Positions 1 to 64,000 of a DNA stretch of 64,000 bases are shown one piece after another. Each line of letters starts with the position of its first letter. The stretch's first letter is position 1. This DNA is from Urbifossiella limnaea (GTDB lineage: Bacteria; Planctomycetota; Planctomycetia; Gemmatales; Gemmataceae). The stretch lies in assembly GCF_007747215.1 (NCBI RefSeq), contig NZ_CP036273.1, positions 2,712,322 through 2,776,321 of the forward strand, given 5' to 3'. The notes beneath the pieces are model-generated. The model was given only the letters and a program-made list of their open reading frames with translations. It did not search any database and was not told where the DNA came from. A program made the position numbers and the translations under genes.

Positions 1-2
1 GC

Positions 3-998
3 GTGGATGCCCCGGGGGTGACTCAGAACGTCAAGAACCCGGTCTTCGGCTACGGCCTGTCCCCGGTCACCGCCGCGGGCCGGTTCACGTACGGCGTCAG
101 CCCGCCCCCGCCGGCGAACACGCCGCCGACCGTCGGCGATGTGGCCACCCAGACCGTCAGCGCGGGCGGTTCGACCGGCCCCCTGCCGTTCGCCGTGGCC
201 GACGCCGAGACTGCGGTCGGGAGTTTGGGAGTGACGGCCGCCTCGTCGAACACGACGCTGGTCCCGTCGAGCGGACTAATGCTCGGCGGGTCGGGCGGGA
301 GCCGGACGATTACCGTCACCCCGGCTGCCGGCCAGACCGGTACGGCAACGATCACGCTGACCGTGACCGACGCTGGCGGCCTCACCGCCACCGACACGTT
401 CACTCTGACCGTCACCAGCCCGCCCCCGCCGCCCCCGGCCAACGCCGCACCAACCGTATCGGCCCCGGCCTCGGCCACCCCGAACCCGATCGCGGGGACG
501 ACGACCACGCTCCGCATGCGCGGGTCCGACGACGGCGGGGAGGCAAACCTCCGCTACACCTGGACGATGCTCACCGGCCCCGCCGGGGCGGCCCCGGTCT
601 ACAGCGCCAACGGGACCAACGCGGCGAGGGACATCACGGTGACGTTCAACCGGGCGGGCATGTACCTGTTCCAGGTCACCGCCGCCGACGCCGGCGGGCT
701 CACCATAACCAGTTCGGTAAGCGTGAGCGTGGTGCAGACCCTCACCAGCATCACCGTCACCCCGTTGTCCACGACCCTCCGCCTTGGGACGCAGACCCGG
801 TTCGCGGCACTGGCCCTCGACCAGTTCCGGGTGGCCCTCACGACCCAGCCGACCTTCACCTGGACGGTAGCCAGCGGCCCCGGGACGATCGACCAATCCG
901 GGCTCTACACCGCGTCGGGGAGGAGGACCGGCACGGCGCTGGTCCAGGCCAGCGTCGGCGCGGTGAAGGGCACGGCGACGGTCCGCGTTAGGCGGTGA
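3..998 (+). CDS. C-terminal part of a large extracellular Ig/PKD-like repeat protein (5' end outside the window)
   Basis: An open frame enters from the left edge and stops with TGA at 996-998, so only the last roughly 331 residues are visible. They are rich in Thr, Ser, Val and Gly. At least two cadherin/PKD-like beta-sandwich units are separated by proline-rich linkers (SPPPPANTPP and SPPPPPPANAAP). A C-terminal Big-2-like domain begins near LTSITVTPLSTTLRLGTQ. There is no membrane anchor or sorting signal at the C-terminus. This composition is typical of secreted or surface-exposed structural or adhesive proteins in planctomycetes. The true start and any catalytic or calcium-binding part lie upstream. 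Specific function unknown. Confidence 0.75.
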   Translation: MDAPGVTQNVKNPVFGYGLSPVTAAGRFTYGVSPPPPANTPPTVGDVATQTVSAGGSTGPLPFAVADAETAVGSLGVTAASSNTTLVPSSGLMLGGSGGSRTITVTPAAGQTGTATITLTVTDAGGLTATDTFTLTVTSPPPPPPANAAPTVSAPASATPNPIAGTTTTLRMRGSDDGGEANLRYTWTMLTGPAGAAPVYSANGTNAARDITVTFNRAGMYLFQVTAADAGGLTITSSVSVSVVQTLTSITVTPLSTTLRLGTQTRFAALALDQFRVALTTQPTFTWTVASGPGTIDQSGLYTASGRRTGTALVQASVGAVKGTATVRVRR

Positions 999-1023
999 GT
1001 CAGCATGAACCGCCCACCCACGA

Positions 1024-1049
1024 CCGCCCCGCGGGAAGCCGCGGGGCGG
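1024..1049. terminator. Perfect 11-bp GC hairpin after the surface-protein gene
   Basis: CCGCCCCGCGG at 1024-1034 is followed by GAAG and its exact complement at 1039-1049. It begins 25 nt after the stop of the first gene. There is no T-run, so it is a terminator-like hairpin rather than a canonical Rho-independent terminator. Confidence 0.5.
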
Positions 1050-1110
1050 CTGGCCAGCTGGCCGACGGCCCCGCCTCCCTTCTTGTCTCGAGCGGCGGCC
1101 AGGGGTCCGG

Positions 1111-1497
1111 GTGATGCACAATGCTGACCGGCCACATCCTCGAGCCGCTCGCCAACCGCCAGCAGGCGCCAGGCCGGAGGACGCCCTCCGGGTGTCGTTC
1201 GTCCCGTCCCCCTCGGTCATGCAGGTCGAGTTGGACGGCGAACCGGTGGCGGAGGCGGCTACGCTACTCGTAGCGGTGGCCAAGGCGTACCTGGCGGATG
1301 TTGACGAGCGGGAGAACGGCCGGCGTCGCCAGCGGCTCGCCAAGTTGGGAGTTATCCGGTCCATAATCGAGTCGCTACGTGCTTTCCACTCGGCCGAGCG
1401 GCTCCTTGCGGCTGGCATTCGGGTTATGAAGAGGCATCCCCTCAGCTCCCCTAGCTTCCGTCCGGCGCGGAAGGAAGTCCGTGGCACGCTGTGTTAG
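1111..1497 (+). CDS. Hypothetical protein, weakly supported
   Basis: An open frame of 128 codons. The middle part (about residues 28-90) has a plausible amphipathic, helix-rich sequence (VELDGEPVAEAATLLVAVAK) ending in a basic stretch. The first 25 and last 20 residues look like translated spacer DNA, so the real start may be a later GTG or ATG. No known domain is recognised. It lies between a terminator-like hairpin and another small gene on the same strand. It could be a genuine small accessory gene, a gene remnant, or a chance frame in GC-rich DNA. Confidence 0.3.
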   Translation: MMHNADRPHPRAARQPPAGARPEDALRVSFVPSPSVMQVELDGEPVAEAATLLVAVAKAYLADVDERENGRRRQRLAKLGVIRSIIESLRAFHSAERLLAAGIRVMKRHPLSSPSFRPARKEVRGTLC

Positions 1498-1725
1498 AGA
1501 AAACGCCGACACTCGGCGCACCGCAGGCGCCACCCTCCGCGACGCCGGAGAGAACACTGGCGTTGGCGGGCGGACCGCGCAACACAGGCGGCTCAACGGG
1601 CCGCTCGCCTGACTCCTTCGGAAAGGTCCCCGAAATCGCACTGTAAGAAGATCGCCAGATCGACAGTGGTTGGTCGGGGGAACCGGGGCAACCACCGAGC
1701 TGTTGCACCACTGCGGGAGGCGACC

Positions 1726-2103
1726 GTGACCGTCGAACAGTGGAAGGGTCGGCCGTACCTGTCCGGTGTGCGCCGGGTTCGCGGGCGGGTCGTCATGGAG
1801 TACCGCGGCCCGTTGTGCGCAGAGGACGCCGATTACTACCGTGGGCGAGCGGACGACATCCGGGCTATGCGCGAGCACGACCGACGAGAAGCGCGGGCGA
1901 CGGTCGCCCGTGCCGACGCCGAACTCGCCGCCGGCGCCGCGTTCGACCGGTTCGCCGGCCGGGTGTTCCGGGTGGTGATGATCCAAACCGGCCACCGGCT
2001 TCACCGGCGGCCCGAGTGGCGACGAACCCGAGGAGCTCTACCGATGATCTATTCGAAGGACCTACCCCCCGGCGCCGACGGCCCGCGATCATCCGCCCGG
2101 TGA
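1726..2103 (+). CDS. Small planctomycete hypothetical protein, probably C-terminally truncated
   Basis: A start at GTG 1726 is chosen over upstream codons because GGGAGG sits at 1715-1720, five bases before it. The 125-residue product begins VTVEQWKGRPYLSGVRRVRG and continues through a charged helix (residues about 45-75) to VFRVVMIQTGHRLHRRPEWR. From memory, the pattern of a short beta-hairpin (KGRPYL..RRVRGRVVMEYRG) followed by an Arg/Glu helix and an H-x-H-x-R-x-EWRR-like segment recurs in many Gemmata proteins of unknown function. Those continue well past this point. Here the frame ends soon after EWRRTRG, while a different frame (SDDPAVRKLLDRVPAG, around 2101-2148) looks protein-like. 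A frameshift or decay is therefore likely. Function unknown. Confidence 0.55.
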   Translation: MTVEQWKGRPYLSGVRRVRGRVVMEYRGPLCAEDADYYRGRADDIRAMREHDRREARATVARADAELAAGAAFDRFAGRVFRVVMIQTGHRLHRRPEWRRTRGALPMIYSKDLPPGADGPRSSAR

Positions 2104-2217
2104 GTGATGACCCGGCCGTTAGGAAACTGCTCGACCGGGTGCCGGCCGGGGCGACGCAGAATCAGACGCACGGGCGACACAGAAACCGACGCAGACTGGG
2201 GCGGACTCGAAACGACC

Positions 2218-2280
2218 GGAGCGGACGAGTTCGGATGAAATGCTTGCGGGGCAAGCATTCCGTCCGATCCCGTCCGCTCC
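2218..2280. repeat. 63-bp nested imperfect palindrome
   Basis: Three stacked stems share one axis. GGAGCGGACG (2218-2227) pairs with CGTCCGCTCC (2271-2280), CGGA (2232-2235) with TCCG (2263-2266), and AATGCTTGC (2239-2247) with GCAAGCATT (2251-2259). The loop is GGG. Mispaired bulges are symmetric in length (4/4 and 3/3). It lies between a decayed small gene and the 3' end of tRNA-Glu, which is on the opposite strand. It could terminate transcription in either direction or be a dispersed palindromic repeat. Confidence 0.75.
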
Positions 2281-2306
2281 GGGGCTGTCCAGCCCTGACA
2301 GCCTGA

Positions 2307-2379
2307 TGACCCTATGGGGATTCGAACCCCAGTCTGAGCCTTGAGAGGGCTCCGTCCTAGGCCTCTAGACGATAGGGCC
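2307..2379 (-). tRNA. tRNA-Glu (CTC)
   Basis: Read on the minus strand, the 73-nt sequence folds as a cloverleaf. The acceptor is GGCCCTA/TAGGGTC (one G-T pair) with discriminator A. The D-arm is GTCTAGAGGCCTAGGAC, as in bacterial tRNA-Glu. The anticodon stem is GAGCC/GGCTC with loop CTCTCAA (anticodon CTC, codon GAG), and the T-arm is TGGGG TTCGAAT CCCCA. The terminal CCA is not encoded, so it must be added by tRNA nucleotidyltransferase. A good promoter lies 20 nt upstream. Confidence 0.95.
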
Positions 2380-2398
2380 GCTCACGTCCTTCCCCGGA

Positions 2399-2426
2399 AT
2401 TATCGCCGCGGCCGCCGCTTCGTCAA
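2399..2426 (-). promoter_or_regulatory. Sigma70-type promoter of tRNA-Glu
   Basis: On the minus strand, TTGACG (2426-2421) and GATAAT (2404-2399) are separated by 16 nt. Each matches the housekeeping consensus at five of six positions. The predicted transcription start is about 12 nt before the mature tRNA 5' end at 2379. Confidence 0.65.
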
Positions 2427-2497
2427 GGGCCGCGCTTGCCGCCGCGGCGCGGTTCCGCCACAACATCCGCTGACCGATCCCCACGAGCCGCACCGCG

Positions 2498-3493
2498 ATG
2501 CCTCGCACGTTCCTCGTCACCGGCGCTACCGGGTTTGTCGGCTCGCACGTCGCCGAAGCCCTCGTGGCCCGCGGCGACCTCGTCCGCACCCTCGCCCGGG
2601 AGGGGAGCGACACTGCCATCCTGGACAGGCTCGGCGTCACCGTGGTTCGCGGCGACTTGACCGACCCCGACGCCGTGAGGCGCGCCGCCGAGGGGGCCGA
2701 CGTGGTCATCCACTGCGGGGCAAAGGTCGGCGACTGGGGGCCGGTGGACGACTACCGCAAGGTGAACGTCGAGGGGTTGCGGTCGCTGCTCGACGCCACC
2801 CTGGGTCGGCCGCTCGACCGGTTCGTCGTCGTTTCGTCGCTGGGCGTCTACGAGGCCCGCCACCACTTCGGCACCGACGAGACCGAACCGCTACCCGACC
2901 ACCACATCGACGGCTACACGCAGTCGAAGGTCGAGGCCGAGCGGCTGGCGTTGCAGTACTACCGCAAGCAGAAGCTGCCGGTGACGGTGCTGCGGCCTGG
3001 GTTCATCTACGGCCCGCGCGACCGCTCTGTACTGCCGCGGATCGCCGGCCGGCTGCGGGAGCGGAGCGTCATCTACATCGCCCGCGGCCGCTATGCCCTC
3101 AACACCACCTACGTCGGCAACCTCGTCGATGCCATCCTGCTGGCCGTGGACCGGCCGGAGGCCGTCGGCGAGGTCTTCAACATCACCGACGGCGAGTTCG
3201 TCAGCAAGCGGACGTTTTTCGAGACGATCGCCGACGGGATCGGGGCGAAGCGGCCGCGCGGGAGCATTCCGGTGTGGCTGGCGCGGTTCGTCGCCAACTG
3301 GCGCGAGAGCGTGTTCCGGCGGAAGAACAAGCCGCACCCGCCGCGGGCGACGCAGGCGCAGCTGAAGTTCGCGGGGCTCAACCTCGACTTCTCCATCGCC
3401 AAGGCCCGCGGCCGTCTCGGCTACGCGCCGCGGGTGTCGTTCCAGCAGGGGATGAAGGCGGCGCTCGACTGGTATCGGGAAGCGCAGAAGTGA
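2498..3493 (+). CDS. NAD(P)-dependent epimerase/dehydratase (extended SDR family)
   Basis: The 331-residue protein is an extended short-chain dehydrogenase/reductase. The Rossmann nucleotide-binding motif TGATGFVGSHV is at residues 8-18. D52 lies in the GDLTD segment, and the catalytic S113/S114 and Y140-x-x-x-K144 pair are in YTQSK. The substrate-domain segment LRPGFIYGPRD is also typical. Such enzymes epimerise, dehydrate or oxidise nucleotide sugars or sterol-like alcohols in the cytoplasm. The closest feel is to the 3-beta-hydroxysteroid dehydrogenase/dihydroflavonol reductase branch, but the substrate cannot be read from sequence. ATG at 2498 puts the Rossmann strand directly at the N-terminus, as expected. 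It appears monocistronic, ending just before a strong hairpin. Confidence 0.85.
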   Translation: MPRTFLVTGATGFVGSHVAEALVARGDLVRTLAREGSDTAILDRLGVTVVRGDLTDPDAVRRAAEGADVVIHCGAKVGDWGPVDDYRKVNVEGLRSLLDATLGRPLDRFVVVSSLGVYEARHHFGTDETEPLPDHHIDGYTQSKVEAERLALQYYRKQKLPVTVLRPGFIYGPRDRSVLPRIAGRLRERSVIYIARGRYALNTTYVGNLVDAILLAVDRPEAVGEVFNITDGEFVSKRTFFETIADGIGAKRPRGSIPVWLARFVANWRESVFRRKNKPHPPRATQAQLKFAGLNLDFSIAKARGRLGYAPRVSFQQGMKAALDWYREAQK

Positions 3494-3498
3494 AGAAC

Positions 3499-3522
3499 GC
3501 CCGGGGACGGCCGTCCCCGGGC
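3499..3522. terminator. Bidirectional terminator-like palindrome, 12-bp perfect stem
   Basis: GCCCGGGGACGG is followed directly by its exact complement. It sits between two convergent genes (stops at 3493 and 3535). The same word, GCCCGGGGACG, forms a second hairpin at 53624-53651, also just after a gene. Confidence 0.65.
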
Positions 3523-3534
3523 TCAGTGCAGCAC

Positions 3535-3882
3535 TCAGCGGCGCAGGATGCCGCGGCGGGTACGGGTCGTCGTCTCGGGTTGGTCCTCGACCGTCGAGTA
3601 CGCGGCCGGAATCACCACGCCGGCCGGCGTCCCGCTCGCCGGCGTGACAGCCGTCGTCGCGGTACCGGTGGCCGGCATCGCCTCCGGGGTCATCGCCACG
3701 GCCGCGCCGGTGCCGGCGTACGCCATGCCGCACCCGCCGCAACCGGTGCTCACCGGCGCCGCGGTGGCACAGGTGTCACACCCCTTGTTCTTCTTCCGCT
3801 TGCCGAACGCCTGGGCGTCGGTGGCGAACGCCAGCAGGCCGGCCACGGCCACGAACCCCGTCAGCAGCTTCCGCACGGTCAT
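3535..3882 (-). CDS. Small exported cysteine-containing protein
   Basis: The product is 115 residues long. A signal peptide is obvious (MTVRKLLTGFVAVAGLLAFA, cleavage expected after DAQA, about residue 25). The mature protein begins with a basic patch (FGKRKKNKG), then C35-x-x-C and G-C-G-G-C-G motifs (about residues 48-53). A Thr/Ala/Pro-rich middle and a very basic tail (TRTRRGILRR) follow. GGAGG lies six bases before the ATG. It resembles the small Cys/Gly signal-peptide proteins common in planctomycetes, which have no known function. The cysteines may form disulfides or bind metal in the periplasm. It is alone, convergent with the SDR gene. Confidence 0.7.
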   Translation of the reverse strand: MTVRKLLTGFVAVAGLLAFATDAQAFGKRKKNKGCDTCATAAPVSTGCGGCGMAYAGTGAAVAMTPEAMPATGTATTAVTPASGTPAGVVIPAAYSTVEDQPETTTRTRRGILRR

Positions 3883-4112
3883 GTGATTCCTCCGAATCGG
3901 TGCTTCGTCCTGATGTCCGCTCCCGAAGGGGGAGGGCGAACCCCGAGCGAACCCGCAGCGGGAGCGGGCCGTCGGCGGATCCCCGCTCAAGCAAGCCGCG
4001 TGCCCTACCCGGAAGTGCCGATTTTCGGCCCAAATCGTGTCGAGTAACGGCGAAGATTCAGGAAGGTGGTTCGAAATTGCGCAGCGAGATGCGCAATTCG
4101 GCAACACTGATC

Positions 4113-4991
4113 CTATTTTAGCCAGCCCGCCAGGACTGCTCCGCCGATGGCGGAACCGAGCAACAATCGGTACGCGACGAATACAACCGTCGAGTATCGC
4201 TTCAGGAAGTGAAGCAGCCACGCCACAGCCAGGTAACCCACGACCGCCGACACGAGCGTGCCGACGAGCAGAGCCGCGGCGTCGTCGGCGGACGCGAACA
4301 GGCTCGGCGGCCCGTCGGGCTCCGGGGCGCGGAGCTTCTTGTACTCGTCGAGCAAGTCCTTGAGCCCGGCGCCGAGGATGACCGGCACCGACAGCAGGAA
4401 CGAGAACCGCGCCGCCGCCGCCCGGCCGAGGCCGGCGAACAACCCCCCCGTGAGCGTCGTCCCCGAGCGCGACCCACCCGGCATGAGGGCACACGCCTGC
4501 CAGCAGCCGATCCACAGCGCGTCGAGCCACGTAAGATTGGCGTCGTTGCGATCGGGCAGGCCGCGGGCGGCGCGGCGGCGCGCCCACCACTCCGCGGCCG
4601 CGAGCAGCACCGCGAACGCCGTCGCCACCACGGCCACGGCCGGCAGGTTGAAGAACGTCTCCTTCAACTGCCGCTTGAACAGGAAGCCGACGGCCACGGC
4701 GGGGACGGTGCCCAGCACGATGAACCACGCCAGGCGCCCCTCGACGGTGGTGCCGAGGCGGCGTTCGCGCAGATCGGCCCACACCGCGGCCAGGATGCGG
4801 CGAAGGTCGATGCGGAAGTACGCGACCACGGCGACGAGCGTGCCGAGCTGGATCACCACGGTGAAGGCGTCGTCCGGGTGTGGGTGGCCGAGCAGTTGGC
4901 GGACGAGGAGAAGGTGCGCCGTGGAGCTGATGGGGAGGAACTCGGTCAGCCCCTGGACGATTCCGAGGACGACGGCGTGCCACAGCGGCAT
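4113..4991 (-). CDS. uppP: Undecaprenyl-diphosphate phosphatase UppP (BacA)
   Basis: The 292-residue polytopic membrane protein dephosphorylates undecaprenyl pyrophosphate to recycle the lipid carrier for peptidoglycan and surface polysaccharide synthesis. Both family signatures are visible: EFLPISSTAH at residues 17-26 (catalytic E17/E21-region motif) and the GGSRSGTT motif past the middle. About eight hydrophobic segments are present. The start MPLWHAVVLG at 4991 is preferred because the membrane helix and motif 1 fall at the usual distance from the N-terminus; an upstream in-frame codon at 5054 would add 21 non-hydrophobic residues. Loss or excess of this enzyme generally changes bacitracin sensitivity. 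It is divergent from the next gene. Confidence 0.93.
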   Translation of the reverse strand: MPLWHAVVLGIVQGLTEFLPISSTAHLLLVRQLLGHPHPDDAFTVVIQLGTLVAVVAYFRIDLRRILAAVWADLRERRLGTTVEGRLAWFIVLGTVPAVAVGFLFKRQLKETFFNLPAVAVVATAFAVLLAAAEWWARRRAARGLPDRNDANLTWLDALWIGCWQACALMPGGSRSGTTLTGGLFAGLGRAAAARFSFLLSVPVILGAGLKDLLDEYKKLRAPEPDGPPSLFASADDAAALLVGTLVSAVVGYLAVAWLLHFLKRYSTVVFVAYRLLLGSAIGGAVLAGWLK

Positions 4992-5018
4992 GACGGGCAG
5001 CCCGGTGGTCGGTATGAT
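4990..5018 (+). promoter_or_regulatory. Candidate sigma70-type promoter for the exported protein at 5058
   Basis: ATGACG (4990-4995), a 17-nt spacer and TATGAT (5013-5018) match the consensus at four and five of six positions. Transcription would begin near 5025, giving a leader of about 33 nt. The -35 box overlaps the divergent uppP start codon. Confidence 0.5.
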
Positions 5019-5057
5019 GACCGCGTGAAACGTCACACCGGCCCCGCGAGCCAAGTC

Positions 5058-5522
5058 ATGCGACCGACCCGCATCCTCGTTTTAGCGGCCCTCGCCGTCG
5101 TCGGCGCGACGGCGTCACCCGCCCGCGCCCACGACCTGATCGCGAAGGTCACCTTCACCGCGACCGAACTGAAGGTCGTGGCCGCCTACGACGACGACAC
5201 CCCGGCCGAGGAGGCGAAGGTGACGCTGTCGGTTCACAAAGGGGCCGAAGTCGCCAAGGGCGTCCTCGACGCCAAGGGCGTGTGGACGACGCCACTGCCG
5301 CCGCCGGGCAAGTACGTGATCGTCGTCCGCGACGGTGGCCACCGCGACACCAAGGAGTTCACGATCGAGGCACCCGCCCCGGCCGCCACGGAGCCGGTCG
5401 TCGAGATGACGTACGAGCGGTGGCGGATCGACAAGACGCTCGGCCTGTCGGTCGGCCTCGGTCTACTGCTCGGCGGCACTCTCCTGTACGTGCTGCTCCG
5501 CCGGCGCCGGTCCGTATCCTGA
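5058..5522 (+). CDS. Exported Ig-like/carboxypeptidase-regulatory-like protein with C-terminal membrane anchor
   Basis: The 154-residue protein has a signal peptide (residues 1-24, cleavage after SPARA). The mature protein starts with His-Asp, followed by one beta-sandwich domain (about residues 26-105). That domain has a YDDDTPAEEAKVTL strand pattern and PLPPPGKYVIVVRDGG, like domains found in nickel/cobalt-uptake accessory proteins and carboxypeptidase-regulatory-like proteins. A single membrane helix (LSVGLGLLLGGTLLYVLL) and an RRRR stop-transfer sequence close the protein. The topology is therefore a periplasmic domain held by a C-terminal anchor. A metal-related role is only a guess from the fold and the N-terminal HD. 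Confidence 0.7.
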   Translation: MRPTRILVLAALAVVGATASPARAHDLIAKVTFTATELKVVAAYDDDTPAEEAKVTLSVHKGAEVAKGVLDAKGVWTTPLPPPGKYVIVVRDGGHRDTKEFTIEAPAPAATEPVVEMTYERWRIDKTLGLSVGLGLLLGGTLLYVLLRRRRSVS

Positions 5523-5558
5523 GAGGGGGAAACCCACCCGCTCCACGGACCGGACCCC

Positions 5559-6374
5559 ATGCCGACGGACGAGCCGACCGAACAACCCTTCATCGCCTAC
5601 GAGCTGCACCAGCCGGTGGACTACCCGCTGGAGGCGGCGCCCATCAACCGCGAGTGGATGGACAAGGCGCACCTGCGCTTCCCGTACCGCTGCCTGCCGC
5701 TGACCATCGCCAACCAGGCCGGTTGGGTCATCCGTAGCCCGATCGGCTTCGCCGTGTACTGGTACGGCGGGCCGAACAAGGAGGACGTGGAGGTCCGCTT
5801 CGACGGGCCGCCCGACCCGCGCGTGTGCAGCCACTTCGGCGTCGGCACCTTCACGTTCACCATCCCGTTCCTGTTCCGCACGCCCCCGGGCATCAACCTG
5901 TGGGTGAAGGGGCCGACCAACTGGATCAAGGACGGCGCGCAGCCGCTCGAAGGCGTCGTGGAGACCGACTGGCTGGCGTCGACGTTCACGATGAACTGGA
6001 AGCTGACGCGGGTGTGCGAGTGGGTGCGGTTCGAGCGCGGCGACCCGTTCTGCATGCTGGTGCCGGTGCCGCGCGGGCTGGCCGAGAGCCTGGTGCCGCG
6101 GCGCGAACGGATCGAGTCGGCGCCCGACCTGAAGGCCGAGTACGACGCCTGGCAGGCGAGCCGGAACACGTTCCTCCACGGGCTCCACACCCGCGACCCG
6201 CAGGCGGTGAAGGTGGGCTGGCAGAAGGACTACTTCCAAGGAAAACGGCAGGGCGGCGAGGGGTTCGAGGAGCACCAGACGAAGCTGGCCATCCGCGAGT
6301 TCGCCCCGGCCCCGCCGCCGGCCCCGGTTTCGCTTCCGCCCCCGACGGCGGAGGACGAGGCGGGGCCGTACTGA
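5559..6374 (+). CDS. DUF6065-like hypothetical protein
   Basis: The 271-residue soluble protein has no signal peptide. It contains the segment CLPLTIANQAGWVIRSPI (about residues 44-61) and a Trp/Tyr-rich core (FAVYWYGGPNKEDV, LLFRTPPGINLWVKGP-like stretch). I associate this with the DUF6065 family, from memory and unverified. The tail is proline-rich and acidic. Function is unknown; such proteins are sometimes found near peptide or oxygenase-type enzymes. The gene starts 36 nt after the preceding stop and ends 14 nt before ung, so it may be co-transcribed with ung. Confidence 0.6.
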   Translation: MPTDEPTEQPFIAYELHQPVDYPLEAAPINREWMDKAHLRFPYRCLPLTIANQAGWVIRSPIGFAVYWYGGPNKEDVEVRFDGPPDPRVCSHFGVGTFTFTIPFLFRTPPGINLWVKGPTNWIKDGAQPLEGVVETDWLASTFTMNWKLTRVCEWVRFERGDPFCMLVPVPRGLAESLVPRRERIESAPDLKAEYDAWQASRNTFLHGLHTRDPQAVKVGWQKDYFQGKRQGGEGFEEHQTKLAIREFAPAPPPAPVSLPPPTAEDEAGPY

Positions 6375-6388
6375 ACCGGGAGCGACCG

Positions 6389-7156
6389 ATGGCCAAGAAG
6401 AGGCCCGCCGCAGCCGCGCCGTCACTGTTCGACGCCGAGCCCGCGGCTTCGCGGCCGGCCGACGTGCCGGGTTTGCCTGCCGACCTGCCAGAGTCCTGGC
6501 GCGCCGTGCTGGAGCCGGAGACGCACAAGCCCTACTGGGCCGACCTGTCGCGCTTCGTCGCCGAGGAGCGCGCCGCCCACGCCGTCATGCCGCCCGCCGC
6601 CGACGTATTCAACGCCTTCAAGTTCACGCCGCTCGACGACGTCAAGCTGCTGCTGCTCGGCCAGGACCCCTACCCGACTCCGGGCGTGGCCCACGGCCTG
6701 TGCTTCTCGGTGCTGCCGGGCGTGAAGGTGCCCGCCTCGCTGAAGAACATCTACCGCGAGCTGCAAGACGACGTGGGGGCGACGCCGGTGACGCACGGCC
6801 ACCTGGCGTCGTGGGCGAAGCAGGGCGTGCTGATGCTGAACGCCTGCCTGACGGTGCGCGCGAACGAGCCGAACTCGCACGCCGGGAAGGGGTGGGAAAA
6901 ATTCACCGACGCCGCCATCCGCGCCGTGAACGACCGGGCCGAACCGGCAGTGTTCCTGCTGTGGGGGAGCTACGCCCAGAAGAAGGCGAAGCTGATCGAC
7001 GCGGCGCGGCACACGGTCATCAAGGGCGTCCACCCGTCGCCGCTGTCGGCGTCGAGCGGGTTCTTCGGCAGCCGGCCGTTCTCGGCGGTGAATGCGGCGC
7101 TGGCGGGGCACGGCGTGGCGCCGATCGTGTGGCAGCTACCTACGTCGCCGGAATGA
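6389..7156 (+). CDS. ung: Uracil-DNA glycosylase (family 1)
   Basis: This enzyme removes uracil from DNA in base-excision repair. Of 255 residues, the first 35 or so are a non-conserved extension. The water-activating motif is GQDPYP at residues 91-96 (D93 catalytic). The usual following His is Pro here (GQDPYH in E. coli), but the next segment GVAHGLCFSV is fully typical. LMLNACLTVRANEPNSH and the C-terminal DNA-intercalation loop HPSPLSA are present. The stop codon TGA (7154-7156) lies inside the first word of a 90-bp palindrome shared with the convergent kinase gene. Confidence 0.95.
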   Translation: MAKKRPAAAAPSLFDAEPAASRPADVPGLPADLPESWRAVLEPETHKPYWADLSRFVAEERAAHAVMPPAADVFNAFKFTPLDDVKLLLLGQDPYPTPGVAHGLCFSVLPGVKVPASLKNIYRELQDDVGATPVTHGHLASWAKQGVLMLNACLTVRANEPNSHAGKGWEKFTDAAIRAVNDRAEPAVFLLWGSYAQKKAKLIDAARHTVIKGVHPSPLSASSGFFGSRPFSAVNAALAGHGVAPIVWQLPTSPE

Positions 7157-7241
7157 CCAACGCCCAATGACCCACCAATGACCAAGCGGGGGAACCGCTG
7201 GGTTTCCCTGGTCATTGGTGGGTCATTCGGCATTGGTCATT
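7152..7241. repeat. 90-bp palindrome of AATGACC words that contains both convergent stop codons
   Basis: The left arm is 7152-7184 and the right arm 7209-7241, with 31 of 33 positions complementary. The arms repeat the word AATGACC(A/C). The 24-nt centre is itself nearly complementary (GGGGAACC / GGTTTCCC). The TGA of ung (7154-7156) and the TGA of the opposing kinase gene (7237-7239) are both read from the outermost word of each arm, each as GAA TGA. A bidirectional transcription terminator is the simplest role. Confidence 0.9.
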
Positions 7242-8820
7242 CGGCACGTCGCCAACGCACACGGAACGTCGTCCCGCGAAGGGGCGCGGAGTCGATTTCG
7301 AGCGAAGCTCCGTGGTGTTCGAGCACCACCGCCACGAACGACAGCCCGAGCCCCATGCCCGCGCTGTAGCCCTCGTACAGGGCATTGTCGCGCTTCGTGC
7401 TGAAGTGCGTCGTCAGGCACTTCATCCGCACGTCGTCGGTCATGCCGATGCCGTTGTCGCGCACCTCCAGCACGGCCTCGTCGCCGTCGCGGAACGCCCG
7501 CAAACTCACCTCGCCCTTCCACGCCGCGGCGTCGAGCAGCCGCTGCTTTCGGCCGGCCGCGTCGCCGCCGCGGGCCGCCTCGCGGAGGTGGTTCCGCATC
7601 TCGAACGTGGCGTCGCGGGCGTTGAACACCAGGTTCTCGACCGCCTGCTGCAGGTGAGACAAGTCGCCCGTCACCGGCAGCGGCACGCCCGCGGGTGAGG
7701 CGGTGAGCCGCAGCTTCCACTTGTCCCAGGCCATCGCCGCCCACGTGCGCTCGGAGTCGCGCACCAGGTCGTTCAGGTCGAGCTGCGTGAGTTCGGTCTT
7801 GTTCGGGTCGCGGCGGACGGTGCGGAGGATTTGTTGCAACCGCTCGGTGACGGTGCCGAGCGTCGCCTTCACCTCCTGCAACATGCCGTGCTGCTCGCGG
7901 GGGAGGGCGTCGGCCTCCATGCACCGGGCCAGCAGGTCGTTCGGCCGCACCAGCAGGTTCTTGATGTTGTGGGCGTAGCTGCCGGCCATGATGCCGATGC
8001 TCGCGTACAACTGCGACTTCATCTCCAGCGCCGCCCGCTCGGCCTCGGCCGCGCGGCCCTCGACCTTCGCCTTGTCGAGCTCGGCCGCGAGCACCTGCCG
8101 CTCCAACTCCTCGGCCGCCTGCTTCGCTTGTACCAACTCCAGCTCGCGGTGCTCGGCGGCGAGGCGGTCCTCGTAGTCGCGGACCTCGCGGTCGCGCTCG
8201 CGGCGCAGGAACCGCACCACGAAGTACGACACCACCGCGAACCCGGCGACGAGCACGGCGACCGCCGCGAACTGCCCGACGCGCCGCTCGCGCTGCTCCT
8301 GCTCGAAGCGGTTCAGGCTGTGTGCCCGGTACTCGCAGCGGATGCGGCCGCCGCCGGCGTCGAACTCCAGCACGCGCACGCGCCCCTTGGCGTCGGCCCC
8401 CGGCCGCGGGATCGGCGAGCGCCACGCCGGGTGTGCGTCTCGGCCCGGCGGCGGGTCGCGGCCCGGCAACTCGACCGCGATCGCGTACACGTCGGGGAAC
8501 AGCGGCAGCTTGCCGGCGTACTGCCGCGTCGGCTCGGCGAGTGCCGTCAGGTGGGCGTCGATCTCGTCGGCCTTCAGCCGGAGCCGCTCCGGGTCCGTCG
8601 TCTCGGCGTACTCGCGGACGAGTTCCGGCAGCGGCTTGCGGAACACGCGCGACTCGTTCAGCCACTCGCGCACGTCGGCCTCGTCCGTCTCGCGGGTCCA
8701 CTCGCCGCGCGCGGCCAGTTGCCACCCGACCCAGCCGACGGGGATGAACCACAGGACGACCAGCGGCGCGAGCCGCCAGACGTAGCGGCGGACCGACGGC
8801 GGCGGGATGACGCTGCTCAT
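7237..8820 (-). CDS. Membrane-bound sensor histidine kinase
   Basis: The 527-residue protein has a membrane helix near residues 16-36. An extracytoplasmic domain of about 145 residues follows, then a second helix (183-205) and a long charged coiled coil (206-270). The phosphoacceptor region is SYAHNIKNLL with H284. The ATPase domain has the N-box ENLVFNARD (395-403), DNGIGM (455-460) and GMGLGLS (488-494). It should autophosphorylate in response to a periplasmic or membrane signal. No response regulator gene is adjacent. It starts 14 nt after the stop of an anchored extracytoplasmic protein, which could be its ligand-sensing partner. The ATG at 8820 follows GAGG at a long spacing. Confidence 0.9.
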   Translation of the reverse strand: MSSVIPPPSVRRYVWRLAPLVVLWFIPVGWVGWQLAARGEWTRETDEADVREWLNESRVFRKPLPELVREYAETTDPERLRLKADEIDAHLTALAEPTRQYAGKLPLFPDVYAIAVELPGRDPPPGRDAHPAWRSPIPRPGADAKGRVRVLEFDAGGGRIRCEYRAHSLNRFEQEQRERRVGQFAAVAVLVAGFAVVSYFVVRFLRRERDREVRDYEDRLAAEHRELELVQAKQAAEELERQVLAAELDKAKVEGRAAEAERAALEMKSQLYASIGIMAGSYAHNIKNLLVRPNDLLARCMEADALPREQHGMLQEVKATLGTVTERLQQILRTVRRDPNKTELTQLDLNDLVRDSERTWAAMAWDKWKLRLTASPAGVPLPVTGDLSHLQQAVENLVFNARDATFEMRNHLREAARGGDAAGRKQRLLDAAAWKGEVSLRAFRDGDEAVLEVRDNGIGMTDDVRMKCLTTHFSTKRDNALYEGYSAGMGLGLSFVAVVLEHHGASLEIDSAPLRGTTFRVRWRRAE

Positions 8821-8834
8821 GCTCGCGGGGTTCC

Positions 8835-10361
8835 TCACCGGACGGGCACGCTGCCGACGCGCGTCCACGTGCGCCCGTCGTCCTCGCGGCGGTACACGTC
8901 GATGGTCGCGTCGGGGCGGACGGCGCCGGGCGTGGTGTCGCCGTAGCGGAGCGTCGGCCGCACCACCACGACGTGCTCGCCGCCCAGGCTGCGGCGGTTC
9001 CCCTTGTCGTCGAAGAACTTGTCGGCCCGGCTGCGGAGGTTCGCCGCCACCTCGTCGGCGCTGCCAAGCAGGCGGGCCGGCTGACCCGCGAACGCCGCGG
9101 CGATCAGCGCCCGCGCCAGCGTGTGGTCGAGGAACACTTCCTCGGTCGAGGTCTTCGGTTGGAGCCGGTAGCCCGCGGGCGGGGACGTGTCGCCGGGGGC
9201 GTCCCAGCCGACGGGGTTGGAGTGCGTGAACAGCACCAGCGGGATCGGGATCGAGCGGGCCGGCCACGCCCATTCCGTGTCGCGGTAGAAGGTGTTCACC
9301 GACATGCCGTCGCCGGTCACAGCGACGAGTCGCTTTCCGGCCTGCGGCACCCGCTCGGCCAGCGCCAGCAGCACCCGCCGGGCCGGGGCACTGCTCCCGG
9401 TCGGCAGCACGAGGATCGACCGCTCTGTCGTATCAGCCGGCAGTTCCGACAGAATCGCCTTCACGGCCGCGGATTCGCCGGGGTTCGGGCGCGAGAAGGT
9501 GCCGACGCTGAAAGGGATGGTGAACGCCGCGTCCTTGACGATCCGCGGCGGCGCGGCCGCGCCGCCGAGAACGTCGAAGAGGTACTCGCGGAACTGGTTA
9601 TACAGGTCGCCGGAGTACGGGTCGTCGGCCCACTCCAGCGGGAACACCGTGGGCCGCTTCGGGGCCGCGGGGAGGGCGAGTGTCGGGTCTTGCCGCACGA
9701 AGTCGCTGACGGCGCGGACCATCTGGCCGTTCGTAAAGCAGAACCGGAACGTGCGGCCGGGGTAGACGTCGGCCAGGTTCCGCTGCTCGCTCGCCCGCGC
9801 GAACCCGTCGGCGGCGTCGGGAAGGACGGAATCGACGGTCGCGGTGGTGATGAGAAACAGCGGCCGCGGGCCGTTCCAACTCACCTGCCGGTCGAGGGCG
9901 GAGGCGAGTTCCTGCGCCCGGTCACTGGTCGAGCCGCCGACGACGGCCAGCGGCGCCGGCCGGCGGCGCGACAGGGCTTCGACCCACGCCCCGATCGGCG
10001 CTTCGGAACTGATCTTGTACCAGCGCACGCGCAGTTGGCCGTCGTGGCCCGCGCGCGTGATCACGAGTTCGGGCACGGCCGTCGTCTGCTCGGGGAACGC
10101 GGCCGAGTCGTCCACGGTGACGCCGGAGGGGGCGCCGTTCAGCGGCATCTCGCAGCGCTTCAGCCCGATGACGAACAGCGACCACGCGTCGCCGGCGGTG
10201 GACGGGTAGAGCCACACGACTTCCTGATCGCCGCCGGGCACCGGCAGCGGCCGCGCCGCCGCCTCGGGGTCGCGCAGCCAGACGTACCAGCCCCCGGCCG
10301 CGAACGCGACCGCGCCAACGAGAACAACAAGAAACGTGAGTGCTCCGCGCCACCGGCCCAT
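8835..10361 (-). CDS. Membrane-anchored extracytoplasmic protein, possible ligand-binding partner of the kinase
   Basis: The 508-residue protein has one N-terminal membrane anchor (about residues 8-28) with a good GGAGG site before the ATG. The remainder is a large soluble alpha/beta region with segments such as VVGGSTSDRAQELASAL, FCFTNGQMVRAVSDFV and SILVLPTGSSAPARRVLLAL. This pattern of strand-turn-helix repeats is reminiscent of periplasmic binding-protein folds, but I cannot assign a family. It ends 14 nt before the histidine kinase gene and begins 54 nt after the dehydratase gene. Sensing of a substrate processed by the upstream enzymes is therefore a reasonable inference, not shown by sequence. 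Confidence 0.6.
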   Translation of the reverse strand: MGRWRGALTFLVVLVGAVAFAAGGWYVWLRDPEAAARPLPVPGGDQEVVWLYPSTAGDAWSLFVIGLKRCEMPLNGAPSGVTVDDSAAFPEQTTAVPELVITRAGHDGQLRVRWYKISSEAPIGAWVEALSRRRPAPLAVVGGSTSDRAQELASALDRQVSWNGPRPLFLITTATVDSVLPDAADGFARASEQRNLADVYPGRTFRFCFTNGQMVRAVSDFVRQDPTLALPAAPKRPTVFPLEWADDPYSGDLYNQFREYLFDVLGGAAAPPRIVKDAAFTIPFSVGTFSRPNPGESAAVKAILSELPADTTERSILVLPTGSSAPARRVLLALAERVPQAGKRLVAVTGDGMSVNTFYRDTEWAWPARSIPIPLVLFTHSNPVGWDAPGDTSPPAGYRLQPKTSTEEVFLDHTLARALIAAAFAGQPARLLGSADEVAANLRSRADKFFDDKGNRRSLGGEHVVVVRPTLRYGDTTPGAVRPDATIDVYRREDDGRTWTRVGSVPVR

Positions 10362-10415
10362 CGGGTTCCTCCGGTGGGCACTGTACCGGAAGCCGCGCGG
10401 CGGAGTCTGCGCCAG

Positions 10416-11537
10416 TCACCCGCGGTCGCCGTAGCGGGCCAGCGCGTCGGGGTTGAGTTCGATGCCGAGCCCCGGCCGGTCCGGCAGCGTCAGCAACCCG
10501 TCGGCGTCGGGGCGGAACGGGTTGAGGATCAGGTCATCCACGTAGGGCGACGGCGTGAGGAACTCGACGTACCGGGCCACGGGCATGGCGCAGGCGTGCT
10601 GGATGTCGGCGGCGAGGCCGACGGCCGTGTTCCACCCGTGCGGCACCCACAGCACGTTGTGGTCGTGCGCCATCCACGCGATCCGCCACGCCTCGGTGAG
10701 CCCGCCGCACTTGGTGCAGTCGGGTTGGACGATGTCCACGGCTTGCTTCTCGAACAGCGGGCGGAAGCTCTGCCGCCTCGTCAGCACCTCACCTGTGGTG
10801 ATGGGCACGGGCGAGTGCCGCCTCAGTTCCGCGAAGCCGGCGATGTCGTCGGGCGGGAGTGCTTCCTCGAACCACGTCACGTCGTAGGCCGCGAGCATGT
10901 GGGCGGTACGCAGCGCCCACTTGTAGCCGTGCGGCCAGAAGGCGTCCGAGCCGCCGGCGTCTACCATCAGCTCCACGTCGGGGCCGACGGTGTCACGGGC
11001 GGTCTTAACCAGGAGTTCGTCCTTCTTGTGGTCGTGCCGGCCGAATGGCGCCCAGCCGAGTTTGAGCGCCTTGAAGCCCCGTCCGACCGCGGCAAGCAGC
11101 TTCTCCCGCAGCGGCCCCGGTTCTGCGAACAGCAGCGAGCCGTAGGGCTTGATCTTCGTGCGGTAGCAGCCGCCGAGCAGACGCGCGACGGGCTGGTTCG
11201 TGTGCTTCCCGAACAAGTCCCACAGCGCGATGTCGATGCCGCTGATGGCGTGCTCGACGCTCCCGCCGCGGCCCTGCCAGAAGGTGTGTTGTCGCAGCTT
11301 CTCGCTGACGCGCGCCGGTTCGTCGGCCCGCTCGCCGATGAGGAACGGCCGCAGCAGCTTCATCGCGGCGGCGACGAGGTCGCGGCTCGTGAACACGCTG
11401 CCGACGCCGACGTGGTCGGTGTCGGTGAGGACTTCCACGACGGTGTGGACGTTATCCTCGGGCGTCAGTTCCGCGGCCCAGCCGCCTTCGACGGTGCCGC
11501 CCTTGAGGCCGGTCAGGCGAATGTCGACGATCTTCAT
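10416..11537 (-). CDS. Mandelate racemase/muconate lactonizing enzyme family protein (enolase superfamily, acid-sugar dehydratase-like)
   Basis: The 373-residue enzyme has the enolase-superfamily capping domain and TIM barrel. Metal ligands are readable at D193 (VDAGGSDAF), E224/E225 (WFEEALPPDD) and E250 (TTGEVL). K159 (KALKLGW) and H300 (WVPHGWN) are candidate acid/base residues, as in the galactonate/glucarate/rhamnonate dehydratase subgroups. It probably abstracts a proton alpha to a carboxylate; the substrate is unknown. Its ATG overlaps the TGA of the creatininase-family gene (ATGA at 11534-11537), indicating translational coupling in a catabolic operon. Confidence 0.85.
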   Translation of the reverse strand: MKIVDIRLTGLKGGTVEGGWAAELTPEDNVHTVVEVLTDTDHVGVGSVFTSRDLVAAAMKLLRPFLIGERADEPARVSEKLRQHTFWQGRGGSVEHAISGIDIALWDLFGKHTNQPVARLLGGCYRTKIKPYGSLLFAEPGPLREKLLAAVGRGFKALKLGWAPFGRHDHKKDELLVKTARDTVGPDVELMVDAGGSDAFWPHGYKWALRTAHMLAAYDVTWFEEALPPDDIAGFAELRRHSPVPITTGEVLTRRQSFRPLFEKQAVDIVQPDCTKCGGLTEAWRIAWMAHDHNVLWVPHGWNTAVGLAADIQHACAMPVARYVEFLTPSPYVDDLILNPFRPDADGLLTLPDRPGLGIELNPDALARYGDRG

Positions 11538-12403
11538 AGCGGGCGTTGTCCCCAAGGAAGTGGCATCGTCGGCGGCGTGCGGTGGCGGTCCTTGCGCCCG
11601 TCCTTCGGCCGGTCCTTCCACCACGTCACGAAGCGCACCAGCTGCTGCACCGCCTCCTCGTAGGCCTGCCGGCCCTTCTCGGGCGTCGCCAGTTCGGCGT
11701 CGCCCAGTACGCCGGTGTCGGAATAGCTGCTGGTCCACGACACGGTCGTGGCCGGGCCGGCGGCGAACAGGTCGACCCAGTTGAACGGGCTGTCGTCGGC
11801 GTTGAACGAGATGGTGCCGCTCTTGATGAGGTCCTTGCGGACGTTGTCGCCGTCGAGGTACAGGTACAGGCTCGTCTCCAGCTCGCAGGCGTGGGAGCAG
11901 CCGCCGGGGAACTTACTCTCGCGCCACTTCGGCAGGAACGTCTTGTCCACGGTGAGGAGATTCCACCACGCGGCGACGCAGCACTCGGCGTCCGTCTCGA
12001 CGTTCGTGCGGCGGGCCGCGAGGTCGAGGTTGGGCATGTTCGAGCCGTGCCCGTTCAGCAGCACGATCTTCTTGAACCCGTGGTAGGCCAGCGACTTCGT
12101 GATGTCGAGCACCTGGTGGATGAGGTGCTCGTAGTCGGTGTTGATGGTGCCGGGGAAGTCCATGACGTGCCCGGTGTAGCCGTAGGCGACCACGGGCAAC
12201 ACCAGCAGCTTGTCGGGGATCTCCTTCCCGGCCCCGGTGGCGATGCCGACCGGGCACACGAGATCGACATCGAGCGGCAGGTGCGGCCCGTGTTGCTCCA
12301 CGGCCCCGCACGGGACGACACACACCTTGCCCATCTCGACCGCGTCGTCGACCTCGGGCCAGGTCAGCTTCTCGTAGCGGTACTCGGTGCGGGCGCGGGA
12401 CAT
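11534..12403 (-). CDS. Creatininase-family amidohydrolase
   Basis: The 289-residue protein carries the metal-binding motifs of the creatininase family. These are GAVEQHGPHLPLDVD (Glu, His and Asp ligands near residues 35-46), NGHGSNMPN (His) and HACELETS (Glu). The family includes creatinine amidohydrolase, formamide hydrolases of riboflavin/F420 biosynthesis and MftE peptidase. All hydrolyse C-N bonds with a dinuclear metal centre. The ATG at 12403 follows GAGGT by five bases. The C-terminal 20 residues are basic and proline-rich and not part of the fold. It sits 12 nt after a deacylase-like gene and overlaps the dehydratase gene by 4 nt, pointing to a shared degradative pathway. Confidence 0.85.
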   Translation of the reverse strand: MSRARTEYRYEKLTWPEVDDAVEMGKVCVVPCGAVEQHGPHLPLDVDLVCPVGIATGAGKEIPDKLLVLPVVAYGYTGHVMDFPGTINTDYEHLIHQVLDITKSLAYHGFKKIVLLNGHGSNMPNLDLAARRTNVETDAECCVAAWWNLLTVDKTFLPKWRESKFPGGCSHACELETSLYLYLDGDNVRKDLIKSGTISFNADDSPFNWVDLFAAGPATTVSWTSSYSDTGVLGDAELATPEKGRQAYEEAVQQLVRFVTWWKDRPKDGRKDRHRTPPTMPLPWGQRPL

Positions 12404-12415
12404 CACGACCTCGGA

Positions 12416-13425
12416 TCAGGGGAGTTGGCGCGGGTCCACGTCGTGGGCGACGCACGCGACGCAGTCGCCCTGTGCCACGACCGACGGCGCCCGGCACGCG
12501 ACCAGCACGCCGGCCGCGTGTGCGGTCACCTCGACGGGTTCGCGGTCGGGCCGTTCCAGGAAGTGAATCGCCCCGACCGGCTGCCCCGCGGCCACGTCTT
12601 CGCCCAGCGGCACGAGGTTTTCGTAGACGCCGCTCTCGGGGGCGAAGCGGTAGTCCTCCCACGCCAGCGCCTGCACCCACCGCGCCGGCTTCGTGCGCGG
12701 CACCACCTCGCCGCGCAGCACGCCCTGCTGCACGAGCACGTTCCGCAACCCCGCCTGCGTCGCGCGATGAACCGCCACCGTGACGTTCTCGCTGCCGCCC
12801 ATCTCGGTCGTGATGACAGTCTTCCCCTGCCGCTCGGCCTCCACCGGCAGCAGCCCCGTGCCCGCCACGTCGGCGTAGAGAAAGCACACGTCCGTGTTCC
12901 ACGCCTCGGTGCCGGCCAGCATCGCGGCACGCTGCTGTCCTGCGGGGACGAGGTGCATGTGCGCGCACGGCACGAAGTCCATGCTGCGGCCGCCGGTGTG
13001 CATGTCGATCACGACATCGGCGAGCGGGAACAGCACCGTGGTGAGGTAGTGCGCCACCACCTCGCTCGGCGTGCCGGTCGGGCTGCCGGGGAAGCAGCGG
13101 TTGAAGTTCTTGCCGTCCAGCGGGGACAGCCGCGTCGCCGCCTTCGCCGCCGGCATCGTCAGCGTCGGGACAAGGATGACGCGGCCGCTGATCTGCTCGG
13201 GAACCAACTCACGGAGGAGCCGCATCACCGCGACCTGGCCGGGGTACTCGTCGCCGTGGTTGCCGGCGAGGACGAGCACCGTCGGCCCGGCGCCGTTCTT
13301 CACGACGGTGACCGGCAGCAGCAGGTTGGCCCAGCCGCCGAGGTTGTACGAGTACGGGACGAACAGGTTCCCCACCTGCTTCCCCGGCTTCTCGAAATCG
13401 ACACTACTCCGAACGGGCGAATCGC

Positions 13426-13429
<4 letters not shown>
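12416..13429 (-). CDS. Succinylglutamate desuccinylase/aspartoacylase (AstE/AspA) family deacylase
   Basis: The 337-residue zinc-dependent N-deacylase is carboxypeptidase-A-like. Zinc ligands are visible as H58 and E61 in GNHGDEYPGQ and H144 in DMHTGG. The family segment NFNRCFPG (residues 108-115, Arg for carboxylate binding) is present. Such enzymes cleave N-acyl amino acids or related amides. The start is GTG at 13429, whose bases overlap the DUF1501 gene stop in GTGA (13426-13429). The C-terminal 100 residues form a beta-rich lid with a biotinyl-like fold, as in AstE relatives. Together with the creatininase and enolase-superfamily enzymes it suggests stepwise hydrolysis of an N-acylated or amide-linked compound. 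Confidence 0.85.
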
Positions 13430-14802
<1,373 letters not shown>

Positions 14803-14811
14803 GCGGCTCCC

Positions 14812-17442
14812 TCAGTCCACGAACGCAAACTCGTTGGTCAGCAGCAGCGCGTGCGTCAGGTCGGCCCAGCGCTCGGGGCCGCGGGCGGCGAACGCCCGCG
14901 CCAGCTCCGCCTCCGCGGCCGACGGCGGCCGGCCGTACACGATGCGGTAGAGGCGATCCACCCTCGCGGCCGGGTCCAGCCTCTGCACGTCGGGCCGCGC
15001 CGCCAGGCGCTCCGCGGCGTCTCGCGCGAATGGGCCGTTCATCAGGAAGAGCGCCTGCGGCGCGACCGTCGTCGCGGTCCGTTCGGTGACGCTCGCCGCG
15101 GGGTTCGGCACGTCGAACGTCGTGAGGAGTGTCGGGAATTCCAGGCGGTCGGTGTAGCCGTACACGGCCCGGCGGTGCGACCCGAACCGCGGCACCGGCG
15201 GGCCGCCGAGCTTGGCGTCGAGCGAACCCGACACCGCGAGCAGCGCGTCGTGCAGCGGCTCGAACTCCAGCCGCCGGCGGTTCTGCCGGGCGAGCCAGCG
15301 GTTCTCGGGATCGGCCGCCGCGTCCCCCACGCTCGACCGGCGGTACGTGTCCGACAGCATGATGAGGCGGTGGAGGCGCTTCATGCTCCACCCGCCGTCC
15401 ACGAACTCGGCGGCTAACCAGTCGAGCAGTTCCGGGTTGCTCGGCGGCTCGCCGCGAAGGCCGAAGTCGCCGGGCGTGGTGACGAGGCCGGCGCCGAAGT
15501 GGTGCATCCACACGCGGTTCACGAACACCCGCGCTGTCAGCGGGTTCGACGGCGACACGATCTCGCGCGCCAGGTCGAGCCGGCCGCTGCCGGGGCCGAA
15601 CGGGCGGCGCTGGGGATTCACGACCTTCGGAACCTGCCGCGGAACCTCAGCGCCCACGCGGCCCGGTTGACCTCGCTCGAAGACGCGCGGCTGGTACGGC
15701 CGCTCGGCGTCGGCCAGCGCCATCGCGCGGGGCGGCCCCTTCAGCAGCCACGTTTCGACATCGCGGAGGATCTTCTGGTACTCGCCCTGCGAGCCGCGGT
15801 CGGGGAACAGCGACAGGAAGCCCCAGTCCAGCGCCAGCGGCGCGTCGGCGGGGGAATCGGGGCCGTGTAGTACGCGGCGCAGCGCCTCCGCGTCCGGGTC
15901 TGCGTTCGGCGTCGGCGTGTCGACCGACGCAAGTAGCTTGCCGTACCGCGCGGCCGCGTCCTTCATCGACTCGGGCGCGGTCGCGAACGCCTGCTTCACG
16001 AGCTTGTTCCCGGACGGGAGCGCGGCCAGCGCCTCGGCGGCCTTGCGCGGGAAGTCGGCGTCCGGCAACTCGGCGAGGGCGTGCCACGGCTGCCACGCGG
16101 CGTCCTTGCGGCGCTTCGTGTCGGCGAGGAACTGCCGCCACCGCGTCGTCATCGCCGGGTTCAGGTCGCCGCGGTCGGCGATCAGCATGAAGTCGTCGGC
16201 CGGGGGGTGATTCCGCGCCGCGTGCGCCGCCAGCAGGTACTCGGCGGCGCGGCTGCGGCCGCCGGTCACGAGTTCAGCGTGGCGGGCGGATACGAACCGG
16301 TCGAGCGCCGCCTGCCGCAGCTTCAACTCGGCGTCGTACAGCGTGTGCTCGCCGGTCTGCGGCGCGGCCCCCAGCAGCGGGGGGACGACGGGCTCGGCGG
16401 TGCTGCGGAACACGCCGTAAAGCGAGTAGTAATCCGCCGACGGCACCGGGTCGAACTTGTGGTCGTGGCAGCGGGCGCACGTCACCGTCAGGCCCATCAG
16501 CCCGCGGGTGACCACGTCGATGCGGTCGTCGATGATGTCGTGCGTGTTGTTGACGAAGTGCCCGCCGACGGTCAGGAACCCGAGCGCCGCGCGATCGGCC
16601 GGCATGGCCAGGTCGGCCGCCAGCTGCGCCGTCACGAACCGGTCGAACGGCAGGTCGCGGTTCAGGGCGTCGATCACCCAGTCGCGGTACGTCCACGCCC
16701 AGGGGTACTCCTTCCCCTCGAAGAACACGTACCCCTTGTTGTCGGCGTACCGGGCCACGTCGAGCCAGTGCCGGCCCCACCGCTCGCCGTACCGCGGCGA
16801 CGCCAGCAAGCGATCAATCAGCTTGGCGTAGGCGTCAGGGGCGGCGTCCTTCTCGAAGGCGTCCACTTCCTCCGGCGTCGGTGGCAGGCCGTGCAGGTCG
16901 AACGTGGCGCGGCGGATTAGCGCGCGGGCGGCTGCGAGCGGCGCCGGTGACAGCCCCTTGTCACGCCACTTCGCGGCGACGAAGGCGTCGATGCCGGCGC
17001 CGGCGGGGCGCGTCACCGGCCGGAACGCCCAGTGCGCCGCGGCCGCCTTCTCGATCGCGTCCGGAGCCTTCAGCACCGCCTGCGCCGGCCAGGGCAGCCC
17101 CATCTCGACCCAGCGCTCGAGCGCGAGCCGCTCGCGGTCCGGCAGTTTCTCCTTCGGCGGCATCCGCACGTCGTGGGCGTAGCGAATCGCCTTCACCAGC
17201 AGGCTGTCGGCGAGCTTCCCGGGCACGGCCGCGGGGCCGCCGTCGCCGCCCTTCAGGACGCCGTCGCGGGTGTCGAGCCGCAGCCCGCCCTTCGCCTTGT
17301 CGGCGGCGTGACACCCCAGGCAGCGCTCGACCAGGACGGGGCGGACGCTCTTCTCGAAGAACTCGTCGCCGGCCGGGTCCGCGAGCGCGGCCGGGGGCGA
17401 AACGAGCAGCACGAGGAGGGCGGCCCAGCGGGCAGGCGGCAT
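14812..17442 (-). CDS. DUF1549/DUF1553 protein with planctomycete cytochrome c domain (PSCyt1-PSCyt2-PSD1)
   Basis: The 876-residue exported protein has a signal peptide (residues 1-21). An N-terminal cytochrome-c-like domain carries C41-L-G-C-H45 and the hallmark KAKGGLRLDTRDGVLKGG. DUF1549 follows (IDAFVAAKWRDKGLSP, ATFDLHGLPPTPEEVDAF). A second CARCH motif near residue 320 lies in CARCHDHKFDPV. The C-terminal DUF1553 includes NPLTARVFVNRVWMHHFG and FDVPNP. This architecture is almost confined to planctomycetes and related phyla; two heme-binding sites suggest periplasmic electron transfer. It is the first gene of a compact minus-strand run, with DUF1501 9 nt downstream. Confidence 0.93.
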   Translation of the reverse strand: MPPARWAALLVLLVSPPAALADPAGDEFFEKSVRPVLVERCLGCHAADKAKGGLRLDTRDGVLKGGDGGPAAVPGKLADSLLVKAIRYAHDVRMPPKEKLPDRERLALERWVEMGLPWPAQAVLKAPDAIEKAAAAHWAFRPVTRPAGAGIDAFVAAKWRDKGLSPAPLAAARALIRRATFDLHGLPPTPEEVDAFEKDAAPDAYAKLIDRLLASPRYGERWGRHWLDVARYADNKGYVFFEGKEYPWAWTYRDWVIDALNRDLPFDRFVTAQLAADLAMPADRAALGFLTVGGHFVNNTHDIIDDRIDVVTRGLMGLTVTCARCHDHKFDPVPSADYYSLYGVFRSTAEPVVPPLLGAAPQTGEHTLYDAELKLRQAALDRFVSARHAELVTGGRSRAAEYLLAAHAARNHPPADDFMLIADRGDLNPAMTTRWRQFLADTKRRKDAAWQPWHALAELPDADFPRKAAEALAALPSGNKLVKQAFATAPESMKDAAARYGKLLASVDTPTPNADPDAEALRRVLHGPDSPADAPLALDWGFLSLFPDRGSQGEYQKILRDVETWLLKGPPRAMALADAERPYQPRVFERGQPGRVGAEVPRQVPKVVNPQRRPFGPGSGRLDLAREIVSPSNPLTARVFVNRVWMHHFGAGLVTTPGDFGLRGEPPSNPELLDWLAAEFVDGGWSMKRLHRLIMLSDTYRRSSVGDAAADPENRWLARQNRRRLEFEPLHDALLAVSGSLDAKLGGPPVPRFGSHRRAVYGYTDRLEFPTLLTTFDVPNPAASVTERTATTVAPQALFLMNGPFARDAAERLAARPDVQRLDPAARVDRLYRIVYGRPPSAAEAELARAFAARGPERWADLTHALLLTNEFAFVD

Positions 17443-17565
17443 GAACGTGGTCCGGGGCGGGAAGTGCCAACACTCTACCGCGCAGGGCCGCCCGGAACCA
17501 GCACCTTTCCCCCGGCCGCGATACCGGGTACGCTGGCGGAATCACGTCTCGCCGCGGAGTGCGTC

Positions 17566-18456
17566 ATGACGCCCACCCTTTTGCTGCTCGTCACGCTCGC
17601 CCAGCCGGAACCGCTGCCGCCGCGGATGCCGCCGGACCGCCTCGACGGCCCGCCGGTGGTGTCAGCGAAGGCGTGGGCCGTGGCCGACGGCCGCACCGGC
17701 GCCATCCTCGCCGCCGCCGACCCGCCCGAGCCGCTGGCCATCGCCAGCACCACGAAAATCATGACCGCCTGGCTCGTCCTGAAACTGGTCGCCGCCGACC
17801 CCAAGGTGCTCGACGAGGTGGTCACGTTCTCGGCCAAGGCCGCGAACACCGGCGGCACGTCCGCCAAGATCAGGAACGGTGAGAAGGTCGCCGTTCGCGA
17901 CCTGCTCTACGGCCTGATGCTGCCCTCGGGCAACGACGCGGCCCGCGCCTTCGCCGAGCACTTCGCCGGCCGCTACCCGGCCGACCCGAAGGCCGACACG
18001 AAGGCCGACCCGGATCCGGCGGCGCCGTTCGTCGCCGCCATGAACAAGGAGGCCGCGGCGCTGAAAATGACGAGCACCCGGTACCTCGACCCGCACGGCC
18101 TCGGGCTGAACCGCTCCACGCCACGCGACCTGGCCGCCCTCGCCGCCGAGGTGCTCCGCAACGAGCTGTTCCGCGCGGTCGTCGGAACGCGCCGCCACAC
18201 CTGCACCGTGACCGCGCAGGACGGAACGACCCGCACCCTGGTCTGGGACAACTCGAACCGCCTGCTCGGCATCGAGGGGTACGACGGGGTGAAGACCGGC
18301 ACCACCGGCGCGGCCGGGGCCTGCCTCGTGGCCAGCGGCCGCCGCGACGGCGACCACCGCATCGTGGTCGTGCTCGGGGCGCCGTCGAACGAGGCCCGGT
18401 ACGTCGACGCCCGCAACCTGTTCCGGTTCGCGTGGCACCTGCCGGGGCCGCCGTAG
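17566..18456 (+). CDS. D-alanyl-D-alanine carboxypeptidase (peptidase S11, DacA/PBP5-like)
   Basis: The 296-residue serine peptidase trims the terminal D-Ala of peptidoglycan stem peptides. All three active-site motifs are present: S61-T-T-K64, S121-G-N123 and K243-T-G245. The N-terminal hydrophobic stretch MTPTLLLLVTLAQ is a short signal sequence. There is no C-terminal amphipathic anchor, and the protein is shorter than E. coli PBP5, consisting of the catalytic domain only. It is transcribed divergently from the DUF1553 gene. With uppP in the same window, it supports a peptidoglycan cycle in this organism. Confidence 0.9.
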   Translation: MTPTLLLLVTLAQPEPLPPRMPPDRLDGPPVVSAKAWAVADGRTGAILAAADPPEPLAIASTTKIMTAWLVLKLVAADPKVLDEVVTFSAKAANTGGTSAKIRNGEKVAVRDLLYGLMLPSGNDAARAFAEHFAGRYPADPKADTKADPDPAAPFVAAMNKEAAALKMTSTRYLDPHGLGLNRSTPRDLAALAAEVLRNELFRAVVGTRRHTCTVTAQDGTTRTLVWDNSNRLLGIEGYDGVKTGTTGAAGACLVASGRRDGDHRIVVVLGAPSNEARYVDARNLFRFAWHLPGPP

Positions 18457-18540
18457 CCGAAAGCTGAGCCCGGCCGTATGTTGCGGGGCATCACTCACGC
18501 ACGGCCGTCCCTCTCCCCGGCCGACCCCAGAGGTTACGTC

Positions 18541-19035
18541 GTGCGGACACTCCTCGCGCTCGTGCTGCTGTCCCCCGTCGCGCTCGGCCAGGACGACGAC
18601 CCCGTACCGGTCGCCCCGCCGCCGCGCCTCAAGGCCGCGGCGACCGCCAAGAAGGCGCCGCCGCGGGTGGACACCACGTTCCCGGTCGATCCGAAGCCGA
18701 AGCCGGTGTTGAAGGCCGAGCCGACGCCGGTCCCGATGCCGGCGCCGAAGACGAACCCTGTACCCGAGCCCGCCCCGAAGCCGGTGGCGAAGGCCGACCC
18801 GCCGGCGCCGAAGTCCGCACCGGTCGAGCCGAAGGCCGAGCCCAAGGCGGAAGAGAAGACCGACGCCAAGTCCGAGGCGACGGACGACAAGCCGGCTTCG
18901 ACCACGCCGCCCGTCGTGAAGTTTCCCGAGCCCGCGTTCAACGACTACCAGCTGCCGTTGTACGCGCTCATGGCCGTGGGCGGGGTCGCGGTGCTGGTCG
19001 TGCTCCGCAGCTACATCTTCCCGCCGAAGGCCTGA
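18541..19035 (+). CDS. Exported Pro/Lys/Ala-rich linker protein with C-terminal membrane helix
   Basis: A GTG start at 18541 is chosen because it puts the signal peptide (VRTLLALVLLSPVALGQ) at the N-terminus and has AGAGG upstream; an ATG at 18478 would add 21 polar residues. After the signal come about 110 residues of low-complexity sequence rich in Pro, Lys, Ala and Glu (PKPKPVLKAEPTPVP-type repeats). A single membrane helix (LPLYALMAVGGVAVLVVL) and a short cytoplasmic tail close the 164-residue protein. The rigid stalk resembles TonB-type spacers but has no TonB C-terminal domain. Its last 25 bases overlap the end of psuG, which converges on it. Confidence 0.65.
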   Translation: MRTLLALVLLSPVALGQDDDPVPVAPPPRLKAAATAKKAPPRVDTTFPVDPKPKPVLKAEPTPVPMPAPKTNPVPEPAPKPVAKADPPAPKSAPVEPKAEPKAEEKTDAKSEATDDKPASTTPPVVKFPEPAFNDYQLPLYALMAVGGVAVLVVLRSYIFPPKA

Positions 19036-19934
19036 GCCACGGCCGCCGCGAGCCGGGCGTTGGCCACAATGAGCGCCCGGTTCGCGGTCAGTGTCCGCCC
19101 CTCCGTCAGCTCCGCGAGCCGGGCCAGCACGAACGGCGTCGCCGCCGGCCCGTGCGCGTGTGCCCGGTCCGCGTCCGCAAGCGCCCGCCCGAGTGCGGCC
19201 TCGTACTCGCCCGCGGGAACCGCCACGTCCGCGGCACACGGCTGGGTCAGCAGCGCTCCACCGCCGCCGAGCCGCACGTGCGCCGCGAACGCCGCCGCGG
19301 CTTCGGCCGGCGACTCGACCCGCACCGACACCGGCAGTGCGTTCCCCTCGTCGGCGACGGTGAAGCGCGGGAACCGGTCGGTGCGGTAGCCCAGGACGGG
19401 GACGCCGAGCGTCTCCAGCAACTCGAGCGTCCGCGGCAGGTCGAGGATGCTCTTGGCCCCGGCGCAGACCACGAGCACGGGCGTCCGCGCCAGTTCGGTC
19501 AGGTCCGCGGACACGTCCCAACTCACCCCCTCGGCCGCCCGGTGCGCCCCGCCGATGCCGCCGGTGGCGAACACGCGCACCCCCGCGGCGTGGGCGAGCG
19601 CCATCGTCGCGCTCACCGTCGTCGCCGCCGTCCGCCCCAGGCCGACGGCCGCGCCCAGGTCGCGGCGGCTCGCCTTCATCACGCCGCTGGTTTGTGCCAG
19701 CTCGTCGAGTTGGGGCGAACTCAGCCCGACGGTCGGCCGGCCGTGCCAGACCGCGACGGTCGCCGGGACGGCCCCGCCGGCGCGGACGGCGGCCTCGGCC
19801 TCCCGAGCCGTGTCGCGGTTCGTTGGCCACGGCAGGCCGTGCGTGACGAGCGTCGATTCGAGCGCGACGACCGGCCGGCCCGCGGAGAGGGCGGCGGCCA
19901 CCTCGTCGCTTACGGTCAGCCAGTCGGGCGGCAT
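19011..19934 (-). CDS. psuG: Pseudouridine-5'-phosphate glycosidase
   Basis: The 307-residue enzyme reversibly cleaves pseudouridine 5'-phosphate to uracil and ribose 5-phosphate in pseudouridine catabolism. Family signatures are visible: ALESTLVTHGLPWPTN near residue 24 (catalytic Glu), VMKASRRDLG (the Lys that forms the ring-opened adduct), TVSATMALAHAAGVRVFATGG-type core and a C-terminal NRALIVANARLAA. No PsuK-type sugar kinase or fused PfkB domain is present next to it. The kinase must be elsewhere or the substrate arrives already phosphorylated. Confidence 0.93.
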   Translation of the reverse strand: MPPDWLTVSDEVAAALSAGRPVVALESTLVTHGLPWPTNRDTAREAEAAVRAGGAVPATVAVWHGRPTVGLSSPQLDELAQTSGVMKASRRDLGAAVGLGRTAATTVSATMALAHAAGVRVFATGGIGGAHRAAEGVSWDVSADLTELARTPVLVVCAGAKSILDLPRTLELLETLGVPVLGYRTDRFPRFTVADEGNALPVSVRVESPAEAAAAFAAHVRLGGGGALLTQPCAADVAVPAGEYEAALGRALADADRAHAHGPAATPFVLARLAELTEGRTLTANRALIVANARLAAAVAQAFGGKM

Positions 19935-20003
19935 CGTCGCTCCGAGTCGCAGGGGCGGATCGGCCTATCATACCCGCGACCGCGGCACCCACGGGGACCG
20001 GCG

Positions 20004-21005
20004 ATGCATTCGGTGGTGTTCGTTCAGGGCGGTGGCGTCGGCGTGGATCAGGAACTCGCCGTCCGCCGCATTCTCGACGCGGCCGGCGTGAGTGTGCAGT
20101 TCGAAGTTGTCACCGCCGGCCGGGCCGCACTGGAGCAGGGGCTCGACGCACTGCCCGAGAGCGTGTTCGCCGCCGTCCGCGCCCGCGGCGTCGCGCTCAA
20201 GACGAAGCTGCTGACGCAGAAGGGGGCCGCGCCGCCGACGAACTACAACGTCGCCTTCCGCCGGCAGCTCGGACTGCACACGTCGGTCCGCCCGGTCCGG
20301 AACTTGGGCGGCCTGGCGAGCCGGTTCCGCGGCGTGAACTTCCTCCTCGTCCGCGAGATCAGCGAAGACCTGTACACGGCCAGCGAGCACGAGCTGGTGC
20401 CGGGCGTGGTGCAGAGCTTCAAGATCGTCACGGCGGCGACCAGCCTGCGGTTCTTCCGCTTCGCCTTCGAACTGGCCCGCCGCACCGGCCGGAAGTCGGT
20501 CCACTGCATTCACAAGGCGAACATCCTGAAGATGGCCGACGGCCTGTTCCTCGACTGCTTCCGCCGCGTCGCCGCCGACTTCCCAGACATCGCGGCGAAA
20601 GACCTGATCGTGGACAACACGTGCATGCAGCTGGTGAGCCGGCCGCAGCAGTTCGAGGTGATGGCGGCCGGGAACCTGTACGGCGACCTGCTGTCGGACC
20701 TCGGCGCGGGGCTGGTCGGCGGCGTGAGTGCGACCGCGGCGGTCAATCACGGCGACGGCGTGACGGTGTACGAGGCCGTGTACGGCGCCGGTCACGAGAT
20801 GGTGCCGAAGGACAAGGCCAACCCGCTGCCGCTCGTGCTGCCGGCCGTCGAGATGCTGCGCGACCTCGGCGAGGCGGTCGCGGCCGACCGGATCGTCGCG
20901 GCCGTGGAAGGCGTGTTGACGGACGGGCAGGTGCGCACCGCCGACATCGGCGGCACCGCGACCACGACGCAGTTCACCGACGCGATCGTGGCGCGGCTCC
21001 GCTGA
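20004..21005 (+). CDS. Isocitrate/isopropylmalate dehydrogenase family protein
   Basis: The 333-residue protein belongs to the NAD(P)-dependent beta-decarboxylating dehydrogenases. Core motifs are HKANILKMADGLFLD, DLIVDNTCMQLV and NLYGDLLSDLGAGLVGG (metal- and substrate-binding aspartates). The C-terminal nucleotide region reads ANPLPLVLPAVEML. The usual N-terminal signature GDGIGPE is replaced by GGGVGVD (residues 9-15), and the substrate-binding Arg segment is divergent (LHTSVRPVRNLGG). It therefore may not be a standard LeuB or Icd. It is not in a leucine or TCA gene cluster. An NAD-type isocitrate or tartrate-like hydroxy-acid dehydrogenase is the best guess. Confidence 0.8.
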   Translation: MHSVVFVQGGGVGVDQELAVRRILDAAGVSVQFEVVTAGRAALEQGLDALPESVFAAVRARGVALKTKLLTQKGAAPPTNYNVAFRRQLGLHTSVRPVRNLGGLASRFRGVNFLLVREISEDLYTASEHELVPGVVQSFKIVTAATSLRFFRFAFELARRTGRKSVHCIHKANILKMADGLFLDCFRRVAADFPDIAAKDLIVDNTCMQLVSRPQQFEVMAAGNLYGDLLSDLGAGLVGGVSATAAVNHGDGVTVYEAVYGAGHEMVPKDKANPLPLVLPAVEMLRDLGEAVAADRIVAAVEGVLTDGQVRTADIGGTATTTQFTDAIVARLR

Positions 21006-21008
21006 CGG

Positions 21009-21599
21009 CTACAGCGACACCCGGCGGTGCAGGTCGTCCACAACCCAGTGGAACGCCGTCAGGTGGATGCTCTCGACGATGCCCATGTCGTCGAGCGGCA
21101 CGTGCAGGTTGTGGTGGTTGATCTCGCGGAGTTTGCCGCCGGTGAATCCGGTGCAGCCGAACGTGGTCAGGCCGTGGGCGTTGGCCCAGTCCACGGCCCG
21201 CAGGATGTTCGGGCTGTTGCCGCTGCCGCTGATCGCCACGAGCAGGTCGCCGGGGGAGGCGAGGTTCTTCAGCTGCTCGGAAAAGACGCGGTCGAAGCCC
21301 TCGTCGTTCCCCCAGGCCAGGATGTAGGGCGTGTTGTCGGTGAGGCTCAGAATCTTGAACCGCTTCTTGGCGTCGTCGTCGAAGAACTTGCGGGCGAGGG
21401 TGCCCTTGCCGATGTCCTCGCAGAAGTGGGACGCGTTGGAGCCGCTGCCGCCGTTGCCGATGACGAACACGAACCGGCCGGCCTGGTACCGCTCCCACAT
21501 GAGGTCGGCGAGCTTCTGCACCTCACGGGGGTCGATGCGGCCGAGCTCGGCGGCGACCCGGGCCAGGAATTCCTTGGGGTTGAGCGTCGTGCCGAGCAT
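21009..21599 (-). CDS. SIS-domain sugar-phosphate isomerase, GmhA-like
   Basis: The 196-residue protein is a single SIS domain. The phosphosugar-binding loops are FVIGNGGSGSNASHF (about residues 45-59) and AISGSGNSPN (about residues 121-130), close in layout to phosphoheptose isomerase GmhA. The C-terminal helix has ESIHLTAFHWVVDDLH, where GmhA has a metal-ligand histidine. A role in sedoheptulose-7-phosphate isomerisation for heptose or other surface sugars is plausible but not certain. It is convergent with the dehydrogenase gene, with only three bases between stops. Confidence 0.85.
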   Translation of the reverse strand: MLGTTLNPKEFLARVAAELGRIDPREVQKLADLMWERYQAGRFVFVIGNGGSGSNASHFCEDIGKGTLARKFFDDDAKKRFKILSLTDNTPYILAWGNDEGFDRVFSEQLKNLASPGDLLVAISGSGNSPNILRAVDWANAHGLTTFGCTGFTGGKLREINHHNLHVPLDDMGIVESIHLTAFHWVVDDLHRRVSL

Positions 21600-21614
21600 G
21601 GCGGTCCTCGCGGG

Positions 21615-21764
21615 TCAGCGGGCGGGGAGTGCGGTCAGGCCTGAGACGCCGGCGTAACGATCCGGGTCGAGGGCGTGTAAGGCTAGTTTCTCAACCAGCG
21701 TCGCCGCGGCAACCCGCGCGTCGTCGGTCGTGAGCCGTGAGTGTGGTCGGCCGGGCGCCCGCGA
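21615..21764 (-). other. Protein-like open frame without a start codon, in frame after an amber stop
   Basis: On the minus strand, the 48 codons after the TAG of the next gene stay open in the same frame. They spell a protein-like sequence (LTTDDARVAAATLVEKLA, then DPDRYAGVSGLTALPAR) ending at TGA 21615-21617. No ATG, GTG or TTG begins it. It may be the broken end of a longer ancestral gene or a spacer that looks coding by chance. Readthrough of TAG would make a protein of about 136 residues. Confidence 0.3.
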
Positions 21765-22028
21765 CTACGCGGCTTTCGGCCGGGGCTGCTTGTCGGCCGC
21801 CTGTCGGGCCGCCCGGGCGCTGAGCCACGCGAGATCCTCCTCGAGCCAGCGGACCTGCTCCTCCGTCCACACGGCCGGGTCGCTCAGCAGACCCGGGACA
21901 TCTCTCTTCCTGTCGTGGTTGATCGTCACGAACGTACCGTCCGGAAGGTCGAGCGGGGTGTCGAGCACGATCTGCCCGTCCCTCACTACCCCCCTGCCAG
22001 CGAATTCTAGCGGCTCCTCAACACCCAT
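21765..22028 (-). CDS. Small hypothetical protein, antitoxin-like N-terminus
   Basis: The product is 87 residues. The first 45 form a beta-rich unit, GRGVVRDGQIVLDTPLDL then PDGTFVTI, resembling the N-terminal fold of AF2212/DUF104-type antitoxins. The second half is a Trp-containing helix (VWTEEQVRWLEEDLAWL) and a basic Ala-rich tail. Proteins of this kind are frequent in planctomycetes and sometimes precede a PIN-type toxin. No toxin gene is present here, but a start-less open frame continues after the stop. Function unproven. Confidence 0.6.
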   Translation of the reverse strand: MGVEEPLEFAGRGVVRDGQIVLDTPLDLPDGTFVTINHDRKRDVPGLLSDPAVWTEEQVRWLEEDLAWLSARAARQAADKQPRPKAA

Positions 22029-22109
22029 CGCACGCCCTCCCGCGGCCCCGCGACGTTACCCAAACCCGCGCCGCCGGACTAGGCCAACCGCGGCGGGTAC
22101 AATGCCCCC

Positions 22110-24028
<1,919 letters not shown>

Positions 24029-24032
<4 letters not shown>

Positions 24033-24658
24033 TGCGGCAGCGGAGCGGCCCCGCCGACGAGGGCGCGGACCTCCATGCACGCCTGCTTCCACCACCGGCC
24101 GACGGTGCGGATGTCGCACCCGAGGATGTCGGCGACCTCGGCCCGGGTCCGGCCGTCGTAGAAGATCAGGATCATCACCTTCTGCGGGTTCATCGAGACC
24201 CGCCCGACGGCTTCGTGGAACAGCTCCCACAGCTCGAACTCGGCGGCGGCGGCGCGGGCGGCGGGCTCGGGGATGGCGTTCGCCCCGGCCGTGCCGTCCT
24301 CCGACGTGAGGGCGTCCAGCGAGCGGAGCTGGTACGCCTGCCCGCGGGCCTTGCGAGCCAGGTCGAGGAGCTCGCGGCGGATCATCACGCCGGCCAGGAG
24401 GAAGAACTTCCCCGTGTTGTCCGGGCGGAGGCGCTGAAGCGTCCGTAGTAGCCGCACCCAGCCGACCTGCTCGACGTCCTCCGAGTCGGCCACCGGCCGC
24501 ACGTTCGGGAAACTCCGGTACATCCGCCGGGCCAGCCGGTGGAACCGGCCCTGCGCCCGGCGGACGAGTTCGTTCACCGCGGCCGGGTCGCCGGCCCGGA
24601 GGCCGTCGATGCAGCGGTTCATGTGCGCGGTGTGGAACGACAGGGCGGTGTCGGACAT
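24029..24658 (-). CDS. ECF-subfamily RNA polymerase sigma factor (planctomycete type)
   Basis: The predicted 209-residue protein (start at MSDTALSFHTA; earlier in-frame starts at 24700 and 24727 are possible) has a sigma-2-like region, ARRMYRSFPNVRPVADSEDV then FFLLAGVMIRRELLDLARK. A sigma-4 helix-turn-helix follows, VMILIFYDGRTRAEVADILG then CDIRTVGRWWKQA. It belongs to the PF07638-like ECF group that is expanded in planctomycetes, usually regulated by associated serine/threonine kinases. No kinase or anti-sigma gene is adjacent. Its stop overlaps the selB stop by a few bases (convergent). Confidence 0.88.
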
Positions 24659-24727
24659 GGACTTCACCGGGGCGGGTACGAGTCGGCGAGGTGCCGCCAT
24701 CGTAACACCGCGCTGCGGCGTTACCAA

Positions 24728-25666
24728 TTAACCCGATTTGAACGTCGCGTGAACGACCGTCCCGTCGGACGCGAACCGGACCCCGCCGTCGTGCCAGCGT
24801 ACGGGACGGCGCACGTCTCCCCCGGCGACGCGGAGCAGGGCGGCCGCGAGGTTGTCCGCGGCGAGCGCCCGAAGCCCCACGTAGGACGTGGTCAGCCGCG
24901 GGTTGATTTCCACGGCCACGTCGCGCCCGTCGCCGAGGATCAGATCGACGCCGACGTACCCACACAGGCCGGGGACGCAAGCGACGGCCCGGGTGGCGAG
25001 CGAGACGGCCCGTTCGGCCAGAGCCGGCGGCAGCGGCAGTTCGCCGCCGCGGTAGTGGAAGCGGCCGTCGGCCGAGAGGATTTGCGTCGTCGGGAGGAGC
25101 GGCACGTTCCCCTCCGGACCGCAGAGGAACCCCACGCTTGCCGCGACGCCGGGGACGTACTCCTGGAGAATCATCGGCCCCGGGTACTCCTCGGCCGCGA
25201 GCGCCTGGGCCTGCACCAACTCGAACCGGTCGCGCAGCAGGAACGTGGCGGTCGAGCCACACCCGTCGCGCGGCTTCCACACCACGGGGAACGCCTCGCA
25301 CGCCGTCGGGGCGCGGTCGGTCGTCGCGGGTGTGGGGACGGCTCGGGCGCGCCAGTGGTCGTGCAGGGCGAGCTTGTCGGAGGTGAGTTCCACGGCCGCG
25401 AGCGAGGGGCCGAGGAGGCGGCCGCCGGCGTCCAGCACCCGGCGGCACCGGTCGAGCAGGATGCCGTCCGATTCGGGCGCGACGACGAGCGCCCAGTCGG
25501 CGGCGGCGAACGCGGCGGCGTCGTCGGCGTCGGGCGTGACGACCGCGCAGCCCGGGAGCGCCGCGAAGTCGGCGGCGACCGCGTCCCGCATGGCGCGGCC
25601 TTCGGCGTACATCGGGTCGGTGACGAGGCCGCGGGCCGTCAGGTACTCGTAGACGACGACCTTCAC
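24728..25666 (-). CDS. ATP-grasp ligase (COG1821/MfnD-like)
   Basis: The 312-residue ATP-grasp protein starts at GTG 25666, overlapping the purine nucleoside phosphorylase stop in GTGA (25663-25666). Motifs include KVVVYEYLTARGL at the N-terminus, VVWKPRDGCGSTATFLL (ATP loop), QEYVPGVAASV and EINPRLTTSYVGLRAL (Mg-binding Glu/Asn). The EINPRLTTSYVGL signature is what I associate with COG1821, which includes tyramine-glutamate ligase MfnD of methanofuran synthesis and OrfY of methylotrophs. Planctomycetes are known to carry tetrahydromethanopterin-linked C1 genes, so a cofactor role is plausible. The substrate is not established. Confidence 0.75.
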   Translation of the reverse strand: MKVVVYEYLTARGLVTDPMYAEGRAMRDAVAADFAALPGCAVVTPDADDAAAFAAADWALVVAPESDGILLDRCRRVLDAGGRLLGPSLAAVELTSDKLALHDHWRARAVPTPATTDRAPTACEAFPVVWKPRDGCGSTATFLLRDRFELVQAQALAAEEYPGPMILQEYVPGVAASVGFLCGPEGNVPLLPTTQILSADGRFHYRGGELPLPPALAERAVSLATRAVACVPGLCGYVGVDLILGDGRDVAVEINPRLTTSYVGLRALAADNLAAALLRVAGGDVRRPVRWHDGGVRFASDGTVVHATFKSG

Positions 25667-26490
25667 AGGGCCGCGACTACGCGGCGGACCAGCCGGCGCA
25701 ACTGCTTCTCGGCCTCGTTCGCCGTCGCCACGATGTCGGCCAGGCTGACCGGCTCCAGGGCGTCCGGCAGGCACTGGTCGGTGATGACCGACACGCCCAT
25801 CACGCGCATTTTGGCGTGGACCGCGACGATCACCTCCGGGACGGTGGACATGCCGACCACGTCCGCGCCCAACTGGCGAAGAAACCGGTACTCCGCACGC
25901 GTCTCCAGGTTCGGCCCCGACACGGCGACGAACACGCCCTGGTGGCAGGTGATCTGCTCCTCCATCGCCAGCCGCTTGCCGAGCTTCAGCAACTCCCGGT
26001 CGTAGGCGTGGCACATGTCGGGGAAGCGCTCGCCGAGGCGGTCGTCGTTCGGGCCGATGAGCGGGTTGTCGCCGAGCAGGTTGATGTGGTCCTCGATCAG
26101 CATCAGGTCGCCCTTGTTCCACTGCGGGTTCATCCCGCCGCACGCGTTGCTGACGAGCAGCGTCTCGCACCCGAGCGCCCTCATCACCCGGACCGGGAAC
26201 GTGACCTGTTGCAGCGTCCACCCCTCGTAGAAGTGGAACCGGCCTTCCATCGCCACGACCGGCTTCCCCTCCAGGGTGCCGCACACGAGCTGTCCCCTGT
26301 GCGTCGGGGCCGTCGAGCGCGGCATGTGCGGGATGCTCTCGTAGGGGAGCACGGCCTCGGCCGCGATGTCCTCGGTGAGCTTGCCGAGGCCGGTGCCGAG
26401 GATGATCCCCGCGGCGGGGGTGCGGGGCCACTTCGCCCGGACGGCGGCGGCCGCTTCCTGGATCTGGTCGTACAGCGGCGACGGGGTCAT
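25663..26490 (-). CDS. Purine-nucleoside phosphorylase (PNP/MTAP family, trimeric type)
   Basis: The 275-residue enzyme phosphorolyses purine nucleosides to base and ribose 1-phosphate for salvage. Recognisable motifs are GIILGTGLGKL (phosphate loop), PHMPRSTAPTHRGQL, MEGRFHFYEGW, LLVSNACGGMNPQW, the Glu-containing base-binding region VAVSGPNLETRAE and VGMSTVPEVIVA (the PNP signature with Met). Length is normal for the trimeric family. Its stop is coupled to the ATP-grasp gene by a 4-nt overlap, so the two are translated together. Confidence 0.92.
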   Translation of the reverse strand: MTPSPLYDQIQEAAAAVRAKWPRTPAAGIILGTGLGKLTEDIAAEAVLPYESIPHMPRSTAPTHRGQLVCGTLEGKPVVAMEGRFHFYEGWTLQQVTFPVRVMRALGCETLLVSNACGGMNPQWNKGDLMLIEDHINLLGDNPLIGPNDDRLGERFPDMCHAYDRELLKLGKRLAMEEQITCHQGVFVAVSGPNLETRAEYRFLRQLGADVVGMSTVPEVIVAVHAKMRVMGVSVITDQCLPDALEPVSLADIVATANEAEKQLRRLVRRVVAAL

Positions 26491-26561
26491 GGCGGCTCGC
26501 GGTTGACGGCGGCGTCGGCGGGGCGGTACGGTGGCGGCCCCAGCGAATCCCGGATGGTTCT

Positions 26562-27713
26562 ATGCCCTCGTTCGGCCTCGCACATCCCCGGGGGCGGTTC
26601 CCGTTCGAGCGGCTGACCGCCGTGGCGCTGGCGCGGCTCGCCCGGTTCCCGTCCTACCGGGCGCCGCGCGCCGCCGACCTGCACGACCCGACCACCTTCC
26701 AGCCGCCCGCGGGGCCGTCCTCGGAACTGGTGCTGAGCGGGAGGGCGTTCATCGCCTCCGGCTCGACGCGGCCCGACGTGCGACTCGTTGCGGTGCAGCC
26801 GTTCGTGGGCGAACTGGCGGCGTGCCCGCACCTGCGGACGCTCCGGCGCCTCGACCTGACGGGGAACCGCATCGGCCCCGACGGGGCGCGGGCGCTGGTG
26901 GCGTCGCCGTTTTTTGGGGGGCTACGGGAACTCGTGTTGAACGGGAACGCGATTGGGTCGGAGGGGGCGGCCGCGCTGCCGGGTGCGCCGTGGCTGTCGG
27001 GGCTGGAACGGCTGGAGGTCGCAGGCAACGGGCTGACAGCAAACGACGTGATTCGCGTGCTTGATGCGGCGCCGCGGGTGACCGCGGTGGACGTGTCGGG
27101 GAACGCGGCAGATTTCGCGGAGGTGGCGCGGCGCGGGATGCGCGAGGTCGTGGCGGTCGGTTCGACGTGGGGCCGGCTTGCCGCGGGCCAGGCACAGGCA
27201 ACTGGAAGCCGGCCCCACGACCGAACGGCGACTCTCGCATCTCTTGACCTCCGCCACACCCGCGTCCCGCCCCTCGGCCCGTGCCCCGCGTTGACCCACC
27301 TCAACCTCGGCTTCACCGACTGCGGCGACGCCTTCGACGCCGCTGCCTTTCCCACCCTTTGCGTGCTCGGCTTGCGCGCGTGCCGTCTCGCCCGCCCCGC
27401 GATACGGTCTGCGTCCGTCGCCGCGCTCGACCTCAGCGTCAACCCGCTCGCCGACGCCGGCGCCGCCGTCTCCCGCTGCCCGAACGTCACACACCTGAAT
27501 CTCGCCAACACCGGCCTCTCCGACGCCGCACTCGCTGCCGTTCTCGCCGCGCTGCCGAAGCTTCGCGTGCTGGACCTCGCCTGGAACCCGCTCGCCGACC
27601 CCGCCCCGCTCCTCGGGCACCCGACCCTGCAGGCGCTCGACCTGACCGGCACGCGCTTCGACCGGCGCGGCTTGAGGGCACTCGCGGCGCGGTTCGGTAC
27701 AATCGGCGAGTAG
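26562..27713 (+). CDS. Leucine-rich repeat protein
   Basis: The 383-residue protein contains ribonuclease-inhibitor-type leucine-rich repeats from about residue 90. Examples are LRRLDLTGNRIGPDGARAL, LRELVLNGNAIGSEGAAAL, LERLEVAGNGLTANDVIRVL, VTHLNLANTGLSDAAL and LRVLDLAWNPLAD. No signal peptide or membrane helix is present, so it is probably a cytoplasmic protein-binding scaffold. Such proteins are numerous in Gemmataceae and most have no assigned partner. The repeat array is interrupted by a non-LRR linker around residues 190-225. It is followed after 26 nt by a TGS GTPase gene on the same strand. Confidence 0.8.
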   Translation: MPSFGLAHPRGRFPFERLTAVALARLARFPSYRAPRAADLHDPTTFQPPAGPSSELVLSGRAFIASGSTRPDVRLVAVQPFVGELAACPHLRTLRRLDLTGNRIGPDGARALVASPFFGGLRELVLNGNAIGSEGAAALPGAPWLSGLERLEVAGNGLTANDVIRVLDAAPRVTAVDVSGNAADFAEVARRGMREVVAVGSTWGRLAAGQAQATGSRPHDRTATLASLDLRHTRVPPLGPCPALTHLNLGFTDCGDAFDAAAFPTLCVLGLRACRLARPAIRSASVAALDLSVNPLADAGAAVSRCPNVTHLNLANTGLSDAALAAVLAALPKLRVLDLAWNPLADPAPLLGHPTLQALDLTGTRFDRRGLRALAARFGTIGE

Positions 27714-27739
27714 CCCGGTATCACCTCACGACGCACGCA

Positions 27740-28732
27740 ATGGCCGTCAACCTCCCGCCGCACTACCACGAAGCCGACGCCCGGTACAAGAAGGCGAAGA
27801 CGCCCGAGGACAAGCTCGCCGCGCTCCGCGAGATGTGGGTGCTGCTGCCCAAACACAAGGCCAGCGAAAAGGTCCAGATGGACCTCAAGTGCCGCATCTC
27901 GGAGCTGAACGACGAGATCGACGCGGCCAAGAGCGGCCCCAAGAAGGCTGCCCCCGGCACGTTCAAGTTGCCGCGGCAGGGGGCCGGCACGGTCGTGTTC
28001 CTCGGCCCGCCGAACGCCGGCAAGTCGCGCCTCCTCGCCGCCCTCACGAAGGCCCAGCCCGCCGTCGCGCCGTACCCGTTCACCACCCGCGAGCCCATCC
28101 CCGGGATGATGGACTACGAGGACGTGCGCGTGCAGCTGGTGGACCTGCCGCCGGTCACCGCCGACCACTACGACCACTTCGTCACCGACCTGACCCGCGC
28201 GGCCGACGCCGCCGTGCTGTTCCTCGACCTGAGCGACGACGACGGCCCCGCCGCGACGCAGGCCACGATCGACCGGTTGAAGCAGGCCCGTCGCGAACTC
28301 GTGACCGAGCTGCCGGCCGAGGAAGACCCCGCGACGTACTCGCTGAAGACGCTGCTGGTCGCAACGAAGGCCGACGACGAGGCCGCCGACATTCGCCTGG
28401 AACTGGCCCGCGAGGCGGTCGGCGACCGATACCCGTTCCTGGTCGTGTCCGCGGAGCAGGGCACCGGCGTTGCCGAGTTGAAGAAGGCGATTTACGACCG
28501 GCTGGGCGTCATCCGCGTGTACACGAAGCAGCCGGGCAAGCCGGCCGACATGACGAGCCCGTTCACGTGCCCCGCCGGCAGCACGGTCGCGGAGTTCGCC
28601 GGGTGCGTCCACAAGGACTTCGAGGAGGGGCTGAAGTCGGCCCGCGTCTGGGGGTCGGCGGCGTTCGACGGGCAGACCGTCGGCCGCGACCACGTCGTGA
28701 AGGACAAGGACGTGGTCGAGTTGCACCTGTGA
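27740..28732 (+). CDS. TGS-domain GTPase (DRG/Obg-related)
   Basis: The 330-residue protein has an N-terminal helical region (residues 1-70). The GTPase domain carries GPPNAGKS at 89-96 (G1), YPFTTREPIPGMM (switch I) and TKAD at 209-212 (G4). A C-terminal TGS domain (about 257-330, RVYTKQPGKPADMTSPF) completes the DRG-like architecture. The G3 box reads DLPP (135-138) rather than D-x-x-G, which should alter gamma-phosphate sensing. I recall similar DLPP/DTPP forms in planctomycete relatives. A ribosome- or RNA-associated role is typical for TGS GTPases. Confidence 0.85.
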   Translation: MAVNLPPHYHEADARYKKAKTPEDKLAALREMWVLLPKHKASEKVQMDLKCRISELNDEIDAAKSGPKKAAPGTFKLPRQGAGTVVFLGPPNAGKSRLLAALTKAQPAVAPYPFTTREPIPGMMDYEDVRVQLVDLPPVTADHYDHFVTDLTRAADAAVLFLDLSDDDGPAATQATIDRLKQARRELVTELPAEEDPATYSLKTLLVATKADDEAADIRLELAREAVGDRYPFLVVSAEQGTGVAELKKAIYDRLGVIRVYTKQPGKPADMTSPFTCPAGSTVAEFAGCVHKDFEEGLKSARVWGSAAFDGQTVGRDHVVKDKDVVELHL

Positions 28733-28755
28733 CCGCGTGCGACCACAATACCTCC

Positions 28756-29574
28756 ATGAACCTCCCCCCGCGCGACCCGCTGCTCGTGCGCCACGGCCGG
28801 ATGCGCCTCCTCGGCGCGTTCGTGCCGGCGGTCGGCGTGTCGGCCCGGCGCGGCGACACGGTCGTCGTCCGCACCGAGCGCGGCCAGGAGGTCGGCGAGG
28901 TGCTGTGCCCGGCGACGCCGCAGGCGGTGAGCGCCATCCCCGACGCCACCAAGGGCGACATCCTCCGCGTCGCGGTCGCCGAGGACCGGGCGAAGCTGGC
29001 CCACCTGGCGGACGTGGAGCGGAAGGAGTTCGCCGCGGCCGAGAAGCTGATCGCGGCGCACCGGCTGGCGATGCAGCTGGTGGACGTGGAGCACCTGTTC
29101 AGCGGCGAGCGGATCGTTTTCTACTTCCTGGCCGAGAGCCGCGTCGACTTCCGCGAGCTGGTGCGCAGCATGGCGCGGGAGTTTCACACGCGGATCGAGT
29201 TGCGGCAGATCGGCGTCCGCGACGAGGCCCGGCTGAAGGCGGACTACGGCGACTGCGGCCGGCCGGTGTGCTGCAACACGCACCTGGTGGTGATGCCGCC
29301 CGTGAGCATGAAGATGGCCAAGCTCCAGAAGGCGACGCTCGACCCGAACAAGATCAGCGGCCGGTGCGGCCGGCTGAAGTGCTGCCTCCGGTACGAGCAG
29401 GACGTGTACGAGGAGGTCCTCCAGGAACTGCCGCCCGTCGGCAGTCGCGTCGTCACCGCCAAGGGGCAGGGGCGGGTGCTGGCGCAGGAATTGTTGGCCC
29501 GCCGCCTCCTCGTCGAGTTCGAGGACGGCCGGCGGTTGCCGGTACCCGCCGCCGAGGTGCTGACGCGGTTGTAG
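28756..29574 (+). CDS. ricT: PSP1-domain protein RicT
   Basis: The 272-residue protein has the PSP1 C-terminal domain. Its conserved cysteines lie in DCGRPVCC (C167, C172, C173) and KISGRCGRLKCC (C204, C209, C210), separated by the VSMKMAKLQ segment. In Bacillus, RicT (YaaT) is part of the RicA-F-T iron-sulfur complex that stimulates RNase Y-dependent mRNA maturation. No RicA or RicF homologue is seen nearby. It begins 23 nt after the GTPase gene on the same strand, and both may belong to one transcript with the two small genes that follow. Confidence 0.88.
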   Translation: MNLPPRDPLLVRHGRMRLLGAFVPAVGVSARRGDTVVVRTERGQEVGEVLCPATPQAVSAIPDATKGDILRVAVAEDRAKLAHLADVERKEFAAAEKLIAAHRLAMQLVDVEHLFSGERIVFYFLAESRVDFRELVRSMAREFHTRIELRQIGVRDEARLKADYGDCGRPVCCNTHLVVMPPVSMKMAKLQKATLDPNKISGRCGRLKCCLRYEQDVYEEVLQELPPVGSRVVTAKGQGRVLAQELLARRLLVEFEDGRRLPVPAAEVLTRL

Positions 29575-29618
29575 AACGTAAACGCAGGACGCACGCCGAC
29601 CGAATCCTCGAGGGCATA

Positions 29619-30026
29619 GTGGACGCGAAATTACTCGAACTCACCCGCACCGACCCGCGGTACGCCTACGAGGCCTACGAGTTCGTTTGCGAGGCCGTGG
29701 GCTTCACCCAGGACCGCCTCGGCCGAACCGACGTCGAGGCCGGCGAGGACGAGAACCACGTCAGCGGCGAGGAACTTCTCCGCGGCGCGTGCGCCATGGC
29801 CGTCCGCGACTTCGGCCTGATGGCGCCGGTCGTCTTCCGCCGCTGGGGTATTCGCACCACCGACGACTTCGGCACGCTCGTCTTCAAACTGATCGAAGCC
29901 AACCGCCTGAGCCGCTCCGACGACGACGACCCCGAGGACTTCCGCGAGGTGTTCGACATCGAAAAGGTGCTGCTGGACGGCTTCGAACTCACCATCGGCG
30001 ACCGCCCGCGGCGGGGGGAGCGATGA
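29619..30026 (+). CDS. Minf_1886-family protein
   Basis: The roughly 135-residue protein starts at GTG 29619; an upstream non-ATG start adding a short helix cannot be excluded. It contains DPRYAYEAYEFVCEAVGFTQ and LMAPVVFRRWGIRTTDDFGTLVF, the hallmark of the Minf_1886 family, a small all-helical group widespread in planctomycetes and verrucomicrobia with unknown function. The C-terminal part is acidic (SDDDDPEDFREVFD). The TGA overlaps the ATG of the next gene (ATGA at 30023-30026). Confidence 0.8.
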   Translation: MDAKLLELTRTDPRYAYEAYEFVCEAVGFTQDRLGRTDVEAGEDENHVSGEELLRGACAMAVRDFGLMAPVVFRRWGIRTTDDFGTLVFKLIEANRLSRSDDDDPEDFREVFDIEKVLLDGFELTIGDRPRRGER

Positions 30027-30442
30027 CCGGCCGCAAGCTCCGTCTGGCGGTCGCGTCGCTGCTGCTCCTCGGCTGGCTCGGCTGGCTCGGGTACACCGCG
30101 CTGGCGAAGTACCGCGGGCCGGTGGTGCCGCGGTCCCAGGCGGCCGTCGCGGCGCTCGCCGTCGTCGCTCACGTGCCGGCCGTCGAGGGGCCGCAGGTGG
30201 TCGAGGTGAAGGACGTGCTCTCGGGCACGAAGCCCGACGGCCCGCTGACCGTGGCGAACCTGTCGGAGGCGGCCGGGTACGATGGGCCGGGCGAGTACCT
30301 GCTGTTGCTGGCGAAGGGGCGCGGCGACGCCTTCGTGGTGGTCGGCCAGCTGCGGACGCCGGGGTACGACGGCGTCGGCTCGCCGACGGTGTACCGGTGG
30401 ACGCCGGCGGTGAAGGCGCAGGCCGAGGCGCGATTTCGGTGA
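30023..30442 (+). CDS. Small membrane-anchored hypothetical protein
   Basis: The 139-residue protein has an N-terminal signal-anchor (KLRLAVASLLLLGWLGWLGY, about residues 5-24) and a compact extracytoplasmic domain. The domain segment EYLLLLAKGRGDAFVVVGQL and TPGYDGVGSPTVYRWTP suggest a small beta-barrel or OB-like fold. It is translationally coupled to the Minf_1886-type gene by ATGA. No known domain is recognised. It is the last gene before the tRNA-tuf cluster. Confidence 0.65.
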   Translation: MTGRKLRLAVASLLLLGWLGWLGYTALAKYRGPVVPRSQAAVAALAVVAHVPAVEGPQVVEVKDVLSGTKPDGPLTVANLSEAAGYDGPGEYLLLLAKGRGDAFVVVGQLRTPGYDGVGSPTVYRWTPAVKAQAEARFR

Positions 30443-30489
30443 ACCCCGGCGGCGGCGGGCGCGTCCGTGCGGCGGGCGGGCTTTTCGGC

Positions 30490-30518
30490 TTGAACCGCCG
30501 CGGGGTGCGGCCTACTCT
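30490..30518 (+). promoter_or_regulatory. Candidate promoter of the tRNA-tuf cluster
   Basis: TTGAAC (30490-30495), a 17-nt spacer and TACTCT (30513-30518) lie so that transcription would begin about 11 nt before tRNA-Thr. The -35 box matches four of six, the -10 box only three of six, so the call rests mainly on position. Confidence 0.4.
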
Positions 30519-30535
30519 GACCGTCCGCGGGTCGT

Positions 30536-30607
30536 GCTCGCGTAGCTCAGTGGTAGAGCGGCGCTTTTGTAAAGCGCGGGTCGTGGGTTCAAATCCCTCC
30601 GCGAGCT
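30536..30607 (+). tRNA. tRNA-Thr (TGT)
   Basis: The 72-nt cloverleaf has acceptor GCTCGCG/CGCGAGC, discriminator T, anticodon stem GCGCT/AGCGC and loop TTTGTAA (anticodon TGT). The T-arm carries GTTCAAAT. CCA is not encoded. It is the first of four tRNA genes before tuf, an order conserved in many bacteria. Confidence 0.95.
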
Positions 30608-30663
30608 TATCCCCACCGGGGGCTCGGGTTCGTACAACAGGCCGTGCCGGAGGATCGAGTAAC

Positions 30664-30746
30664 GGGTAGGTGGCAGAGCGGTCAATTGCACCAGACTGTA
30701 AATCTGGCCTCTTCGGAGTTCGGGGGTTCGAATCCCTCCCTACCCA
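30664..30746 (+). tRNA. tRNA-Tyr (GTA)
   Basis: The 83-nt class II tRNA has acceptor GGGTAGG/CCTACCC, discriminator A, anticodon stem CCAGA/TCTGG and loop CTGTAAA (anticodon GTA). The long variable arm (CCTCTTCGGAGTTC region) and T-arm GGTTCGAAT are as expected for tRNA-Tyr. CCA is not encoded. Confidence 0.95.
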
Positions 30747-30748
30747 CT

Positions 30749-30849
30749 GGATTTTTTTCGATCGAGGATTGGAGATTGATGATTGCCCGGCCCGGACTTG
30801 CCGCCCGTATCCGTTCAATCGTCAAGCACAAATCGGCAATCGAAAATCC
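30749..30849. repeat. Word-type inverted repeat between tRNA-Tyr and tRNA-Gly
   Basis: The left arm (30749-30785) is built of GGATT/GATTG words, for example GGATTGGAGATTGATGATTG. The right arm (30816-30849) is its imperfect complement (CAATCG...GAAAATCC). Arms match unevenly because of short insertions. The repeat fills the whole gap, ending 3 nt before the Gly tRNA. Confidence 0.7.
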
Positions 30850-30852
30850 GAC

Positions 30853-30924
30853 GCGGGTGTAGCTCAGCGGTAGAGCTCTTGCCTTCCAAGCAAGATGTCG
30901 TGGGTTCAAATCCCATCGCCCGCT
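30853..30924 (+). tRNA. tRNA-Gly (TCC)
   Basis: The 72-nt cloverleaf has acceptor GCGGGTG/CGCCCGC (one T-G pair), discriminator T, anticodon stem CTTGC/GCAAG and loop CTTCCAA (anticodon TCC). The T-arm carries GTTCAAATC. CCA is not encoded. Confidence 0.95.
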
Positions 30925-30985
30925 CTGGCCGGCCGGCCGCGCGGCCCGTATCACACCCCCGGTCGCCGGCGCCGCGGGCGGATTT

Positions 30986-31058
30986 GCTGCTGTAGCTCAG
31001 CTGGTAGAGCACCTCCTTGGTAAGGAGGAGGTCATGGGTTCGAGTCCCATCAGCAGCT
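30986..31058 (+). tRNA. tRNA-Thr (GGT)
   Basis: The 73-nt cloverleaf has acceptor GCTGCTG/CAGCAGC, discriminator T, anticodon stem CCTCC/GGAGG and loop TTGGTAA (anticodon GGT). The T-arm carries GTTCGAGTC. CCA is not encoded. It lies 82 nt before the tuf start. Confidence 0.95.
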
Positions 31059-31140
31059 CTCGGACGTGACGCGGCCCGCCGGACCTCGGCGACCCCGGCC
31101 GCCGACCAACCGGACACACCACTAAGGAGCGGAGACTGCG

Positions 31141-32466
<1,326 letters not shown>

Positions 32467-32472
32467 CGCGGC

Positions 32473-32581
32473 GTCCTTTGTCATTCGTCCTTTGTCATTC
32501 GGCCTCACGGCAGCGAGGATCGCCCCGCGGCGAGTCCAGTGCTCGAGGGACGAATGACGAATGACGAATGACGAGTAGGAC
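32473..32581. repeat. Word-type inverted repeat between tuf and tRNA-Trp
   Basis: The left arm (32473-32506) repeats TTTGTCATTCG. The right arm (32545-32581) repeats GACGAAT three times. The arms are complementary apart from short gaps and cap a GC-rich 38-nt centre. It starts 6 nt after the tuf stop and ends 2 nt before the tRNA, so it could terminate or process the tuf mRNA. Confidence 0.8.
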
Positions 32582-32583
32582 GA

Positions 32584-32656
32584 AGGAGCGTAGCTCAGTT
32601 GGTAGAGCAGTGGTTTCCAAAACCACCGGTCGGGGGTTCGAGTCCCTCCGCTCCTG
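32584..32656 (+). tRNA. tRNA-Trp (CCA)
   Basis: The 73-nt cloverleaf has acceptor AGGAGCG/CGCTCCT, discriminator G as required by TrpRS, anticodon stem GTGGT/ACCAC and loop TTCCAAA (anticodon CCA). The T-arm carries GTTCGAGTC. The 3' CCA is not encoded. The location between tuf and secE is conserved in bacteria. Confidence 0.96.
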
Positions 32657-32775
32657 CTCACGACCCGACCACCACTGCCGGCCCGCCCCCGACGTTCGGA
32701 CGCGGGGGCGAGGGCCGGCCGACTCGTTCGGGGCAAGGCCCGCCGACGGCGAACCGGACTCGCAAAGGACGAACG

Positions 32776-33762
32776 ATGGCGACCGCCGTGGAACCCAGCC
32801 CGCCGACCCAACCGCGGACTCCGAGTGCCGACTCCGGCCTGTTGCTGTACAGCCTCGTCGGCGCGGGCTACGTCCTCGCCGCGCTGGCCGTCGTCTTTTA
32901 CGCCATCCCGACCTTGTGGGCCGAGTACGTCCGCCCGGCCGTCGGCGGTGACACGATCCTCGAAGCCTTTGTCCGCGGCGTACTCACGCTCGGCGCGCTC
33001 GGCGGGCTGGTGTGGTTCGGCCTCAAGCTCGCCGGCACCGCGCCCCCGAAGGGGATGCGCGGGGGCGTCTTTCTTGTGCTCGTGACGTTCTTCCTGGTCC
33101 TGCTCCTCGGCGGCTGGGCGACGGCGAAGTTCGAGGGTGCCGCCGGTACCGTCGTCACCGCGATCGTCGTCGGCGGCATCCTGTTCGGCGCGTTTCGGCT
33201 GCTCGTGTCACCCCGCGGCACCAACTGGATGCTGAGCCTCGAAGAGCAGGGTTGGTTCCACGGGGGCACGTTCAAGCGTGTGCTCGGGCGGGTCGTCCGC
33301 CGGGTGACGATGATCGGCATCCTGGGCATCGGCCTGACCGGCGCGTACGCGCTAGTGTCCCAGGGGACGCTACCGGACAACTGGGACGTGCCGCTGCCGT
33401 TCCTGCACACCGAGGACGGCGCCCCGAAACTGTTCCGCCTGCTGTCGGACGCCAAGATCACCATCCCGCTGCTGATCTGCGTGCTGACCGCGTGGGTGGC
33501 GTATCGGGCCGTGAACATGCCGGCGTTCGCCGAGTTCCTCATCGCCACCGAGGCGGAGATGAACAAGGTGTCGTGGTCGAGCCGGAAGCGGCTGGCGGCC
33601 GACACCGTGGTCGTGCTGGTGTGTACCATCTTCATGGCCCTCTTCCTGCTGTTCGTGGACCTGTTCTGGGGCTGGCTGCTGAGCAGCGGGCCGGTCGGCG
33701 TCCTGCCGAGCCGGAGCGAGACCGGGCAGAAGGGCGGCCAGGTGCAGGCCGCCCGCTGGTGA
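32776..33762 (+). CDS. secE: Protein translocase subunit SecE, extended form
   Basis: The C-terminal 70 residues are Sec[21 protein letters not shown] (253-272) and the membrane helix at about 274-302. SecE clamps SecY in the protein-export channel. Typical bacterial SecE has 60-130 residues and one to three helices. This protein has 328 residues and about six further hydrophobic segments (around 22-44, 65-85, 98-115, 123-145, 176-196 and 226-246) before the conserved part. The ATG at 32776 follows AAAGGA. Position before nusG confirms the assignment. Confidence 0.92.
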
Positions 33763-33804
33763 GCCCACGGACGGGTGCAGTTGACTGAGTCGCGGTTTGA
33801 AGCG

Positions 33805-33835
33805 GAAGCCCGTCCGGCGTCCCCGGGCGGGCTTC
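33805..33835 (+). terminator. Hairpin in the secE-nusG gap
   Basis: GAAGCCCG (33805-33812) pairs perfectly with CGGGCTTC (33828-33835). The loop of 15 nt contains a further partial pairing (CCGG). There is no T-run. It may attenuate, stabilise or mark a processing site between two co-directional genes. Confidence 0.45.
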
Positions 33836-33857
33836 GCCCCTTACAAGCCAGGTTCCC

Positions 33858-34793
33858 ATGACCGACGAAACCACCCACACCCCCGACGACGCCCCGGTCG
33901 CCCCGGCCGATTCGCCGGCGGAGCCGGCTGCCGAGCCGACCCCGGAGCCGCACGCGGCGTTGCCCGAGCCGGCCGCCGAGGAGTCGGCCGCCGAGGAGCC
34001 GGCCGCCGAGGAGTCGGCCGCCGAGGAGTCGGCCGCCGAACCCGTTGCCGAGACGGCGCCCGAGTCGGAGGCAGAAGCCGGGGCGGTGCCTGAATCGGAG
34101 CCCGAGCCGGAACCGGAGCCAGTACCGGCCGAAGCCGCCCCCGCCGAGGTCGAGGCCCCCCCGGCCGAGCCGGAAAGTAAGAAGCGCTGGTACGTCATCA
34201 AGGTGCAGAGCGGCCGCGAGGACACCATCAAGGCGGCCATCGAGCGGAAGGTGAAGATCGAGGGGCTCGAAGAGTTCTTCGGCCAGGTGCTCGTGCCGGT
34301 CGAGGAGTTCGTGGAGAAGAAGAGCGTCCGGGCCAAGGTCAAGAACAAGAAGACCGGCGAGGTGGAGACGGTCACGCAGGAGAAGAACGTCGTCAAGAAG
34401 CGGAAGAAGTTCCACGGGTACATCTTCGCCGAGGTCGAGTTCAACGACAAAATCCTGTACCTGTTCCGCGAGACGAGCGGCGTCGGCGACTTCGTCGGCG
34501 GCGGCGGCGGCGTGCTGAAGCCGCCGGCCCCGATGGACCCGCTGGAGGTCCGCAAGATGCTCGGCACCGCCACCGCCGGCGAGGGGAAGCCGAAGGTCGC
34601 GGTGAAGCTCGACTTCGAGAAGGGCGACCGCGTCCGCGTCAAGGACGGGGCGTTCTCCGGGTCGGAGGCCGAGGTCAAGGTCATCACCATGCCGAAGGAC
34701 CCGACCGACACGCCGAAGGTCACCGTGGTGGTCACCATCTGGGGCCGGCCGGTCGAGATGGAAATGGACTACTGGCACGTCGAGAAGCTGTGA
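33858..34793 (+). CDS. nusG: Transcription termination/antitermination factor NusG with acidic N-terminal extension
   Basis: The NGN domain starts at about residue 108 (KKRWYVIKVQSGREDTIKAA) and continues through FHGYIFAEVEF. A KOW domain follows (about 253-290, EKGDRVRVKDGAFSG). NusG binds the RNA polymerase clamp and links it to Rho or ribosomes. The first 107 residues are a low-complexity Ala/Glu/Pro extension, including a repeated EESAA/EEPAA unit coded by imperfect 15-nt repeats around 33976-34035. An unusual K/E-rich insertion (KNKKTGEVETVTQEKNV) lies within the NGN domain. Length is 311 residues against about 180 in E. coli. Confidence 0.93.
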   Translation: MTDETTHTPDDAPVAPADSPAEPAAEPTPEPHAALPEPAAEESAAEEPAAEESAAEESAAEPVAETAPESEAEAGAVPESEPEPEPEPVPAEAAPAEVEAPPAEPESKKRWYVIKVQSGREDTIKAAIERKVKIEGLEEFFGQVLVPVEEFVEKKSVRAKVKNKKTGEVETVTQEKNVVKKRKKFHGYIFAEVEFNDKILYLFRETSGVGDFVGGGGGVLKPPAPMDPLEVRKMLGTATAGEGKPKVAVKLDFEKGDRVRVKDGAFSGSEAEVKVITMPKDPTDTPKVTVVVTIWGRPVEMEMDYWHVEKL

Positions 34794-34803
34794 CGCTCTC
34801 GAC

Positions 34804-34865
34804 GCCCACCTGCCGCGGCGGGTGGGCTTCCGGCCGAACCCGCTCGCCGGGCGGCGGGCGGGTTC
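34804..34865 (+). terminator. Two tandem hairpins in the nusG-rplK gap
   Basis: GCCCACC (34804-34810) pairs with GGTGGGC (34821-34827), and GAACCCGC (34836-34843) pairs with GCGGGTTC (34858-34865). A TAGAAT box just downstream (34867-34872) has no convincing -35 partner. No T-run follows either hairpin. Confidence 0.45.
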
Positions 34866-34911
34866 ATAGAATCAGTTATCTTCAACGGAAACACGCGCCG
34901 CTAGGTGAGTC

Positions 34912-35379
34912 ATGGCGAAGCAGGTTACGGCAGTCGTGAAGCTCCAGTGCCCCGGCGGCACCGCCACGCCGGCCCCGCCGGTCGGCCCGGCGCTCGGCGC
35001 GCACGGCGTCAACATCGGCATGTTCGTGAAGCAGTTCAACGAGAAGACCGGCGGCCCCGACACGAAGGGGCTGATGCTGCCGGTGATGATCACCGTCTAT
35101 TCGGACCGCAGTTTCGAGTTCAAGATCAAGTCGCCCCCCGCGGCCGTGCTCATCAAGCTCGCCGCGAAGATCCCGGCCGGCAAGAAGCAGGGCAAGGAAG
35201 TGATCCCGCCGGACGGCAAGAAGGGCGGCAAGTACAAGGGCTTCGTCCTCAGCAAGCAGCAGGTGCTGGAGATCGCCAAGAAGAAGTTGCAGGATCTGAA
35301 CGCCCGCGACGTGGACCACGCCGCCCGCATCATCGAGGGGACCGCCCGCAGCATGGGCATCGCCGTCGCGGCCGAGTAG
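34912..35379 (+). CDS. rplK: 50S ribosomal protein L11
   Basis: The 155-residue protein begins [20 protein letters not shown], with the proline-rich thiostrepton-site region [20 protein letters not shown]. The C-terminal rRNA-binding domain ends [15 protein letters not shown]11 forms the GTPase-associated centre with 23S rRNA and L10. The length is slightly above the usual 141-145 because of a Lys-rich insertion ([18 protein letters not shown]). AGGTGAG precedes the ATG. It lies in the canonical nusG-rplK-rplA order. Confidence 0.97.
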
Positions 35380-35390
35380 CGGCCGAGTAT

Positions 35391-35453
35391 CGAAGCACGA
35401 AATCCGAAATTCGAACCGGTCGCGTGTGTTCGAGTTTCGGATTTCGTGCTTCG
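35391..35453. repeat. Word-type inverted repeat in the rplK-rplA gap, 25/26 matched
   Basis: The left arm (35391-35416) and right arm (35428-35453) are complementary at 25 of 26 positions, built from CGAAAT/CCGAAAT words. The loop is 11 nt. It starts 11 nt after the rplK stop, inside a ribosomal protein operon, where the transcript would fold into a very stable hairpin. Confidence 0.9.
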
Positions 35454-35583
35454 AATTTCACGCCCGCCCGTTGCCGCACCCGGCGTGCCGAATAGGTTTA
35501 TACATTCACCGCCTTTTTCACCCAAGAGGCGGGAGGGGTTGTATCGGGCTTCGGCCGCGAGAACCCCGCCCCGTGAGGTAGAC

Positions 35584-36438
35584 ATGGCCAAGGACGAGAA
35601 CAAGGACGCGGCGCCTGCCGCGGCCGCCCCGCCCGTTGCCGCCGAGGCCGCTCCCCCGGCTGAAGCCCCCGCGGCGAGGCCGGAAGCTGAGGCGGCCATC
35701 GCCGCCCCGAAGCGGACTAAGAAGCCCGGCGTGCCGCCGAAGCGCGGCAAGAAGCTGCGGAATCACCTGGCCAACATCGAGAAGCGGCTCCGCGAGGCCG
35801 GCACGATGCCGCTCAAGCAGGCCGTCGCCGAGCTCCGCAAGCTCAAGCGGGCCAAGTTCGACGAGACGATCGAGGTGCACATCAACCTCGGTATCGACGT
35901 GACCCAGTCGGACCAGATGGTTCGCGGGGCGATCGGCCTGCCGCACGGCATCGGCAAGTCGGTCCGCGTGGCCGTGTTCGCCCAGGGCGACAACGCGGCG
36001 AAGGCCAAGGCCGCCGGCGCGGACGTCGTGGGCGGTGCCGACCTGGTCGAAAAGGTGACGAAGGAGAACTTCCTGGAGTTCGACGTCGCCATCGCCACGC
36101 AGGACATGATGGGCCAGGTGTCGCGGCTCGGTAAGGTGCTCGGCCCGCGCGGGCTGATGCCGACGCCGAAGGCCGGCACCGTGGTCCCCGCCACCGGCGA
36201 CGTGGCCGCGGCGGTGAAGGAGTTCAAGGCCGGTAAGGTCGAGTACCGCTCCGACAAGACCGGCCAGGTCCACGCCGGCGTCGGCAAGATGAGCTTCGAC
36301 GACGACAAGCTCGTCGCCAACATCACGACCTTCGTCGAGCAGGTGCGGGCCGCGAAGCCCGCCGCCGTGAAGGGCGTGTACATCAACGGGGTGTCGGTCT
36401 CCGCCACCATGTCCCCGGGCATCCGGGTCGCCATCTGA
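35584..36438 (+). CDS. rplA: 50S ribosomal protein L1
   Basis: The 284-residue protein starts at ATG 35584 after a GAGGT site. About 50 N-terminal residues are an Ala/Pro/Glu-rich extension ([18 protein letters not shown]) ending in a basic patch ([16 protein letters not shown]). The L1 core follows: [49 protein letters not shown] and the C-terminal [18 protein letters not shown]1 forms the mobile stalk near the E site and often represses its own operon; no L1 target was sought in the leader. The extension is unusual, but matches the low-complexity N-terminus of NusG. Confidence 0.96.
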
Positions 36439-36474
36439 CACCCCAAACCCGCGGCCACCGCGGCGGACTGACAC

Positions 36475-37032
36475 ATGAGCAAGAAGATCAAGGAACTGGA
36501 GCTCGCGGCCCTGCGAAAGACGTTCGCGGGCGTGAAGAACTACGTCATCCTGGAGCCGATCAAGGTCGACTCCGCGACCGAGTTCGAGTTCCGCAAGAGG
36601 CTCCGCGAGAAGAAGGTCAAGACGCAACTCGTCAAGAACACGTTCCTGAAGAAGGTGTTCGGCGAGAACGGCATCGCCATCGACGGCCTGTCCGGGCCGA
36701 CGCTCCTGTGCTGGGGTGCCGAGAGCATCAAGGAACTGAGCAACGCCGTCGACGGCGTCGTCAAGGACTTGAAGAAGGACCCGAAGGCGCCGGACAAGTT
36801 CAAAGAGAAGACCGCCGTGGCCGACGGCCAGCCGGTCACGATGGCGATCGCCAAGACGATGCCGACCCGCCTGGAGGCGATCGGCGACGTGCTCAACGCG
36901 GTGCTGTCGGCCGGCGGCAACATCGCTGCCGCCCTCACCGGGCCGGCGACTCAGTTGGCCGGCATCCTCAAGGCGATCGAGGAGAAGGCGGCCGACGCCC
37001 CCGCGGACGCCCCGGCCCCGCCGGCCGCGTGA
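36475..37032 (+). CDS. rplJ: 50S ribosomal protein L10
   Basis: The 185-residue protein forms the base of the L7/L12 stalk. Its N-terminal rRNA-binding domain contains [20 protein letters not shown] and [15 protein letters not shown]. The C-terminal helix that binds L7/L12 dimers ([20 protein letters not shown]) is followed by an Ala/Pro-rich tail. It starts 36 nt after rplA and ends 109 nt before rplL. The gap holds a small CCGGTG/CACCGG hairpin (37055-37069). Confidence 0.95.
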
Positions 37033-37141
37033 ACCTGACGTGACTTTCCGCCGTCCGGTGTGGCACCGGGCGGCATGACCTCGACCTATTACGCACCGCC
37101 GGGCCGCTTCACCCGGCAAGTGACACTGAAAGGGACTGACC

Positions 37142-37534
37142 ATGAGCGCCGTCGCGGAACTGGGTGACAAGCTGGCCGGGCTCACCATCGCCCAGGCCGT
37201 CGAGTTGAAGAACTACCTGAAGGAAAAGTACGGCATCGAGCCCGCCGCCGGCGGCGCGGTGATGATGGCCGGCCCGGCGGCTGCGGCCGGCCCGGCGGCC
37301 CCGGCCGCCGAGGCGACCGAGTTCAACGTGATCCTCGAGAGCGTGGACGCGGCCAAGAAGATCAACGTCATCAAGATCGTCCGCGAGCTGACCGGGCAGG
37401 GGCTCGCCGAGGCCAAGGCGACCGTCGAGGGCGCCCCGAAGGCGATCAAGGAAGGCGTCGACAAGAAGATCGCCGAAGACCTCAAGAAGAAGCTGGAAGA
37501 GGCGGGCGGCAAGGTGTCGGTCAAGCCGGTCTAA
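37142..37534 (+). CDS. rplL: 50S ribosomal protein L7/L12
   Basis: The 130-residue stalk protein recruits translational GTPases. It has the N-terminal dimerisation helix ([20 protein letters not shown]), an Ala/Gly/Pro hinge ([17 protein letters not shown]) and the conserved C-terminal domain ([44 protein letters not shown]). AAAGGG precedes the ATG at a proper distance. A large inverted repeat begins 15 nt after the stop. Confidence 0.97.
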
Positions 37535-37548
37535 GTGCCGCGCGGGTC

Positions 37549-37609
37549 GGGGGGCGTGAGCCCCCGGATTCGCATTTTCGCAAGCAAAGAATCCGGGGGC
37601 TCACGCCCC
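37549..37609. repeat. Perfect 22-bp inverted repeat after rplL
   Basis: The left arm (37549-37570) and right arm (37588-37609) are perfect complements containing GGGGGCGTGAGCCCCCGG, with a 17-nt loop. The arm itself is internally palindromic (GGGGGC...GCCCCC). A likely end point for the ribosomal-protein transcript before rpoB. From memory, this word is common in Gemmata intergenic DNA. Confidence 0.9.
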
Positions 37610-37658
37610 CGGCTCGCCTTTGCGAAGCGTTGTCGGTCCTGCCGGTGGTGCGGTCTGC

Positions 37659-37701
37659 AAAAAAAATGCCCGCCCGGGTCGACTTTTCCGACTCGGGTGG
37701 G
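37659..37701 (-). terminator. Hairpin plus T-run, terminator orientation on the minus strand
   Basis: CCCGCCCGGGTCG (37669-37681) pairs with CGACTCGGGTGGG (37689-37701) at 11 of 13 positions. Read on the minus strand, the stem is followed by CA and eight T residues (37666-37659). This is the only classical intrinsic-terminator layout I saw in the window, yet no minus-strand gene is recognised upstream of it. Confidence 0.5.
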
Positions 37702-37707
37702 TATGAT
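37679..37707 (+). promoter_or_regulatory. Candidate promoter for rpoB-rpoC
   Basis: TCGACT (37679-37684), a 17-nt spacer and TATGAT (37702-37707) match the sigma70 consensus at four and five of six positions. It lies downstream of the rplL hairpin and would give rpoB its own transcript with a leader of about 345 nt. The right arm of the neighbouring hairpin fills the spacer. Confidence 0.45.
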
Positions 37708-38061
37708 GTTCCGTTAGCGGTCGTTCGCGCCGTTGGTTTTCCACGGCCCGTGATCCCACCCGTCGGCCGCGGGAGGGATGATTGGCCGAGCCGCGAAACA
37801 GTGGTGACAATGTTCGCGACCAACCCGGTCCGCCGTGTCGCTCCGCCCTCTCAGATTCGCACCATGCCGCTAATTCTGGTACCCGCCGACGCCGCGTCCC
37901 GCGGTGTGGAGGGGCCGTCGATCGTCGTCCGACCGTCGGTCGCGGGCCGGTTGCCCGCCTGCATTCAATAACGCCCCACGCCACCCGACGCAAGGCCCGT
38001 TGCCACCGGAGGCAACGCCGCCCCGGCGTCGTGCCGTCATTCGTGGTCAGGAGCAACCCCG
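37708..38061 (+). other. Long rpoB leader region, no convincing gene
   Basis: About 350 nt without a believable coding frame; one open frame through it has poor protein-like composition. Visible structure includes a perfect GTTGCC/GGCAAC hairpin (37999-38016). A good ribosome-binding site, AGGAG, lies at the end, eight bases before the rpoB ATG. The position matches the attenuation/processing region between rplL and rpoB in other bacteria. Confidence 0.5.
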
Positions 38062-41799
<3,738 letters not shown>

Positions 41800-41800
41800 G

Positions 41801-41930
41801 GATTTGTGATTTGCGATTTCAGATTGCGTGATTGAGGCCCGCCCGGCTCCCGCCCGCTTCACGCGGGACGTGGTGCCGGCGGGCCGCCCGAAGCCGAATA
41901 TCGTCAATCATAAATCATCCATCGAAAATA
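41801..41930. repeat. Word-type inverted repeat in the rpoB-rpoC gap, with GC core hairpin
   Basis: The outer arms are AT-rich GATTT/GATTG words (41801-41834) and their rough complement (41905-41930). Inside, GGCCCGCC (41836-41843) pairs perfectly with GGCGGGCC (41878-41885), enclosing a smaller CCGC/GCGG stem. The outer match is weaker than in the other gaps. The rpoC ribosome-binding site AGGTGA follows immediately. Confidence 0.65.
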
Positions 41931-41938
41931 GGTGACCC

Positions 41939-46339
<4,401 letters not shown>

Positions 46340-46369
46340 CGGAGTCGGGCCGCGTGTCGTGCGCGGCAA

Positions 46370-46406
46370 AAACTCACCCCCACCCCTGGCCCCTGGGGGT
46401 GGGTTT
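46370..46406 (+). terminator. Terminator-like hairpin after rpoC, 12/13 matched
   Basis: AAACTCACCCCCA (46370-46382) pairs with TGGGGGTGGGTTT (46394-46406), with an 11-nt loop. The A-rich left edge and TTT right edge resemble a bidirectional Rho-independent terminator. It lies 31 nt after rpoC and 67 nt before rpsL. Confidence 0.65.
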
Positions 46407-46473
46407 CCGTTCAATGACTTAACCCGTTCGTTCCGGGACCGGTCCCCGCATTGGCGGGCCAGACGAGGTTGGA

Positions 46474-46848
<375 letters not shown>

Positions 46849-46849
46849 C

Positions 46850-46961
46850 AGTTTCGAGTTTCGAGTTCGGAGTTTCGAGTCCCGACCCGCCGGTCGGGTG
46901 AGAGGCCGGACTCGGAGCCGCGAACTCTGAACCCGAAACTTCAAACTCGAAACTCGAAACT
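46850..46961. repeat. AGTTTCG-word inverted repeat filling the rpsL-rpsG gap
   Basis: The left arm (46850-46885) and right arm (46926-46961) are complementary at about 30 of 36 positions. The first 18 are perfect and are made of the heptamer AGTTTCG repeated. The left arm begins 2 nt after the rpsL stop and the right arm ends 3 nt before the rpsG ATG. The whole intercistronic region, including the place where a ribosome-binding site is expected, is therefore repeat. Confidence 0.9.
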
Positions 46962-46964
46962 ACT

Positions 46965-47441
46965 ATGGGTTCCAAAGGCCGGACCGCCAGCTACACGAAG
47001 CTCATCCCGGACACCCGGTACGGGTCGCTCCTGGCCAGCAAGTTCATCAACTGCCTGATGCACGACGGCAAGAAGGCGACGGCCACGCGCGTCTTCTACG
47101 ACGCCATGGACCAGATCAAGAAGCGGATGCCGGACGCCGACCCGATCGCCATCTTCACCGACGCCCTGAACAACATCAAGCCGACGCTCGAGGTCCGGTC
47201 GCGGCGCGTCGGCGGGGCGAACTACCAGGTGCCGATGCAGGTGAAGGCCAAGCGGGCCGAGAGCCTCGCCGTCCGCTGGCTCCTCGCCGCCATCCGCGGC
47301 AAGAGCGGCCGGCCGACGTACCTCCGCCTCGCCGAGGAGCTCATGGCCGCCTACCAGCGCCAGGGCGAGGCCATGAGCAAGCGCGAGCAGACCATCAAGA
47401 TGGCCGAGGCGAACAAGGCGTTCAGCCACTTCGCCTGGTGA
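46965..47441 (+). CDS. rpsG: 30S ribosomal protein S7
   Basis: The 158-residue protein nucleates 30S head assembly. Hallmarks include KFINCLMHDGKKATATRVFY, ALNNIKPTLEVRSRRVGGAN, YQVPMQVKAKRAESLAVRWL and the C-terminal MSKREQTIKMAEANKAFSHF. The ATG at 46965 begins 3 nt after the arm of an inverted repeat. No Shine-Dalgarno sequence is visible upstream (the preceding bases are CTCGAAACTCGAAACTACT). It may depend on translational coupling, or the initiation region may be controlled by the repeat structure. Confidence 0.97.
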   Translation: MGSKGRTASYTKLIPDTRYGSLLASKFINCLMHDGKKATATRVFYDAMDQIKKRMPDADPIAIFTDALNNIKPTLEVRSRRVGGANYQVPMQVKAKRAESLAVRWLLAAIRGKSGRPTYLRLAEELMAAYQRQGEAMSKREQTIKMAEANKAFSHFAW

Positions 47442-47459
47442 GTGTGGGCTCCGAATACA

Positions 47460-47585
47460 ATTAACCACAGAGTCACAGAGGGCACCGAGGGAAGACAGAA
47501 GGCAGAGACAGAACCATTCTTGAAAATGCTTCTTTCTCTCGGCTTCCTGTCTTCCCTCGGTGCCCTCTGTGACTCTGTGGTTAAT
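47460..47585. repeat. Word-type inverted repeat in the rpsG-fusA gap, 39-bp perfect arms
   Basis: The left arm (47460-47498) and right arm (47547-47585) are perfect complements over 39 bp. They are built from CACAGAG-type words (ATTAACCACAGAGTCACAG). Partial pairing continues inward (AGACAGAA against TTCTTTCTC). It is the longest perfect inverted repeat in the window and separates two highly expressed co-directional genes. Confidence 0.95.
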
Positions 47586-47610
47586 CTCTTTTTCCGGCGG
47601 ACGGTGCGTC

Positions 47611-49746
47611 ATGGCTAAGGGCGGCACACTCGGCTTCGACCTGCCGAAGGTCCGGAACATCGGCGTCATCGCCCACATCGACGCCGGCAAGACGACCACC
47701 ACCGAGCACCTGCTGTACTACGCCGGCGCCAAGCACAAGCTCGGCGGCGTGGACGAGGGCACCACCGAGACGGACTACGACCCCGAAGAGCAGCAGCGCG
47801 GCATCACCATCTACTCGGCGTGCGTGCCGTTCGAGTGGGCCGGCCACACCGTCAACCTCATCGACACCCCCGGCCACGTCGACTTCACCGCCGAGGTCGA
47901 GCGCTCGTTGCGAGTGCTCGACGGCGCCATCGTCGTGTTCGACGGCCAGAAGGGCGTCGAGGCGCAGTCCGAGACCGTCTGGCGGCAGGCGAACAAGTAC
48001 GGCGTGCCGCGGCTCGTGTTCGTCAACAAGATGGACGTGGTCGGCGCCAACTTCGCGCAGACGCTGGAGAGCGTCCGCGGCCGCCTCGCCCCGGACCCGG
48101 TCGCGCACGGCAAGGCGGTGCCGATCGTCATCCCCATCGGCAGCGGCGGCCCGGCCGACAGCCGCACCCCGTTCCGCGGCGTCATCGACCTCATCGACAT
48201 GAAGGCCCGCTTCTTCGACGCCGGCGACTACGGCAAGACCGTCCGCACCGCCGACATCCCCGAGGAGAATCTGGCCGAGGCCAGGAGCTACCGCGAGAAG
48301 CTGTTCGACGAGTTGACCCAGCACGACGACAAGGACCTCATCACGTCCGCGGTGCTGGAGGGCCAGGACCCCGACCCGCTGAAGGTGCGGCAGCTCGTCC
48401 GCGAGCAGTGCCTCGCGCGCCTGATCTACCCCGTGCTGTCCGGCAGCGGCCGCGAGCACATCGGCATCCAGCCGCTGCTCGACGCGGTGACGTACTACCT
48501 GCCGAGCCCGCTCGACCGCCCGCCGGTGAGCGGCATCAACCCGAAGGGCTCGAAGAAGGAAGAGAAGCGGAAGCCCGACTCGAAGGAGCCGTTCGCGGGG
48601 CTGGTGTTCAAGGCGGCGTGGCACCCGAACGGGCACCGCTTCTTCGTCCGCGTCTACAGCGGCGTGATGAGGACGAACATGCGGGCACTCAACCCGCGGC
48701 GCGACACGAAGGAGAACGTCGCCAAGCTGTACCACGTCCACGCCGACCCGAACCGCGGGCTCGAAGAGGTCGAGAGCGGCCCTGCCGGCGACATCGTGTG
48801 CGTGATCGGCCTGAAGGACACGGCCACCGGCGACACCCTGTGCGACACCCAGCACCCGATCCTGCTCGAAGCCATTTCGTTCGCCGACGCCGTGGTGAGC
48901 CAGTCGATCGAGCCCGAGAGCGGCGGCGACAAGGACAAGCTGGGGCTGGCGCTGGAGGCGCTGCAGCTCGAAGACCCGACGTTCATCGTGAAGGCCGACA
49001 AGGACACCGGCCAGACGCTGATGAGCGGCATGGGCACGCTTCACCTGGAGGTGAAGAAGCACCGCCTGGAGCGCGACTTCCGCGTGAAGGTGCGGGTGGG
49101 CAAGCCGCGCGTCAGCTTCCGCGAGATGATGCGGAGCCCGCGGCAGGTCGTGGCGAACATCGAGCGGCTGGGCGACAAGCCGGCTATGGCGATGCTGAAG
49201 GTGTCGTTCACGAACTTCCGGTCGGAGAAGCCGGTGGCCGTGTTCAACGTCGTGAACAGCGACGAGAACCCGACGCCGGTGGCGTTCCTGGCCGCGGCCG
49301 AGCGGGCGCTGACCGACGCGCTCCAGACCGGCGAGCTCGGCTACCCGATGATGCACGCCCAGGCCCGCATCCTGGACGCGAAGTTCGACCCGCAGCTGAG
49401 CACCGAGGACGCCTTCGTGGCGGCGGCGATCCACGCCTACCGCGACGCGACGCGGGACAACATCCAGCTGCTCGAGCCGATCATGAAGGTGGTGGTGACG
49501 ACGCCGTCGATCTTCCTGGGGAACGTGATCGGCGACCTGGCGAAGCGGCGCGGCGAGATCGACGGGCAGGAGATGAGCCCGAACGGCGAGCTGGCCGAGG
49601 TGACGGGCCGGGTGCCGCTGTCGGAGCTGTTCACCTACGCGAACGAGGTGCGGAGCCTGAGCCAGGGCCGCGCCGCCGCGGCGATCGAGCCGCACAGCTA
49701 CCAGCCGGCCCCGGACTCGGTGCTGAGACAACTGCTGGGCGAGTAA
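47611..49746 (+). CDS. fusA: Translation elongation factor G
   Basis: The 711-residue translocation GTPase starts at ATG 47611 (an upstream in-frame codon lies within the inverted repeat). G domain motifs are AHIDAGKTTTTE, QQRGITIYSACV (switch I), DTPGHVDF and NKMD. Domain II is shown by GRMDMHFFVRVYSGVM-like FFVRVYSGVMRTN, domain III by EDPTFIVKADKDTGQTLMSG and GMGTLHLEV, domain IV by ELGYPMMHAQARILD, and domain V by IEPIMKVVVTTPS-like LLEPIMKVVVTTPS. Length matches the family. The G' insert has a Lys-rich loop (GSKKEEKRKPDSKE) not usual in EF-G. Genomic position after rpsG supports the main EF-G over a paralogue. Confidence 0.96.
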   Translation: MAKGGTLGFDLPKVRNIGVIAHIDAGKTTTTEHLLYYAGAKHKLGGVDEGTTETDYDPEEQQRGITIYSACVPFEWAGHTVNLIDTPGHVDFTAEVERSLRVLDGAIVVFDGQKGVEAQSETVWRQANKYGVPRLVFVNKMDVVGANFAQTLESVRGRLAPDPVAHGKAVPIVIPIGSGGPADSRTPFRGVIDLIDMKARFFDAGDYGKTVRTADIPEENLAEARSYREKLFDELTQHDDKDLITSAVLEGQDPDPLKVRQLVREQCLARLIYPVLSGSGREHIGIQPLLDAVTYYLPSPLDRPPVSGINPKGSKKEEKRKPDSKEPFAGLVFKAAWHPNGHRFFVRVYSGVMRTNMRALNPRRDTKENVAKLYHVHADPNRGLEEVESGPAGDIVCVIGLKDTATGDTLCDTQHPILLEAISFADAVVSQSIEPESGGDKDKLGLALEALQLEDPTFIVKADKDTGQTLMSGMGTLHLEVKKHRLERDFRVKVRVGKPRVSFREMMRSPRQVVANIERLGDKPAMAMLKVSFTNFRSEKPVAVFNVVNSDENPTPVAFLAAAERALTDALQTGELGYPMMHAQARILDAKFDPQLSTEDAFVAAAIHAYRDATRDNIQLLEPIMKVVVTTPSIFLGNVIGDLAKRRGEIDGQEMSPNGELAEVTGRVPLSELFTYANEVRSLSQGRAAAAIEPHSYQPAPDSVLRQLLGE

Positions 49747-49756
49747 AGCCAGGAAA

Positions 49757-49835
49757 CTCACGCAAAGGCGGCAAGCCGCGAAGAAATGGAAGGCTGGGTT
49801 CAGTTCTTCTTTGCGGCTTGCCGCCTTTCCGTGAG
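49757..49835. repeat. Word-type inverted repeat after fusA, 27/29 matched
   Basis: The left arm (49757-49785) and right arm (49807-49835) are complementary at 27 of 29 positions, containing CGCAAAGGCGGCAAGCCGC. The loop is 21 nt. It begins 10 nt after the fusA stop and is the likely end of the str operon transcript. Confidence 0.9.
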
Positions 49836-49934
49836 CACATTCCTCACCACCGTCAAAATCGCTTCAAGTTCCCGCGCCCCGGCCGCCGATCCCTACCGAC
49901 GGGGGACCGGTCCGCACGGGCCGACGGGGGCGAC

Positions 49935-51335
49935 ATGACCGACACGCGCGAACTGCTCAACCGCATCACCGCCTTCCGCCAGCGGCTCGGGGACGCCACG
50001 CCCGCGCCGAGTGTCGCCGAGCCGGAGAGCTTCCGCCGCTCCGTCCTGAGCCTCGCCGGGGCCGACGGCGCCGACCCGCTCCCGCCGCAACTCACGCAGC
50101 GCGCCCGCGAGCTCCTCGGCTTCGCCAAGACGCTCCTCGACCGGCAGCGCGCCTTCACCGCCGACCCGGTCGTGGCCGGCCTCGCCGCCGCGTCGACCAA
50201 CGACGCGCTGATCGCCTACCACCGCGAGACGACGGCGATGATGGCGTCCGCGGTGCGGATGGCCCAGAGCTTCCCCGAGTCGCCGTCGGTGCAGCTGAAG
50301 ATGTGTAACGGCCTCGAAGGCGTGCTCGAAGTGGTGAAAGAACGGCTCACCGTCCAGGAGCGTGCCCTGGCGCTGCGGCGGACCGACTACACGCGGATCG
50401 ACCGCGTCGCGGCGTGCCTCACGGCGATGAACCGCTTCCAGCAGGTGAACCTGAACGTCCTCGCCTCGCTCGCCGAGGAGCTGATCGAAGAGGCCCGTCA
50501 GGGCAAGGCGCTGCGGGTGCTGCACGCCGACGTACTCTCGGCGGCGTCGTACCCCGGCGGGGTCGAGCTGCCGGCGCCGGCGCGGTTCGTCGCGGCCCAC
50601 GCCCTCACGGTGGCGCAGGTCGTGGCGCGCGTCGTCCACCTCGACTACGAGTGGGCGAGCCGGCCGCTCCCCGCGGTCGTCGCCGCACTGGTGATGGACG
50701 CGGGGATGCTGCGGGTGCGGGTCGATCTGCTGGCGAAGGCGGGCAAGCTGACGCCGGCCGAGCGGCGCGAGCTGGAGCAGCACGCCCAGTACAGCGCCGA
50801 GTTGATCGTGCGGTATCTGCCGGACGCGGCCCCGCTCGCGGCCGCGGTCGCCTGCCACCACGAGCGGACCGACGGCACCGGCTACCCGGCCGGCCTGAAG
50901 GGCGCGGCCATCCCGTCGCTGGGGCGGCTGCTCGCGGCGGCGGACGTGTACGCGGCGTGCTGCGCCGCGCGGCCGTACCGCCCGGCCGGCGACACGCGGG
51001 CGGCGCTGACCGACGTGCTGCTCGCGGCCGAGGGCGGGCAGCTCGACAAGGACTTCGCCGAGTACCTGGTGACGCTGGCGTTCTACCCCGTGGGGGCGGT
51101 GGTGGAACTGACCGACGGCCGGGTCGGCGTGGTGGCGGCGAACCACCCCGACCGCCTCGACCCGCGCGCCCCGGGCCGGCCGGTGGTCGCGGTGCTGGCC
51201 GACGCCGACGGGGCGCTGCTGCCGCGGCCGGAGCACGTCGATCTGTCCGCGTCGGCGCGTGGCGGCATCCTTCGCACGCTTCCCGCCGAGCGCCGCCGCG
51301 ACCTGCTCGGCGCCCGTTACCCCGACCTCGTGTAA
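49935..51335 (+). CDS. HD-GYP-like protein with degenerate HD motif
   Basis: The 466-residue cytoplasmic protein has a helical N-terminal region (1-210) and an HD-GYP-type domain (about 215-385). HHERTDGTGYPAGL (308-321), LLAAADVYAA and RPYRPA are well conserved and include the GYP signature. The first metal motif reads ALVMDAGML (252-260): the His of the usual HD pair is Met. Other expected His residues (H222, H283, H308, H309) are present. Phosphodiesterase activity against cyclic di-GMP is therefore doubtful or altered. The following CPBP protease gene starts 3 nt after its stop, so the two are probably co-expressed. Confidence 0.8.
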   Translation: MTDTRELLNRITAFRQRLGDATPAPSVAEPESFRRSVLSLAGADGADPLPPQLTQRARELLGFAKTLLDRQRAFTADPVVAGLAAASTNDALIAYHRETTAMMASAVRMAQSFPESPSVQLKMCNGLEGVLEVVKERLTVQERALALRRTDYTRIDRVAACLTAMNRFQQVNLNVLASLAEELIEEARQGKALRVLHADVLSAASYPGGVELPAPARFVAAHALTVAQVVARVVHLDYEWASRPLPAVVAALVMDAGMLRVRVDLLAKAGKLTPAERRELEQHAQYSAELIVRYLPDAAPLAAAVACHHERTDGTGYPAGLKGAAIPSLGRLLAAADVYAACCAARPYRPAGDTRAALTDVLLAAEGGQLDKDFAEYLVTLAFYPVGAVVELTDGRVGVVAANHPDRLDPRAPGRPVVAVLADADGALLPRPEHVDLSASARGGILRTLPAERRRDLLGARYPDLV

Positions 51336-51338
51336 CCG

Positions 51339-52049
51339 ATGCGGGACTACCTCCGGGCGACGCGGCACCCGTGGTCGTCGTTCCTGTTCCTCGTGCCGCT
51401 GGTGGCGGTGTACGAGGGGGGCGTGGTGTGGCTCGGCGGCGACCGGGCCGACCGCCTCCGCAACGGGGCCGACGCCTGGGTCCGCTGGCAGCTCGAAACG
51501 TTCGGCGCCGGCCACGCCTTCGCGGCGCCGATGCTCGTCCTCGGCATCCTGCTGCTGTGGAGCTGGTGGCGCGCCGCCGACTGCCCGGCCGACCCGGTGC
51601 GGACGTGGTTCGGGATGGCGTTCGAGGGGGCGGCGTACGCGGCGGTCTTGTGGCAGTTCGGCCAGAACTACGGCCCGATCATCGACAAGCTCGGCGTCCG
51701 CCTCGACGTGCCCGCCGCCCCCGACCGCGCGGCCCGGGTGCTGACATACCTCGGGGCCGGCATCTACGAGGAGGCGCTGTTCCGCCTCGGCCTGTTCGGC
51801 GGGCTGCTGCTGATGCTGCGGCTGGTGCTGCTGCCGCGGCTGATCGCGCTGCCGCTGGCCGCGTTCGTGGCGGCGTGCGGGTTCGCGGCGGCGCACCACG
51901 TCGGCCCGTACGGCGAGCCGATGAACGCCTACGTGTTCCTGTTCCGGGTGATCGCGGGGCTGTACTTCACGGCGCTGTACGTCGGCCGCGGCTTCGGCGT
52001 CGCGGTCGCCGCCCACGCCGGGTACGACATCCTCGTCGGCGTGGCGTGA
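51339..52049 (+). CDS. CPBP-family intramembrane metalloprotease (CAAX-protease-like)
   Basis: The 236-residue polytopic membrane protein has the three motifs of the CPBP/Abi family: E144-E145-x-x-x-R149 in IYEEALFRLG, the FxxxH-type motif GFAAAHH (181-187) and H226-x-x-x-D230 in AAHAGYDI. About six membrane helices are predicted. Bacterial members process or degrade membrane proteins, or act in bacteriocin self-immunity. The specific substrate is unknown. It directly follows the HD-GYP-like gene. Confidence 0.88.
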   Translation: MRDYLRATRHPWSSFLFLVPLVAVYEGGVVWLGGDRADRLRNGADAWVRWQLETFGAGHAFAAPMLVLGILLLWSWWRAADCPADPVRTWFGMAFEGAAYAAVLWQFGQNYGPIIDKLGVRLDVPAAPDRAARVLTYLGAGIYEEALFRLGLFGGLLLMLRLVLLPRLIALPLAAFVAACGFAAAHHVGPYGEPMNAYVFLFRVIAGLYFTALYVGRGFGVAVAAHAGYDILVGVA

Positions 52050-52057
52050 CGAATTCT

Positions 52058-52101
52058 GCCGCTCGCGGCTTAGCGCTGCCCAACGCCAAGCCGCAGGCGG
52101 C
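52058..52101. repeat. REP-like palindrome, family A copy 1
   Basis: The left arm (52058-52075) and right arm (52084-52101) match at 15 of 18 positions and contain GCGGCTT/AAGCCGC. The same word forms a perfect palindrome at 56214-56259. It lies between convergent stops at 52049 and 52117, suiting a shared terminator. Confidence 0.75.
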
Positions 52102-52116
52102 GAAGACCCGAGCCGA

Positions 52117-53577
52117 TTACCCCCGCAGGCCGATGGAGACGTACTTCGTCTCCAGGTACGCCTCGAGCCCCTCGTGGGCGAGTTCGCGGCCCAGGCCGGA
52201 TTCCTTCATCCCGCCGAACGGGCACTGCGGCGTCGCCGGCACCGCGTCGTTCACGCCGATGATCCCGGCCTCCAGCCCCTCGGCCATCCGCCACGCCGCC
52301 GACAGGTCGTTCGTGAACACGTACGCCGCCAGCCCGTACGGCGTGTTGTTCGCCGCCGCGATCACCTCGTCGAGTTTCGAGAAGTCCAGCACCGGCATCA
52401 CCGGCGCGAACGGCTCGTCGGTGAGGATGCGGGCGTCGGCGCTCAGCCCGCTCAGCACCGTCGGCTCGAAGAAGTAGCCCTTGTCGAACCGCTCCGACCG
52501 CTTGCCGCCGGTCAGCAGCTTCGCCCCCTTGCCGGTCGCGTCGTCGATCAGCGCCTGCGTGCCGGCCAGCGCCTTCTTCTCGAACATCGGGCCGACCACC
52601 ACGCCCTCGTCGAGCCCGTTGCCCATCTTCAGCTTCTTCGCCTCCTCGACGGCCACCTCGGTGAACCGCTTCGACACGTCCTTGTGCACGAAGAACCGGC
52701 TCGGGCTGATGCACACCTGGCCGTTGTTGCGGAACTTGCCGAGCACCGCCGCCTTCGCCACCACCTCCGGGTCGGCGTCCGGGAAGACGATGAACGGGGC
52801 GTGGCCGCCGAGTTCCAGGCTCAGCCGCTTCACCTGGTCGGCCGCCTGCCGCATCAGCTGCTTGCCGACGGGCGTGCTGCCGGTGAAGCTGATCTTCCGC
52901 ACTGCCGGGTTCGTCATGAACTCGTCCGCGATGTCGCCGGCCGGCCCGATCACGAGGTTCGCCACGCCCGCGGGGCAGCCGGCGTCGATGAGGCACTCGA
53001 ACACGCCGATCAGGCACAGCGGCGTCTGGCTCGCCGGCTTGCACACGATGGTGCAGCCCGCGGCGAGCGCGGGGGCGATCTTGCGGGCCTGGAGCGTGAT
53101 CGGGAAGTTCCACGGCCCGATGGCGCCGACGACGCCGACCGGGTGCTTGATCGTGAGGTGCCGCTTCGCCGCGTTCGACGGCGGGATCACCTGGCCGTAG
53201 GCGCGCTTGCCTTCCTCGGCGAACCACTCGAACGTGTCGGCCGAGTGGAGCACCTCGCCCTTCGCCTCGGCCAGCGGCTTCCCCTGCTCCATGGTCATCG
53301 TGCGGGCGAGGGCGTCGGCGCGCTCGCGCATCAGGTCGGCCGTCTTCTTCAGCACCTTGGCGCGGTCGTAGGGGGTGAGCTTCGACCACGCCGGCAGCGC
53401 GGCGGCCGCGGCGGCGATGGCCCGCTTGCAGTCGTCGCGGGTGCCGAACGCCACCTCGGCGATGGTTTCTTCGGTGGCCGGGTTCTCGACCGCGAGCGTC
53501 TTCCCGGACGACGATTTCACCCACTCGCCGGCGATGTACAGGTCACGGTGCGAAACGGGGGGGGCGGACGCGGCCAT
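52117..53577 (-). CDS. NAD(P)-dependent aldehyde dehydrogenase (succinate-semialdehyde dehydrogenase-like)
   Basis: The 486-residue enzyme has all ALDH signatures: oxyanion N157 in GPWNFPIT, catalytic Glu E255 in LELGGHAPF and nucleophile C289 in NNGQVCISPSRF. KISFTGSTPVGK is the cofactor loop. The closest resemblance is to GabD-type succinate-semialdehyde dehydrogenases, with CPFGGMKESGLGRELAHEGL near the C-terminus. The natural aldehyde is not certain. It is separated from the upstream FmdB-like gene by a terminator-like hairpin, so it is likely transcribed on its own. Confidence 0.9.
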   Translation of the reverse strand: MAASAPPVSHRDLYIAGEWVKSSSGKTLAVENPATEETIAEVAFGTRDDCKRAIAAAAAALPAWSKLTPYDRAKVLKKTADLMRERADALARTMTMEQGKPLAEAKGEVLHSADTFEWFAEEGKRAYGQVIPPSNAAKRHLTIKHPVGVVGAIGPWNFPITLQARKIAPALAAGCTIVCKPASQTPLCLIGVFECLIDAGCPAGVANLVIGPAGDIADEFMTNPAVRKISFTGSTPVGKQLMRQAADQVKRLSLELGGHAPFIVFPDADPEVVAKAAVLGKFRNNGQVCISPSRFFVHKDVSKRFTEVAVEEAKKLKMGNGLDEGVVVGPMFEKKALAGTQALIDDATGKGAKLLTGGKRSERFDKGYFFEPTVLSGLSADARILTDEPFAPVMPVLDFSKLDEVIAAANNTPYGLAAYVFTNDLSAAWRMAEGLEAGIIGVNDAVPATPQCPFGGMKESGLGRELAHEGLEAYLETKYVSIGLRG

Positions 53578-53623
53578 GTGCGGAACCTCGGTGACGGTGT
53601 GGGTTATCGTAGGCGAAATGGCG

Positions 53624-53651
53624 AAGCCCGGGGACGGGCGTCCCCGGGCTT
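53624..53651. terminator. Terminator-like palindrome, 13-bp perfect stem
   Basis: AAGCCCGGGGACG (53624-53636) pairs perfectly with CGTCCCCGGGCTT (53639-53651), with a 2-nt loop. It follows the FmdB-like gene on the minus strand by 17 nt. The word is shared with the hairpin at 3499-3522. Confidence 0.65.
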
Positions 53652-53668
53652 TCGGGTAGTAGATCGAA

Positions 53669-53959
53669 CTACCGCTTGATCTGCTTCGGGCCGTCGCCGG
53701 CGGTCTTCTCGTAGCTGCCGTCGCCGGACTTGACGTACTTCGTGAACCCCTTCGACGCCAGGTTCTTGTCGGTCATCGCGGCCTTGCCGTGGGCGTCGGT
53801 CCAGGCCCGCGGGGCGTTCGGGGCGCTGAGCACCCGGCGGACCGGCTTGCCCGTGTCCGGGTGCGTGGTGAGCGCGGCGGCGCTCATCGGCTGGATCACC
53901 TCGAACGGCTCCCCGCCGCTGCCGTCGGGGAGGATTTCTTCGTACACGTAGATCGGCAT
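53669..53959 (-). CDS. FmdB-like small protein lacking the zinc-ribbon cysteines
   Basis: The 96-residue protein begins MPIYVYEEILPDGSGGEPFEV and continues IQPMSAAALTTHPDTGKPVRRVLSAPN. This lines up with FmdB/CxxC_CXXC_SSSS zinc-ribbon proteins (MPIYEY..C..C....V..PMSD....CP.CG.PVRR). Every cysteine position is occupied by other residues, so it cannot bind zinc in the family manner. The C-terminal part (FTKYVKSGDGSYEKTAGDGP) is typical of planctomycete members, from memory. GGAGGC precedes the ATG. It is 10 nt downstream of the isomerase-like gene and likely co-transcribed. Confidence 0.8.
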   Translation of the reverse strand: MPIYVYEEILPDGSGGEPFEVIQPMSAAALTTHPDTGKPVRRVLSAPNAPRAWTDAHGKAAMTDKNLASKGFTKYVKSGDGSYEKTAGDGPKQIKR

Positions 53960-53969
53960 CGCCGCCTCC

Positions 53970-54920
53970 TTACTTCTTCGCGGCCAGTTCCGCCCGCACC
54001 GTCTCCAGCAGCCGCTTCGTCGCGCGGATGCCGTCGGCCTCGCTCAGCCGGCCGCCCTCGTACTCGATGCCGATGAACCCGCGGAACCGGTGCTTGTTCA
54101 GCACGATGTCCAGCATCCGCCGGTAGTCCGTCGCCGTCTCGTTCCCCGCGGCGTTGAAGTCGTGCGACTTCGCGCTCACGCCCTTGGCGAACGGCATCAG
54201 CTCGTCCACCCCGCGGTAGCGGTCGTAGCTCGTCATGTCGATGCCGGTCACCTTGCCGATGTTGAAGTTGCCGAAGTCCGGCAGCGTGCCGCAGCGCGGC
54301 AGGTTCACCAGCCGCATGACGCCGGCCAGCCAGCCGCCGTGGCTCGACAGCCCGCCGTGGTTCTCGACGATCACGTTGATCTCGTGCGTCGTCGCGAACT
54401 CGGTCAGCCGGCGGAGGCCGTCGGCGGCCAGCTTTTTCGTTTCCTCAAAGCCGAGGTTCCAGTTGCTCGCCGCGTTCACCCGGATGCTGTGGCAGCCGAG
54501 GAACTTCGCCCACTCGACCCAGCGCTTGTGGTTGTCCACCGCGGTGACGCGCTGTGCCTCGACGGGGTTGCCGAGGTTCCCCTCGCCGTCGCACATGATG
54601 AGCACGCTGCGGACGGCGTTGTCGTCGGCTACCTTCTTCAGGTCGCGGAGGTAGGCCTGGTCGGCCTTCTTCTCGCGGTAGAACTGGTTGACGTACTCCA
54701 CGGCCGCGATCTGGTAATCGGTCTTGGCGATCTCGGCGAACTTGAGCGGGTCCTTCTTCTCGACGCCGGGCCGGCCGAAGAACGCCCGGTTGTGCGACCA
54801 CTGGGCGATGGAGATGTCGAACAGCGGCCGCGGCGCGTCCTGGGCGGCGGCGACGGCCGCGGTGCCGACGGCGGCGGCGGAGGTTTGCAGGAACGTGCGG
54901 CGGGAGAGCAGCTGCGACAC
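53970..54920 (-). CDS. Exported sugar-phosphate isomerase/epimerase-like TIM-barrel protein
   Basis: A GTG start at 54920 gives 316 residues with a twin-arginine-like signal (LLSRRTFLQTSAAAVGTAAV). The rest is an AP-endonuclease-2/xylose-isomerase-like barrel: ISIAQWSHNRAFFG, VNAASNWNLGFEE, EINVIVENHGGLSSHGGW (metal-ligand Glu and His), PDFGNFN and FIGIEYEGGRLSEADGI (metal-ligand Glu). Secreted members of this family are common in planctomycetes and act on carbohydrates, with unknown substrates. It precedes the FmdB-like gene and follows a small zinc-finger gene. Confidence 0.85.
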   Translation of the reverse strand: MSQLLSRRTFLQTSAAAVGTAAVAAAQDAPRPLFDISIAQWSHNRAFFGRPGVEKKDPLKFAEIAKTDYQIAAVEYVNQFYREKKADQAYLRDLKKVADDNAVRSVLIMCDGEGNLGNPVEAQRVTAVDNHKRWVEWAKFLGCHSIRVNAASNWNLGFEETKKLAADGLRRLTEFATTHEINVIVENHGGLSSHGGWLAGVMRLVNLPRCGTLPDFGNFNIGKVTGIDMTSYDRYRGVDELMPFAKGVSAKSHDFNAAGNETATDYRRMLDIVLNKHRFRGFIGIEYEGGRLSEADGIRATKRLLETVRAELAAKK

Positions 54921-54970
54921 GGTCGAACTCCGGCGGGGAAGGGGTGCGGGAATTGTAGCGACCCCCGCCG

Positions 54971-55237
54971 TCACGTCGCGCCGAAGAACGCCTTGCGGAT
55001 CACGTCCACCCACCCGCTGCTGGGCGGGTCGGCCGGGTCCACCCGGCCGGTGCCGCGGCAGGTGAAGCACGCCACCGGTTGCTCCCCGGGCTCGGCGAGG
55101 CGGCGCTTCCCCTCGCAGGTGGGGCAGGTGAACGGCATCCAGCCGAGCGGGCCGGGCTGGTACTCGTACCGCCCCGCGCCGCCGCACAACTTGCAGCCCG
55201 ACTTCCCGCCGCAGTGACATCCGACCTTCTTCGACAT
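54971..55237 (-). CDS. Small Cys-rich DnaJ-like zinc-finger protein
   Basis: The 88-residue protein carries CHCGGKSGCKLCGGAGRY, CPTCEGKRRL and CFTCRGTGRV. These are C-x-x-C-x-G-x-G-like repeats of the DnaJ central zinc finger, without a J domain. Such free-standing zinc-finger proteins bind unfolded polypeptides or act as small chaperone adaptors. It ends 50 nt before the GTG of the isomerase-like gene on the same strand. Confidence 0.75.
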   Translation of the reverse strand: MSKKVGCHCGGKSGCKLCGGAGRYEYQPGPLGWMPFTCPTCEGKRRLAEPGEQPVACFTCRGTGRVDPADPPSSGWVDVIRKAFFGAT

Positions 55238-55294
55238 TGCGACCCCCGGGCCTCGTGTGGCTCAGGGGTATTATCGCAGGTCGACGCCCCGCGG

Positions 55295-55777
55295 TTACGC
55301 CGCGGCGAGGATTTCGTCGAGCCGCGCGTAGCTCGCCTCCATCCCGTGCTCCATGCCGGACGCCGCGGCCCCGTCGCGCGCCTCCTTCGTGGCGTACTCC
55401 AGGGTGAGTGTCATCAGCGTCTTGTCGCCTTCGTCCGTCAGGACCAGCGTTGCCAGCTGCTCGCCCATCGGCGGGCCGCCGACCATCTCGAACTTCTCGG
55501 TGCGGACGCACCGCTCGGGCGGCGTCACGTCGCGGTACTCGCCGGACATCGTCAGCGTCTCGCCGTTCGGCCCCGTCCACACGGCGCGGAAGGTGCCGCC
55601 GGTCCGCGTGTCGCTCTCGCCGACGGTCATCACCCAGCCGGGCGGGCCGGTCATCCACCGCTTCTTGAGCTCGACCTGCGTCATCGTGTCCCACACGAGC
55701 TTCCGCGGCGCGTTGAACCGGCGGGTGACGACGATCTCGCGGTCGCTCGGCGTCGTGAACGTGGCGGGGTTCTTCAC
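55295..55777 (-). CDS. AHSA1/START-like (SRPBCC) domain protein
   Basis: The 160-residue protein starts at GTG 55777, 11 nt after the ArsR-type gene. The sequence EIVVTRRFNAPRKLVWDTMT followed by LKKRWMTGPPGW and GGTFRAVWTGPNGE matches activator-of-Hsp90-like SRPBCC proteins (AHSA1). The usual hydrophobic-ligand pocket residues are present. ArsR-AHSA1 pairs are widespread in bacteria; the small regulator normally represses both genes. The ligand is unknown. Confidence 0.88.
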   Translation of the reverse strand: MKNPATFTTPSDREIVVTRRFNAPRKLVWDTMTQVELKKRWMTGPPGWVMTVGESDTRTGGTFRAVWTGPNGETLTMSGEYRDVTPPERCVRTEKFEMVGGPPMGEQLATLVLTDEGDKTLMTLTLEYATKEARDGAAASGMEHGMEASYARLDEILAAA

Positions 55778-55788
55778 GGGTGAGAGCC

Positions 55789-56127
55789 TCAGTCGGGTTT
55801 GGGGGTCTGTTGCAGTTCGTCGAGCAGGGCGTCGAGTCGGTCGAAGACCTGTTCCCAGTTGCGGCGGAAGGTTTCGAGCCAGTCGGTCGCCTCCTTCATG
55901 GGCGCCGCGACGAGCCGGCACGGGCGCCGCTGGGCGTCGCGGCCGCGCGTGATGAGGCCGGCCTTCTCCAGCACCTTGAGGTGCTTGGACACCGCCGGCT
56001 GGCTCATGCGGAACGGCGCGGCGAGCTCCGTGACTGTGGCTTCACCCTTCGCGAGGCGGGCGATGATGGCGCGGCGGGTGGGGTCGGCGAGGGCGGCGAA
56101 TGTGGCGTCGAGCCGGGCGACCGGCAT
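55789..56127 (-). CDS. ArsR-family winged-helix regulator
   Basis: The 112-residue protein has the ArsR DNA-binding fold: DATFAALADPTRRAIIARLA, TVTELAAPFRMSQPAVSKHL (helix-turn-helix) and VLEKAGLITRGRDAQ. No ELCVCDL-type metal-binding cysteines are present, so it belongs to the non-metal branch often paired with an AHSA1 protein, as here. A C-terminal helix (WEQVFDRLDALLDELQ) should mediate dimerisation. Confidence 0.9.
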   Translation of the reverse strand: MPVARLDATFAALADPTRRAIIARLAKGEATVTELAAPFRMSQPAVSKHLKVLEKAGLITRGRDAQRRPCRLVAAPMKEATDWLETFRRNWEQVFDRLDALLDELQQTPKPD

Positions 56128-56213
56128 GGGTGAATAACTCCGCGGTTTTATAACCTGGAGGTAATGTAGCCGCGCGAATGGGGGTGGTCAAGCGAAGTGG
56201 GGGAAAATGAAGT

Positions 56214-56259
56214 CGCCGCTTGCGGCTTGGCGTCGGGCGACGCCAAGCCGCAAGCGGCG
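56214..56259. repeat. REP-like palindrome, family A copy 2, perfect 22-bp arms
   Basis: The left arm (56214-56235) and right arm (56238-56259) are perfect complements with a 2-nt centre, containing CGCTTGCGGCTTGGCGTCG. It is the second copy of the motif at 52058-52101. It lies between the arsR-like start and the parvulin gene stop, 22 nt from the latter. Confidence 0.9.
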
Positions 56260-56280
56260 GAGAACGTAAGCGCGATCGCG

Positions 56281-57540
56281 TTACATCTTCGGCGGCGCGG
56301 GCAGCCCCGGCGGGGCGACCGCGGGCGGCGCCCCCGGGCCGGGGATCGGCGCCGGGCCACCGACCGGGGCCGGGCCGCCGACCGGAGGCGGCGTGCCCGG
56401 CGTCAGCGCCGACGGAGCGCCGACCCGCGCGGGCGCGGGCGTCGGCGCCGGGTACTGCGGGGCCGGGTTGATGGTGATCTGCGCCTTCGGCTTCATCTGC
56501 CCGAGTACCGCCTCGCGGAGCCGCATGGCGAACAGCAGCCGCACGTCCTCCTTCACCTCGTCGAACTGCTTCTTCTTCCCCTCCTTGCGGTCGGTCACCA
56601 GGATCAGGTGGTAGCCGAAGTCGGTGGCCACCACGTCCGTCAGGTTGCCGACCGGGGTCGAGAACGCGGCCTTGGCGAACGGCTCCACCATGGCCCCGGC
56701 CCGCGGGAAGAAGTTCAGGTCGCCGCCGTCGCGCTTCGACGGGCAGGTGCTGTACTCCTTGGCGTAGGCGCTGAACAGCTCGTCGGCCTTCCGCTGGCCC
56801 GCCTGCACCTTGGCGAGCGGCTCGCCCATCGTCGCGTCGGACGCCTTCTTGGCCTCGGCCTCGACGACCTGCTTGATGCCGCGGAGCTTGCCGGCCGCCT
56901 CCTGCTGCTTGGCGGCGTCGGTGCCGGGCGTCATGAGGATGTGGCGGGCGCGGACCATCGTGCCGTCGAACACGTCCGGGCTGGCGTCGAACAGGTTCTT
57001 CAGCGCCGCGTCGGTGGACTGCTGCTTGACGAAGCCCTCCCACCGCAGCTGGGCCTGCACCTCGGCGCGGAACTCGGCCTCGGTCAGGAGCATGACGTTC
57101 AGCTCCTGCTGGTAGTCCTTCTTGGCCGTGACGAGTTCCTTCTTCAGCTCGTTGATGAGGTTCTCGGTCTCCTGGTCGGTCACCTTCACCTGGATGGCGT
57201 TGAGGTACTGGTCGACCAGCGTGTTCTCGACGAGGTGGTTGACGATTTCCTTGCGGGCCATCTCGTGGTGGGCCGGCGGGAACTGCCGCAGCGCGCGGTA
57301 CACGGCGACTTCGGGGATGGCCTGGTTGTTGACCTTGGCGGCGTCACCGGTGGGGCGGAAGTCGGCCTTCGGGGCGGCGGCCGGCGGCGCGACCGCTGGC
57401 GGGGCCGGCAGCCCGGCCGGGGGGGCCGGCAGCCCTGCCGGCGGGGCCGGCGGGGCGCCGGGCGGGGCCGGCGGCTGGGCCGACGCCGTAACGCCGGTCC
57501 CGATGAGCAGGGCCGCGACCCCGCGTGTGAACAGTCGCAT
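56281..57540 (-). CDS. Exported parvulin-type peptidyl-prolyl isomerase (SurA/PpiC-like)
   Basis: The 419-residue protein has a signal peptide (residues 1-22, MRLFTRGVAALLIGTG) and a proline-rich linker of GLPAPPA repeats. A SurA-like helical chaperone region follows (about 65-180). The parvulin domain has VRARHILMTPG, GGDLNFFPRAGAMVEPFAKA and GYHLILVTDRKEG, and the tail is again proline-rich. It should assist folding of exported or outer-membrane proteins. GGAGGAG precedes the ATG. The next gene on the opposite strand begins 329 nt away. Confidence 0.9.
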   Translation of the reverse strand: MRLFTRGVAALLIGTGVTASAQPPAPPGAPPAPPAGLPAPPAGLPAPPAVAPPAAAPKADFRPTGDAAKVNNQAIPEVAVYRALRQFPPAHHEMARKEIVNHLVENTLVDQYLNAIQVKVTDQETENLINELKKELVTAKKDYQQELNVMLLTEAEFRAEVQAQLRWEGFVKQQSTDAALKNLFDASPDVFDGTMVRARHILMTPGTDAAKQQEAAGKLRGIKQVVEAEAKKASDATMGEPLAKVQAGQRKADELFSAYAKEYSTCPSKRDGGDLNFFPRAGAMVEPFAKAAFSTPVGNLTDVVATDFGYHLILVTDRKEGKKKQFDEVKEDVRLLFAMRLREAVLGQMKPKAQITINPAPQYPAPTPAPARVGAPSALTPGTPPPVGGPAPVGGPAPIPGPGAPPAVAPPGLPAPPKM

Positions 57541-57869
57541 TCGCGTCTCCTCCGGGATGGGGAGCGGGGTAATACCCAACGCCGGGGCAAGATGCAACTG
57601 CACCCCCCTCCGGACGCGCCCGCTCGGTGGTGGGCCGTGCCGGGAGCCACCCTCCGCGCAAGTGCCGGACGTCGATCGGGTTCAGCGCGACGGGAAAGAG
57701 ATGCCTCGACGGAACGAACTTTTTTATGAGTCGGTGACATGTTTCCGGGGATCGACCCCCCGCGGTCGGAAACAATCATCTCGATTTGAGCAGGCGGCGG
57801 GTTGGACTTGATTCCCCGCCCGCGTCGCGGCTCTACTGCGATGCTCCCACCCCCCGACGGACGCCGCAC
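57541..57869. other. Divergent intergenic region with a structured hairpin
   Basis: A 329-nt region between the parvulin gene and the TPR gene. The only visible structure is GTTTCCG (57741-57747) against CGGAAAC (57767-57773), enclosing GGGG/CCCC pairs. No convincing promoter pair was seen for either gene and no small gene is supported. Confidence 0.5.
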
Positions 57870-60188
57870 ATGGCCACGGACACGGCCGCCGCCCCGGTCA
57901 CCCGCCCCGCCCCGCCGCGCCGGCTGTGGCAGGTGCCGACCTTCCTGGTCGGCGCGGCCGCGTTCGTCGCCGCCTACCAGGGGCTCATCCCGATCCAGAA
58001 CACCGTCGCCGCCACGTTCGAGGCCGACCTGGCGGCGCTCGTGGGCTCGACGGAACGGGTCAACCCGGACGCGCGGGAGCTGAAGGCGGCGCTCGACCGC
58101 GTGGCAGCGGAGGTGATGCACTACCCGGAACTAGCGGCGCGGGCGCACGCGGCCCTCGGCGGCGGCTACGCCCGGCTCGCCGAGCTGACCGCGGACGGCG
58201 GCGAGGCCCGCGGGTACTGGGTGCTCGCCCGCCAGCACTTCACCGCCGGCGACGAGTCGAAGCTGTCCGACCTGGAGCGGGTGAAGTTCGTCTTCCGCCG
58301 GGCGAAGTCGCAGGCCGCCGACCCGCCCGCGTCGCTGACGCCGGCGGATTTCGAGCTGATCCGGGCGATCCTGTCGCGCCCGCCGTTCGGCGAAGACGCG
58401 GGCGACGCCCCGCGCCTCGGCGCCGAGCTGAGCCTCCGTGCCACGCCGCCTGACCTGAAGGCCGCAAAGGACGGCCTGACCAGCTACCTGACGAACGCCG
58501 GCCTCGGCACCCCGTCGGCGACGCTGACCCGCGCCAAGCTGCGGCTCAGCGAGGTGCACCTGGCACTCGGCGACCCGGACGGCGCGAAGCAGTGGCTGAC
58601 GGCCATCGGCGCCGACGCCCCGCCGGACGTGCTGCCGTCCGCGAAGGCGCAGCTGGCCCGCATCCGCATGTCCGAACAGGACTGGGCCGGGGCCGCCCGC
58701 GAGTGGGAGGCCGCCCGCGCCGCCGAGTTGCCGCAGGGGTTGCGGTCGATGTCCGCGTACTACCTGGCCGAGTGCCGCGTCCGCCTCAAGGCCGACGACG
58801 CGGACGCCGTGAAGCTGTTGGACGAGGCCGCGAAGTCGAGCGGGCCCGAAGGCCCGGCCGCGGCGGTGAAGCTCGTCGGGCTGACGCTCCGCAACCCGGA
58901 CGCGACCCGCCGCAAGGCCGCCGCGAATTACCTCCCCACGGCCGCGAAGGCCGCCAAGGGCGGGCTCGTCCCCGCCGTCGAGGTGCAGGCCGCGTTCGAG
59001 CAGGCGGTGCAAGTGCTCACCGCCGACGGCGCCTTCCCCGAGGCGGTGGCCGCGGCCGAGGCGTACGCGCCAGTCGCGGTCGGCGGCAAGGAGCGCGAGA
59101 AGAAGGCCGAGGTGCTGACGGCGTGGGGGGCGGCGCTGGAGAAGGCCGGGGCCGACGGCAAGGCCCGTTATGCCTCCGCGGCCGCGGAGTACGCCGCTGT
59201 CGCCGCCGCGCTGCCACCCGACCTGCCGTACCGCGCCGAGCAGCTGCGCCTGGCCGCGAGCCTTCAGCGGAAGGCCGGCAACCCGACGGGCGGGCTTGAC
59301 CTGCTGAAGCAGGCCGCGGCGACGCCGAAGCTGCCCGACGAAGTTGCCGGTCCGATCTGGGCCGAGTACGCCGACGGGCTCCTGGCCGCGAACCGCCCGG
59401 CCGACGCGCTCGTGGCGTTCAAGCGGGCGTTGGACACGGGCGGCCCCACGTCCACGGCCGTGCGGCACAAGCTGGCCCGCAACCTGATCGACTCCCGCGA
59501 CCCGAAGAAGCTGCCGCTCGGCATCGAGTTGCTGGAACAGATCGCGCAGGCCGAGCGCGTCTCGCCGGCGGAGCAGGAGTACCAGGAGAAGGCGTTCGTC
59601 GAGCTGGCCAACGAGGCGATTCAGGCCCGCGACTTCCAGAAGGCCGAGGCCCGGCTACGCACGCAGCTGCGCCTGTACGCCAACGGCCCCGAGGCGGGTC
59701 AGGGTAAGCTCCTGCTCGGCACGGCACTCCTTCAGCGGATCGACCCGCGGGCGAAGGTGCCGGCCCCCGACGCCGACAAGGCGGGCGAGGAGGCGTTGAA
59801 GCTGCTCAAGGAAGTGCTGACGGAGGTGGACGCCCGCAAGGTGGCGAACCGCCCCGCGACCGGCGACCCGTGGCTGCGGACGCAGGCCCAGTTGCGCGTA
59901 CTCCTGGCCCAGGTGTTGCTCCGCAAGCCATATGACGTGCTGACGACCGCCGACCCCATCCGCCGCGAGTACGCCGGCAAGGTCGAGGAACTCATCGTCC
60001 TGAGCATGATGTACCACGGCTACCTCCAGCTGAACAACGACGAGGGGCGGTTGACGGTCGAAGCTCACATGCGCGACGCCTTCGCCGCACTGAAGGAGAA
60101 GACGAACGGCTTCCCCGCCCGGTCCGGCGAGTACAGCCGCGACTACTGGGAGCGCGAGTGGCCGTCGCTGATCCGGCCGATGCGCTGA
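57870..60188 (+). CDS. Membrane-anchored TPR-repeat protein
   Basis: The 772-residue protein has an N-terminal membrane segment (WQVPTFLVGAAAFVAAYQGL, about residues 20-39). A long alpha-helical region of tetratricopeptide-like repeats follows, for example RAHAALGGGYARLAELTADGG, LRLSEVHLALGDPDGAKQWL, ADGLLAANRPADALVAFKRAL and FVELANEAIQARDFQKAEARL. Such proteins serve as extracytoplasmic scaffolds or tethers. No enzymatic domain is present. Position next to a hybrid kinase gene may be fortuitous. Confidence 0.75.
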   Translation: MATDTAAAPVTRPAPPRRLWQVPTFLVGAAAFVAAYQGLIPIQNTVAATFEADLAALVGSTERVNPDARELKAALDRVAAEVMHYPELAARAHAALGGGYARLAELTADGGEARGYWVLARQHFTAGDESKLSDLERVKFVFRRAKSQAADPPASLTPADFELIRAILSRPPFGEDAGDAPRLGAELSLRATPPDLKAAKDGLTSYLTNAGLGTPSATLTRAKLRLSEVHLALGDPDGAKQWLTAIGADAPPDVLPSAKAQLARIRMSEQDWAGAAREWEAARAAELPQGLRSMSAYYLAECRVRLKADDADAVKLLDEAAKSSGPEGPAAAVKLVGLTLRNPDATRRKAAANYLPTAAKAAKGGLVPAVEVQAAFEQAVQVLTADGAFPEAVAAAEAYAPVAVGGKEREKKAEVLTAWGAALEKAGADGKARYASAAAEYAAVAAALPPDLPYRAEQLRLAASLQRKAGNPTGGLDLLKQAAATPKLPDEVAGPIWAEYADGLLAANRPADALVAFKRALDTGGPTSTAVRHKLARNLIDSRDPKKLPLGIELLEQIAQAERVSPAEQEYQEKAFVELANEAIQARDFQKAEARLRTQLRLYANGPEAGQGKLLLGTALLQRIDPRAKVPAPDADKAGEEALKLLKEVLTEVDARKVANRPATGDPWLRTQAQLRVLLAQVLLRKPYDVLTTADPIRREYAGKVEELIVLSMMYHGYLQLNNDEGRLTVEAHMRDAFAALKEKTNGFPARSGEYSRDYWEREWPSLIRPMR

Positions 60189-60373
60189 GCCGGGGCGACC
60201 GGCAAGTCCAGGCGCGGAGCTCCCCGGCAGGCGTTCGCGCCCGACGACAACGTCGTTGCGGCGGCGGAAGAATCCGGCGCTAACCTGAACGGCGGCCACG
60301 AATTCCAGCCGGACGCAGGCAGTTCGGGTTCTAGGGTTGTTCGCTCGTGCAACCCCGCCCCCCGGGCACCGCC

Positions 60374-62254
60374 ATGCCGTCGTCCTTCCTCTTCGCGACC
60401 GGAACACTCGCCGACCCCACAGCGAACGCCCTCGTGGTCGGTGCGTCCGTCGTCACCACGCTCGCGTTGGCCTGGCACGCGCTGCGCCGACCGGGGCCTC
60501 ACCGGCCCGTCTACGCCGCCGTCGCGCTGGCGACCGGGGCCACGACCGTGGCTCAGCTCGACCACTACTTCCCGTGGGCGGCGTGGCCGGCGGCCGCGGT
60601 CGGGCTCGCGTCGGCGGTCGTGCTGGGCGTGGCATTCCCGCGCAGTGTGGCGGCGGCGGAGCGCGCCCGCGCGGAGGACGCCGGCCGGCTGACGCTGCTC
60701 GAGGCCGCCGTCGGGGCGTCGTCCGACGGCGTGATGATCGCCGAGGCCGACCCCCACGACGCGGCCGGTCTCCGAGTCGTCTACGCCAACCCGGCGTTCG
60801 AGCGGATCACCGGTTACACGGTTGAGGAAGCCGCCGGACTCAGCCCGAGCGTGTTCTGCCAGACGTCCGGTTCGGCCCGCAACCACCCGCCGACGCCGGA
60901 TCCCGACGAGGAAGCCGCCGCCGCCGCGCTGGCGTCGGTCCGCGCCGCACTCGGGGGTAGTGCCCCGGCCCGGCTCGACGTACCGAGCCGGCGGAAGGAC
61001 GGTGCCCGGGTGTGGTCCGAGTGGCAGGTCGTGCCGGTAGCGGGGCCGGACGGCCGCCCCACGCACCGCGTCGCCGTGATTCGCGACATGACCGGCCGCC
61101 GGCAACTGGAAACGCAGCTGCGCGAGTCGCAAAAGCTCGAAGCGGTCGGCCGCCTCGCCGGAGGCATCGCCCACGACTTCAACAACCTACTGACGGTCAT
61201 TCGCGGTAACGCCGAACTCGTCGCCATGAACCCGGACGAGCTACCGCCGCCCGACCTGATCGAGGACATCCGCGGCGCCGCCGACCGCGCCACGGGCCTG
61301 GTGCGGCAGCTGCTCGCGTTCAGCCGACGGCAGCCGGCCCGGCCGGTCGTTCTCGACCTGAACGAGGCCGTGTCGGACATGGCCGGCATCCTCCGCCGGC
61401 TGCTCGGTGAGCGGGTGTCGGTGACGACGCTCCTTTGTCCGCAGTCGGTGCGGGCGCGGATCGACCGCGGCCAGTTCGAGCAGGTGGTGATGAACCTCGC
61501 TGTCAACGCCAAGGACGCGATGCCGACGGGCGGCGCCCTGACGATCTCGACTGCCGCCAGGCCACCTGACGGCGACTCGATGCGGTCCGCCCGGGTCACC
61601 GTGAGCGACACGGGAGTCGGCATCCCGGACGACGTGCGGGAAAAGATATTCGAGCCGTTCTTCACCACGAAGGCGATGGGGAAGGGGACCGGCTTGGGGT
61701 TGGCCACGGTGTACGGCATCGTGCAGCAGGCCGGCGGCCGGGTGACGGTCGAGTCGGCGGTCGGGGTCGGGACGACGTTCCGCGTGGACCTGCCGTGGTG
61801 CGCGGACGCGGCTCAGCCGTCGTCAATGATGTTGACTCCGCACCCGGTGCCGCGGCCGGCCGGCGGGAAGGGGCGCACGGTGCTGTTGGCGGAAGACGAG
61901 GACGCCGTCCGGAAGCTGACGCGAACGGCGCTGGAGTCGGCCGGCTACGTCGTCCACGAGGCGGCGAGCGGCGAGGCGGCGCTGGCCCAGCTCCCGGAAC
62001 TGGCGTCGGTGGACTTGTTGGTGACGGACCTGACGATGCCGGGCATCAGCGGCAAGGAGCTGGCCCGGCTGGTTCGGGCGGAGCGGCCCGATGCGGCTGT
62101 CGTGTTCATCAGCGGCTACCACTCGGACATCGGCCGCCTGGACGCGATCCCCGGAGCGATCTTCCTGCCGAAGCCGTTTACGCCGGCCGACCTCCTGCGG
62201 ATCGCGGGAAAGGCGATGAGCCGCATGGCCGCGCGGGCGGCGGCGACCGTGTGA
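60374..62254 (+). CDS. Hybrid sensor histidine kinase with PAS and receiver domains
   Basis: The 626-residue protein has two or three N-terminal membrane segments (about 18-35, 45-60 and 72-90) and a PAS domain (about 105-245, VVYANPAFERITGYTVEEAA). The dimerisation domain has phosphoacceptor H267 (GGIAHDFNNLLT). The ATPase domain has N378 (VMNLAVNAKDAMPTGG), DTGVGIPDD and GTGLGLATV. A C-terminal receiver has D552 (VTDLTMPG) and K600 (LPKPF). The ATG at 60374 is preferred to a GTG 27 bp upstream. No separate response regulator or phosphotransferase gene is adjacent, so the phosphorelay partner is elsewhere. Confidence 0.93.
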   Translation: MPSSFLFATGTLADPTANALVVGASVVTTLALAWHALRRPGPHRPVYAAVALATGATTVAQLDHYFPWAAWPAAAVGLASAVVLGVAFPRSVAAAERARAEDAGRLTLLEAAVGASSDGVMIAEADPHDAAGLRVVYANPAFERITGYTVEEAAGLSPSVFCQTSGSARNHPPTPDPDEEAAAAALASVRAALGGSAPARLDVPSRRKDGARVWSEWQVVPVAGPDGRPTHRVAVIRDMTGRRQLETQLRESQKLEAVGRLAGGIAHDFNNLLTVIRGNAELVAMNPDELPPPDLIEDIRGAADRATGLVRQLLAFSRRQPARPVVLDLNEAVSDMAGILRRLLGERVSVTTLLCPQSVRARIDRGQFEQVVMNLAVNAKDAMPTGGALTISTAARPPDGDSMRSARVTVSDTGVGIPDDVREKIFEPFFTTKAMGKGTGLGLATVYGIVQQAGGRVTVESAVGVGTTFRVDLPWCADAAQPSSMMLTPHPVPRPAGGKGRTVLLAEDEDAVRKLTRTALESAGYVVHEAASGEAALAQLPELASVDLLVTDLTMPGISGKELARLVRAERPDAAVVFISGYHSDIGRLDAIPGAIFLPKPFTPADLLRIAGKAMSRMAARAAATV

Positions 62255-62272
62255 CGCCGCCGCCTGCCGCCG

Positions 62273-63805
62273 TCACTGCTTTTTCTTCGGAAGAATCTGC
62301 GCCTCTGGTGGGTCCGTCGCTGGCACCCGAAGTTCCTGTCGCAACCGGTCGAGTTCCGCGTGCAGTTGCCGCTGCGCGTCGGCGTGCTCGGGTCGGCCGT
62401 ACACACTGGTCAGCTCTCGCGGGTCGGTCTGCCGGTCGAACAGCTCCCAGTACTCGGCCCCCGGAGCTCCGTAGAAGCGCACCAGCTTGTACCGCTCCGT
62501 CACCACGCCGTAGTGCCGTCGCACGTCGTGCGGACCTGGGTACTCGTAATAGTGGTAGTAGAAGCTCGTCCGCCAGTCGGCTGGCGTCTGCCCGGCCAGC
62601 AACCCCTTCAGACTGCGGCCGTGGGTGCCCTCCGGTACCGGCAGTCCGGCCGCTTCCAGGACTGTCGGCGCCACGTCGAGCAGGCTGGTGAGGCGCTCGC
62701 TGCTCGTGCCCGGTCGGGCGACGCCGGGCCAGCGGATCAGGCACGGCGTGCGGACGGACTCCTCGAAGATCCATCGCTTGTCGAACCACCCGTGCTCGCC
62801 CAGGTAAAAGCCCTGGTCGGAGGCGTAGACCACGATCGTGTTGTCGGTCAGCTTCTCGCGGTCGAGGTAGTCGAGAACGCGGCCGACGCCCTCGTCCACG
62901 GCTTTGACACAGCCGAGGTAGTCGTGCATGTACCGCTGGTAGCGCCAGCGGACGAGGTCGCGGCCCTGTGGGGGCGCGGCCTTGAACGCGGCGTTCCGCG
63001 GGGCGTAGTAGGCATCCCACGTCTTCTTCTGGTCCGCGGTGAGGCCGGGCGGGTCGTTGAACTTCATGTCCAGCGCGTTGATCGACTTTTCCAGCGTCAT
63101 GTCCTGGTTGCGCTCGGCGGCGCCGCGGCCGGCGTAGTCGTCGAACAACGTGTCCGGCTCGGGGTACACCCGGTCGTTATTGTGGTTCAGGTGCCGCAGC
63201 GCCGGCGACCACTCGCGGTGCGGCGCCTTGTGCTGGCACATCAGCAGGAACGGCTTGTTCGGGTCGCGGCCGCGCAGCCAGTCCAGCGACAGGTCGGTGA
63301 TGACATCGGTGACGTAGCCGGGGACGACGACGCGCTGCCCCATGCGGTTCATCGGCGGGTTGTAGTACTGCCCCTGGCCGGGGAGGATTTGCCAGGTGTC
63401 GAACCCGGTAGGGTCGGAAACGAGGTGCCACTTGCCGAACAGGGCCGTTTGGTAGCCGGCCCGCTGGAGCAGTTTCGGGAACGTGGTCTGGCTGCCGTCG
63501 AAGCGGGAATTCGTGTTGTTGTAGAAGCCGTTCGAGTGGCTGTACCGGCCGGTGAGGAGCACGGCCCGGCTCGGCCCGCAGATCGAATTCGGCACGAGGC
63601 AGCGGTCGAGGCGGACGCCTTCCTTGGCCAGGCGGTCGATGTTCGGCGTCTGGTTCAGCTTGAGCGGGTGGTTGTAGGCGCTGACCGCCTGGTAGGCGTG
63701 GTCGTCGGTGAAGACGACGACGATGTTCGGCGGCCGCTTGGGCACCTGGGCGCGGGCCGGGGCGGCGGCCGCGAGCGCGACGACAACCGCGACGAGGGTT
63801 CGCAT
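62273..63805 (-). CDS. Exported Cys-type sulfatase
   Basis: The 510-residue protein has a signal peptide (residues 1-19, cleavage after ARA). Metal-binding D34-D35 lies in VVVFTDDHAYQAV. The formylglycine motif C76-G-P-S-R-A follows, with GKWHL and the second metal site YASDQGFYLGEHGWFDKRW. Formylglycine-generating enzyme must convert C76; it is not in the window. It probably hydrolyses sulfate esters of polysaccharides (fucan, carrageenan or glycosaminoglycan type), a process expanded in planctomycetes. The substrate is unknown. Confidence 0.95.
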   Translation of the reverse strand: MRTLVAVVVALAAAAPARAQVPKRPPNIVVVFTDDHAYQAVSAYNHPLKLNQTPNIDRLAKEGVRLDRCLVPNSICGPSRAVLLTGRYSHSNGFYNNTNSRFDGSQTTFPKLLQRAGYQTALFGKWHLVSDPTGFDTWQILPGQGQYYNPPMNRMGQRVVVPGYVTDVITDLSLDWLRGRDPNKPFLLMCQHKAPHREWSPALRHLNHNNDRVYPEPDTLFDDYAGRGAAERNQDMTLEKSINALDMKFNDPPGLTADQKKTWDAYYAPRNAAFKAAPPQGRDLVRWRYQRYMHDYLGCVKAVDEGVGRVLDYLDREKLTDNTIVVYASDQGFYLGEHGWFDKRWIFEESVRTPCLIRWPGVARPGTSSERLTSLLDVAPTVLEAAGLPVPEGTHGRSLKGLLAGQTPADWRTSFYYHYYEYPGPHDVRRHYGVVTERYKLVRFYGAPGAEYWELFDRQTDPRELTSVYGRPEHADAQRQLHAELDRLRQELRVPATDPPEAQILPKKKQ

Positions 63806-63893
63806 CGGGTAGGCTCCGCGGGAACGGGTGCGGGTGTTCTAGTGAGCCGGGGCCGGCTATTCTGAGAGAAGCACCCTTCGCCACGGACGCGAC

Positions 63894-64000
63894 ATGAACC
63901 AGTACCCCCTCCCGCCGCTCGGGCTCAACCCGTCCTCGACCGCCCAGGGCACGACGCCCGGCAGCTTTGCCAATCGCCCGGCGCTCACCCCCGGCCCTCT
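63894..64000 (+). CDS. Start of an unknown gene cut by the right edge
   Basis: ATG at 63894 opens a frame that runs off the window. Only 35 residues are visible (NQYPLPPLGLNPSSTAQG, then proline/glycine-rich sequence). There is no signal peptide in what can be seen and no recognised domain. It is divergent from the sulfatase gene. Confidence 0.4.
   Translation, partial: MNQYPLPPLGLNPSSTAQGTTPGSFANRPALTPGP

Follow-up and report, generated by a model that had tools for sequence, protein, structure and literature searches.

A long palindrome holding the stop codons of ung and a convergent histidine kinase gene in Urbifossiella limnaea belongs to a REP-like family of gene-end repeats

The DUS and USS uptake words are short words that occur as inverted pairs downstream of stop codons and serve there as terminators. 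In Escherichia coli, many REP elements are found 1 to 20 nt from an ORF's 3' end, and REPs less than 16 nt from a stop codon reportedly stall ribosomes and can reduce translation (both as cited in PMC12306157). A literature search on gene-end palindromes of planctomycetes yielded nothing directly relevant beyond a REP survey (PMC3733652), and the repeat words described below did not occur as text strings in the papers searched. The palindrome analyzed here, from a 64-kb stretch of the Urbifossiella limnaea genome (the window), likewise sits at gene 3' ends and contains the stop codons of two convergent genes.

This palindrome spans positions 7152 to 7241 of the window (90 bp), at the junction of ung, specifying a uracil-DNA glycosylase of 255 aa (6389 to 7156, plus strand; PF03167), and a sensor histidine kinase gene (7237 to 8820, minus strand; HATPase_c, PF02518; start codon inferred). 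Pfam and homologues agree on both identities. The left arm (7152 to 7184, plus strand) reads AATGACC AACGCCC AATGACC CACC AATGACC A and is followed by a 24-nt loop (7185 to 7208), predicted by folding to pair partly with itself, and by the inverted right arm (7209 to 7241, minus strand). The original prediction of a 90-bp palindrome with arms matching at 31 of 33 positions was confirmed by the sequence and by a repeat finder, which returned 34-nt arms at 94%. It also held that the outermost AATGACC word provides GAA TGA to both genes, and this is indeed the case: ung ends with CCG GAA TGA (stop at 7154 to 7156, plus strand) and the kinase gene with GCC GAA TGA (stop at 7239 to 7237, minus strand). 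RNA folding of the hairpin gave a minimum free energy of -76 kcal/mol (z = -10.7), matched by 0 of 200 shuffles and thus far above chance expectation. No Rfam family matched at gathering score between positions 6000 and 9000 of the window, so that a known RNA family was rejected as its identity.

The window contains seven AATGACC words, six of which fall in this palindrome. Its own genome (G000; Gemmataceae, 7.8 Mb in one contig) harbors about 37 interspersed copies, this one included. Alignment of 34 copies defined an element of about 90 bp with symmetric ends (GAATGACC...GGTCATTC) and the consensus GAATGACC AATnnCC AATGACC CACC AATGACC AAGGAAG, loop and inverse; a subfamily carries AATGACG words instead. 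The ung-kinase palindrome is therefore a copy of an AATGACC/AATGACG long-palindrome family, itself within a larger gene-end class. A second, degenerate palindrome of the window (32480 to 32572) has AATGACG-type words and sits 13 nt past another stop codon, just upstream of a tRNA-like sequence. The relatives retrieved via ung are Gemmataceae. A covariance model identified about 33 copies in the nearest congener (G001), 65 in G005, 21 in G002 and 4 in G004 (two-strand matches halved, so that some may be "at least" values), none in the fifth congener, G003, and the family in only 3 of 53 more distant genomes. Such an interspersed family, mainly confined to one genus and with only about 10 of the 37 G000 sites common to G001, is what would be expected of a selfish or passively mobile palindrome devoid of function (MITE- or REP-like), found at stop codons since insertion is tolerated there and space is needed before the next start. 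This functionless repeat is a serious rival to the reading developed below, albeit one that we regard as rather unlikely.

Placement relative to genes bears on both. Genes were called with a home-made codon model, for which the window and the loci served as training data, rather than with a standard caller; the calls for ung, the kinase gene, rpoA and rplQ were checked by homology. In three genomes, 113 of 120 facing stop codons lie within 30 nt of a copy edge, 52 being inside an arm, and nearby start codons are mostly 31 to 100 nt off. Tandem copies are closer to the upstream stop than to the next start at 66 of 73 sites (median, 3 versus 49 nt; p = 4e-13). This apposition to stop codons is tighter than tolerance alone suggests. 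The remaining sites are convergent (22) or divergent (9). Divergent ones are depleted about twofold (p = 0.02), and convergent ones are enriched in G000 only (13 of 37; p = 0.006). A 3'-end role makes no sense for the nine copies (9%) that the home-made caller places between divergent genes, and their modest depletion counts against it; like the copies found within some apparent operons, they favor the functionless repeat.

The excess of convergent sites in G000, together with a very stable hairpin right after the stop codons, could point to a bidirectional intrinsic terminator common to two convergent genes. The canonical signature, i.e., a GC-rich hairpin plus a T-tract, is nevertheless missing: the T fraction is 0.144 against a background of 0.143, TTTT occurs in 0 of 117 tails, and a terminator scan was negative. 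The genome encodes Rho, and in two species an AATGACC-family copy lies between rpoA and rplQ, a position at which complete termination would leave rplQ untranscribed if this gene lacks a promoter of its own. The lack of a T-tract, the presence of Rho and the rpoA-rplQ copy make strong intrinsic termination unlikely, and a shared terminator thus ranks as an improbable explanation for the palindrome. The Rho matches of G000 (contig C1, positions 4165360, 1154202 and 573413) are two full genes scoring above the curated cut-off, plus one shorter gene.

The original prediction took the symmetric ending of the two genes to imply that the palindrome formed at, or moved into, both gene ends and replaced their termini, or that its words evolved from a stop-codon context. 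Words at offsets 0, 14 and 25 of the arm offer TGA in every frame. Of 97 gene ends that face a copy whose outer word is intact, 54 terminate 3 to 52 nt ahead of the word, 26 were scored at the outer TGA (23 after discounting three mis-registered ends) and 17 stop deeper in. The outer word is used more often than the one-third share of inside stops (23 of 40; p = 0.0014). With the two ends of the ung-kinase copy, which fell outside this count owing to its coordinates and were added afterwards, use of the outer-word TGA amounts to about 25% per facing gene end. About 1.4 double cases are thus expected among 22 convergent copies, and the search for further convergent pairs with both stops in outer words returned ung-kinase alone. 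Hence, the symmetry calls for no special event.

Comparison of C termini among relatives separates the two genes. The G001 ung, 87% identical and free of a palindrome at its end, also terminates in CCG GAA TGA, at the corresponding codon; the ung stop therefore probably pre-dates the repeat. Gene order has changed there, the following gene apparently being encoded on the same strand and beginning some 13 nt further along, and loss of a copy in that species may be an alternative. The G001 locus L231 retains GGGAATGACGGATGACGG, which resembles the remnant of a lost copy. A search of G001 for clean empty sites flanked by target duplications showed intergenic DNA too divergent to align. The kinase ends differently: in RRAE* in U. 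limnaea, in RAAEPRV* in G001, where the stop has no palindrome, and in TTEQEEAAR* in G005 and ENEAAR* in G002, both with another palindrome. In a MAG labelled Isosphaera (L053), the kinase reads through a whole arm. Kinase ends thus vary with the palindrome present, a covariation compatible with either direction of change. The proposal that a palindrome at the gene ends had replaced the original termini consequently holds in part: the repeat supplies the end codons and the kinase terminus varies with it, whereas the ung terminus is the same without it.

Replaced termini could also have arisen locally, had one gene end been copied in inverted orientation onto its neighbor. At the G005 ung-kinase junction (L147, L049), a single palindrome spans both coding ends and both proteins end in EEAAR*, as such copying would produce, and the variation of the kinase end noted above is compatible with it. 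The sequence of the U. limnaea palindrome is, however, common to some 36 other loci and so came from elsewhere, and the G001 ung has the same stop without any palindrome. For the ung-kinase copy, inverted copying is largely refuted by family membership and retains very little probability.

The larger class to which the family belongs was charted in a 464-kb sample of G000 (the window together with 400 kb taken at even spacing as 20 stretches of 20 kb). It contains 45 long palindromes (score of 20 or more), 34 of which are no more than 30 nt away from a stop codon facing them; a shuffled control of about half of the sample contained none. Long palindromes occur at -40 to +160 of 46 of 298 gene ends and in 0 of 298 mid-gene segments; about one gene in seven thus has a long hairpin-forming repeat at its stop codon. 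Their sequences are mutually unrelated (GACGGGATGAACAGGA, CACAGAGTCACAGAGGG, CGCAAAGGCGG, AGTTTCG, CCGGCGTGAGCCGG and others). Six more long palindromes in the window (35390, 37550, 46850, 47460, 49757 and 56214), from unrelated word families, each lie 1 to 21 nt from a stop codon.

The same gene junction hosts different palindrome families in different species, as observed at the two junctions examined. Between ung and the kinase gene, G005 and G002 carry GCACGATGA palindromes, a family that is multicopy in G005 and was not found in G000 or G001, and the MAG locus L053 carries a CGCAGATGA palindrome. The rpoA-rplQ spacer (L292 to L297) has an inverted repeat in all six genus members, and three or more sequence families are represented. 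G005, G004 and G001 carry a strict repeat; the imperfect versions in G002, G003 and G000 (z of about -2.5 in the two tested) count against a gene-end palindrome model. Five of the six spacers carry a common short CTTGGCACGG- or GTGGCACGG-like stretch. Recurrence of unrelated palindromes at the same junctions is not readily accommodated by a functionless repeat. Genome-wide, exchange of palindromes is no more than suggested: of the usable G001 gene ends whose G000 orthologues carry a copy, 6 of 19 have another strong palindrome, against a 15% background, a figure that includes an 83-bp palindrome at L223 running into coding sequence, which may be a MAG assembly artefact. At p = 0.06 this difference is not significant and counts against a gene-end palindrome model. 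We put forward only tentatively that the gene ends of this lineage are marked by long palindromes that keep their place while their sequence is swapped among unrelated word-based families, that a DNA-level process at stop codons makes them and keeps them perfect, and that they repeatedly rewrite the last protein codons.

How the arms stay complementary was addressed by comparing copies. Changes on both sides that preserve pairing were found in 17 of 31 pairs, and both arms are altered together between orthologous copies of G000 and G001. Selection on the sense RNA helix predicts more G.U than A.C among single-arm mismatches of the sense transcript; the observed ratio of 38 to 36 (74 informative cells) shows no such excess, and this form of selection was rejected. 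The ratio fits, and suggests, arm correction at the DNA level, e.g., by template switching, a published mechanism (PMC8794818). The same lack of any sign of RNA-pairing selection counts against a functional hairpin and is in line with a functionless repeat.

Our best reading, which we hold with about even confidence, is that the palindrome belongs to a REP-like family of gene-end hairpins that depends on structure and whose arms are kept by template switching. Each copy would be cotranscribed with the preceding gene and would fold, at the stop codon or immediately beyond it, into a hairpin of very high stability. There it might block 3' exonucleases as REPs do, partially stop or pause transcription, perhaps with Rho, or stall the terminating ribosome; by analogy with the E. 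coli REPs, the likeliest role would be that of a 3' hairpin acting on mRNA decay, partial termination or the end of translation. Structure rather than sequence would matter, and template switching between the arms at replication would keep these identical while leaving the sequence free to drift. With the elements lying directly at stop codons and a TGA in each word, a gene that extends into an element would stop at the first in-frame word. For ung, this word would coincide with the probably older stop, while the palindrome would have given the kinase gene its end.

If gene-end palindromes do stay in position through exchanges of their sequence, then structure, not sequence, is what counts. 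RNA processing is little known in planctomycetes, and position-kept palindromes would offer a natural test of whether mRNA ends and protein amounts in these bacteria are controlled by long 3' hairpins. They also provide a clear case for asking whether template switching, more than RNA selection, maintains arm complementarity, and a warning that the C-terminal residues of many proteins there derive from repeats.

Among the known systems, bidirectional or U-tract-less hairpin terminators resemble the AATGACC palindrome in placing a stable hairpin at convergent gene ends. The palindrome differs from them in having no T-tract, a far longer stem, a position within the rpoA-rplQ pair and an interspersed family. 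The likeness to DUS and USS lies in a short word set in inverted repeats after stop codons, but AATGACC words are clustered in palindromes, as in the window, and number tens of copies, not thousands. MITEs and the TIR repeats of Y1 transposases (TIRYT; PMC3733652) are equally interspersed and noncoding, with long inverted arms, whereas no parent element or flanked transposase was found for the AATGACC family. No AATGACC palindrome flanks the RAYT/Y1 genes of G000, G001, G002, G005 and G015, which have only isolated words nearby, so that mobilization by the three Y1 matches of G000 or those of the four relatives was rejected. The best Y1 transposase gene of G000 (L046, 1900 to 2090) adjoins a different repeat, CAGGCTGAAGGCCTGC. 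The unpaired GTAG or CGTC tag that defines REPs of 20 to 40 bp is absent from the alignment of 34 copies, and the family departs from REP/BIME in its length of about 90 bp and its 37-bp arms of heptad words. Like REP/BIME, it consists of short interspersed palindromes that lie outside genes and would be transcribed; as interspersed extragenic palindromes abutting the 3' ends of ORFs, its members are REP-like in the broad sense.
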